From: a virus
DNA length: 41,636 bases
IMG/VR virus record: IMGVR_UViG_3300020395_000030
Location: 1-41,636 of that record
Direction: 5' to 3' (one strand)
A model generated the notes under the pieces. That model had not been told where the DNA came from, made no database searches, and worked only from the letters and a program-made list of their open reading frames with translations. The position numbers were made by a program, and so were the translations under genes. Below, piece by piece: positions 1 to 41,636 of this stretch; within the stretch, counting starts at the first letter, position 1, and every line of letters begins with the position of its first letter.

Positions 1-3000
1 ATATCCAGTACCACCAAAGGAGACAATCGTGAATGCAGATGCAACCATTGACTTACCCTGATTAGGGAAGGATGCAGTTCCATCAAGTTCTAATCCTGGG
101 AAAGGACAGTTGGGTTGCTTAACCTTAGATCCATCAACCAGAGCACCACTACCACCTAAGAATGATATAACAGAAGAGTTCTGAGTATAAGGAGATGCCT
201 CAATAATTGGATAGTCATCATAATCAGCACGAATAGCTACACGAACTAAATTCTGATCATAAACGAAGTTATCTGGATATGTAATGATAGCATTTGTATC
301 ATATAAAGTTCCATATGTTTGAGTTGTTGCTCCTGGTTCTATACCACCACTAGGATTAGTTTCATATTGTAAAATACTATTCAATAGATCCATTTCTGTT
401 ATAATGGAACCAGAAACGTTAGCACATGCAGGTGCTTGTCCAGTAGTATAAACTTGAACAGAGTTTGTATCTGTTCTTACGAATGTATGTGCAGATTGTG
501 GAAGATGTTTAACACAATTGTTAGTAGCAGTTACAAATGTATGTGCAGATTGTGGATAGAATCCAATTGCTGTTGCTGTTGCACTTGAGAATCTATGATT
601 ATAATTACCACCTGATTTAACTGCTCCACCAGTTGCACTTACAAATGTGTGTGAAGAACCAACACTGATAGCACCCTGTCCACCATTTACATTGACTGTA
701 ATAGATGTACTATTGGTTGCAACAATCTGAAGTGATTTTCCACTAACATAATCTTTTCCTTCTTTCTTAATTCCATTAGTAGTTGCAGAAACAAATGTAT
801 GAGGATCTGTATTTGTTGGTGTTGTACCTTGTAAAGCATTAACTTCAAATGTATTTGTAGTTACATTAGAAACTGCTAAGTAAGTATTATAAAGAGGATC
901 ACCTACACGTGGATAGTGACCATTATTACCATCACCATAGGTGCAACTGAATACTAATGATTGATCATCAAATTTAATCTTGTCTCCATTACTCAATCCA
1001 TGTGGAGCTGTAGTTGTGATTGACATCACACCTGTAGCTGGAGTGTATGTAGTTCCTGTAGTTGCAGTAAATGTTTCTTGAGCACGTGGATATGTACTCT
1101 CAGTTGATGTAGATGCACCAACGTTAATTGTTACTAAGTCTCCATTAACATTAGTAATTGCTAAAGGAGTGTTGTATGCAGGGTCAGTAGTTCTTGGATA
1201 TGCATGGTTAGTAGCATGTCCATCTGCATCACAAGTAAATGTAAAGCATCCTTCACCAAGAGTTACAGTATCACTAGTGGTCATTGTATGACCAGCCATT
1301 GTAAATACTAAATCTCCTGTTGCTGGAGTATATGTTGCAGCAGTTGGACTCCAAGTATTTCCATTACTGTCATCAAATCCTGTGGTACTTACAAATAAAT
1401 GCTGACCAATAGCAGCACCACAGCTGAATGTTAATGAATCTGGTTCTAATTTAATATGCTCGCCATTAGATAAAGTATGAGCACCTATCTGAAGTTGTAA
1501 ATCACCAGATACAGGATCATAAGTTGCATCACTAACATCGTGAGATGTTACAGCACCAGCAGCACCAACATTAAATGTAATTGTTCCTGTCTGTCTCTGT
1601 AGACCATTTAATGCAGCACTTACAAATGTATGAGATCCAGTGTATGAAGATCCACCAACATTAATATCAAAATCATTTCCATTAACATTGCTAATTTCTA
1701 ACCATCTATTACTGGAGTAATCAAAGTTTGGACGTGGGTATGTATGTCCTGGAGATGCTGCACTTACATTGACTGTAAGTGTATTTCCAGAAACTGCATC
1801 AACTGGAATGACTTGATCGTATGCATAATCTTTCTTCCATGTAACACCATTTGCAGTTGCACCTTGGAATGTATGTGGATCAAGGTTTGTTGAAGGAACT
1901 GATTCAAGAACTTGTACATCAAATGTATTGTCAGTTACATTCCATATACGTAACCACTTACCACTTACTGGGTCAGTAGCACGTGGATATGTTTTAGTGC
2001 TTTGATCACCAAAGGTACAAGAGAATGATAGTGAATCATCTGCAATTTTTATATAATCTCCATTCTTCCAACCATGATTAGCAATGGTCAATGTCATCAC
2101 ACCAGTGTCTGGTGCGTAATTTCCATCTGTTACTGTCTTCTGTTCAACAATATCTCTTGGATAACTATGTGTTGTAGCATTATCATCTGCATCACAAGTA
2201 AAGTCTAGAACATTAGCTGCTTGGAACTTAATAGCATAATCTTGTTTTAGAGGAGGAGTTGCACTTACAAATGTATGTGTGTCTGTATTAGTAGAAGGAG
2301 TTACATCTAAAACACGAACAGTTAATTCAGTAGAAGTTACATCATAAACTTCTAACCATCTTCCTGATACTGGATCAGATGATCTTGGATATGTCTTAGT
2401 TTGACCACCAGAAGCAGCACCAACATTAACTGTTACTGTAGTAGTAGTTTGACCAGTTATAGCAAGAGCTTGGTTATATGATGGATCTGATGAACGTGGA
2501 TAATAATGAGTAGTTAAATGATTATCTGCATCACAAGTAAATGGTAGTTTATCAACACCAATTGTTACTGTATCATTACCAGCAACAAAACTATGAGCAC
2601 CGATTGTTAATACTAAATCACCGTTAGAAGGATTATAAGTTGCATCAGTAACGTCAAACTGACGAGTACCTATTGTAACTGCATTTTCTACTCTTCCACC
2701 AACATACTTGTGTACTCCACCACCGTATACACAACTGAATGTTAATGAATTATCTGGAATCTTAATCCATTGTCCATTAGTTAATCCATGTGCACTAGCA
2801 AATGTATATGTTAATGTACCTGTAGTTGTATTGTAATCAACATCGGTTACTGCAGGAGCTGATACAGGAGCATTACTGAAATTACCAGCAGCAACAGTAG
2901 TTTGTATAACCAACTCACCAGTTAAAGGATTGTAAGTTGTACCAGCATTTGCATCTTTTAATACACCACCAGCATCTATACCAGTATAGTAAATATTTTG

Positions 3001-6000
3001 AGCTAATCCACCAACATAAGTGTGATTGCCAATAGCACGGTCAAGAGCACAATTAAATGTTAGAGAATTATCTAATAACTTAACAAAGTCACCGTTAATG
3101 AATGGATGGTTAGTAACTGTTAATGTAATCTTACCAAGACCTGCATCATAAACAGCATTTGAAACTGTATGTTGACTAAGACCAACACCAGTAATTTCAA
3201 CTGACTTACCAAATTGTGGATCAGTTGAACGTGGATAAGAATGAACACTTTGATGATCATCCATATCGCAAGTGAATGATAATCCACCAGCTCCAAGTTT
3301 GATATGCTTACCAACACCTAATCCATGTTGACCAATGGTAACAACCATATCGCCAGATACAGGATCATAAACCGCATCTGTAGGTTGGAAAGTTTTATCA
3401 GGAGGTGACTGACCAACATTAACTGTAATAGTATTTGTAGAAACAGCAGTTATATTAACTGATCTTCCAGAATATCTGTCGTGATTAGGACGTGGATAAG
3501 TCTTGGTAGAATCATTACCATCCATTGTACATTTGAATGACAATGAATTATCATCAATAATGATACCAAACCCTGGACTCATATTATGTCCAGTACCAAC
3601 TGTAAGTTCTAATTCACCAGTTGCAGGGTTGTAGGTAGCATCAGTTGGTGTCCATTGTTGATCAGGATCAGAAGCACCTACATTAACTGTAAATGTATCC
3701 GATGTTGTACCAGTAACTGCTAAAGAATTACCATATGCAGTTTGACCTGACTGTGGTAGGTAGTGCTCTGTAGCATTACCATCCATATCACAAGTAAATG
3801 CAAATGATCTTGGTGATAGTCTTATACTATTAGATGTAGTAACACTATGACCAGGAACTGTCATGGTGAAATCACCATTAGCAGGGTTGTAAGAAGCAGT
3901 TGATGGAGTTAATCTGGCACTAGGTGCAGCAGATGAACTATCAAGTGGAATATCCCAATCTTCAAACTTAGGAATAGGAGATGTAGTTACGACTGGATCG
4001 TATACTAAAACAGTTCCACTTGCTGTAGCACTTACAAATGTATGAGAATTGCCAGAAGCAACTCCAGCAGCACCCACATTACAAGTAATTGTTGTGGATC
4101 CACCAGAAGATTGGACATTAGTAATTTCAACACTACGTCCAAAGAATGGATCTGATTCTCTTGGATATGAATCTTGTCCACCACTACCATAAGTACAGCT
4201 GAATGTTAAAGAACCTTCTTTAAATGCAATTCTATCACCAGTAGTAGGCATTACAAGAGGATCTGGAATAACAATATCCATAGCACCAGTAGATGCTGTG
4301 TATACTGCTCCTGTTGGTGTAGTCTCTACATACGAACCATTAGTCCAGTTACGTGATGCAGCAATAGCATATGTCTTTGCTCTTTGATATGCATATGTAA
4401 CTGCAGGTACTTCTGAAACTGGAACTCCAGTTAATGCATTTCCACTGTAATAACTTTCTGCAGCAGAAACAATACCATGGTTTCCACCAATAACTAAGTC
4501 TCTAAGTAACTGTTTAAGAGTATATTTTATATCTCTAGGACATTTTCTTTCTTCAATATTATTGTGTCCTAGGTTAGGGAACGCTGCTTTAGTATCTTGA
4601 TATGCTTGGTCAGCAATAAGATCTGCGTTTCTAGCAATTAAGTAACCACCATCAATATAAGCGGTTGCAACCTCGTTTGAAATTACATCAACCCATAAGT
4701 ATGATAATGTATTAATAGCGTCTCTTACATTAGCACAGACAGGGTTTCCAGCAGTTGTATTGATAATCGTGGTATCAAAATATCTGTTTACTGAAGAATA
4801 CTTTGGAGTATAAACTGGATCTCCTGTAGTTCCATTTCCAGTTCTCCAATTCCTCATTGCGAGGATACATAATTGACGTGTATATTCAATAGCACGAATA
4901 TTTTGAACTATCTCATCTTCAATATAATTAATCTTATCATCAATAATGTATTTTTTAGAACCTTCAATAACGTTATGGTTTGTTCCAAATTCTAAATCTC
5001 TTACAAGAGCATTGATGAAATGAATAACGTCTTGCTTACATTGGTTATCTCCATCATCACCTGTATTAGCACCACTAGTAGGAGCACTATATGCAGGATA
5101 TGCCTTTGTTCCAGAAGCACATTGTATAAGGATATCAGCTAACTGAACCATACTGTCTTCTTGAAGACCAGTAATTGTTGCTGAGGTTGTTACAGTTGCA
5201 ACACCAGTAATAGAATAATCATATATGAAATCACTGACGTTGTAAGTTGAACCACCAAATTTTACTGTACCACCACTAACATAGGTATTAACATGATCAT
5301 TAGTACCTAAGTAAATTTTAAAATCATTTGCTGATACATCCCATACACGGAAGTAATCACTCTTAAATTCTTCATTAATTCTTCCTAGAACTTCATCAGC
5401 AATAAACTCTCTGTTATTACGCAATAAAACACATGCGTCTTGGAATCTTCTACTTACTGGTGTTGATAATGGAAACTTGTTTGGAGAGTTTAGTAGTGAT
5501 AATGTAACTACTTTAGAATATGACTTAACAGTAGCAAATTGACCTGGATCAAAATTAGCATCAGTAATTGCAGGGAATTTTTTAGGTATTACAAATCTTC
5601 TAGAACGACCATCAGCATCTTCTAAAATTTTATAAATTCTTTGCTTACCATTTAATGCAGAAAGATCAGGAGATGTTGTTGGAAGATTTTCAATAAGAAC
5701 TTCTTGACCTTCTCTGAAATTATGAATATTACTTCTACCAACCAATTCATTGGTGTAGAAGATAATACCACCACTATCTTCAGACGTACCAAATTGAGCT
5801 TCTTGGAATCCACCAGTTGTAATAGATGGATCTCCTTGAAGAGAGAAATCTATTCTTTGTATAGGAAATGCTGTATCATAATCTTCTTCTACTTCAGTAA
5901 CTTCACCTTCTGCTCTAATTGATTTAAGACTTGTTGTATCAACACTTTGCTCAACAATATTTGCACCACTTATGCTTATAGATTCTACTACTGCATTATC

Positions 6001-7779
6001 CCATGTCTTAGCATTAAGAATAGGTACAACTTCAATTATCCAATAACCATTAGAAATTTCAAAATCATCGTCAATTGCTTTTACTTGATAAAAACCAGGT
6101 GTAGTTATTGTACTATTATCAGTATCATTCAAATGAATGTATGTTCCTGGAGGAATAAGAGTATCAGGATCAGAATCTACTCTGAATTTATTAGCTCCAT
6201 CTGTTTGAGTGATATTAAGAGCAATAGGATTACCTACTGTTCCACTAACAAGATAGTTAAAACGCTCACCTTCTAGGAAAGAACCACTTGTTAGAGTAAC
6301 ATCTAATTTACCTGTAAGGTATGCATCAGCTCCAACTGTGGTTGTAAATGAAACATCAATAATTTTTGCTCGTGAACCAGTGTTAACACCAACAACTTCT
6401 AATCCAATCTGAAGAGCATTCCCTCCAGTATTCTCTTGGAAATCTACTCTGAATTGATCTGGTCCAAAAACTTGGTGACCAACTGGGAATTTAACACCAG
6501 CATCTCCATTAGCTTCAGCATCAATGACAACTTTTTGCTTGTCATCAAATACCATCGCATAATCCCAAGTAGCAACAGCATCACCAACTGAGTCAATTTG
6601 GTCACGATAAGTAACACCAATCACATAGTTCTTATCACCAAACTTAACCATGTGTTTGCCAGGATTACCTGGTCTTATGATTACCAAACGTAAGTTGTCA
6701 CCAACGATTGATGCATCAGGTGGTAATGAAATTGGGTTATCTTCTACGTAATCACCACCAGAAACAATAATAGTTTCTTTAACACCAGGTGTTTCCCATG
6801 CTAATTGTGCTGCCTTCTTAATACTTCTAACTGGGTTTACAGCAGATCTACCATCGTTGAGGTCAGAACCAATCTGTGCTGAAACGTAAATACGACCACC
6901 AACGTCATTCGTTGCTAGGTTAAGGACGTATTCTGTAGTTGCAATCTTGTCTGTTCTATCTCCTAACAGAGGAGTTATAGAACGTGGATATATACCTGCT
7001 TCTCCAGTAGTATTGTATCCAAATTCTGAGGCATCATTTGCACGAAAACCAATATGTTTAAACTGAACTTCACCGTTTAATTCAATACCATCAACATGTA
7101 CAGGTGCAGAAGATCCAGTTTGTCCAGTGTTTAATGATTGATATAAGTTAGCACCGAACCATCTGTAGTTATCTTTCTGAATAATAACATTAGCAGCCCA
7201 TGGAGTACCAGTATTATTTGCAAATGTTTTTAAATTTGGTGCTCTAAAATTAGCATCAGGAGTAATAAAGTTATCAATATCAAGGTTCAGAATTCTTGCA
7301 GTATCTGAAATGATAGATGTTGATGTTCTAATAGCACCGTTGATGTCAAGTTCAAAGTCAACTGTATCAAGTTCAGAAGTTGCAGTTGCACCACCACCAT
7401 TTCCACCAGAAATAGATACAGTTGGTGCAGTAGTATATCCAGAACCTGGATTGTTGACGGCAATGTTTACTACTTGACCGTTGAAGATAAATGCGGATGC
7501 TAATGCTTGTATACCACCTGATACATCAGGAGCAGTAATATTGACGGAAGGAGGAGTTGTATAACCAGAACCACCAGACGTTATTTTTATAACGTTTACT
7601 CGTTCACCAGTTCTATTAATACCAACACGTGGTAAGTCAGTCGCTTCATCCAATTGAGCTCTAAAGATCTCCTTCTCGGCAGATCCTGTTCCTGCTCTAA
7701 TTGTAAGTTCTTGGTCACCAATTAACGTTGGTTTACCGCCCCTAACGAATTCCTTATCAGAATTAATATTAAAACTCAT
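1..7779 (-). CDS. Giant tail/adhesin-like structural protein, C-terminus cut by window edge
   Basis: An open frame starts at the ATG at 7779 and runs without a stop to base 1, giving 2593 codons; the C-terminus lies outside the window. Two GSGY beta motifs lie near residues 70 and 113. Around residues 295-400 a segment containing IYVSAQIGSDLNDG and then a VSGGDYVEDNP stretch resembles the start of the right-handed beta-helix folds (DUF1565/pectate-lyase-like) found in phage tailspikes. Two related helical modules follow at about 908-979 and 1071-1146. An array of roughly a dozen beta repeats fills about 1173-2436, and a glycine-rich segment with SVISFLGGSGALVDG ends the visible part. It is the last of the tail genes seen here, so I infer a peripheral tail fibre or spike that contacts the host. 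The Shine-Dalgarno match is weak (GGAG about 13 nt upstream). The structural class is fairly sure; the exact role is not. Confidence 0.8.
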   Translation of the reverse strand, partial: MSFNINSDKEFVRGGKPTLIGDQELTIRAGTGSAEKEIFRAQLDEATDLPRVGINRTGERVNVIKITSGGSGYTTPPSVNITAPDVSGGIQALASAFIFNGQVVNIAVNNPGSGYTTAPTVSISGGNGGGATATSELDTVDFELDINGAIRTSTSIISDTARILNLDIDNFITPDANFRAPNLKTFANNTGTPWAANVIIQKDNYRWFGANLYQSLNTGQTGSSAPVHVDGIELNGEVQFKHIGFRANDASEFGYNTTGEAGIYPRSITPLLGDRTDKIATTEYVLNLATNDVGGRIYVSAQIGSDLNDGRSAVNPVRSIKKAAQLAWETPGVKETIIVSGGDYVEDNPISLPPDASIVGDNLRLVIIRPGNPGKHMVKFGDKNYVIGVTYRDQIDSVGDAVATWDYAMVFDDKQKVVIDAEANGDAGVKFPVGHQVFGPDQFRVDFQENTGGNALQIGLEVVGVNTGSRAKIIDVSFTTTVGADAYLTGKLDVTLTSGSFLEGERFNYLVSGTVGNPIALNITQTDGANKFRVDSDPDTLIPPGTYIHLNDTDNSTITTPGFYQVKAIDDDFEISNGYWIIEVVPILNAKTWDNAVVESISISGANIVEQSVDTTSLKSIRAEGEVTEVEEDYDTAFPIQRIDFSLQGDPSITTGGFQEAQFGTSEDSGGIIFYTNELVGRSNIHNFREGQEVLIENLPTTSPDLSALNGKQRIYKILEDADGRSRRFVIPKKFPAITDANFDPGQFATVKSYSKVVTLSLLNSPNKFPLSTPVSRRFQDACVLLRNNREFIADEVLGRINEEFKSDYFRVWDVSANDFKIYLGTNDHVNTYVSGGTVKFGGSTYNVSDFIYDYSITGVATVTTSATITGLQEDSMVQLADILIQCASGTKAYPAYSAPTSGANTGDDGDNQCKQDVIHFINALVRDLEFGTNHNVIEGSKKYIIDDKINYIEDEIVQNIRAIEYTRQLCILAMRNWRTGNGTTGDPVYTPKYSSVNRYFDTTIINTTAGNPVCANVRDAINTLSYLWVDVISNEVATAYIDGGYLIARNADLIADQAYQDTKAAFPNLGHNNIEERKCPRDIKYTLKQLLRDLVIGGNHGIVSAAESYYSGNALTGVPVSEVPAVTYAYQRAKTYAIAASRNWTNGSYVETTPTGAVYTASTGAMDIVIPDPLVMPTTGDRIAFKEGSLTFSCTYGSGGQDSYPRESDPFFGRSVEITNVQSSGGSTTITCNVGAAGVASGNSHTFVSATASGTVLVYDPVVTTSPIPKFEDWDIPLDSSSAAPSARLTPSTASYNPANGDFTMTVPGHSVTTSNSIRLSPRSFAFTCDMDGNATEHYLPQSGQTAYGNSLAVTGTTSDTFTVNVGASDPDQQWTPTDATYNPATGELELTVGTGHNMSPGFGIIIDDNSLSFKCTMDGNDSTKTYPRPNHDRYSGRSVNITAVSTNTITVNVGQSPPDKTFQPTDAVYDPVSGDMVVTIGQHGLGVGKHIKLGAGGLSFTCDMDDHQSVHSYPRSTDPQFGKSVEITGVGLSQHTVSNAVYDAGLGKITLTVTNHPFINGDFVKLLDNSLTFNCALDRAIGNHTYVGGLAQNIYYTGIDAGGVLKDANAGTTYNPLTGELVIQTTVAAGNFSNAPVSAPAVTDVDYNTTTGTLTYTFASAHGLTNGQWIKIPDNSLTFSCVYGGGVHKYVGGRVENAVTIGTRQFDVTDATYNPSNGDLVLTIGAHSFVAGNDTVTIGVDKLPFTCDADNHLTTHYYPRSSDPSYNQALAITGQTTTTVTVNVGAASGGQTKTYPRSSDPVSGRWLEVYDVTSTELTVRVLDVTPSTNTDTHTFVSATPPLKQDYAIKFQAANVLDFTCDADDNATTHSYPRDIVEQKTVTDGNYAPDTGVMTLTIANHGWKNGDYIKIADDSLSFSCTFGDQSTKTYPRATDPVSGKWLRIWNVTDNTFDVQVLESVPSTNLDPHTFQGATANGVTWKKDYAYDQVIPVDAVSGNTLTVNVSAASPGHTYPRPNFDYSSNRWLEISNVNGNDFDINVGGSSYTGSHTFVSAALNGLQRQTGTITFNVGAAGAVTSHDVSDATYDPVSGDLQLQIGAHTLSNGEHIKLEPDSLTFSCGAAIGQHLFVSTTGFDDSNGNTWSPTAATYTPATGDLVFTMAGHTMTTSDTVTLGEGCFTFTCDADGHATNHAYPRTTDPAYNTPLAITNVNGDLVTINVGASTSTESTYPRAQETFTATTGTTYTPATGVMSITTTAPHGLSNGDKIKFDDQSLVFSCTYGDGNNGHYPRVGDPLYNTYLAVSNVTTNTFEVNALQGTTPTNTDPHTFVSATTNGIKKEGKDYVSGKSLQIVATNSTSITVNVNGGQGAISVGSSHTFVSATGGAVKSGGNYNHRFSSATATAIGFYPQSAHTFVTATNNCVKHLPQSAHTFVRTDTNSVQVYTTGQAPACANVSGSIITEMDLLNSILQYETNPSGGIEPGATTQTYGTLYDTNAIITYPDNFVYDQNLVRVAIRADYDDYPIIEASPYTQNSSVISFLGGSGALVDGSKVKQPNCPFPGLELDGTASFPNQGKSMVASAFTIVSFGGTGY
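470..4260 (-). repeat. Coding tandem beta-repeat array (YPR / HTFVSAT repeats)
   Basis: Inside the left-edge giant, about a dozen diverged units of roughly 100 residues follow one another. Recurring landmarks are FSCTYGDG or FTCDADG, then a YPR tripeptide (near 913, 1084, 1190, 1730, 1980, 2155, 2390, 2490, 3225, 3490 and 4160 on the plus strand). A ValThr-rich strand pair follows, then HTFVSAT (near 490, 540, 640, 790, 1625, 1870, 2265 and 4035). Units alternate between at least two subtypes, and NHGLSNGD-like turns lie between them. No spacer or palindrome structure is present, so this is protein repetition and not a CRISPR array. It probably forms an elongated beta shaft or a series of binding domains. 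Confidence 0.75.
4340..4565 (-). repeat. Helical module, copy 2 in the left-edge giant
   Basis: Residues about 1071-1146 carry CPRDIKYTLKQLLRDL, then GGNH, AESYY, and finally a helix ending in AASRNW. The same order of landmarks occurs at 4841-5055 in this gene and twice in the gp7-like giant (26014-26230 and 26716-26930). I do not recognise it as a named domain. Confidence 0.65.
4841..5055 (-). repeat. Helical module, copy 1 in the left-edge giant
   Basis: Residues about 908-979 contain QCKQDVIHFINALVRDLEFG, then TNHNVIEGSKKY, and a helix ending in LAMRNW. It matches copy 2 and the two copies in the gp7-like giant in the order and spacing of Cys, Asp-Ile/Val, RDL, Gly-Asn and the terminal RNW/RNQ. 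Confidence 0.65.
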
Positions 7780-7816
7780 GGTGCCGTCTTAGCTCCGCCT
7801 AATTATTCCTCAGTTA

Positions 7817-7824
7817 TATTTAGC
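7817..7824 (-). promoter_or_regulatory. Variant late-promoter-like box GCTAAATA
   Basis: The minus strand reads GCTAAATA, one mismatch from the T4-like NATAAATA late box. It ends 38 nt before the ATG of the left-edge giant, in the 46-nt gap after the 166-residue gene. An identical GCTAAATA stands at exactly the same distance from the start of the 2698-residue gene. The shared sequence and spacing support a promoter, but the mismatch keeps it tentative. Confidence 0.4.
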
Positions 7825-7825
7825 A

Positions 7826-8326
7826 CTAAGCCCACGCAATACTGATAACTTGAGTAGAAACAATCCATTTAATGACATTTGTTGTTCCAGCTCTTGTAGT
7901 AGAATAACTAAAACGATTTGTAGATCCCAATGGAACTATTGCCCATGTTTGACCTGCTGGAATATCATCTTTGATTGTAGTAATCATTGAGGCAAGTACA
8001 CTAGTTGCTCCATTTCCATCGCACAACACGGAACTTTCTATTTTACCTGCATAAACAGTACCTAATGGATTAACTGCAATGATGTTTCCAGTTACGAAAT
8101 TTATAGTATTACTGTCAAGAGTAATCTGAGTACCAACATCATCTAACTGCAACACAGCTGTATTAATACCTCTTAAAATATACTGAGATATTTTACTATC
8201 TGAATAATGTCTGTTCTTAACTTCTAAACTGTTAAGATCTTTTGCATTCCTTAATTCATCTACGACAATAGTCTTGTCAATAGAAAAACCTCCAGTGGAA
8301 TCAAGTTTTTGTAGTATTCTAGGCAT
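7826..8326 (-). CDS. Small tail-associated protein, unknown
   Basis: A 166-residue protein whose start lies one base after the stop of the 1411-residue fibre-like gene, so translation is probably coupled. There is no signal peptide or membrane segment. The N-terminal half is mixed and charged (LRNAKDLNSLEVKNRHYSDSK), while the C-terminal half is Ser/Thr-rich and predicted beta, ending in an aromatic/aliphatic IAWA tail. I do not recognise the family. Its place between two large adhesin-like genes suggests a tip, adaptor or assembly factor for those proteins, but nothing in the sequence decides this. Confidence 0.75.
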   Translation of the reverse strand: MPRILQKLDSTGGFSIDKTIVVDELRNAKDLNSLEVKNRHYSDSKISQYILRGINTAVLQLDDVGTQITLDSNTINFVTGNIIAVNPLGTVYAGKIESSVLCDGNGATSVLASMITTIKDDIPAGQTWAIVPLGSTNRFSYSTTRAGTTNVIKWIVSTQVISIAWA

Positions 8327-8327
8327 T

Positions 8328-11300
8328 TTACTTCTTAGTAATGTTGTTGGTAATTGTAACTTTAACAGTTTGGGTTACCCCAACTGCATCTCCTAATGTA
8401 ATAGTTATACGAACATCGTTAGTTCCAGATATATCAAATGTAGGAACAATCAATTGTTGTCCTGTTCTAACATTACCATATTCTGTATGCCAAACATCCG
8501 TACCATCATCCAAGAGTCCAAATTCAATAAATTCACTATCTCCTGTAGTTGGGTTCTCTGCACAAACAATTGTCTTAGCACCAACAGCACTAGTGTTATT
8601 GTATATAACTGATGTACCAACATTATTTGTTCCTTTAACAAGATTAAACTTATCAGTTGCTATCTTAGTATCAGCAAGTTCAAACTCTTTAAGTTCACCA
8701 TCAAATACTTTAACACCATTATATGCTCCAGTACCAAATGTAGTATTAAAGTAAACATCACCTTGATTGTCTAATCTTAATACTGGTTCAACATATAAAC
8801 CAGAAGATAATCCAAGATCAAAGTATTGTTTTGCAGAATGTAAGAATGTAGTATCTGCTAAAGTATTATCAAGTGTTGTAGCAGCTGCATCAAATGTCAT
8901 TAATGATGCGGTTATTTCAAGTTCATCTGAAGTTGTAGATACAATAGTATCAACAGTGTCAAACTCTAATTGTGTCGTAGTAAGTCTTAATGTGTTATTT
9001 CCATCATTATAGAAATATAATATGTTCTCATTAGCACCAGGTGAAGTCTCAGGAATAATGTAAGTGTTCTGATCTACGTCTTTAACTCCACCAAGAGAAC
9101 CCCAGTTAACTCCATCATAACCTTCAAATAAACTATCGGTTGTGTTAAATCTAACAGAACCTTGAGAAGGTGATCCTCTCTCTGCAGTAGTACCAACTGG
9201 AACTACCAAAGTGGTTTTAATATCACATACAACTTTCTTTCCTGGAAGAGGAGATAGACTTAAGTCATTAACATCAGTTGTGATAATATTATCTTTAAGT
9301 CTTAAATCACCATTGATTGATAAATCAGTTCCACCTAATGGTGCTATTCTAAATTCTTCAATCTCTTCAAAAGTTAGTGGAGCAACTGCTGTAGTAGAAT
9401 ATCTTAAAGTTGCTGTTCCATTTGTAAAGTCACTACCAGTAGTATCTGTAGGAGGGTTAGCATCAGTTCCAGTTTGACCTCCTGCAACAACAAGGAATAA
9501 GTTGTTGAGATATTTTACATAATCATCTGTAGCTACTGGACTATTAGGATTCCAATTAGTATATGCTGGAGCAGTTACGTTTACAGATCTTACTTTCTTT
9601 ACATTTACAAATTCTTGATGGAAAGGTGTAATTCTTATAGTGTTTTGAGCATCATTATAGAAATATAATGTATTATCATTTGCACCAACTGTTTCTTCTG
9701 CAAGAATGTAAGTATTACCATCTAAGTCTCTAACTCCTCCAAGAGATGACCAAGAAGAGGTAGAAGAAGCATAACCTTCATACTGACTTGTAGATGAGTT
9801 AAATCTAATAGCACCAGCTACTGGACTTGCAGGTCTTTCAAGGTCAGTTCCTACAGGAATTATTAGAGATTTTGTAGAATTTATTTTTACATCCTGACCA
9901 ACTGATGGTGTTAATTCAATATCTGTTGATGCACCACTTGCAATAACAGCATTTGTTATTGTAAGTTTATCATTAATGTTTAGTGAATCAGAACTCTTTA
10001 TAATACCTGCTGCTATTACGTTACCATTACTTCCATCAATAGAAAATTTACCTGGTCCTACATCAACTGTTCCAGATAAATTAAGATTTATATTTGTAGC
10101 ATTAAGAGCAAGGTTTGGTGATACTGAAGTTATAGAGTCAGCAGAAATATTTGTACTAGCAATATTATTAGCAGTCAATACAGATTGTACTGACATATTA
10201 TCAAAAAGACCATCAGTTGCAGTAACTCCAACTGCGGTAAATGCTCCAGTTAAAATATTACCAGTTATACCAGCAAAGGTATCAATTAAAACTACAGATA
10301 TACTTAATCCAGAACCAAAAGTTACAGGGTTGTTTAAATCTATAGTGATTGTTGCTTCTTGGTTATCAGGTCCACCAAGGTCTACATTCTCACGTGAATA
10401 GTAGTAAAGACTAGGAGTATCAGCACTAACTTTAATAGTTAACGCATTAGCAGTTCTAGTAACTCCAGTGTTATATTCAACACCTGCAAATGACAAAGTA
10501 GTAGATCCAGATGCTAATGGATTTCTACTTAAAGTTATAGTGTTACCAACTACATTAGTTACCGTTGTTCCTGTTACTAGTGTTCCTGTTCCACCAGTAG
10601 CAGTAATTACCATACCTACTAGGATTCCTGTAGCATTAGTTACACTTACTTGATTTGAAGCTACATCAAGAGTTGCAGAAAGATTTTCAACTAAACTAGG
10701 AGAATATTTACCATCTCTATACTGAGTAAAGGCAAAAGTCTCAGTTAACATAGAAGGATCTGAAACATCAAATTCGTATGTTGATCCAGCATACAATGTC
10801 AAATCTGGTGTCATGTCTAGAGTAGACCCAGTATTAATAAAGAATCTATCAAATGGAGAACCAACAGTTGCTACTTCAATTTGTGTAGTTGCAGCATTTT
10901 CTAGAATATCACCTACTGCAAGAGAACCTTGTGCACTATCTAAAATTATTTTATCAATATTACTACCAGTAGTCTCAACCTTTACAATATCAAATATAAT
11001 TGCAGCACCACCTTCTGGTACTGTTTGTATAGTATCTCCTTCAGCTCCCCAACTTGAAGGAACAGTTGTAGTAAATGTTACTTCAAATAAAGTCTTTTTA
11101 ATTACACTGTATTGAATAGGTTGTACTAAATCTTCTGGATCTACTGATAAAGTATTTCCTTCTTCATATCCAGTACCACCTTCTGATATTTGAACGCTAT
11201 CAATAACACCTAAGTTACCAATAGTTAATTGAAAATCATCTGCTGGATCACCAAATGCTGGTGTAAAAGATAATGTTGCAGAACCTGCTGTAGTTGGTGC

Positions 11301-12563
11301 TGCAGATAGTTGAATTATATTATTAGCAGAAGCAGTTACAGTTAATCCTGTTCCTAATACACCATTACCAGCAGTTTGTGTAACTGTATCACCAACAAAT
11401 ATAATACTAGAATCAGCAACCTCAAATTCAGTTAATTGTCCAACAGATAAGAAATCTAAGGTTGCAGCACCAGCAACTGTTGGAGTTGCTGATAATGTAA
11501 TTTGAGTTGCATTGTCTACAGACGCAACAGTTGTTTCAGCAGCAAGTTGTCCAGTATCACCAGCTTGTTGTGAAACTTGCATACCTGCAGTTATACCTGC
11601 AGTGCTACTAAGTGTAACTTGATTTGCAAGAGCTAATGTAGCTGCTAAACCAGTTACAGAACCTCTAAGAGTTGTAGTTATACCTGTTTGTGTTTGTGGA
11701 AGTGTTAAAACATCTCCAGCTTGAAATCCATTACCATACTGAGTTAATGCTATATTTGTTATAATACCTGGATCTGAATTTAAAGTCCATGAGAATCCAG
11801 CACCAGAACCAACTCCGTCAAAGTTAGCATTAGCACTTAAAACATCACCGTTTATATAACCACTACCTTCATCAGTAAATACAACCTCAATAATAACACC
11901 ATTAGCATCGGTAATAATATCTGCTATAGCACCAGATCCACTACCACTAACAGTAGTCAACGATACATTAGGAAAAGTTTGAGAAACTACGTAACCACCT
12001 CCTCCAACAAGAGTACCATTAGATAAACCATTAACATCAAAACCTATATCTGCTGCAGTACCATTACCACCTTGTAACCTAATCTGAGTAAATGTTCCTG
12101 GATTATATCCAGAACCAAGATTAGTTATTGTATAATTGTATGGAGTAACAGCTATGGCAGCTTCAGCACTTCTACCAGAACCTCCTGTAATAGGAATACT
12201 AGTATAATCACCTGGTTCGTATCCAGAACCTGGATTTAATATTGATATACCAGCAGTTTGAAGTCTATTTTGAGTTAATTGAAAATCTTGAAGAACTTCT
12301 ACTTTAAGATTGGAAAGATTTTGTACTCTTTTTCCAGAGCTAACAAAACCAAGTATGCCAGATGATGGTCTATAAAGACCTAAAAGATTGTCATTATCAA
12401 AAGCAAGAGATGGAGCTTGGATAGTTCCATCACCTAATTTTAAATTTCCTGTTGATAAATCGGATCCACCTTCAGTAATACTGAAGATTTGTTGACCTAT
12501 CTGATTAATTTTGACCCTTTGTGACTCAAAGGTGTCGGTTCTTTGTACTGCTACTGCTGGCAT
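8328..12563 (-). CDS. Tail-fibre-like structural protein, 1411 aa
   Basis: A large beta-rich virion protein. The N-terminal segment has a KINQIGQQIF...GDGTIQAPS pattern. It is followed by GxGY-type motifs near residues 116, 152, 235, 276 and 466. Three copies of a VTLS..GI..GM.V strand module (sometimes ending ATLDF, ATLSF or TTLSF) lie between about 310 and 680. From about 820 come short hexapeptide-like strands (NISADSITSVSPNLALNATNI). Two copies of an IPVGT...GAIRFN...YEGY...W.SLGGV module are at about 894-985 and 1111-1199, a motif common in phage fibre and appendage proteins. The start overlaps the preceding 76-codon gene by 38 nt, and a NATAAATA box lies 55 nt upstream. The fibre assignment is by composition and context; a gp10-like position in the baseplate order is possible but unproven. 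Confidence 0.85.
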   Translation of the reverse strand: MPAVAVQRTDTFESQRVKINQIGQQIFSITEGGSDLSTGNLKLGDGTIQAPSLAFDNDNLLGLYRPSSGILGFVSSGKRVQNLSNLKVEVLQDFQLTQNRLQTAGISILNPGSGYEPGDYTSIPITGGSGRSAEAAIAVTPYNYTITNLGSGYNPGTFTQIRLQGGNGTAADIGFDVNGLSNGTLVGGGGYVVSQTFPNVSLTTVSGSGSGAIADIITDANGVIIEVVFTDEGSGYINGDVLSANANFDGVGSGAGFSWTLNSDPGIITNIALTQYGNGFQAGDVLTLPQTQTGITTTLRGSVTGLAATLALANQVTLSSTAGITAGMQVSQQAGDTGQLAAETTVASVDNATQITLSATPTVAGAATLDFLSVGQLTEFEVADSSIIFVGDTVTQTAGNGVLGTGLTVTASANNIIQLSAAPTTAGSATLSFTPAFGDPADDFQLTIGNLGVIDSVQISEGGTGYEEGNTLSVDPEDLVQPIQYSVIKKTLFEVTFTTTVPSSWGAEGDTIQTVPEGGAAIIFDIVKVETTGSNIDKIILDSAQGSLAVGDILENAATTQIEVATVGSPFDRFFINTGSTLDMTPDLTLYAGSTYEFDVSDPSMLTETFAFTQYRDGKYSPSLVENLSATLDVASNQVSVTNATGILVGMVITATGGTGTLVTGTTVTNVVGNTITLSRNPLASGSTTLSFAGVEYNTGVTRTANALTIKVSADTPSLYYYSRENVDLGGPDNQEATITIDLNNPVTFGSGLSISVVLIDTFAGITGNILTGAFTAVGVTATDGLFDNMSVQSVLTANNIASTNISADSITSVSPNLALNATNINLNLSGTVDVGPGKFSIDGSNGNVIAAGIIKSSDSLNINDKLTITNAVIASGASTDIELTPSVGQDVKINSTKSLIIPVGTDLERPASPVAGAIRFNSSTSQYEGYASSTSSWSSLGGVRDLDGNTYILAEETVGANDNTLYFYNDAQNTIRITPFHQEFVNVKKVRSVNVTAPAYTNWNPNSPVATDDYVKYLNNLFLVVAGGQTGTDANPPTDTTGSDFTNGTATLRYSTTAVAPLTFEEIEEFRIAPLGGTDLSINGDLRLKDNIITTDVNDLSLSPLPGKKVVCDIKTTLVVPVGTTAERGSPSQGSVRFNTTDSLFEGYDGVNWGSLGGVKDVDQNTYIIPETSPGANENILYFYNDGNNTLRLTTTQLEFDTVDTIVSTTSDELEITASLMTFDAAATTLDNTLADTTFLHSAKQYFDLGLSSGLYVEPVLRLDNQGDVYFNTTFGTGAYNGVKVFDGELKEFELADTKIATDKFNLVKGTNNVGTSVIYNNTSAVGAKTIVCAENPTTGDSEFIEFGLLDDGTDVWHTEYGNVRTGQQLIVPTFDISGTNDVRITITLGDAVGVTQTVKVTITNNITKK
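8965..9230 (-). repeat. IPVGT/SLGGV fibre module, copy 2
   Basis: Residues about 1111-1199 of the 1411-residue protein: LVVPVGTTAERGSP, then SVRFNTTDSLFEGYDG, WGSLGGVKDVDQNTY and a strand ending NTLRLT. It closely repeats copy 1 (9605-9880) in order and spacing. The duplication is visible at the protein level and has diverged at the DNA level. Confidence 0.8.
9605..9880 (-). repeat. IPVGT/SLGGV fibre module, copy 1
   Basis: Residues about 894-985 of the 1411-residue protein: LIIPVGTDLERPASP, GAIRFNSSTSQYEGY, WSSLGGVRDLDGNTY, then GANDNTLYFYND. It pairs with copy 2 at 8965-9230. Modules of this kind are widespread in phage appendage proteins and probably form a small beta domain in a trimeric fibre. 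Confidence 0.8.
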
Positions 12564-12756
12564 TTTTGATTAACTCTCTAAGCAAGGACTTGATTTCAGA
12601 GACTTCAGTCTTCAACATATTTATGTCTTCCAATGCGGAACCTAGGTGCTTAGACTTACGTCTTGCCTGTATAGCAGAATCATCCAAATTGATGATAGCA
12701 CCTGTCTTTTGGTCTCTTACAAGACCATCATGTCCTTCTACTTTCAAATAACCCAT
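12526..12756 (-). CDS. Small coiled-coil protein between two tail genes
   Basis: A 76-residue protein starting MGYLKVEGHDGLVRD, with a basic centre (ARRKSKHLG) and a heptad-like amphipathic helix at about 44-65 (LEDINMLKTEVSEIKSLLREL), ending in a Ser-rich tail. The start follows the 2698-residue gene by 8 nt. The last 38 nt overlap the first codons of the 1411-residue gene in another frame, and a late-promoter box is embedded in its codons (12618-12625). The coiled coil suggests oligomerisation. It may be a small structural component or a chaperone for the fibre encoded next. The family is not recognised with certainty. Confidence 0.75.
   Translation of the reverse strand: MGYLKVEGHDGLVRDQKTGAIINLDDSAIQARRKSKHLGSALEDINMLKTEVSEIKSLLRELIKNASSSSTKNRHL
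12618..12625 (-). promoter_or_regulatory. T4-type late promoter box CATAAATA inside the 76-codon gene
   Basis: The minus strand reads CATAAATA, a full match to NATAAATA. It lies within the codons for Asp-Ile-Asn-Met of the 76-residue gene and ends 55 nt before the ATG of the 1411-residue fibre-like gene. It would allow that gene to be transcribed separately from its upstream neighbour. Confidence 0.5.
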
Positions 12757-12764
12757 GTGCGGAC

Positions 12765-15700
12765 CTAGAAAGATGCTACAGATCTGATATCCTGAACTTT
12801 AGGAACGAATGCGGGATCTACACTAGTCATTACAACTTTAATAGCAAATGAACTGAATTCTTCTAGATCAGAAACACTATATTTAAGATCTTGATATGCA
12901 GATTGTTTCTCTACAACACTAGAAATACTATTTTCACTAGTTGCTAATTCTAGAACATCTGGCAATCCAGTTTCATTAAAGAATGTCCAATCTAAATCTT
13001 CAAAGTTTTCTTGACTAGATGCTTTCTTTAACTTATAAAGAACCTGTATATCTGCTACATCTTTAACAGTTGCTGTAAGATGAACATCTATAGATGTTGC
13101 AGGATTATTAATTACAATTTCCTTAGTTACATACTTAGCAATAGAAGAACCATTTTTAGATCTATCTTCTCTTACAAAATCAATACCATTTGTATAAGAT
13201 AATTTACCAACTTCTAAGTAACTAGCTTCTTCATCTGGTTGATTTGGATATTTAATAAAGTCACCTACACGGAAGATATCAACAATTTGATCACCAGTAA
13301 CTGCATTTCTATTGTATAGTACATTTGTATTAATGGCATCTGTATAGTTATCATTAATAGGTTTAGTATCAGCTCTTAAAGTTAGTTCTTGAGTCTGACT
13401 ATTCCATATAGTTGTCTTACCAGTTATAACATTATCATAGGTTTCAAGTATAATACTTGGATTACGTGCTACTACAGTAGAAGCATCATCAATTTGTGCA
13501 AAGACCTGTATTGGATTAGAATCAACTGTAACAGCATCTAACTGTGTTTGATTACCTAAATCAACTGTTTCTCCTTTTTGGAAGAATTGAGTAGTCTTAA
13601 CTCTTACATAAACAACACTACCATTAACTCTAGCAATTGTTCCTGTAGTCTTAGATGTTTTTCCTATTATAGTTTGATCAGCTTGTATTTCAGTTCCACC
13701 ATTACCAGCAAGATTGAATTGATACACAGGATAGAATTCAATAACTTGATCTCTTCTACCAAACCTATCTTCATTACCATGTGCTTTTTCTATTCTATTA
13801 GTAACTGTCTTAACAGTTGCACTTGAAAGATCAATAATTGGACTCAAATGAGACGCAGTAGATGAGATAGACATCTTATACATTAATGAACCAGAAAGAG
13901 TATTAAGGGTTTCATTAATATCAGAAGCAACTATCTTCTGATTTGTAAAGTAATGTGGTTCATTCAAGAATGTTTTTTCGTATTCAGTTTGTGAATATGA
14001 AGTGTAATTTAATGTTGAAGAATCAACAGGAACTACATTTGTAGTTTTAACACTGGTATCTAATGTTGTTCCAGTAAATGTTAGATAATGTATTTGAGGA
14101 TATAAAGTCTCAAATTTTCTATTGTGACTTGCATATACCATACTTCCACCACCAACAGAGTTTCCAGCTGCAGCAGATGGAGAAGTAACATTATAACTAT
14201 CAACACCAGAATTACTTACTTGGAATAGGTTACTGTTAATAGTAGATGCAGTAATACCACCTGTTGCTGTAGCAGTTCTATAGAATACATAAGATTTTCC
14301 ACTATCTTCAAATCCATGATCTCTGTGATTAACTTTTAATATTGCATTATTATTTTTAAATAATAATGAGTTTGAAGCAGAAGAAGAACTTGCATTAGTT
14401 TCTATTGGATTTACATCTAAAAGTTCATAACCAACACTTTCATTCTTAAGAACTAATTCAGCTGGTCTAGTAATATCAAATTCTGCACGATATAATTTAA
14501 ACTTAAGATCTTCAAAATTATCTTCAGTCCAACTTTCGGTATTCTGGGAACGGTATACCGAACCTAGAGATGGTTGAGTGGTGATGACCGTACTTGTAGC
14601 AATATCAACTTCAGATAATCTAGAAACCCATAATTGATAATCAGTAGAATCTGTCTCTACAACAAGAGCATATTCAGTATCATTTTGTAGATATACTGGA
14701 TAATCAAAACCGAAATGTGATGGTGTAGTAGAGTTTGTAACTTCACCTGCATCGGTTGCTACACCCATTCTAACAGCAGGGGTATCTATTTCTATATAAG
14801 TTTGAATTTCACACCCTCCAGCACCATTACCAACGCCTTTAACAACAACTGATGGTGCTTCTGTATATCCAATACCATTCAAAGATATCTCAGCATTATA
14901 AATTTTTCCACCAGATACTTCTATAGAAGCTGTTGCAGTGGATCCACCTGGAAGTTGAGGACTTTCAATAGTTAAAATAGCACTGTCATAATTTTGTCCT
15001 GTATTGGTTACTTTAATATCAGAAACCTTACCACTATCTTTTGCTATTGATAGAGCAAGATCTGTTCCATTTAATGCATTATTTGTGGTTATAGAAGGAA
15101 CACTTAAATCTTCATTAGCTTTAAATGATCTTCCATTATGATTACTTAATACAATTGTATATACTTGCTCATTAGTAAGACTATACTTACCAGATGCAGT
15201 AGCAACTAACTCTACATTGTTCTTATCAAATATTTTAAGTATAGGTCCAGAAGCAGCAGATGAAGTACCAGTTACATTTTCATTTTTATATACTGATAAA
15301 TTACCACTAGCAAAGCATCTAAGGAAAGTATTTGGTGATAATACTTTTTCACTACCAGGAACTATGTTCTTACCTGGTTTCTCAGAATCTACATTAGTAA
15401 TATATGTCTTAACTGGAATATTAGTGCTCTTCTTATTAAAGTAAAGATCTACACCAGTTACAAAACATCCACCATCTAAGTTTTCTATCTTAAATGTTTG
15501 TGCAAGAGGATTAGGTCTTACAGGATTATCAGTATTACTTTCAATTAATTGGACACCTTCATTTGATTTGAAGTAAGATGGTTTTGTAGATACAATGCTT
15601 CCTGGATTTTCTGGAAGAAGACCAGTAGCATAATATTTAACTTCTGTATAACTATCAACTAATTCCTTACTTTCGTTAGTTTCACTTGATGTAAATCTAA

Positions 15701-18700
15701 ATGTTAATATTCCAGATGTTACAGAAACTTCTTCTGCACTGGTATCATATCCAATTGTATTAACATCACCAGTCCATGTAGTATTTTCAAGTGGTGGATG
15801 ACCAGCTGGTAGTATAATAATACCACTAGCATTACCATATTCATCAGTAACTACTTCACCATTAAATGCTGAAGGTGAATTACCAGCAATTCCAGTAAAT
15901 CTAAGATCTGGATTAATCCAACGACCAACATTTCTACCTTCTAGGAATGTGTAAATTTTAGTATTAGGTTTCATTCTCCTAATAACAAATTTTACAGGAA
16001 CACTTCTAGCAAAGAATGAAAGTGATGTAGAAACTAAACTATCTCCAATACTCTTAGTTTTAATACCTTTACCTATTTCATTATTTTGTGGACTAATGTT
16101 AGAAGAACTGCTTACAGAAGCACTAGCAACAGAAGTTGTAGCTTCTTGTGTGTTTATTAATCCAAGAGAATTGATTGTTGTAAATGATGTAGAAGTTCCA
16201 ACCCAGTTAACTACAAAAGAATTATAGAGACTTGAGAAACTTTCTTTTACATTATCCTTTGCTAAGAAAATACTAAACAGATCAGTATTTGTATCAACAA
16301 CTAATGGTTCTTCATTTTGATCATACCAATGATCAACAGAAGGAGATATTTCACCATCTCCAACATACTGAAGAACAACAAATGGATTTGGATTTAGTGT
16401 CTTAGATGCAAAGTCATTTCCAAGTAAAGATAGATGTGAATATGGAAGAGTTACCATATCACCAGACCTCTTATAACCAGAAACTGATCTCTGATCATTT
16501 CTAACATTAACTTCAGATAAAGATATAGAATCTTCTTTTGATTGAGGGCGTAATACAGACTGTTGACTATCAATAGCACATCTATAATCTAAAGAAGAAA
16601 GATTACCAATTTTATGTGCTTCAAAATTATCTACAAAGAATCCTGATTTGAATCTATCTAATCCAATTTCATCCTTAACCTGCATGTTAAGAGCTTGCTG
16701 TTCTAGGATGCTAAGAGTTGTATAGTATTCAAGACGTTCAATACGTTTTTCTAACTTACCAATATCCTTCATCGTATAACGACGATTGTCAACTGGTGTT
16801 ATCCGTACATCTTTACTTGTCTTTGTAAATGCTGGAACATATGCAAAGAAAAGTGCTACAGCATCATCAATAGGATCTGGTTTTGATGGATTGAGTGAAG
16901 AATTACCTTCTTTAACTACAAAGTTTCCTTTCTTATCTAAGAATATTCCATCAATACGATCTAAGTATTGAGACTGACTGAATGAGAATGTATATTCTAG
17001 ATTAGTATCTGGAGCTGGAGTGCTAGAAACTACTGCACCTGCACCAGCGAATGATCCAGTGGTAACTTCTAAAGTAGACTTATCTAAGAAACCTGGAATA
17101 ATAGCATCACTATCAACCTTAGGTCTGAAATCAATTACATTCTTAAGTTCTAAATTACCATGAACTGAAGAATTAAATGTTGGAATCTCATCTTCTGGTA
17201 CACCTGCATCATGCAAGTAACTATCAATAGTAATAAAATCTCCTTGTGATTGCTCAAAATAATCAAAAGCAATAAGTAATTGACCAGCAGCAGGTTCAAA
17301 ACCTGGTTTTAGAACAATACGAGACACATCATAAATTGTATCTCTTTGTCCATTATCAAAAGTATAGTTATTAGTAACGTCAGTTCCTGAAATTAGATTA
17401 CCAGCTGTATCTACAGTTGGTGGTTGACTTGCAGTACCCTCGTAAATATATCTAAGTTTATATGCATCAGAATAAGATAGAGTTTCTACAACCTCGGTAT
17501 CGTAATCACCTCCTCTAAATGGAACTACACGATCACCAGCAGATGATATAACAATTCTCTTATTTTTAATTGCAGTTTTTAATCTTGGTTTTGCATTTTC
17601 AACTTCAAGAGTTGCAGTCAACTTAAGTTTAGGGAATGTACCATTAGATGGAACTGTTCCAAAGTAATTTGATGGTAACTGTAAACTAATACTACCAGAT
17701 GTAAGACCACTTGCAGTATCAGTAGAAGATGTAATTTCTACTGCATTATTATCAACATAAACAATATCACCTTTTACAATATCAGGAGCATCACCTGGAT
17801 CAAGTACAGTAACTATGAAATTACTTTCAGTGAATGCTGCAAACCTTTGTGTACCAAATGGTAATTGAGCAGCAAAGGTAACCATACCACCACCAGAGGA
17901 AGCAGTAGTTACGAAATCTCTACGGAAGTAATATTTAATCTTAGTATCATCTCCACCAGCAGAAACTTTTGATATCTGCCTACTTCCTGTTGGATAGATA
18001 AGACTTCCAGAATTTGTATTCTGTAGTTTTGGACGTAAACGAACAATGCTTGTATTAGTTACATCTCCTGGTAATGCTGTATCAAAGTAAATTCTACTCT
18101 TAGAAGATCCTTCTTGCTTAGTAGCATATTGTACAATAGCACGAACTAAATTATTTGATTCATCAGAGAATTGAATTAAATCTCCTTGTTGTACTAAAAT
18201 AGAAGCATCAGCACTGAAACTAGTAGACTCAATAAAGCTAGATCCTTGTGAACCAAAGAATGTATAATTTGTTACACTTTTGATTTCTGAAAATACTTGA
18301 CTATCTACAACAACATCTGCAGAGAAGTTATTTGCATTTCCAGATCCATAAGCACAACCAATAGACTTAACATTCTGTGGTGTGTATGTAGTTACACTAT
18401 TACTAAACAATACAGGAACTACAGCAGATGCAGCACTTGGAGTTGCAGCACCATCAGGTTGTTTTACTGTTATAGCTGGAGGTTGTGCATATTTTATATC
18501 TACTGCTCGTCTGTTAACAACGGATGCAGCATATATTTTACCATCAGTAGTCTTTTTAAGTTCAATCTTAGAAGCATCAAAATCAGTTCCATTGATTAAC
18601 AACGATACTCCATCTGCATATCCTAATCCTCTATTTTGAACAACAAAATGAGATATAGTATTATCAGTAGCAATTCTTACTGTGTTTCCATCTTCATCCC

Positions 18701-20861
18701 TAAGAGTCTCTCCAGATTGAAACTTACCAGAAAGAGTTTTAACAAATAATATTTGATTTGTAGAATATAAACCACTAGCAGATCCTTCAACAACACCATA
18801 TGCATTACTATTGATTCCAGTTACATACATACCTTCATCAAAAGGATTAGTTCCACTTGGAACAGATTCTAAAATAATTCTAGTAAAGAACTGTGGATCA
18901 AAATAAGAGAATCCAAATGTAGTATTGTATGCAGCAGTACCTTGTCCTAAACGACCCTTAGAAAGAACTATATCTGAATCTGAATTAAAACCAGATCCTC
19001 TTTCCTGTAAGTAGAAATTACTTGGTTTTGCTTTACCTATTATAGGTGTAATTGTACTTTGATAATCTACAATATGTCCGAAAGCTTCTGCCTCTGTTTG
19101 TGCATCAGACTCTGTGAGATAAATTCTTCTAAAGAATTCAGGATCAGTTGAATCATATTCAAGAAGTAGTAGTTCTAATTCATTTTTAGGACCAAATACT
19201 GTAAGTTCTAAGAATTGAACAGATTCAGATGCATTAATGAGTGGTTTATTAATAGTTGCAAATGAAAGAGTCTTAAATGATCCAATAGCAGTTACTGAAC
19301 CTTGATCACTTCTAGTCTTAATATAATAAAGAGTTCCAAACTGACTTTGGAATGTTGCATCTGTTACAGAACCAATAAGAGTTACTGGATTTGTGATCTG
19401 TAAAGTAATAGTTTTTATACCATGGTCAACACTAAAGTTAGTACCTCTTCTATCAACAGTTTGTCTATGATCTGCTGGATTTTCAGTATTATTCAATCCA
19501 ACAGTACCATCATTAAATGTACTGTATAAAAATACATCAGGATATGCAGTAAGATCAGATCCTTCTTTGTTTAAAGGAACACTACCATAAACGTTAGTAA
19601 CGTTAAAAGTTGGTAAACCTTTACTCTTTAAATTTACATTTTCAGTAGAAAGACTTTCTCTTGCTTTATTAATCTCAAGATACTTAGTTTCTTTATTAAC
19701 AATTTCATAACCTTTGATATATGCTTTACCTGGTCCTATACTAGCAACCATCTTTCTGGCAGCTTCAGCAGCAGTATATCCATTGTAAAGATCAAATATG
19801 TCAGCACCATAAAGACCTCTATTACCATCTTTTTGTGCCCACTCTCTTACATCAACATCAAAATTATCTACAACATAATCTCCAGACTCATCAAATGTTC
19901 TACGAGCAAGAGTTTGTTCTAATACACTAAAATCTGTAGATTCAATCTTTCTTTGAATAACTCCTCTTGAAACTGTTAGGAGTTGAATAAAATTCTTATC
20001 TGTAATTGCATTAAGAGCAAATTCTTTTAACTCAAGAGATATCTTAAGTCTATGAGCTCCAGGTGCTGTATAGTTTGCAGAACCAATAGAATTATCATAT
20101 AAGGTTGGTTCTTCTTCAGGAGTTACAATCTCCTCTTTAATAGTAAATCCAACTTTTGCAGATGGTTTATCATAATACTCATCAATAACAAGTAATGCTT
20201 CATCATTACGAACAAAATATCCATTAACAAAGTAAATACCTTCTTCTACTTTAACAGCAGAACCATAACCCATTGCAGAACTTTCAAGAGAAGTAGTTTC
20301 TCCAGTATCAGGGTTAGTTACTTGAATACTCGTAGGAAGTACACTACCGTCTGTACCTACCACGAGTAAAGGAGTATTGACACCATCAACAACTTCTAGA
20401 GTCTCACCTTGTCTAAAAGTTGGTTCTGTGTTTGAATTACCACTATTAATATAACTAACAAATAGTGTATCAGCAGAACTTTCTGTTGCTAATTTTGTAG
20501 ATAATACTGTAGCAAGAACACCAGAAGTTAAACCTTTCAACTGCTGACCAACTAGCTGAGAAATGTCGTACTTCTTATAAACGATATCAGTTCCATCACT
20601 TACCGCTACTTCTGAAACAGAAGATAGTTTGACGTAATCTAATTTCGTATTTAATCCTACTTCACCAGGTATGACAAGTTCACCTTGTTTAAAGGCATAC
20701 TTACCAAAACTTTCTACTTGGTTCTGTAGAATAGATTGTAATTGTGTTAACTCTCTTGTTTGAATAGAGTATCCTGGACGAAACAGAATTTTATAAAAAT
20801 TCTTATTCGCATCAAAATCCTCGTAATAAGGGCTTACATTCAGGTTGGTCTTCTGAGGCAT
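12765..20861 (-). CDS. DUF4815-type giant tail structural protein, 2698 aa
   Basis: The N-terminus (NVSPYYEDFDANKNFYKILFRPGYSIQ, then RELTQLQSILQNQV) and an internal block near residues 1360-1440 (KDIGKLEKRIERLEYYTTLS, then GLDRFKSGFFVDNF) match the DUF4815 pattern I recall from cyanophage and other phage tail proteins. GxGY-type beta motifs occur near residues 745, 1957 and 1997. The C-terminus ends in a hydrophobic/beta segment with FSSFAIKVVMTS and a final VPKVQDIRSVASF. The start at 20861 has GGAG five bases upstream. The gene follows gp8 where T4 carries gp9 to gp12, so it is most likely a baseplate-periphery or fibre-attachment protein. It is much longer than any T4 baseplate protein. 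The family call is good; the precise T4 equivalent is unknown. Confidence 0.88.
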   Translation of the reverse strand: MPQKTNLNVSPYYEDFDANKNFYKILFRPGYSIQTRELTQLQSILQNQVESFGKYAFKQGELVIPGEVGLNTKLDYVKLSSVSEVAVSDGTDIVYKKYDISQLVGQQLKGLTSGVLATVLSTKLATESSADTLFVSYINSGNSNTEPTFRQGETLEVVDGVNTPLLVVGTDGSVLPTSIQVTNPDTGETTSLESSAMGYGSAVKVEEGIYFVNGYFVRNDEALLVIDEYYDKPSAKVGFTIKEEIVTPEEEPTLYDNSIGSANYTAPGAHRLKISLELKEFALNAITDKNFIQLLTVSRGVIQRKIESTDFSVLEQTLARRTFDESGDYVVDNFDVDVREWAQKDGNRGLYGADIFDLYNGYTAAEAARKMVASIGPGKAYIKGYEIVNKETKYLEINKARESLSTENVNLKSKGLPTFNVTNVYGSVPLNKEGSDLTAYPDVFLYSTFNDGTVGLNNTENPADHRQTVDRRGTNFSVDHGIKTITLQITNPVTLIGSVTDATFQSQFGTLYYIKTRSDQGSVTAIGSFKTLSFATINKPLINASESVQFLELTVFGPKNELELLLLEYDSTDPEFFRRIYLTESDAQTEAEAFGHIVDYQSTITPIIGKAKPSNFYLQERGSGFNSDSDIVLSKGRLGQGTAAYNTTFGFSYFDPQFFTRIILESVPSGTNPFDEGMYVTGINSNAYGVVEGSASGLYSTNQILFVKTLSGKFQSGETLRDEDGNTVRIATDNTISHFVVQNRGLGYADGVSLLINGTDFDASKIELKKTTDGKIYAASVVNRRAVDIKYAQPPAITVKQPDGAATPSAASAVVPVLFSNSVTTYTPQNVKSIGCAYGSGNANNFSADVVVDSQVFSEIKSVTNYTFFGSQGSSFIESTSFSADASILVQQGDLIQFSDESNNLVRAIVQYATKQEGSSKSRIYFDTALPGDVTNTSIVRLRPKLQNTNSGSLIYPTGSRQISKVSAGGDDTKIKYYFRRDFVTTASSGGGMVTFAAQLPFGTQRFAAFTESNFIVTVLDPGDAPDIVKGDIVYVDNNAVEITSSTDTASGLTSGSISLQLPSNYFGTVPSNGTFPKLKLTATLEVENAKPRLKTAIKNKRIVISSAGDRVVPFRGGDYDTEVVETLSYSDAYKLRYIYEGTASQPPTVDTAGNLISGTDVTNNYTFDNGQRDTIYDVSRIVLKPGFEPAAGQLLIAFDYFEQSQGDFITIDSYLHDAGVPEDEIPTFNSSVHGNLELKNVIDFRPKVDSDAIIPGFLDKSTLEVTTGSFAGAGAVVSSTPAPDTNLEYTFSFSQSQYLDRIDGIFLDKKGNFVVKEGNSSLNPSKPDPIDDAVALFFAYVPAFTKTSKDVRITPVDNRRYTMKDIGKLEKRIERLEYYTTLSILEQQALNMQVKDEIGLDRFKSGFFVDNFEAHKIGNLSSLDYRCAIDSQQSVLRPQSKEDSISLSEVNVRNDQRSVSGYKRSGDMVTLPYSHLSLLGNDFASKTLNPNPFVVLQYVGDGEISPSVDHWYDQNEEPLVVDTNTDLFSIFLAKDNVKESFSSLYNSFVVNWVGTSTSFTTINSLGLINTQEATTSVASASVSSSSNISPQNNEIGKGIKTKSIGDSLVSTSLSFFARSVPVKFVIRRMKPNTKIYTFLEGRNVGRWINPDLRFTGIAGNSPSAFNGEVVTDEYGNASGIIILPAGHPPLENTTWTGDVNTIGYDTSAEEVSVTSGILTFRFTSSETNESKELVDSYTEVKYYATGLLPENPGSIVSTKPSYFKSNEGVQLIESNTDNPVRPNPLAQTFKIENLDGGCFVTGVDLYFNKKSTNIPVKTYITNVDSEKPGKNIVPGSEKVLSPNTFLRCFASGNLSVYKNENVTGTSSAASGPILKIFDKNNVELVATASGKYSLTNEQVYTIVLSNHNGRSFKANEDLSVPSITTNNALNGTDLALSIAKDSGKVSDIKVTNTGQNYDSAILTIESPQLPGGSTATASIEVSGGKIYNAEISLNGIGYTEAPSVVVKGVGNGAGGCEIQTYIEIDTPAVRMGVATDAGEVTNSTTPSHFGFDYPVYLQNDTEYALVVETDSTDYQLWVSRLSEVDIATSTVITTQPSLGSVYRSQNTESWTEDNFEDLKFKLYRAEFDITRPAELVLKNESVGYELLDVNPIETNASSSSASNSLLFKNNNAILKVNHRDHGFEDSGKSYVFYRTATATGGITASTINSNLFQVSNSGVDSYNVTSPSAAAGNSVGGGSMVYASHNRKFETLYPQIHYLTFTGTTLDTSVKTTNVVPVDSSTLNYTSYSQTEYEKTFLNEPHYFTNQKIVASDINETLNTLSGSLMYKMSISSTASHLSPIIDLSSATVKTVTNRIEKAHGNEDRFGRRDQVIEFYPVYQFNLAGNGGTEIQADQTIIGKTSKTTGTIARVNGSVVYVRVKTTQFFQKGETVDLGNQTQLDAVTVDSNPIQVFAQIDDASTVVARNPSIILETYDNVITGKTTIWNSQTQELTLRADTKPINDNYTDAINTNVLYNRNAVTGDQIVDIFRVGDFIKYPNQPDEEASYLEVGKLSYTNGIDFVREDRSKNGSSIAKYVTKEIVINNPATSIDVHLTATVKDVADIQVLYKLKKASSQENFEDLDWTFFNETGLPDVLELATSENSISSVVEKQSAYQDLKYSVSDLEEFSSFAIKVVMTSVDPAFVPKVQDIRSVASF

Positions 20862-20898
20862 CTCTACTCCACCAGTTATACTAGTATTCTCTCAGGAG

Positions 20899-20906
20899 TA
20901 TTTAGC
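20899..20906 (-). promoter_or_regulatory. Variant late-promoter-like box GCTAAATA
   Basis: GCTAAATA on the minus strand in the 60-nt gap between gp8 and the 2698-residue gene, ending 38 nt before the start codon. It is identical in sequence and distance to the box at 7817-7824 and has one mismatch to NATAAATA. Confidence 0.4.
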
Positions 20907-20921
20907 AGAGATGCGAGGGTG

Positions 20922-22736
20922 TTAGAACTCAATAACTAACTTAATGTCTTCAATTTGGTCAGGAGCACGAGTAATTAGTCTTCTATTCTCAACGTATATT
21001 ACGTTTCCAGAGTTGTTCTCAATCTCAGGAGTAGCAAGACCACTTGCGAATGTAACACCTAGAAGTGCACTACCATAACTTGTATTTACTGTACCAGAAG
21101 CAGCAGAAGCTTCACCAGTAATAGCGTTAGATCCATTACTTTCAAAAGCTCTTACAACACCTTGATCGGTATGAGCATCATTTGTTTGGATGTACTTAAG
21201 AACACCAGCAGTTGTTGAACCACTATCTAATGTCCATGATACAACTGTACCTTCTGCAGTACCACCAGTTACGGTTTGTGTAATCTTTTCATCAACACTA
21301 AAGTCTGCGGTTGCACCACTTATCTTAACTGCTTTCAATCCAGATAATGTATCAGCAGTTGCAAATGTTGTTGTACCATAGTTAAATGGATCAGCAATAA
21401 TACCAATTCTACGGAAGTCGTTATCTACAGGGAAGTCTCCAGAACCTTCAGCATATGTTAGACGAATGTTTGTCATAACACGCTTACCATTCAATTCTGT
21501 CTCATGATCTGCACCATGACCACCTTCAGGAGGTAGAACAATTTCAATTGAACCAGTTGCAGAAGCACCAGTTGTTACAGCACTTGACAATCCTGAGTTA
21601 GAGAATAAGTTACCATTACCTAAAAGAACATTAGCATATGTATAACCTGATCCACGAGCTTCTATCTCAGCAGATGTAATATTACCAGCACCATTAGTTA
21701 CAAACTTAACTTTACCGCCTGTACCATCTCCTTGAACTGCAGTGTATAGAGTTTGAGAAGCAGGAAGGTTTGCACCAGCATCTTCAATCAAAGCAACATC
21801 AACAGCACCAGCAACAGCAGCACCAGTAACAGCAGTTCTAGAAGCGTTAGCTGGAAGAACGATTGGCATAAAGTCTGAAGAAAGGAACTTCAATACATCA
21901 TCAGTTGGGATGGTGTACATATACTTCCAAATATACTTAGCACCAGTTGTCTCTGTATAAAGACCTGTAGCAGAAGCATAGTTACCACCTGCAGTAGTTG
22001 GTTCTTCAGTAGCGTTCTGACCTGTTGTGTTAGAAGGATCCTCTCCATTATAGAGACACTTGAATACTTCGTATGCAGAGTTCATTACATAGAACTTAGA
22101 ATCAGCAATACTATTTGCACCAGATGCTGACTGTTTACCTATTTGACCACCGCCACCTGGTGTAGCAGAATAGTCAGGTTTCCAACTGTCAAACTTAGGG
22201 TTAGCAACTAAGTCCCAGTTGTAACGACGAATTACAGTACGTGCAAATGAATTAGTAATACGCTTGGCAGCAATCAATTCGTCATATAGATTAATCTTTT
22301 CTCTTTGGTTGTCTAGTGGTAGAGGTGGAACATCCTCTGTAGCGTAGCGATATACACCAGACTTTGCTTCAGCACCTGTGTCGGATCCACCAGCACCTCC
22401 AGTTCTACCTTTAAGGTCTGAACCAAGAGCTGGTGCGGAATTTATACCGTTGCTGCCAAAAACGTCGGTCAAAAGGAGGGCACTATCATAAACTGCAGCA
22501 ACTGTGGCACGGAAAGTAGTGGAACCATACGTTCCAACATACACTTCGTTACCAACTACAAAAGCCGTTGAGTTTTTGGAATATACTTCCAAATATGCTT
22601 TCCATGGTTGTGGTCTTCCCACAAAGAAGTACATTCTAGATCGCTCTGCACTAGTGTCATTGGGACCTTCAGTGAGGGATTCTAAAAATTGTTTAGCATT
22701 AAAGATCCTAAACTTATCAGAGATAATAGCAGCCAT
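20922..22736 (-). CDS. 8: Baseplate wedge protein gp8
   Basis: A 604-residue protein. The N-terminus (ISDKFRIFNAKQFLESL...RMYFFVGRPQPW) parallels T4 gp8 (TSKFRTEKMLNFYNSIG...IFITFGRSEPW). The C-terminus has FRRIGIIADPFNYG and VIYVENRRLITRAPDQIEDIKL, against T4 FRQISIITNPLEA and MIYMENRPPIIMAMDQTEEINI. The central YKCLYNGE-like and YIWKYMYTIPTDD segments also match. In T4, gp8 dimers bind gp6, gp7 and gp10 in each wedge. This version is about 270 residues longer than the 334-residue T4 protein, and part of the extra length is a GSGY beta motif near residue 362 and neighbouring Gly/Ala/Thr-rich sequence. It is preceded by a strong late promoter. Identity is well supported by both ends. Confidence 0.9.
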   Translation of the reverse strand: MAAIISDKFRIFNAKQFLESLTEGPNDTSAERSRMYFFVGRPQPWKAYLEVYSKNSTAFVVGNEVYVGTYGSTTFRATVAAVYDSALLLTDVFGSNGINSAPALGSDLKGRTGGAGGSDTGAEAKSGVYRYATEDVPPLPLDNQREKINLYDELIAAKRITNSFARTVIRRYNWDLVANPKFDSWKPDYSATPGGGGQIGKQSASGANSIADSKFYVMNSAYEVFKCLYNGEDPSNTTGQNATEEPTTAGGNYASATGLYTETTGAKYIWKYMYTIPTDDVLKFLSSDFMPIVLPANASRTAVTGAAVAGAVDVALIEDAGANLPASQTLYTAVQGDGTGGKVKFVTNGAGNITSAEIEARGSGYTYANVLLGNGNLFSNSGLSSAVTTGASATGSIEIVLPPEGGHGADHETELNGKRVMTNIRLTYAEGSGDFPVDNDFRRIGIIADPFNYGTTTFATADTLSGLKAVKISGATADFSVDEKITQTVTGGTAEGTVVSWTLDSGSTTAGVLKYIQTNDAHTDQGVVRAFESNGSNAITGEASAASGTVNTSYGSALLGVTFASGLATPEIENNSGNVIYVENRRLITRAPDQIEDIKLVIEF

Positions 22737-22775
22737 TGTTTTTCTGTTCCGACGATTTGTAGTTTGTGCCTGAGT

Positions 22776-22790
22776 TATTTATATTTATAG
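22776..22790 (-). promoter_or_regulatory. Tandem late promoter boxes upstream of gp8
   Basis: The minus strand reads CTATAAATATAAATA, containing two overlapping NATAAATA matches; the downstream one ends 40 nt before the gp8 ATG. A third near match, ACTAAATA, lies just upstream at 22793-22800. The boxes occupy the 60-nt gap after the gp7-like giant, where no gene is present. This is the clearest late promoter in the window. Confidence 0.75.
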
Positions 22791-22796
22791 CAATAT

Positions 22797-25700
22797 TTAG
22801 TTAATTTGATACGGAATGATGGTCGCATTGTTTTCAATGCTTGTACTTCCGCTTTCTACAGTGCATCCAGTAAACTGTGTCGCTGTCTTTCCTGTATATT
22901 TTATAACGCTGAGTGAACCGAAACTATCGTGTAATAGATATCCTTCATCAGCAAAGTATGCAGTTGTTGCTACAACTACAGAACCACCAATAGTACCAGA
23001 AGCACTTGATGAGAATGCAACTGGGTTTTGAATAGATGGAGGAACTAAGTTAAACTTCTCTCCAGCAAGACTATAACTAGAATCTGCTCTCTCAGTAAAG
23101 TCAGCAATAGTTATAGTTGGGAAGTATTGATCCATCAATCCTATACTCAATCCAGAAACCTTAGCAGTACCATCATCAAATATACCATCAAAGAATGATA
23201 TGGTATGTCCTGCATTAGTCTTAGTATATTGACCAATATACTCTGATGATATTCCAAATACTGCGTTAATAATTTCTACTTGAGATCCATCTCTCTTATC
23301 AACATAATATCTATCTGCAACATCAATGACATCAACAGCATTACCACTTCTTTGAATAATAGGATCAGTAAGATATACTGTTTCTTCATATCCATCAATA
23401 ACACCACTTGGAGGTGGAATAATAACAACTTCAGTTGCTTCTCTTGTTACAGAGAAATCAGCAGGAGTTTCAATTTGTCTATGAGTCTTCCTTTCAACTC
23501 CACCAGCAGAAGCTGATGCACTTACCATAGTAACATCGCTTTCAGAGTCAATTGTTACTACACCACCAAATGCAACTGTAATCTCAGGAATCTGTCTGAG
23601 GTATGTACCTGCAGGCCATGTTTGAGGAGTTGTATTTTGCTGACCTCTAAGAAGTCTTAAGAATCTATCTTCTAATTTACCATGATACTTAACAACCTCA
23701 TTACCAATCATCAATAATCCATAACCATCAAACTTAGTTGTATCAGCAATATATGCTACATGCTCATTAACTTGTAGATCAACATCAAGTAATGCTGCAG
23801 TCTCAAAGTAATTAACATTATCTAATGAATTATTTTCAATCTCAATATTAATATACTCAATTATTTGTCTACTCGTTGTTTGAATAGAGTTGAGAGATAC
23901 AATATCCTGTACTTCAGCTTTAAGAACAGTTTCAGAATCCTGAAGTCTTAGTACACCACCTTCTCCTTCATACTGAACAGGTTCAGGTTCAATATAAACA
24001 ATTTGAGCACCCTCAGATGGAGGTTGTTGTACATCATCAGTTGGCATAGTGCCATCAGATTCACCAGCAATTACATTAGGTTTACCAGTTTGAACTATGT
24101 CATGAATATGACGGTCTGCGTCTTTTGGACTATCAATAGGAACAGAACTTACTGAATCAATACCTGCAACTTGATTAGCAAAAACATTAATTGTTGAAAT
24201 TGCTGACATTCCACTGATATTAACATCAGGGTTAACTCCAATATAGATTAGAGATACACCAATGTCTCTTTCAGATAAAATATCATATCTTCTAGATACA
24301 ATTACTTTTGGAGCTGCGGAATATCCAGAACCACCATTTAGTAGATCAACACTAATAACTTGACCCTTACTGACTAGTACATTTGCACTAGCACCACCAC
24401 CATCACCATCAACAGGAATAAACTCCAATATTGGAGGTGTTTCATATTGATATGCAGTTGGCTGAGTTAATGGATCATAACTACGTTGGTTCCATGTTAG
24501 TTTAGTAACAGATCCATTCTCAATAGTGGCGACTACTGAGAGACCCTCTCCTCTCGTGATTCCAGTATAAGTCTCAACTGAGACAACACCGTAAATATCA
24601 TCAGTTAATGTCTCTTTATTTCTACCATCCTTACTTGTAGCTTCATTAGGTAGTGTTTTAATTCTTCTAAACCCTTCTTCACCTTCTATTCTTATCTTGT
24701 CATTATTAGCAAGATATGCAAATGGATACTTATGTGTTTTACCTAAGAAAGTACCAAACCATAAAGAATTATCATCGGTTAATATCTTTCTTCCTACAGA
24801 ATCTAATTGGAAATCTAATAGTTGATTACTAATATCTTCAATGCTAAAGGTATATGTTCTGTCATATGCCCCTTTAACAGCAAATACAAAAGGTCTACCA
24901 GATTCAATTACAGTATTCTGACATTTCAAATCATATCCAACATTATTTCCAGATCTAAATGGATTTGATATTTCACCAATTATATTGATAGTACCATCTG
25001 CCATTGGTTGCCATACATGAATAGGACTACCAATCTTATCACCCATCCAAGCATACTTAAAGTAATCATCTAATGCACTTGGTGAACCAGTAAATGTAAA
25101 TCTAGCTTTAGCAAAATATGTATCTGGAGCATAATCAAAGATGTTAAGAATTTGACCGACATCTCTACCATAGAGATATCTAATGTCAACCTTCATCTCT
25201 TTCTTAATAGGAACATTAAAAGTAATGTTAGGACCAGAAACTGTGTATGAATAACCTTTTCTTTGAAGGACACCATCTAAGAAGACATACATACTGTCTT
25301 CTGATTCAATAGTTTGTACTGTATAATCTTCTACATCAAGAATTAAGAAAGGACCATTTCTAACACCATCAACTAAATTATAGTCAATAGTAAGTCTCTT
25401 ATAATTACCAACACCAATACCAACTACTTTCTCAACTGCAGTCGGTTCACCAACTGTCTTAGCTCCCAAATCTTGATCCCAAATTGGAGCAACATCAAAT
25501 ACTATCTTGTTTGGAATAACAGTTCTATCAATCCAATAAGCATCAGGACCAGGATAAGTTTCAGTATACTTAGGACGTTGAAGTACAGCATTAATTGTTA
25601 AGAATAAATCTTCATCAACTTCAGTATCAACTTCAGTATTATCATCCCAATACAATTCAAATTCTTTAGATTCACCATCAACATAATCTGGTAATGTTCT

Positions 25701-28700
25701 AGTTACAGATTTCTCTAGAATATTATCACTTAAATTATCATAAAGAGAATCAATTGCAGATATAACATTATTACATTCTTGGTCTATTAATAATGGATCA
25801 AGAATAATATTGTAATTTGAATATGTTAATGTAGGAGTCCAATTACCTCTCTTATTAGAATCTTGAGGTACCTTCTCTACTAAACCTTTACCTTCAGTAA
25901 GAATTGTATTAATAATTCCATTAAATGTATTAAGTGCACTTTCAACTTCAACACATGCTGGACTTTCACTATCAACAATAACATCAGGATCAGTTGCTGG
26001 TAACTGATTTCTCATTGCCTGAATCATTAGATCCTTAGCATAAGAAAATACAGCAAGTGTTTCTGTTAACGAATCGCTAATATAACTTACCTTTTCTGAA
26101 TCTGGATAATCATCCTTTGTATAATAACGTTGAGCAGCTTCAACAATTTTTTCATTACCACCAAATTGAAGATGGTAAACATAAGCATCAAGAATTATTC
26201 CAATATCTCTACCACACTTAGTAGCAATAGATCCCCAATTCAATGCAGGATATGTTGCCTGTGCCCAAGTTAGTGATTCGGATATAATATATGCTCTATT
26301 AAGTCCAATTAATTGACCTCCTTTATAGAACTTTCCTCTTTGTACACCACTCCAAGAGAATGTTGCTTGTCCAGTACCAGTAAATGAAGTTGGAACTGTA
26401 TAAGTAGCACCAACAGCTACTTGGAAACTATCACCTGGTTCAACTACAGCAGTGCTAGTTGGGTTGTTTCCAGTTGCAACATCAGTACCAGAGATACTAG
26501 TTTCTCCTACAGGTGCACCACCAGATTGACTTGAATTTGCTAATGCAACATTAGATAAAGTGACCTGAGTAGGTGAATCAATTGATATAATCTTAGTTCC
26601 TGAAGCAAATGCAGTACCAGAAGTTATAAACATACCAACAGCAAGATTGGTAGTATCACTAACTGTTACTGTATTACCTCCACCAAAATAGAGAACATTC
26701 TGATCAATATAATCCCAATTTCTAATAGCAAGTTTTGCTAATCTAGTTGCATAACTAAAGAGATCATTTGTATTTGTTTTCTGATTCTGAATATACAAAT
26801 AGTCATCATCACTATTAAAAATACTAGAATAATCAATAGTTTTAACATTACCACCAAATCTAATATCATGTTGATAAGCATCTAAGATTGCTCTTAAGTT
26901 TGCTTCATAATCATCTTGCTTTGTATTCCAATCTATTGATGTATGAGTTTCTTTACCATAACCAATAGTTTCATTAACAATAAACTCTGCATTCCTTTCA
27001 ATTTGATTTGCAGCATCAATCCATCTTCCACTACGTTGGAAAATATTTCTAATTTTCTTTAAGTATTTTGTATTATATTGATTATCTTTAAACTGGAATA
27101 TCTTACCGTAGAAAGTAACTCCTTTATAAGTAGAACCATTTTTATTTCCTGCTCCTAATGGAGGATTAGCAAATATAATCTGATCACCACTAATAGTATA
27201 AGCAACTTCAGGTTCTTGAATAACACCATCAAGAGTAACTATAATTCCTTTAGCTGATGCAGGTGTAAACGCAATACCTTGATCATCAAGAATTTGGAAT
27301 TGAGTTGTTCCTTGTAATCTACCATCAGTATCATAGTAACCATCAAATGTACCATTAATACTAAACTCAAAAGCACGATTCTCATTGAATAAGAATTCAC
27401 TATTAGATGCTGATCCAACACCCTTACGAATTCTAGTGTTCTCTATCTTTTGTGTAGTTTGAGTTATTACATGAGTTGTATTCTCAACAGTAATTGTATT
27501 CTTTGCAGGATCCCAAAGTTGTATAACACTGAAATGTGATGCCTTTGGAAGTTCCTCTGGCATTGATGCTGCAGCATCAGTCTCAACATCTACTTGTCCA
27601 AATAGTTTAAATCCAGCTGGATGGGTAGTAGACTTTATTAAATCTCTCCATTGTTCAATAGGAGTTTTAGATTTAATAACATATGAATAATCTTGATAGA
27701 AATCACTATCTAATAGTTTCTGATTAGATACACCTAAACGTCCTTTATCAGAATTATAATAACCTAAGTTATCATAGAAACTAGTAATCTCTTCTGCAAA
27801 CGTAGTAACGAATATAGTTTTTACTTTTGATACTACATTACTTCTTAATGTACTTCGTATTAAAACATTCTCTCTAATAGTACCATCTATCTCTCCTATT
27901 TTAAGAAGGTTAGAACCCTTTCTATATTCTACTACCTTTGCTCTAAGAACTTCTACACCATCAATGGTTTGAACTACTGTCTCACCTTTTTGATATTCTG
28001 GTATATTTGTACCACCATCTACAGGTGTTGAAGTTATTATTGCACGATTTGGATATACAGCAGGATTACCCGAAGGACCGCCTGGACTAATTGTTGTACC
28101 ATTACCATAGATCTCATAATTACCACCATCATAGAATGGATCATCTGGTTTATATAAAAATTCTCCAAAAGTAACTTCTGAGATAACTAAAGTCTCACCA
28201 TCCCATTCACCAACTATACCTCTTGCATTAGTTATTTCTTCACCAGTATTGTCATCAATATATTTTTGAACAACCTCTTCACCTACAGTAAAAGGACCAA
28301 TGTAAGTTGGAGTATTCCAATATTTTTGTCCACTTAATTGTGATGGATTTTTTAAAGATAATACTAGACCTGTTCCTTGAACACCTAAAACATAGCTTGA
28401 AGAATAACTAGATGCTACTGTTTTATCTTCATGGTATCCACCACCATTCTGTATGATATTAACACTTTGAGGAATTCCGATTGTAGAACTAGAAACATAA
28501 GCTTGAACATCACTTTCTATAATCCTAATCGTAGGAGTATATGTATATCCTTTACCAGGACTAGAAACTACAATAGAGAATATCTCACCATTTCTTACTA
28601 CAATATCAAATTCAGCATCAGAACCATCACCATCAGTAATGATAACTTTTGGTTTAGAATAATTGGATCCTTTCTCAACTATTTCAACACCAGTTATAAT

Positions 28701-31700
28701 ATTAGAAGTTGTATCAAATGATACAGTAGCAGAAGCTCTATAATCTGTATTTGGATCTACACCTCTAATAATAGGAACCTTTTTATAATTAAGACCTAAG
28801 TTTATAATATCTACTGTGTTAATCGCACCGATAGCGAACTGGCCAGTAGTAGTATAAGAAATGGATCCAGAACCATCCCAAAGAGGCTGACTAGGAACAT
28901 CATAAACAAAACGATTTGGAGTAACATAATTAATAATTTTTGTACCTTGAAGTGGATCTTGTATAATACTAAAATATGCATTATCAGAACCAACTACATT
29001 CTTCCTATCAAAGTAATAGAAATTTGTAAAGTCAGTACCTATTTTAGTGGTTAATAAATTTGTTTCTAATCTAGAACCAAATCCAAATATTACATCTGTA
29101 TATGCTCCATTATTACCAGGTAATATAGTAGACTCTGTTTTTTCAACAGTAACTAAATTATAATTATTACTTGGACTAATATCAAAGTAAGTCCCAGTGA
29201 GACTAGAATGAGACGTATCAAACTTGTACTTGTAATATTCCTGTAATCCTACATTAGGATTAGGTACAAATGATACATTATCATCAGAGAATTCAAACTT
29301 ATAATTTACATCTCCAGCAGACTTAATAGAAACCAATCTCTTTGGTTCACTAGCATCAAAGAAACTAGAACTTAATACAACCTTATCTGCATTTGAGCTA
29401 AGAGTACCATAATCATATACAATAATAATCTTTTGTGTGACAGGATCATATGATTGAACATAACCAGTTGTTGCTGTATTGAATATTTCAAAATTGGTAG
29501 TAAAGTTATATCTTGACTCATAAAGAACTACTTCCTGACCATCAAAATGATCTACATCATCTGTTCCTTGTTGACCTCTAGTTACACTAATATCATTATT
29601 GTTAATAGAAACAATTTTTAAAATCTCATCACCAATCTTGATATAATCATTATCAGCAAATCCAAGAGCACTGTCTACTACTAGCTTTGTAGCACCAGCA
29701 GAGATTCCAGCATGATCAACATATAAAGTAAATCTTGCTGTAGATTGAGAAGCACCAGATCTTACTAGATCTTCATCTGCAACAGATACATAGTCTCCTC
29801 TCTTATATCCAGCACCAGCATTCTGTATTGTAACATTTGATACAATACCTGCATCAGATACAATGAAAGTAGCAGTTGCACCACTACCAGATCCACCTGT
29901 TAATGAAACTGTAGTATATGTGCCAGCAGTGTAATCTGCACCACCATTAAGTATTGAAAACTTACCAATACCTGTAAAATTAATATTAGTCTTATTCTCA
30001 GGTGGAATTAATGTAGCTTCTTGGTATAATCTCTTCCTTAAATAATATGTTTTTACTTTAGTAGTATGATTTGGATTGATATCAATATCAACATTATCAC
30101 CAATACCTAAACCATGTGGTGATGTAGTCTCTACAAGTGCAACACTTTGATTAACTTCAAATGGTTCTAACCCATCACTCATTGATGTTAATCTAACAAT
30201 CCTTGTTCCAGAAGTATTAAACAAATCATCAGATTGTAAGAAATATGTATCATCAACAATCCATGTACCCGTGAGAACCTTGATCTGGACTACGTTTTGA
30301 GAGGTTGTACCTTCTAATACTTCAGCAGTTGCAATAGGTGCATTAACACCATCAGTAAGACTTAATGTTGCACCTTTAGTATATGAACTTCTTTGATCTA
30401 ATAAAACTGTAAATGTTTTGATTGCAGCAGAGAAAGTACCAGAGTTATCAAATGTACCAACTACATTTTTTAGTACAATTGTACTATCATTCTTGACTGT
30501 ACCAACAATCTCTCCATAAGCACCAGAAGATGGTTGAGTTAAAGTATCATCAGCAAATAGATATGCACTCTGTATTACTGTTAACTTAACAACCTTATTC
30601 TCTCTTGAATGTAGATAACTAACACCCTTACCTTTAACAGAAGATATTATAGCTTCTGCTTCAGATCCCTCTGTACCATCATTATTAAAATATATCTGTG
30701 AATTAATAGAGAAATTATCAGATGTATTAATAACATCTATTGAATCAACTGTTCCAGATCTTACTTCAGCAATAGAAGCTATAAGACCTTCTCCATTACC
30801 TTGCATTCCAGGAACATAATACTTCTTGGAGTTCTTTGGAATATCATCCTGATTAATATTAGAATTGTAATTACTGTCTACAGGTAAAGAGTAATAATTT
30901 TCACCTATAATATAGGGGTATTGCGGTACTTGATTACTATCAATAGTAATGAAATAAGCATAAGTTCCCTCTGGAAATTCTGGGGTAACACAAAATCGTC
31001 CATTATTTTCATCTAGAGTACCAGATTTATGAGTATAGGTATAATCATTATTGAATGTACCTAATGGATATTCATTAACGGTAGGTCCTTCAGCACGTGC
31101 TGCATTTAAAGAATAACTAGAAGTCATTCTAGTAATATCAGTTGTTGCATCTAGTGGGTTCTCATAACCAAAGGCACCATATATAGGGTTACCATCATAT
31201 GCAAATCCTATAATAGGAGAATGTGTTTTAGTTGATGGTTCAGATCCAGTATTACTTATATTGTCATTAAGACTTACTCTCAAAGCTTTAGGGTTAGCAA
31301 TATAACCATAACCATATTCTAAAGCATTGTTATAATTTTGGAAGATATAACCATTCTCAGTATCAAGTTCATTTTCTAATTTTGTATATCTGTTATAATT
31401 CCATTCTTTAAGTAAAGGAATACCACTAGCATCTTCACCAACAGGAATAATATCTACAATAACAGTATTTTGGTTATAGAAATTACCTTCATCAATTTTT
31501 TCAAATCCAGTAATATTACCATCAGTGTTTACTACTGAATTATAAGTTGCAAATCTTCCTCTACCAGCATTATCTCTAATTCTAACAAGTGGAGGAGAAG
31601 AATAATATTCACCTGGATTATCAATAGCTAAACTAGTTACTTTACCACCAGTAACAATTGCTCTAACAACTGCACCTCTACCAGATGTAATATCAATATC

Positions 31701-33491
31701 TGGTGTTCTTGGAAAAATATCTTTAGTATCTACAATAATACTTTCAACAACTTCTCCAGCAAGAACTGCTCTAGCTCTGTTAGGAACTTGATCTATTAAA
31801 ACAAATGGTGGTGAAATATATCCTCTTCCTTGAGTGTTTACCTTAATTTGCTCTAATTTACCATAACGAATACTATCGTAATCCTTATAACTGTAAACAG
31901 GAATACCATTTAAAAGGATACCATTATCTCTTCTAGATGTTGGATATTTTTCAGTTGTTCTTGTAGCTTTCTTTCTAATAATACGAAGTAACTTCTGATC
32001 TAATAATTCTTCATTTACTGTAGATCCATCTAAAATCTTATGTGATGGGAAACCAGAACTTGTAATGTAATAATACTGATCATCTGCAAATATAGAAGAT
32101 ACATCTGTAGTTAATTCACTTATAGATGACTCTAATGTTGGGAGAGTTGGTATTAAAGGTGAATTACCTTGATCAAATATCCATCTAGTATCTTTTGTAC
32201 CAACGTTGACTATCTTACTATCATCAGTTTCAAAACCTGAATTGGAAACTTCAATTTTATCTCCAGGACTTGAATATGGTTGTTTAGTTTCGGGTGTTAA
32301 ATTATATACAACACCAAATGTTAATAGTGTTACGCCAGAACCACTGATAGTTACTGGTTTATAAACTGAAGTACCACTAGGATAAGTAAGTGCTCCTGAA
32401 GGTTGTCTATCATCAATAATAAACTGAGTTACAGTCTTGGAACTAAAAGTAATTGTTTCTGTTCCAATCAAGAATGATCCTGTATCACCCCATCCAAGAG
32501 TAGAAGAAACATTAATTCTATTTCCAGTAGAAGATGTTCCTGAAAATGATTTTTCTGTTTTAGTTTTAGTTGATATTGCAAAATCTCCATTAACAGTTTC
32601 TGGAGCTAATACAATGTTATATACTACTTCATTGTCAGAAGTACCATCAGCATATACATTATCAACAGCAGCATCTGCATACCCATATTCATCAGTAGCA
32701 GTCTGTATAATCTTTTGTCCTATTAGACTCTTTACATCACCAGATATAACCTTACATTTAAGAGCATATACACTAGTCCAATCAGATTCAGATACCTTAT
32801 AGGTAAAATCTCTTGGTTTGTATACTTCAGGTTTATCGTCATGTTCTTTGGCAACGATAGTATTAAAAACAAATTTAATAGAACTATCAGTTCCCTTTGC
32901 TTTATAGAACTTTTGGATATTTTTAATTAAAGTTCTCTTATCTACTTCTCCCTTCAAATACTTTTCAGGGAAAGAACCTAGATACTGGTTCTCAAAATTC
33001 TTTACAAATGCATATAGGAAAAGGTTACTGATGTTATAAACCTTCTGTCCTGAATTATGTGCAGCTGCAGTAGTACCAGTAAAGGTGCTTGAGTTATAAA
33101 GATCACCTAAAGTAGTATTACCACTAACACCCCTAGAGCATCCACTTAAAGTTGTATTAGTTCTAGTTGAATAGAATATAATCTCATCATCTATTCTGAC
33201 GTATCCGTTTTTCTTCGGAAAACTCGTTGCATCTTGTAGTACAATTGTATCATCAGAACTAGAAATACTAGTGCCCAAGATATCAAACTGTCTAAGAATA
33301 TTTTGTTCATAATAATCAATATCAGCGTACTTCTGAATGTTATTAATAACATCCAAGGTACCACCCTGTACCTCCTGTGCTTCATAATACTTCTGAACAA
33401 ACTTAGAGAATAGTTCGTATTCAGTTGTAATAAACTCAGGAAGCTGCGTCTCAATAAGAGTTGAAATTCGCTTAGTCTTTACGGATGGCAT
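22797..33491 (-). CDS. Giant gp7-like baseplate wedge protein, 3564 aa
   Basis: The gene lies between gp6 and gp8, the place of gene 7 in T4. From memory of T4 gp7, its C-terminal region aligns in two separated blocks. Residues about 20-275 (LYAFVKNFENQY..., KFYKAKGTDSSIKFVFNTIV, LIGQKIIQTATDEYG) resemble the gp7 STKGIEASYKFLFKVLY and LVGQTIYTATGR segments. Residues about 1907-1964 (DYSYVIKSKTPIEQWRDLIK, then THPAGFKLFG) resemble gp7 SYYVMKIKSNLPSSRWKSD and HPVGFGF. About 1600 residues of beta-rich modules lie between the blocks, and another 1600 follow. Other parts are nine GxGY-like motifs, two helical modules (about 2187-2258 and 2420-2492) and five scattered 'IGxExxxY...RG' modules. In T4, gp7 is 1032 residues and holds the wedge together. 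Start and frame are secure. The gp7 relationship rests on recalled sequence and synteny. Confidence 0.85.
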   Translation of the reverse strand: MPSVKTKRISTLIETQLPEFITTEYELFSKFVQKYYEAQEVQGGTLDVINNIQKYADIDYYEQNILRQFDILGTSISSSDDTIVLQDATSFPKKNGYVRIDDEIIFYSTRTNTTLSGCSRGVSGNTTLGDLYNSSTFTGTTAAAHNSGQKVYNISNLFLYAFVKNFENQYLGSFPEKYLKGEVDKRTLIKNIQKFYKAKGTDSSIKFVFNTIVAKEHDDKPEVYKPRDFTYKVSESDWTSVYALKCKVISGDVKSLIGQKIIQTATDEYGYADAAVDNVYADGTSDNEVVYNIVLAPETVNGDFAISTKTKTEKSFSGTSSTGNRINVSSTLGWGDTGSFLIGTETITFSSKTVTQFIIDDRQPSGALTYPSGTSVYKPVTISGSGVTLLTFGVVYNLTPETKQPYSSPGDKIEVSNSGFETDDSKIVNVGTKDTRWIFDQGNSPLIPTLPTLESSISELTTDVSSIFADDQYYYITSSGFPSHKILDGSTVNEELLDQKLLRIIRKKATRTTEKYPTSRRDNGILLNGIPVYSYKDYDSIRYGKLEQIKVNTQGRGYISPPFVLIDQVPNRARAVLAGEVVESIIVDTKDIFPRTPDIDITSGRGAVVRAIVTGGKVTSLAIDNPGEYYSSPPLVRIRDNAGRGRFATYNSVVNTDGNITGFEKIDEGNFYNQNTVIVDIIPVGEDASGIPLLKEWNYNRYTKLENELDTENGYIFQNYNNALEYGYGYIANPKALRVSLNDNISNTGSEPSTKTHSPIIGFAYDGNPIYGAFGYENPLDATTDITRMTSSYSLNAARAEGPTVNEYPLGTFNNDYTYTHKSGTLDENNGRFCVTPEFPEGTYAYFITIDSNQVPQYPYIIGENYYSLPVDSNYNSNINQDDIPKNSKKYYVPGMQGNGEGLIASIAEVRSGTVDSIDVINTSDNFSINSQIYFNNDGTEGSEAEAIISSVKGKGVSYLHSRENKVVKLTVIQSAYLFADDTLTQPSSGAYGEIVGTVKNDSTIVLKNVVGTFDNSGTFSAAIKTFTVLLDQRSSYTKGATLSLTDGVNAPIATAEVLEGTTSQNVVQIKVLTGTWIVDDTYFLQSDDLFNTSGTRIVRLTSMSDGLEPFEVNQSVALVETTSPHGLGIGDNVDIDINPNHTTKVKTYYLRKRLYQEATLIPPENKTNINFTGIGKFSILNGGADYTAGTYTTVSLTGGSGSGATATFIVSDAGIVSNVTIQNAGAGYKRGDYVSVADEDLVRSGASQSTARFTLYVDHAGISAGATKLVVDSALGFADNDYIKIGDEILKIVSINNNDISVTRGQQGTDDVDHFDGQEVVLYESRYNFTTNFEIFNTATTGYVQSYDPVTQKIIIVYDYGTLSSNADKVVLSSSFFDASEPKRLVSIKSAGDVNYKFEFSDDNVSFVPNPNVGLQEYYKYKFDTSHSSLTGTYFDISPSNNYNLVTVEKTESTILPGNNGAYTDVIFGFGSRLETNLLTTKIGTDFTNFYYFDRKNVVGSDNAYFSIIQDPLQGTKIINYVTPNRFVYDVPSQPLWDGSGSISYTTTGQFAIGAINTVDIINLGLNYKKVPIIRGVDPNTDYRASATVSFDTTSNIITGVEIVEKGSNYSKPKVIITDGDGSDAEFDIVVRNGEIFSIVVSSPGKGYTYTPTIRIIESDVQAYVSSSTIGIPQSVNIIQNGGGYHEDKTVASSYSSSYVLGVQGTGLVLSLKNPSQLSGQKYWNTPTYIGPFTVGEEVVQKYIDDNTGEEITNARGIVGEWDGETLVISEVTFGEFLYKPDDPFYDGGNYEIYGNGTTISPGGPSGNPAVYPNRAIITSTPVDGGTNIPEYQKGETVVQTIDGVEVLRAKVVEYRKGSNLLKIGEIDGTIRENVLIRSTLRSNVVSKVKTIFVTTFAEEITSFYDNLGYYNSDKGRLGVSNQKLLDSDFYQDYSYVIKSKTPIEQWRDLIKSTTHPAGFKLFGQVDVETDAAASMPEELPKASHFSVIQLWDPAKNTITVENTTHVITQTTQKIENTRIRKGVGSASNSEFLFNENRAFEFSINGTFDGYYDTDGRLQGTTQFQILDDQGIAFTPASAKGIIVTLDGVIQEPEVAYTISGDQIIFANPPLGAGNKNGSTYKGVTFYGKIFQFKDNQYNTKYLKKIRNIFQRSGRWIDAANQIERNAEFIVNETIGYGKETHTSIDWNTKQDDYEANLRAILDAYQHDIRFGGNVKTIDYSSIFNSDDDYLYIQNQKTNTNDLFSYATRLAKLAIRNWDYIDQNVLYFGGGNTVTVSDTTNLAVGMFITSGTAFASGTKIISIDSPTQVTLSNVALANSSQSGGAPVGETSISGTDVATGNNPTSTAVVEPGDSFQVAVGATYTVPTSFTGTGQATFSWSGVQRGKFYKGGQLIGLNRAYIISESLTWAQATYPALNWGSIATKCGRDIGIILDAYVYHLQFGGNEKIVEAAQRYYTKDDYPDSEKVSYISDSLTETLAVFSYAKDLMIQAMRNQLPATDPDVIVDSESPACVEVESALNTFNGIINTILTEGKGLVEKVPQDSNKRGNWTPTLTYSNYNIILDPLLIDQECNNVISAIDSLYDNLSDNILEKSVTRTLPDYVDGESKEFELYWDDNTEVDTEVDEDLFLTINAVLQRPKYTETYPGPDAYWIDRTVIPNKIVFDVAPIWDQDLGAKTVGEPTAVEKVVGIGVGNYKRLTIDYNLVDGVRNGPFLILDVEDYTVQTIESEDSMYVFLDGVLQRKGYSYTVSGPNITFNVPIKKEMKVDIRYLYGRDVGQILNIFDYAPDTYFAKARFTFTGSPSALDDYFKYAWMGDKIGSPIHVWQPMADGTINIIGEISNPFRSGNNVGYDLKCQNTVIESGRPFVFAVKGAYDRTYTFSIEDISNQLLDFQLDSVGRKILTDDNSLWFGTFLGKTHKYPFAYLANNDKIRIEGEEGFRRIKTLPNEATSKDGRNKETLTDDIYGVVSVETYTGITRGEGLSVVATIENGSVTKLTWNQRSYDPLTQPTAYQYETPPILEFIPVDGDGGGASANVLVSKGQVISVDLLNGGSGYSAAPKVIVSRRYDILSERDIGVSLIYIGVNPDVNISGMSAISTINVFANQVAGIDSVSSVPIDSPKDADRHIHDIVQTGKPNVIAGESDGTMPTDDVQQPPSEGAQIVYIEPEPVQYEGEGGVLRLQDSETVLKAEVQDIVSLNSIQTTSRQIIEYINIEIENNSLDNVNYFETAALLDVDLQVNEHVAYIADTTKFDGYGLLMIGNEVVKYHGKLEDRFLRLLRGQQNTTPQTWPAGTYLRQIPEITVAFGGVVTIDSESDVTMVSASASAGGVERKTHRQIETPADFSVTREATEVVIIPPPSGVIDGYEETVYLTDPIIQRSGNAVDVIDVADRYYVDKRDGSQVEIINAVFGISSEYIGQYTKTNAGHTISFFDGIFDDGTAKVSGLSIGLMDQYFPTITIADFTERADSSYSLAGEKFNLVPPSIQNPVAFSSSASGTIGGSVVVATTAYFADEGYLLHDSFGSLSVIKYTGKTATQFTGCTVESGSTSIENNATIIPYQIN
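26014..26230 (-). repeat. Helical module, second copy in the gp7-like giant
   Basis: Residues about 2420-2492: KCGRDIGIILDAYVYHLQFG, then GNEKIVEAAQRYY, and a helix YAKDLMIQAMRNQ. It is the same module as the two in the left-edge giant and as 26716-26930 in this gene. Confidence 0.65.
26716..26930 (-). repeat. Helical module, first copy in the gp7-like giant
   Basis: Residues about 2187-2258: YEANLRAILDAYQHDIRFGG, then NVKTIDYSSIF, and a helix YATRLAKLAIRNWDY. The Cys of the other copies is absent, but the D-x-RFGGN centre and the terminal A-x-RNW are kept. Confidence 0.6.
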
Positions 33492-33497
33492 TCGTCT

Positions 33498-35294
33498 TTA
33501 CTCTTTATATGCAGTGAATGAAGAATTGGCAACATCAACATCTAGATATACCTCACGCATTGCCTTAATATCGTTAGATTTTGGTTTAACTCTAACAGAA
33601 ATGCGATTGTCAAAGAAACTACCTTTAATGATAGTTAAATTATACATCTTAAGTTCGCCTTTTACATAATCTATATCACCGATATCCTTGTCAAGGACAA
33701 CTTTTTCACCAGTTGCAGTATCCAGTCTATATAGGATGATTTTGCCATCGCTATCCTCTAGATACACATCAAAATTAGGATACTCTGTTACTCTAAACCC
33801 AGTGCTGGACAGAGTAGGTTCATCACAATCCTTATCAAATTGATTTTGGAAACATACTTCATAAAAGAAAGTTGAGTTGAGTGAAGGATAGAAATCCTTC
33901 CTCATTGTTACATCTGATATATTAGAATTAATAGATCTATCTGCATCATCTATAACTGCAACAGCTTTACTATGCCTAAACTTGCCATTAAACTTTTCAG
34001 TCCCACTAGTCTCAAGATAAGACTGAACTGAACCGATTACTTTATCTCTAATCTGTGAAGTAGACTGATCAGTAACACTACCATCGTAATAAACCTTACT
34101 TGTTAGCTCAACATATAAAACTGATGGATCTACTAGTTTTGGTTCTACTGAAGCAACAACATAGTTCTTCAACTCTTTTATAATTTCTTGTTTTGTTAAA
34201 GATGTAAGGTATGTTGCATCTTTTGGTTTTAAAGATATAAAAACTTTACCATATTCTGGAGGATCTTGATCTTCCCCACCAAAAATAATGATATCACTTG
34301 TTGCTGGATATACTCTTCTAACTATTGCTTCGTAATCTTGTGCTGTTACTGCTCTTTCTTGTGTTCCATATGACTTAGGAGCAGTATATTTGATTTTATC
34401 AATACTTTCAATCTCTTCACCGCCAGATGAGGCAACTGTAGAGTTAATAGTAGTGGTATATGCATTTGGAGTTACACCATCAGGATTTTCTAATACACCA
34501 GAGAATATAAAGGTTCTAACACCATTACTCTCTGAACCTGAGGTTGTTAGGTATGACACTTCAAAACGTGTACCATCATCTAACTTCTTGCCGAGAACCC
34601 CGTCACCCACTAGGATCTCATACCTCTCATCTTCAATCTCATCTAAGAAGAAGACTTTAGAGTTACCATCAACACCAAGTATGTTATCTGCTATTAGATA
34701 TGGTTCACTGAAGCTTCCACCACCAGGGAAGACTTTTACTCTAATAGTATTGGTGTCTATGTTTTGATTATCAAGAACAAACCTTTGCGATTTCTGTGAT
34801 CCATCAATAGTAAATGTATTAGTAAGTGATGTTCCCTCTTTTACTGGTACATTTGTGAATATTGCTGTATCATTTGCTACCTGTGATTTGAAATCGTCTA
34901 ATACAACATAATTGTAAATGTTGTTATCATAATTTGTTATAAAACCTGTACCCTTCTTAAGTAACAACTCTGTATCACTTGTTGGGTTTGTATAATTTAC
35001 TGTAAATGAAACATATGCTGTAGGAGACGTAGCAGATTTTGGTCTATATCCTAACTGCTTTGCTATTGCTACTACATTGTCTCTGAGAGTGGCAGAATCA
35101 ATGAATAGTTCATTGACTACCATATTAGTATTAAACGCCGTGTAGTACGTATTATAGGCGAGTGTATCTACCAGAGTCGCTAATGCTGATCCTTCAAAAT
35201 CATAATCAGTAAAATCTGACTGTGCCCTTAGGTATTCTTTAAGGGCAACTTTGATATCCTCAAAGTCTAAATTGGCTACCTGTGTATACGGCAT
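33498..35294 (-). CDS. 6: Baseplate wedge protein gp6 (baseplate J-like)
   Basis: A 598-residue protein beginning MPYTQVANLDFEDIKVAL, followed by a helical stretch with LAYNTYYTAFNTNMVVNELF and LRDNVVAIAKQLGYRP, the N-terminal pattern I know from gp6 of T4-like cyanophages. The centre has the baseplate-J arrangement (YLTTSGSESNG, IKYTAPKSYGTQERAVTAQDYEAI), and the C-terminal third is beta-rich. T4 gp6 has 660 residues, so the length fits. In T4, gp6 dimers form the ring that links the wedges to the hub. Its start codon shares one base with the gp25 stop (TAATG), implying translational coupling. A 6-nt gap separates it from the gp7-like giant. Confident assignment. Confidence 0.92.
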   Translation of the reverse strand: MPYTQVANLDFEDIKVALKEYLRAQSDFTDYDFEGSALATLVDTLAYNTYYTAFNTNMVVNELFIDSATLRDNVVAIAKQLGYRPKSATSPTAYVSFTVNYTNPTSDTELLLKKGTGFITNYDNNIYNYVVLDDFKSQVANDTAIFTNVPVKEGTSLTNTFTIDGSQKSQRFVLDNQNIDTNTIRVKVFPGGGSFSEPYLIADNILGVDGNSKVFFLDEIEDERYEILVGDGVLGKKLDDGTRFEVSYLTTSGSESNGVRTFIFSGVLENPDGVTPNAYTTTINSTVASSGGEEIESIDKIKYTAPKSYGTQERAVTAQDYEAIVRRVYPATSDIIIFGGEDQDPPEYGKVFISLKPKDATYLTSLTKQEIIKELKNYVVASVEPKLVDPSVLYVELTSKVYYDGSVTDQSTSQIRDKVIGSVQSYLETSGTEKFNGKFRHSKAVAVIDDADRSINSNISDVTMRKDFYPSLNSTFFYEVCFQNQFDKDCDEPTLSSTGFRVTEYPNFDVYLEDSDGKIILYRLDTATGEKVVLDKDIGDIDYVKGELKMYNLTIIKGSFFDNRISVRVKPKSNDIKAMREVYLDVDVANSSFTAYKE

Positions 35295-35686
35295 TATCGT
35301 GTACGCTCTAAGAAGAATTCTACTGCTATGGGTGCGTCTTCTCTACCGATAATAGTGTAAGATACTTCTACTTCATATCCGTTGTTATCAAAATCAGGTT
35401 CGCAACGAATAGTATCAACTTCAATACGTGGTTCATATTGATTTAAAACATTCGCAACCTCAGATTTAAGAATACCAGCAGATCCATAATCAAGTGGCTC
35501 AAACAAAAGATTCTGTATACCAGATCCTAAGTTTGGTTGAAATGGTCTTTCGCCTTTCCTAGTAAGAAGTAATCCTGTGATTGCTTGCACAATCGCAGCT
35601 TTATCCTTCACCGTGACAAGATCATCAGTGATAGGGTGCTTCTTAAATGTGACGCTTAAATCTTTAAACGTCTGGAAGGTTGGCAT
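35294..35686 (-). CDS. 25: Baseplate wedge/sheath-initiator protein gp25
   Basis: A 130-residue protein (T4 gp25: 132) of the GPW/gp25 family. The family signature is visible at about 42-58: RKGERPFQPNLGSGIQN, followed by LLFEPLD. The C-terminus has YEPRIEVDTI and a beta hairpin with YEVEVSYTI. In myoviruses, gp25 sits at the wedge-hub junction and nucleates sheath polymerisation. No clear Shine-Dalgarno sequence precedes the ATG at 35686. A NATAAATA late box ends 24 nt upstream, so the 5' leader would be very short. It is the first gene of the baseplate transcription unit here. Confidence 0.93.
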   Translation of the reverse strand: MPTFQTFKDLSVTFKKHPITDDLVTVKDKAAIVQAITGLLLTRKGERPFQPNLGSGIQNLLFEPLDYGSAGILKSEVANVLNQYEPRIEVDTIRCEPDFDNNGYEVEVSYTIIGREDAPIAVEFFLERTR

Positions 35687-35708
35687 TTAGACACAGCATA
35701 GGCTGTTT

Positions 35709-36008
35709 CTATTTATCTACACTATAGAAAGTATACTTCAAAAATAACTCTTCTCCCTTCTTAATAGGCTTAATTGTCTTCATGTGATAGATCTTTCCCC
35801 AATCCTCTTCTTCATACCATTTCACACAATTTGGATCTTCACTATGGTTTACAAATCCTCCTAATGGAGTTCTCATAATATCATCATCCACTACAACATG
35901 AGAGATACCAAGATACATCATGGCATCTATATCTGCTTTAGCAAATAGTCCTTGTCCTGCGATAGGACTATCTTTAACATGTAATTCTGGTGGAAGTGCT
36001 TGATACAT
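35709..36008 (-). CDS. Minimal SET-domain protein (putative lysine methyltransferase)
   Basis: A 99-residue protein made almost entirely of SET motifs. VKDSPIAGQGLFAKADI (11-27) matches the SET I strand with its GxGLFA turn. GFVNHSEDPNC (51-61) contains the NHS and PNC elements of the cofactor-binding pseudoknot. IKKGEELFLKYTFY (82-95) is the closing GEEL...Y motif with a catalytic-type Tyr. SET enzymes transfer methyl groups from S-adenosylmethionine to lysines. It is shorter than the usual SET core of about 130 residues, with no pre- or post-SET cysteines, so the substrate-recognition insert is very short. The start shares a base with the purC stop (TAATG). Target unknown; phage structural proteins, host ribosomal proteins or host chromatin-like proteins are all possible. 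Confidence 0.82.
   Translation of the reverse strand: MYQALPPELHVKDSPIAGQGLFAKADIDAMMYLGISHVVVDDDIMRTPLGGFVNHSEDPNCVKWYEEEDWGKIYHMKTIKPIKKGEELFLKYTFYSVDK
35710..35717 (-). promoter_or_regulatory. Late promoter box GATAAATA upstream of gp25
   Basis: A full NATAAATA match on the minus strand, ending 24 nt before the gp25 ATG. It overlaps the last two codons (Asp-Lys) and the stop codon of the SET-domain gene, so the promoter is built into a coding end. A small 5-bp hairpin (35693-35706) would fall in the leader. It separates the metabolic cassette from the baseplate genes. Confidence 0.65.
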
Positions 36009-36781
36009 TAAATTGGTCCTCTAGGGGGTAATTCATATTCTGGTTTCATAGTTCTCTCATTCTCTGCATCATCATCACGAGCATGAATCTGAAGAAGACT
36101 ACCAAGAATCTCTTTATATCTCTCTATCATTTTTTCCCCATCACCCTCTTTTCTAAAAATGTCCTTATCATAACTCTCTTTGGTACCCTGATTCCAGAGT
36201 CGCATTCCATCAGGTGATAGTTCATCAGCCAAGAGTAAATTGCCTTTAGCATCGTATCCAAACTCCAATTTAAAATCTATAAGGTCTAAACTCATACTAT
36301 GGAATATCTTTTTCAATTCCTTATTAATCCACTGAGCACGGTATTCAAACTCTTTAAGCTCTTTACCATAACCCATTAGGTTAATTCTACGGTATGTTAA
36401 AAGAGGATCATCCTTCTCATCACTCTTAAGGTAGTATTCTACCACAGGATGCTCAAATTTAGTACCTTCCTCAATACCAAAGGTATCTCTAACAATAGAA
36501 CCAGTAGCAGCATTCCGAACTACCACTTCAATAGGAATGATATCTACTTTCTTACAGGTCATTGCCTTATGAGTAGGCATATTAACATAATGTGTCTTTA
36601 CTGCTCTCTTTTCTAACATCTTAAACAAGACGGTAGAGATCTGACAACAAACCTCACCTTTACCTTCTATATCTAATTCTTTCTTACCATTACCTGCAGT
36701 AACTTTATCTTCATACTGTATGATAACCTCATCTTCCTTATCAGTGGAAAATACTGTTTTAACTTTTCCTTTTATAATCAT
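36008..36781 (-). CDS. purC: Phosphoribosylaminoimidazole-succinocarboxamide synthase (SAICAR synthetase)
   Basis: A 257-residue PurC homologue (bacterial enzymes about 235-250). PurC joins CAIR and aspartate using ATP in de novo purine synthesis. Visible motifs are the N-terminal GKVKTVF nucleotide loop, VVVRNAATGSIVRD (86-99), DFKLEFG (169-175) and LLADELSPDGMRLW (183-196), which cover the family signatures. The C-terminus has a charged extension ending in PPRGPI. The start overlaps the purM stop by 4 nt (ATGA), and the stop overlaps the SET start. The gene belongs to the purine-synthesis set that marine T4-like phages take from their hosts, presumably to raise nucleotide supply for genome replication. 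Confidence 0.95.
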   Translation of the reverse strand: MIIKGKVKTVFSTDKEDEVIIQYEDKVTAGNGKKELDIEGKGEVCCQISTVLFKMLEKRAVKTHYVNMPTHKAMTCKKVDIIPIEVVVRNAATGSIVRDTFGIEEGTKFEHPVVEYYLKSDEKDDPLLTYRRINLMGYGKELKEFEYRAQWINKELKKIFHSMSLDLIDFKLEFGYDAKGNLLLADELSPDGMRLWNQGTKESYDKDIFRKEGDGEKMIERYKEILGSLLQIHARDDDAENERTMKPEYELPPRGPI

Positions 36782-37776
36782 TGTATTTCTCCTATAACAA
36801 ATGAATCAAATGCTTCTATTAAAGAATCGTAAGCTCTAAGAACATATAATGTATCTTCAACTACATCAGGTGGAACAACCAAGCAATAACCTATGCCTAA
36901 GTTAAAAACTCTCTTCATCTCTTCTTCCTCTATCTCTCCAGCGTTCTGAACGATATTAAAGATTTCAGGACGTTTCCATGATGTATAGTCTACCTCTGCT
37001 CTGAGACCCTCTGGGAGGCATCTGGGAAGGTTTTCCACAAGTCCACCTCCTGTAATGTTTGCCATACCAAGAACAGGTATGTTATCTATTAAAGTTTTTA
37101 CTAACCTAGAATAGATTCTAGTAGGAGCAAGTATTTCTGGGTTTTCCTTTAAAATTATTTTATGTCTAAATGTAAGATACCTAACCATACTAAAACCATT
37201 ACAGTGTAACCCACTGCTTGAAATACCAATTATCTTATCTCCCTTCTTTATATCTCTACCATCTATAATATCTCTTTCTTCTACAACACCAGTACAGAAA
37301 CCAGCAAGCTCAAGATGATCTGGATCTCCCATACGTTCACCGTGTTCTGCTGTTTCTCCTCCAAGTAGTGTACAACCTGCTTCTTTACATGCATCACCTA
37401 TGCCCTCTACAAGGGGTTTGAGGAGTTCTGGTCTAAGTTTATTACATTTGATATAGTCTAAGAAGTAAAGAGGTTCTGCACCGCATGTAATAACGTCATT
37501 GACACACATCGCAACTAGATCTTGTCCTACATCTTTCATGATATCTGGATTACCAGTTGCAAAGAGTGATGTAAGATAGGACTTATTACCTACTCCATCA
37601 GTACCAGATACCAAAATAGGGTTATCATACCCAGAAGGTATTCTCATCATTCCATTAAAACCACCAAATCCACCCAAAACCTCAGGTCTATGAGTGGATT
37701 TTACGATTTCTTTAATGTCATTAACAAAATTATTACCAGCATCTATGTCAACACCAGTAGTTTTATAATCAAGCAT
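36778..37776 (-). CDS. purM: Phosphoribosylformylglycinamidine cyclo-ligase (AIR synthetase)
   Basis: A 332-residue PurM (E. coli 345). It closes FGAM to AIR with ATP, two steps before PurC. Motifs: YKTTGVDIDAGN at the N-terminus, GTDGVGNK (58-65), DLVAMCVNDV (86-95), the GAEPLYFLDY strand (99-108), GGETAE (139-144) and SSSGLHCNG (186-194), all typical of the ATP-grasp-unrelated PurM fold. All key motifs are intact, so it is expected to be active. It overlaps the oxygenase gene by 8 nt at the start and purC by 4 nt at the end. No purL, purN or purH is seen in this window. Confidence 0.95.
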   Translation of the reverse strand: MLDYKTTGVDIDAGNNFVNDIKEIVKSTHRPEVLGGFGGFNGMMRIPSGYDNPILVSGTDGVGNKSYLTSLFATGNPDIMKDVGQDLVAMCVNDVITCGAEPLYFLDYIKCNKLRPELLKPLVEGIGDACKEAGCTLLGGETAEHGERMGDPDHLELAGFCTGVVEERDIIDGRDIKKGDKIIGISSSGLHCNGFSMVRYLTFRHKIILKENPEILAPTRIYSRLVKTLIDNIPVLGMANITGGGLVENLPRCLPEGLRAEVDYTSWKRPEIFNIVQNAGEIEEEEMKRVFNLGIGYCLVVPPDVVEDTLYVLRAYDSLIEAFDSFVIGEIQ

Positions 37777-38338
37777 GTCTTAATAGGTCAAAATTTGCAG
37801 AAACAACGATTCGTCTTCCTTTTACAGGAGGAACTTCATGCATTAAAGTAGATGGCCAAATCAAAAGTTGACCAACTTGTGGTTTTAAACACAATTCTTG
37901 GTCAAACATACCCTCACTTTTCTCTTTACGTTCAAATACTATAGACGAAGGGTTCTCATCTAGCTCAACATAATAAGAAATTGCGAATGCAGATGGCCAA
38001 TGATCATGTGCAACGGTGTAATCACCCTCTTTATAGTCAGCAAACCAAAAATTTCTACATACCCATTCAGCATTACACTTAGGGAAATACCCCTGAGCAA
38101 CAAAATTAACAGCATCTGTGACAGATTTTACAAAATTATCAAGATGAGGAGACATAATTTCATGGGTTCTCCATTCACTATGCCATGCCTTAACGTTACT
38201 AGTGTTACTTTCTGGGTATTTCTCCTTATATTCTTCTAAAACTGCCTTCAGATAGACGTTAATTTCTTCATGACCGTCTATAATAGTATCAAAAATAGGA
38301 AGATACTTCCTAACATGGTGTGTATTAATTTGTCCCAT
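37769..38338 (-). CDS. Fe(II)/2-oxoglutarate-dependent oxygenase
   Basis: A 189-residue double-stranded beta-helix oxygenase. The metal-binding motif is probably H111-x-H113 in VAHDHWPSAFAISYYV, with H167 in LLIWPSTLMHEVPP as the distal ligand and R175 or R176 as the 2-oxoglutarate anchor (GRRIVVSANFDL). The GQLLIWPSxxxHxV pattern and final beta strand resemble the TIGR02466-type putative oxygenases common in marine phages. The first ligand pair is HxH, not the classic HxD, which is also usual in that subfamily. Substrate unknown: protein hydroxylation, nucleic-acid modification and small-molecule oxidation are all possible. It overlaps purM by 8 nt and so is probably co-translated with the purine genes. 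Confidence 0.85.
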   Translation of the reverse strand: MGQINTHHVRKYLPIFDTIIDGHEEINVYLKAVLEEYKEKYPESNTSNVKAWHSEWRTHEIMSPHLDNFVKSVTDAVNFVAQGYFPKCNAEWVCRNFWFADYKEGDYTVAHDHWPSAFAISYYVELDENPSSIVFERKEKSEGMFDQELCLKPQVGQLLIWPSTLMHEVPPVKGRRIVVSANFDLLRHA

Positions 38339-38341
38339 AGG

Positions 38342-38623
38342 TTATCCTTGCCAAATCATTTCAGGCATTTGGTTTTGTCCTGGTTTAAAAACAAACATTA
38401 GTAGAAAATATCCAATAAACCAAACAATATTGAATAACCAAGCTTGTCTCCATAGGTATTTTCTAATACCCATAGAAATAAAGACCCTCTTTACTGCTTC
38501 AGGGTCATCTTCATTACCTACAGATCTAAAAATCTGCTCAATAATCACTGCAATAATGGTTCCTACCACCAAAGGGTAGAAAACAAAGTTTGCAAATGAC
38601 ATTACTGCGATTAAAAAAGTCAT
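38342..38623 (-). CDS. Small membrane protein, two helices
   Basis: A 93-residue protein with hydrophobic helices at about 4-26 and 57-79, separated by a charged loop (SVGNEDDPEAVKRVF) and a basic WRQAW segment. The tail PGQNQMPEMIWQG is polar. The start overlaps the preceding gene by 4 nt (ATGA), and the oxygenase gene follows 3 nt after the stop. The family is not recognised. Inner-membrane localisation is inferred. Pairing with the membrane protein encoded just upstream is suggested by the overlap. Confidence 0.75.
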   Translation of the reverse strand: MTFLIAVMSFANFVFYPLVVGTIIAVIIEQIFRSVGNEDDPEAVKRVFISMGIRKYLWRQAWLFNIVWFIGYFLLMFVFKPGQNQMPEMIWQG

Positions 38624-38934
38624 ATTCGGGGTACTTTTTGAAGTAGTGGAAGTAAATCTTGTTCAACACTTCGCTTAATATCATCAACAACATTAACATC
38701 TAAGTGCATGAATGGTGGGATGATGCCTAGAATACGTAGCAGACCGTCTAGAAAGAGAGCCAAACAAGTAAAACCAAGAATCATACTAATGATAGTTGCT
38801 TCTCGGTTGTGCTTTGCCATAGAAGCCTCGTCTATTTTACGTGCTTCATTAACTGCGTATTCTATTAGTTGATCAACTTCCTCTTTAGTATAACACAAAT
38901 GAGGAAGTATCTCTTTAATTTTTTCTTCGGTCAT
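38620..38934 (-). CDS. Small single-helix membrane protein
   Basis: A 104-residue protein. The N-terminal half is charged and helical (KEEVDQLIEYAVNEARKIDE), one hydrophobic segment lies at about 47-70 (IISMILGFTCLALFLDGLL), and a short amphipathic C-terminal helix follows. It overlaps the next gene by 4 nt. Function unknown. A charged helix before a single membrane anchor could suit a membrane-associated accessory role, but nothing in the sequence is specific. Confidence 0.75.
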   Translation of the reverse strand: MTEEKIKEILPHLCYTKEEVDQLIEYAVNEARKIDEASMAKHNREATIISMILGFTCLALFLDGLLRILGIIPPFMHLDVNVVDDIKRSVEQDLLPLLQKVPRI

Positions 38935-38937
38935 ATA

Positions 38938-39102
38938 TTATTCCCAGTATTCATCTAAACGTTCTAACACATTGGTTAGAATCCTTTGTGCTGCTCCTCG
39001 TTGCCTGTCATCCCATTCAGGATACCAGTGCTTATCATAAAGACCTGTTTTCATCTTATGAATGTAAGCAGTCATGTTGACCTTACTCAGTCTTCCGTTC
39101 AT
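38938..39102 (-). CDS. Small hypothetical protein, 54 aa
   Basis: A short frame encodes 54 residues rich in charged and aromatic amino acids (MKTGLYDKHWYPEWDDRQRG), ending in a leucine-containing helix (ILTNVLERLDEYWE). The stop lies 3 nt before the next start, consistent with the tight gene packing here. There is no Shine-Dalgarno match at the 39102 ATG. An internal ATG at 39075 has AAGG five bases upstream and would give 45 residues, so the start is uncertain. The family is not recognised. Confidence 0.65.
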   Translation of the reverse strand: MNGRLSKVNMTAYIHKMKTGLYDKHWYPEWDDRQRGAAQRILTNVLERLDEYWE

Positions 39103-39123
39103 ATTATTACAAGGGATTAAGCT

Positions 39124-39131
39124 AATTTATA
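39124..39131 (-). promoter_or_regulatory. Possible late promoter box TATAAATT
   Basis: TATAAATT on the minus strand differs from TATAAATA in the last base and ends 22 nt before the 39102 ATG, between two small genes. The distance resembles the gp25 promoter. Weak support because AT-rich DNA gives such matches by chance. Confidence 0.3.
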
Positions 39132-39135
39132 CCAA

Positions 39136-39300
39136 TCATCCCTTTTTGGGACTGTGCCCATGTGCGATCCCTAACTCATGCATTTTAGCATGTTCATCTA
39201 TTTGATCTCTTAAATCTTCCTTGCCAGGTCCGAAGGTTAACCATACGCCCCAACCAAGAAGAAACAATAATAGACCTACGATGATATATACGACTATCAT
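39136..39300 (-). CDS. Small membrane-anchored protein, 54 aa
   Basis: A short frame encodes MIVVYIIVGLLLFLLGWGVW, a strong membrane helix at the N-terminus, then a polar tail with FGPGKEDLRDQIDEHAKMHE and a His-rich end (GIAHGHSPKKG). The start overlaps the preceding stop by 4 nt (ATGA), which supports translation. A single-pass peptide with a charged C-terminal domain on one face; function unknown. The orderly overlap and helix composition make it very likely a real gene. Confidence 0.8.
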   Translation of the reverse strand: MIVVYIIVGLLLFLLGWGVWLTFGPGKEDLRDQIDEHAKMHELGIAHGHSPKKG

Positions 39301-39494
39301 TCTATATCCTCCATATATGTTTCTACATCGGACATAAGTTTCTCTACATCTACTAGACTATCAATCTTAGCTAGCATATCAGCAATATGCTTATTGATCC
39401 ATGATTTCTCAGTACGTGCAGCAAACGCAAGTGCCTCACGTAAGTCCTCTTGTGCGTTCTTAAGAGAACTTTCAACTTGTTTAGTTAGAGCCAT
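39297..39494 (-). CDS. Small helical protein, 65 aa
   Basis: A predicted all-helical protein: MALTKQVESSLKNAQEDL, then REALAFAARTEKSWINKH and an acidic C-terminus with VDVEKLMSDVETYMEDIE. The frame is open upstream to an ATG at 39536. I chose the ATG at 39494 because AGAGG stands four bases before it and the family-like sequence begins there. This gives a 14-nt overlap with the preceding gene. The stop overlaps the start of the membrane peptide gene. Not recognised by function; a small cytoplasmic helical bundle is the likely fold. Confidence 0.75.
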   Translation of the reverse strand: MALTKQVESSLKNAQEDLREALAFAARTEKSWINKHIADMLAKIDSLVDVEKLMSDVETYMEDIE

Positions 39495-39705
39495 TTTCCT
39501 CTTTTGGTTTTTTATAATAATCGCCAAGCGATCCACTCATTAGGGTTTCACTTATTTTACCCATTGGAGTATCTATGGTAGGTTCCACATGATCATTCTT
39601 CTCACCAAACTTCTTTTTTGGTAGGGTTTCCTCCCATACATCAATTAGAAGTTGTAACTCCTGTTGACGTATCTTTGCATTTTTAATCTTTTCTTTTAGA
39701 TCCAT
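39481..39705 (-). CDS. Small hypothetical protein, 74 aa
   Basis: A 74-residue hydrophilic protein. It has a basic helical N-terminus (MDLKEKIKNAKIRQQELQLL), a middle region with Lys/Asp/Glu-rich loops and a TPMGKISETLMSGSLGDYY segment, ending KKPKEENGSN. No membrane or catalytic motif. It sits in the close-packed run of small genes and overlaps the next gene by 14 nt. Function unknown. Confidence 0.72.
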   Translation of the reverse strand: MDLKEKIKNAKIRQQELQLLIDVWEETLPKKKFGEKNDHVEPTIDTPMGKISETLMSGSLGDYYKKPKEENGSN

Positions 39706-39736
39706 CGGTGACCCCCCGTTCGGCGTTCAGGAAATT

Positions 39737-39886
39737 TCATGACCTCCCTTGTCCTCTATATCTCTTCCTCGCTTTATTCGCTGAAGTCGCAGAATACTTT
39801 GTATGCTTCCCAGTACCCTGACGAGTTTTCTTGGGAATTGCCTCAACGAAAGACTGCCCACTCAGAGATGATTTTACTTTTGCCAT
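39737..39886 (-). CDS. Small basic protein, 49 aa
   Basis: A short frame encodes MAKVKSSLSGQSFVEAIPKK, then TRQGTGKHTKYSATSANKAR and KRYRGQGRS. Lys, Arg and Ser/Gly dominate with almost no acidic residues, so it could bind nucleic acid or a negatively charged surface. The start lies 3 nt after the preceding stop. Conserved-looking small basic proteins of this pattern are known to me from marine T4-like phages, but without an assigned function. Confidence 0.78.
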   Translation of the reverse strand: MAKVKSSLSGQSFVEAIPKKTRQGTGKHTKYSATSANKARKRYRGQGRS

Positions 39887-39889
39887 AAA

Positions 39890-40291
39890 TTATTGTCGTG
39901 ATCCGATTATTATTGTAGGACATTGAAACGGTCCTGTCAAGGTCCTTGGTGTACCACTGCCAATAGTTGTAGTATCTCCTCCCAGTGGTGGTGCAGAAGC
40001 TATACAAGGTAATTGACCATTAAAATACACTGACGTGTTAGTCCCTGCTTTCATTGCTCGTACAGGATTGCAAGGAGCTGGGTTGAGTACATTGAGTTTA
40101 GTAGCACTTACAGGTGATGGTAAGTGTTGAGGAGGGATTATCTTAATTACTCCTCCACCTGATTCTGAGTAAACAGTAGTAGGTATGGGAACCCCTCCTA
40201 TCGGTCCAGCAGCGTATACGCAATTGCCTTCTGTAGATGGACTGTCTACAGTATTCTCAGAAACTAGGAAAGGTCCTGTTGGATCTGCCAT
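39890..40291 (-). CDS. Possible PAAR-like spike-tip protein, 133 aa
   Basis: The frame is open to 40387, but I prefer the ATG at 40291 (MADPTGPFLVSENTV), which follows a GAGGAG ribosome-binding site; the upstream 32 residues overlap another small gene. The protein is Gly/Pro/Ser/Thr-rich and beta. The C-terminal half has the flavour of PAAR-type proteins: NTSVYFNGQLPCIASAPPLGG, then a SGTPRTLTGP turn and a closing TIIIGS strand. PAAR proteins cap the central spike of contractile tails (T4 gp5.4). Two cysteine-containing segments (NCVYAAG, APCNP) are unusual. The PAAR reading is an inference from pattern, not a firm identification. Confidence 0.7.
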   Translation of the reverse strand: MADPTGPFLVSENTVDSPSTEGNCVYAAGPIGGVPIPTTVYSESGGGVIKIIPPQHLPSPVSATKLNVLNPAPCNPVRAMKAGTNTSVYFNGQLPCIASAPPLGGDTTTIGSGTPRTLTGPFQCPTIIIGSRQ

Positions 40292-40292
40292 G

Positions 40293-40421
40293 TCATTTTC
40301 TCCTCTTCTTTTCGTTTTCCACAGAATCAACTGCAAGTGTTTCCACAAGTAGATATAACCAAATGATACTGAGTACCATGATGGCAAAAATTCTTATGTT
40401 CTCAGCATTGACTACTATCAT
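40293..40421 (-). CDS. Small membrane peptide, 42 aa
   Basis: A short frame encodes MIVVNAENIRIFAIMVLSII, continuing into WLYLLVETLAVDS and a charged end VENEKKRRK. One membrane helix lies at about 11-31, with a basic cytoplasmic-type tail. The start overlaps the preceding stop by 4 nt (ATGA). The stop lies just before the ATG of the PAAR-like gene, whose ribosome-binding site is inside the last codons. Function unknown. Confidence 0.7.
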   Translation of the reverse strand: MIVVNAENIRIFAIMVLSIIWLYLLVETLAVDSVENEKKRRK

Positions 40422-40654
40422 ACTGCTTTCGCCACTTTCAAAAGATCTCCCTTTAACCCCTCAATGTTATTGTGAAGGTAGTCAAGTGTTTGAGCGATAG
40501 TCTCATAGTCTTGATCACTCGCACTGGGTCGCCTGTACATCAACGACGGATTCTCTAACTGGGATATCCTGTTCTCTAGGGTGGTGCACCTCTCGGACAG
40601 CCACAGGAGTGTCCTCTCCTGCTCGTTCAGTTGCTTCAATAACTCGTCCTTCAT
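40418..40654 (-). CDS. Small coiled-coil protein, 78 aa
   Basis: A 78-residue protein. Residues about 1-36 form heptads (LLKQLNEQERTLLWLSERCT, then LENRISQLENPS). A short linker (YRRPSASDQD) follows, then a second helix at about 49-78 (YETIAQTLDYLHNNIEGLKG). A GGAG site seven bases upstream supports the ATG. The first 140 nt overlap the C-terminal part of the preceding gene in another frame. Coiled-coil accessory protein of unknown role. Confidence 0.75.
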   Translation of the reverse strand: MKDELLKQLNEQERTLLWLSERCTTLENRISQLENPSLMYRRPSASDQDYETIAQTLDYLHNNIEGLKGDLLKVAKAV

Positions 40655-40763
40655 TTTGATCTCCTATATTATAAGCCTTAGTGGCACGGTTTTCAAAGTT
40701 GTCACAGAAGTCATCAAAGTTGTCTAGGATTTCATCCCAATCTTTCCATTCAACTTTTTCCAT
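40515..40763 (-). CDS. Small acidic protein, 82 aa, with overlapping C-terminus
   Basis: The N-terminal 38 residues are strongly acidic and aromatic (MEKVEWKDWDEILDNFDDFC, then DNFENRATKAYN). The last 46 codons overlap the downstream coiled-coil gene in a different frame and read as low-complexity Val/Glu/Arg sequence. An AGGA site seven bases before the ATG and a late promoter box at 40825-40832 support expression. The acidic half looks like real protein; the overlapped half may be a recently gained read-through tail. Function unknown. Confidence 0.65.
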   Translation of the reverse strand: MEKVEWKDWDEILDNFDDFCDNFENRATKAYNIGDQNEGRVIEATERAGEDTPVAVREVHHPREQDIPVRESVVDVQATQCE

Positions 40764-40824
40764 GATTTTTTCCTGGGGAAATTTTTTTGAAATTCAAGGT
40801 TTTGTAATTTCAATTTTGTAATTC

Positions 40825-40832
40825 TATTTATT
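40825..40832 (-). promoter_or_regulatory. Late promoter box AATAAATA
   Basis: A full NATAAATA match on the minus strand, ending 62 nt before the ATG at 40763 and downstream of the terminator at 40908-40931. It would start the long run of small genes. The leader contains two near-identical copies of a short TTTTGTAATT-like sequence (about 40799-40822), which may only reflect AT-rich composition. Confidence 0.6.
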
Positions 40833-40907
40833 TCTCGCTCGTCTGGATACTTTTGTAGGTTAGGGACTTTGCCTTTTTTGACATCGCTTGGCGACCCCTT
40901 CACGCAT

Positions 40908-40931
40908 AAAAAAGGGGCATTTAACTGCCCC
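40908..40931 (-). terminator. Rho-independent terminator
   Basis: On the minus strand a GGGGCA stem, a GTTAAA loop and a TGCCCC stem are followed at once by six T residues. It lies 12 nt beyond the stop of the 40943 gene and before the late promoter at 40825-40832. It separates the early/other unit on the right from the late small-gene run. The 40764-40942 gap holds only this and the promoter. Confidence 0.8.
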
Positions 40932-40942
40932 TGTGAAATCCT

Positions 40943-41110
40943 TTAGTGTCTGTCGCTGATATTCCAATATCCACCAGTTGGGGTGGGCAGTGGTTCAAAG
41001 TTTCTCGCTGCCATTGCTTGGAGTGCTGCGACAACTGCAGGATCTTTCATCGCTGATTTGTTTACTAGGACTCTTCCATCGTAGATTGGAGTGAGGTCTT
41101 TGTTGAACAT
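40943..41110 (-). CDS. Small hypothetical protein, 55 aa (longer start possible)
   Basis: The product from the 41110 ATG is MFNKDLTPIYDGRVLVNKSA, then an Ala-rich helix (VVAALQAMAARNFEPLP) and TGGYWNISDRH. The frame is open to an ATG at 41158, which would add 16 residues and overlap the preceding gene by 26 nt. I prefer 41110 because the added part (LYYKYKSQ) looks non-coding and because a TATAAATC motif lies about 14 nt before it. Neither start has a good ribosome-binding site. Followed by the terminator. Function unknown. Confidence 0.6.
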   Translation of the reverse strand: MFNKDLTPIYDGRVLVNKSAMKDPAVVAALQAMAARNFEPLPTPTGGYWNISDRH

Positions 41111-41132
41111 AAGATGCGTTTGTGATTTATAC

Positions 41133-41363
41133 TTATAGTATAGGGGAATCACCTGCATAACGCAACCATCTATATGCCACTCCCTTAAGTGGCACGCACC
41201 ATATCATCGCTGCTTGTTGTTCATCCTTCACCCATAGTTTGGCGAGTCCATAAGCGTGTGCCATATTCTCTGCCCATGTGCAACCGTGTTGATCAAAGTT
41301 TTTCCATGATGCAGGTTGAACGGCGAAGACTGATTGATTTGCCTGTGTGATAGGTGTGCCCAT
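41133..41363 (-). CDS. Small hypothetical protein, 76 aa
   Basis: A 76-residue protein with many Trp residues and a compact mixed sequence: MGTPITQANQSVFAVQPASW, GCTWAENMAHAYGLAKLWV, QQAAMIWCVPLKGVAYRWL. No membrane helix or recognised motif. It is the gene just downstream of the HicA-like gene, but it does not have the HicB antitoxin pattern. No Shine-Dalgarno site is evident. Function unknown. Confidence 0.65.
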   Translation of the reverse strand: MGTPITQANQSVFAVQPASWKNFDQHGCTWAENMAHAYGLAKLWVKDEQQAAMIWCVPLKGVAYRWLRYAGDSPIL

Positions 41364-41421
41364 GTTAGAAGAAAGAAGAGAGTAGAGCTAGTGCCACTTC
41401 AAAGAGTGACACAGTTTTGGC

Positions 41422-41438
41422 ATCTGCCTTGGGCAGAT
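41422..41438. repeat. Short perfect inverted repeat (stem-loop)
   Basis: ATCTGCC and GGCAGAT flank a 3-base loop in the 96-nt gap between the HicA-like gene and the 76-codon gene. A second weaker hairpin lies next to it (CACT/AGTG around 41395-41408). There is no T-tract on either strand, so a terminator is unlikely. It could be an operator or an mRNA-processing hairpin. Confidence 0.5.
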
Positions 41439-41459
41439 ATGGCATAGAATAGTGTGACA

Positions 41460-41627
41460 TTAAATTTTGACTAATGATTTGGAAATGTTCTGACCAACAA
41501 ACCCTCTCACCTGGAAAGGAATTGTTATGGTTTGGTCGTTGCGTCTGTAGATGAAATGTCGTGATCCTGTTCTATGTAGAACCCACCCGTTTGCACGGGC
41601 GAGTTTCAAAAGTTTCTTAGTGGTCAT
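41460..41627 (-). CDS. HicA-like toxin-fold protein, 55 aa
   Basis: A short frame encodes MTTKKLLKLARANGWVLHRT, then GSRHFIYRRNDQTITIPFQV and RGFVGQNISKSLVKI. This follows the HicA/YcfA layout: an N-terminal helix (KLLKLARANGW), a strand with the GSxH motif carrying the catalytic-type histidine (H24), two beta strands (FIYRR, TITIPF), and a C-terminal helix. HicA proteins are double-stranded-RNA-binding mRNA interferases, normally paired with HicB. The length is typical of short HicA forms. No HicB-like gene follows it downstream; the partner could lie beyond the right edge or be absent. The frame is open upstream to the edge, but the ATG at 41627 fits the family N-terminus. Confidence 0.72.
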   Translation of the reverse strand: MTTKKLLKLARANGWVLHRTGSRHFIYRRNDQTITIPFQVRGFVGQNISKSLVKI

Positions 41628-41636
41628 CTCATCACT

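Follow-up and report, generated by a model that had tools for sequence, protein, structure and literature searches.

The 41,636-nucleotide stretch of viral DNA that we analysed (hereafter the window) contains, at 35709..36008 on the minus strand, a 99-residue open reading frame encoding a putative protein lysine methyltransferase of the SET type, here termed mini-SET. We favour, with modest confidence, the reading that this protein is an active, stand-alone minimal SET lysine methyltransferase that travels as mobile cargo among marine phages and whose target most likely lies outside the baseplate. The analysis shows the gene itself, its predicted fold, its invariant catalytic residues, purifying selection and its behaviour as cargo; SAM binding, catalysis, closure of the lysine channel and the class of target are inferred.

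Sequence, conservation and predicted fold

The mini-SET frame begins with ATG and was recognized by the Pfam SET profile (PF00856) over residues 38-92, with 41.1 bits against a curated cut-off of 22.4 (E 2.7e-10), which places it in the SET superfamily by profile. In sequence comparison the N-terminal part carrying the GxG motif scored poorly (10.3 bits, i-E 6.1), but it fell within the structural matches, which spanned model residues 2-94 or 3-95. PHROG 28741 matched residues 1-97 with E 1.7e-60. A chance reading frame is excluded by this match together with 223 related viral loci, 35 invariant columns in an alignment of 28 mini-SET sequences, and a median pairwise dN/dS of 0.10 across 84 phage mini-SET genes (drawn from the 654 of 3486 pairs with 0.1<dS<1). 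The gene is under purifying selection, and the low ratio indicates that it is not a decaying copy.

The three motifs named in the original prediction are all present on the minus strand. GQGLFA (residues 18-23, 35940..35957) lies on the presumptive SAM-binding side, and NHSEDPNC (residues 54-61, 35826..35849), the putative cofactor and active-site motif, aligns with NHSCEPNC of MLL1. The last residue of GEELFLKY (residues 85-92, 35733..35756) is the presumed catalytic tyrosine, Y92, which pairs with the second tyrosine of MLL1 GEELTYDY in the phmmer alignment. S14, G20, F22, G34, R46, P48, L49, G50, G51, F52, N54, H55, N60, E87 and Y92 were kept in all 55 aligned phage and bacterial relatives, and G18 in at least 90% of them. 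The GxG, NHSxxPN and EL..Y residues expected of a lysine methyltransferase are conserved family-wide.

Structure prediction had been proposed as a check on the SET assignment. An AlphaFold2 model computed from an alignment of 55 sequences had a mean pLDDT of 92 and a pTM of 0.80, with C-terminal residues 95-99 below 50, and is predicted to adopt the SET fold. Foldseek matched the model to 211 PDB chains at E<=0.001, with MLL1 first and vSET third, and the best matches were all SET proteins. Similarly, all rows listed by a second structural aligner were SET proteins, with Z up to 12.1 (MLL3), 11.5 for vSET (3kma; rmsd 2.0 over 87 residues, 31% identity) and 10.4-11.6 for EZH2, SET8 and SMYD2. 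Profile, predicted fold and motifs all agree on a 99-residue SET-domain protein, and together with the invariant catalytic residues they back its identity as a phage SET-type putative lysine methyltransferase. The best matches among viral predicted structures were named SET proteins, including ones from uncultured Caudovirales and a 100-residue Marseillevirus protein; phage SETs are thus already in the databases.

The protein had also been described as shorter than usual SET cores, and the missing part can be located. In the phmmer alignment with MLL1, the query advances from residue 34 to 39 while the MLL1 chain runs from 45 to 80, so that about 30 residues in the region of the SET-I insert are missing. 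Pre-SET and post-SET are lacking as well, nearly all of SET-I is gone, and the chain ends 7 residues after Y92. The channel-closing SET-I and post-SET elements are therefore absent, although they are common rather than universal among SET methyltransferases and not decisive for membership.

Genomic setting and spread of the gene

The window derives from a T4-like phage whose gp6 is 81% identical to that of Synechococcus phages S-B43 and S-WAM2. The minus-strand gene order was as originally reported from the oxygenase onward: p516 (39737..39886), small open reading frames, a 2OG-Fe(II) oxygenase (37769..38338; PF13759, E 3.6e-12), purM (AIR synthetase, 36778..37776; PF00586/PF02769), purC (SAICAR synthetase, 36008..36781; PF01259, E 1.7e-69), mini-SET, and the baseplate wedge genes gp25 (35294..35686; PF04965) and gp6 (33498..35294; PHROG 219, E 5.5e-205). 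The oxygenase, purM and purC are cargo of the same slot as mini-SET. At the contig edge, a 55-residue frame (41460-41627, minus strand) matched the HicA toxin (PF07927, E 8.1e-7).

Translational coupling to purC had been proposed. The overlap itself is real, as the purC stop shares one base with the mini-SET start (TAATG, at 36008), but a functional meaning did not hold up: purC was the direct upstream gene in only 9 of 84 loci, and the purC link was rejected as a functional signal. The one-base overlap recurred in all nine, and the same overlap was found where SET follows 2OG oxygenases (clusters 7, 57 and 66), p516 (cluster 5) or other genes, which points to compact packing as its cause. Within window positions 33491-39102, 5 of 9 neighbouring gene pairs overlap. 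Mini-SET is movable accessory cargo and not a partner of the adjoining purine genes.

Several kinds of 2OG-Fe(II) oxygenase often adjoin SET (L079:2890-3486, L008:453-1208, L069:603-1181 and the window copy at 37769-38338), some overlapping it by one base. This association may reflect either a pairing of methylation with hydroxylation or merely two common types of cargo.

The neighbourhood survey called for in the original prediction was carried out on 84 loci, the best 80 of the 223 close relatives plus four from phage records, a set that leans to close kin of the window and counts P-SSM7 twice, as L001 and as L014. Genes were called with a simple open reading frame picker, and some small or antisense frames are spurious. 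The position just before gp25 proved to be a lasting feature, with gp25/gp6 among the next genes in 65 loci; SET followed nrdA-nrdB in 16 and lay elsewhere in 3, Kolga included. Among further loci (L233-L290, 58 rows, from which five contigs, L234 and L236-L239, were dropped as duplicates of the earlier set), gp25-gp6 was directly or shortly downstream in 39 of 53. The recurring order there was PAAR, p516, variable cargo, SET, gp25 and gp6, with p516 directly upstream of SET in many loci. In siphophage Kolga and its kin, the mini-SET relative sits beside a DnaB/Toprim primase-helicase, and in marine bacterial contigs relatives lie among unrelated neighbours; no partner gene shared across the bacterial SET neighbourhoods was found.

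A gene tree of 84 rows (83 of the 84 loci plus the window) required 3 site changes, the least possible being 2. The tree was rooted on AG-345-P14, with P-RSM6 branching next, and as both are of the gp25 type, the gp25 site appears to be older than the nrdB site; the long branches of these two phages meet, leaving that part of the rooting unsure. Of the 80 loci that rank nearest by gp25, only 6 carry SET, and with 16 of 84 SET loci at nrdB it is not an obligate member of the gp25 module, as a baseplate structural gene would be. Together with 3 isolates these 80 make 83 loci, of which 59 show the whole slot. Some slots without SET hold 2OG oxygenases or genes without a Pfam match, and two of the latter recur between p516 and gp25 (L324:4133-4792 and L212:4806-5309). 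The original prediction saw no obvious explanation for a SET gene at this site. Part of the answer is that the gp25 site belongs to a published hot spot for accessory genes of cyanophages, located between gp46 and gp25 (Sullivan 2010, PMC3037559).

Mini-SET is widespread in ocean phages. A profile search found the family in at least 600 viral contigs, and a search seeded with the Kolga copy returned 71 loci. Six phage genome records carry it, two each for P-SSM7 and P-RSM6 and one each for Pelagibacter phage Kolga and marine virus AG-345-P14. A single scan across bacterial and archaeal genomes brought up 54 loci, mainly in marine MAGs and foremost in Flavobacteriaceae and Porticoccaceae; some of these are probably phage contigs, and MAG contigs with mini-SET, such as L086, L087 and L093, may be phage contamination.

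Activity, origin and candidate targets

We infer SAM binding and catalysis from the invariant residues of the family. In T4-like cyanophages, the gene usually occupies the variable slot that p516 and gp25 enclose. In the infected cell, SAM would be bound in the SET pocket by the GxG and NHS motifs, the substrate lysine side chain would enter a channel opposite SAM, and Y92 would aid methyl transfer to it. Closure of this channel by F94 and Y95 at the C-terminus is a guess, since residues 95-99 of the model have pLDDT <50. As SET-I and post-SET are missing, the substrate is probably a short, exposed or flexible segment bearing a lysine. The natural target would most likely be a conserved cellular protein of the translation, transcription or nucleoid machinery; siphophage relatives beside a primase-helicase and bacterial contigs with unrelated neighbours make this likelier than a baseplate protein.

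The gene at the other end of the slot is a possible substrate. p516 encodes a 49-residue protein rich in Lys and Arg, in which RYRGQG is conserved at the end, related to PHROG 516, a group of unknown function; no Pfam match was found for it, and an orthologue (L046:2831-2971) matched phrog_516 with E 3.8e-18. A relative of the window's p516 occurs in 450 phage records, and the gene looks very widespread in cyanomyoviruses. The S-B43 record (L372, L377) holds two separate copies. Our screen, with statistics that ignore kinship, took in 13 columns of p516 rich in lysine and 8 columns of gp25, and the p516 motif comparison covered 15 places minus ACG-2014f, P-HM1 and MED4-213. One p516 position was lysine in 80 of 80 distinct sequences from SET-plus phages and in 28 of 40 from SET-minus phages, a pattern that is suggestive when counted in this way without regard to kinship. 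The same lysine is present in P-SSM7, P-RSM6 and AG-345-P14.

In the main alternative reading, the lysine methyltransferase would serve structural or packaging proteins of the phage itself, either the gp25/gp6 wedge or p516, which bounds the slot. The steady address beside gp25-gp6 in both sets of loci might hint at a tie to baseplate assembly, and the frequent position of p516 directly upstream of SET and its lysine pattern point the same way. However, p516 occurs in 450 phage records and SET in only 6, so p516 does not need SET; we retain p516 as a weak lead only, as it is found far beyond SET carriers. The lysine screen is further tempered by one gp25 column that differed even more strongly (59 of 81 versus 0 of 53), as phylogeny alone could give. 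Tail proteins were among the targets suggested originally, but gp25 is unlikely as a general target of the family and is disfavoured, because relatives follow nrdB, adjoin a primase-helicase in Kolga or lie in bacterial contigs with no gp25 nearby. We regard the structural-target reading as unlikely overall. Slightly less probable is a SET fold without methyltransferase activity, serving as a SAM sensor, a binding module or a decoy of host proteins. Such a role is suggested by the missing pre-SET, SET-I and post-SET, and without SET-I, an element of the substrate groove, catalysis could have been changed or lost, though vSET, at 105 residues (3kma), is hardly longer. On the other hand, the invariance of N54, H55, Y92 and G20 in 55 of 55 relatives, with purifying selection, is the pattern expected if catalysis has been kept.

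The origin of the gene bears on a further alternative, that phages acquired mini-SET from their cyanobacterial host as a classical auxiliary metabolic gene. Its company in the slot, purM, purC and 2OG oxygenases, would suit this idea, but a close homologue in the host lineage is what such an origin would leave, and the family of the cyanobacterial host almost lacks the gene. Of 300 genomes in the family entered via a Synechococcus MAG, only 2 had strong matches (E<1e-20), the MAG itself being one, and 5 more had weak ones; recent acquisition of the cyanophage gene from its host lineage is therefore improbable. The family of a Flavobacteriaceae locus gave strong matches in 10 of 199 genomes and weak ones in 2, and that of a Pelagibacteraceae locus a strong match in 1 of 53, weak matches to longer frames in 37 and none in 15 (same threshold). 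We consider host derivation very improbable and disfavour it. One genome of the Synechococcus MAG's family carries a 212-residue frame of two tandem mini-SET units (L387 1477-2115, plus strand), the second of which has lost the NHS motif.

An active minimal methyltransferase carried as cargo thus remains our preferred reading. We also entertain, as a rather doubtful extension, that mini-SET represents a large undescribed class of minimal putative methyltransferases without SET-I in marine phages, a counterpart of chlorovirus vSET that would act, in the absence of eukaryotic histones, on lysines of the conserved bacterial machinery or of p516 as a basic, histone-tail-like peptide made by the phage.

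Relation to known SET proteins

The SET fold and short viral SET proteins are already known, and mini-SET adds to them a new and widespread member whose middle is reduced. Little has been described of phages methylating protein lysines: among open-licence articles in PubMed Central, none was found, by title or abstract start, that deals with SET proteins of phages or with lysine methylation of proteins by phage enzymes, and PMC3980110 contains no occurrence of phage or virus. Mini-SET is ordinary as cargo and unusual as a putative enzyme of bacterial viruses. As the family occurs in at least 600 viral contigs and in the cultured phages P-SSM7 and P-RSM6, what a phage methylates becomes a directly testable question, and such a small SET protein is a good subject for learning what the SET-I insert does.

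The P-SSM7 gene PSSM7_204 (annotated T4-like GC 716) is 95% identical to mini-SET but lies after nrdB, whereas the window's copy lies before gp25. PHROG 28741 is the same family, with its function given as unknown. Marine Flavobacteriaceae, Porticoccaceae and Acidimicrobiales have short SET proteins that show about 36-49% identity to mini-SET along most of its length and share the signature LG-x-[ST]-H ... R-x-PLGGF-[IV]-NH. Their contexts differ from those in phages, with orders resembling argG-argC-SET-proC-argD and fabA/fabB-SET-peroxiredoxin/ssb, where the gene names were read by eye from protein starts.

The MLL/KMT2 SET domains gave the best matches in both sequence (E 8.8e-6) and fold (Z about 12) and share the motifs of mini-SET, which by comparison lacks SET-I, post-SET and partner domains and has about 30 fewer residues between its GxG and NHS halves. 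PBCV-1 vSET (A612L; 3kma, 1n3j), a histone H3 Lys27 methyltransferase, is likewise a stand-alone short viral SET protein without pre-SET or post-SET, and matched mini-SET by phmmer with E 4.2e-4. As to a common descent of mini-SET and vSET apart from other SET proteins, the Z score of vSET against the model is within 1 unit of those of MLL, EZH2 and SET8. The bacterial hosts of mini-SET phages have no eukaryotic histones, and the target of mini-SET must therefore differ from that of vSET, whose middle region is still longer than that of the phage protein.
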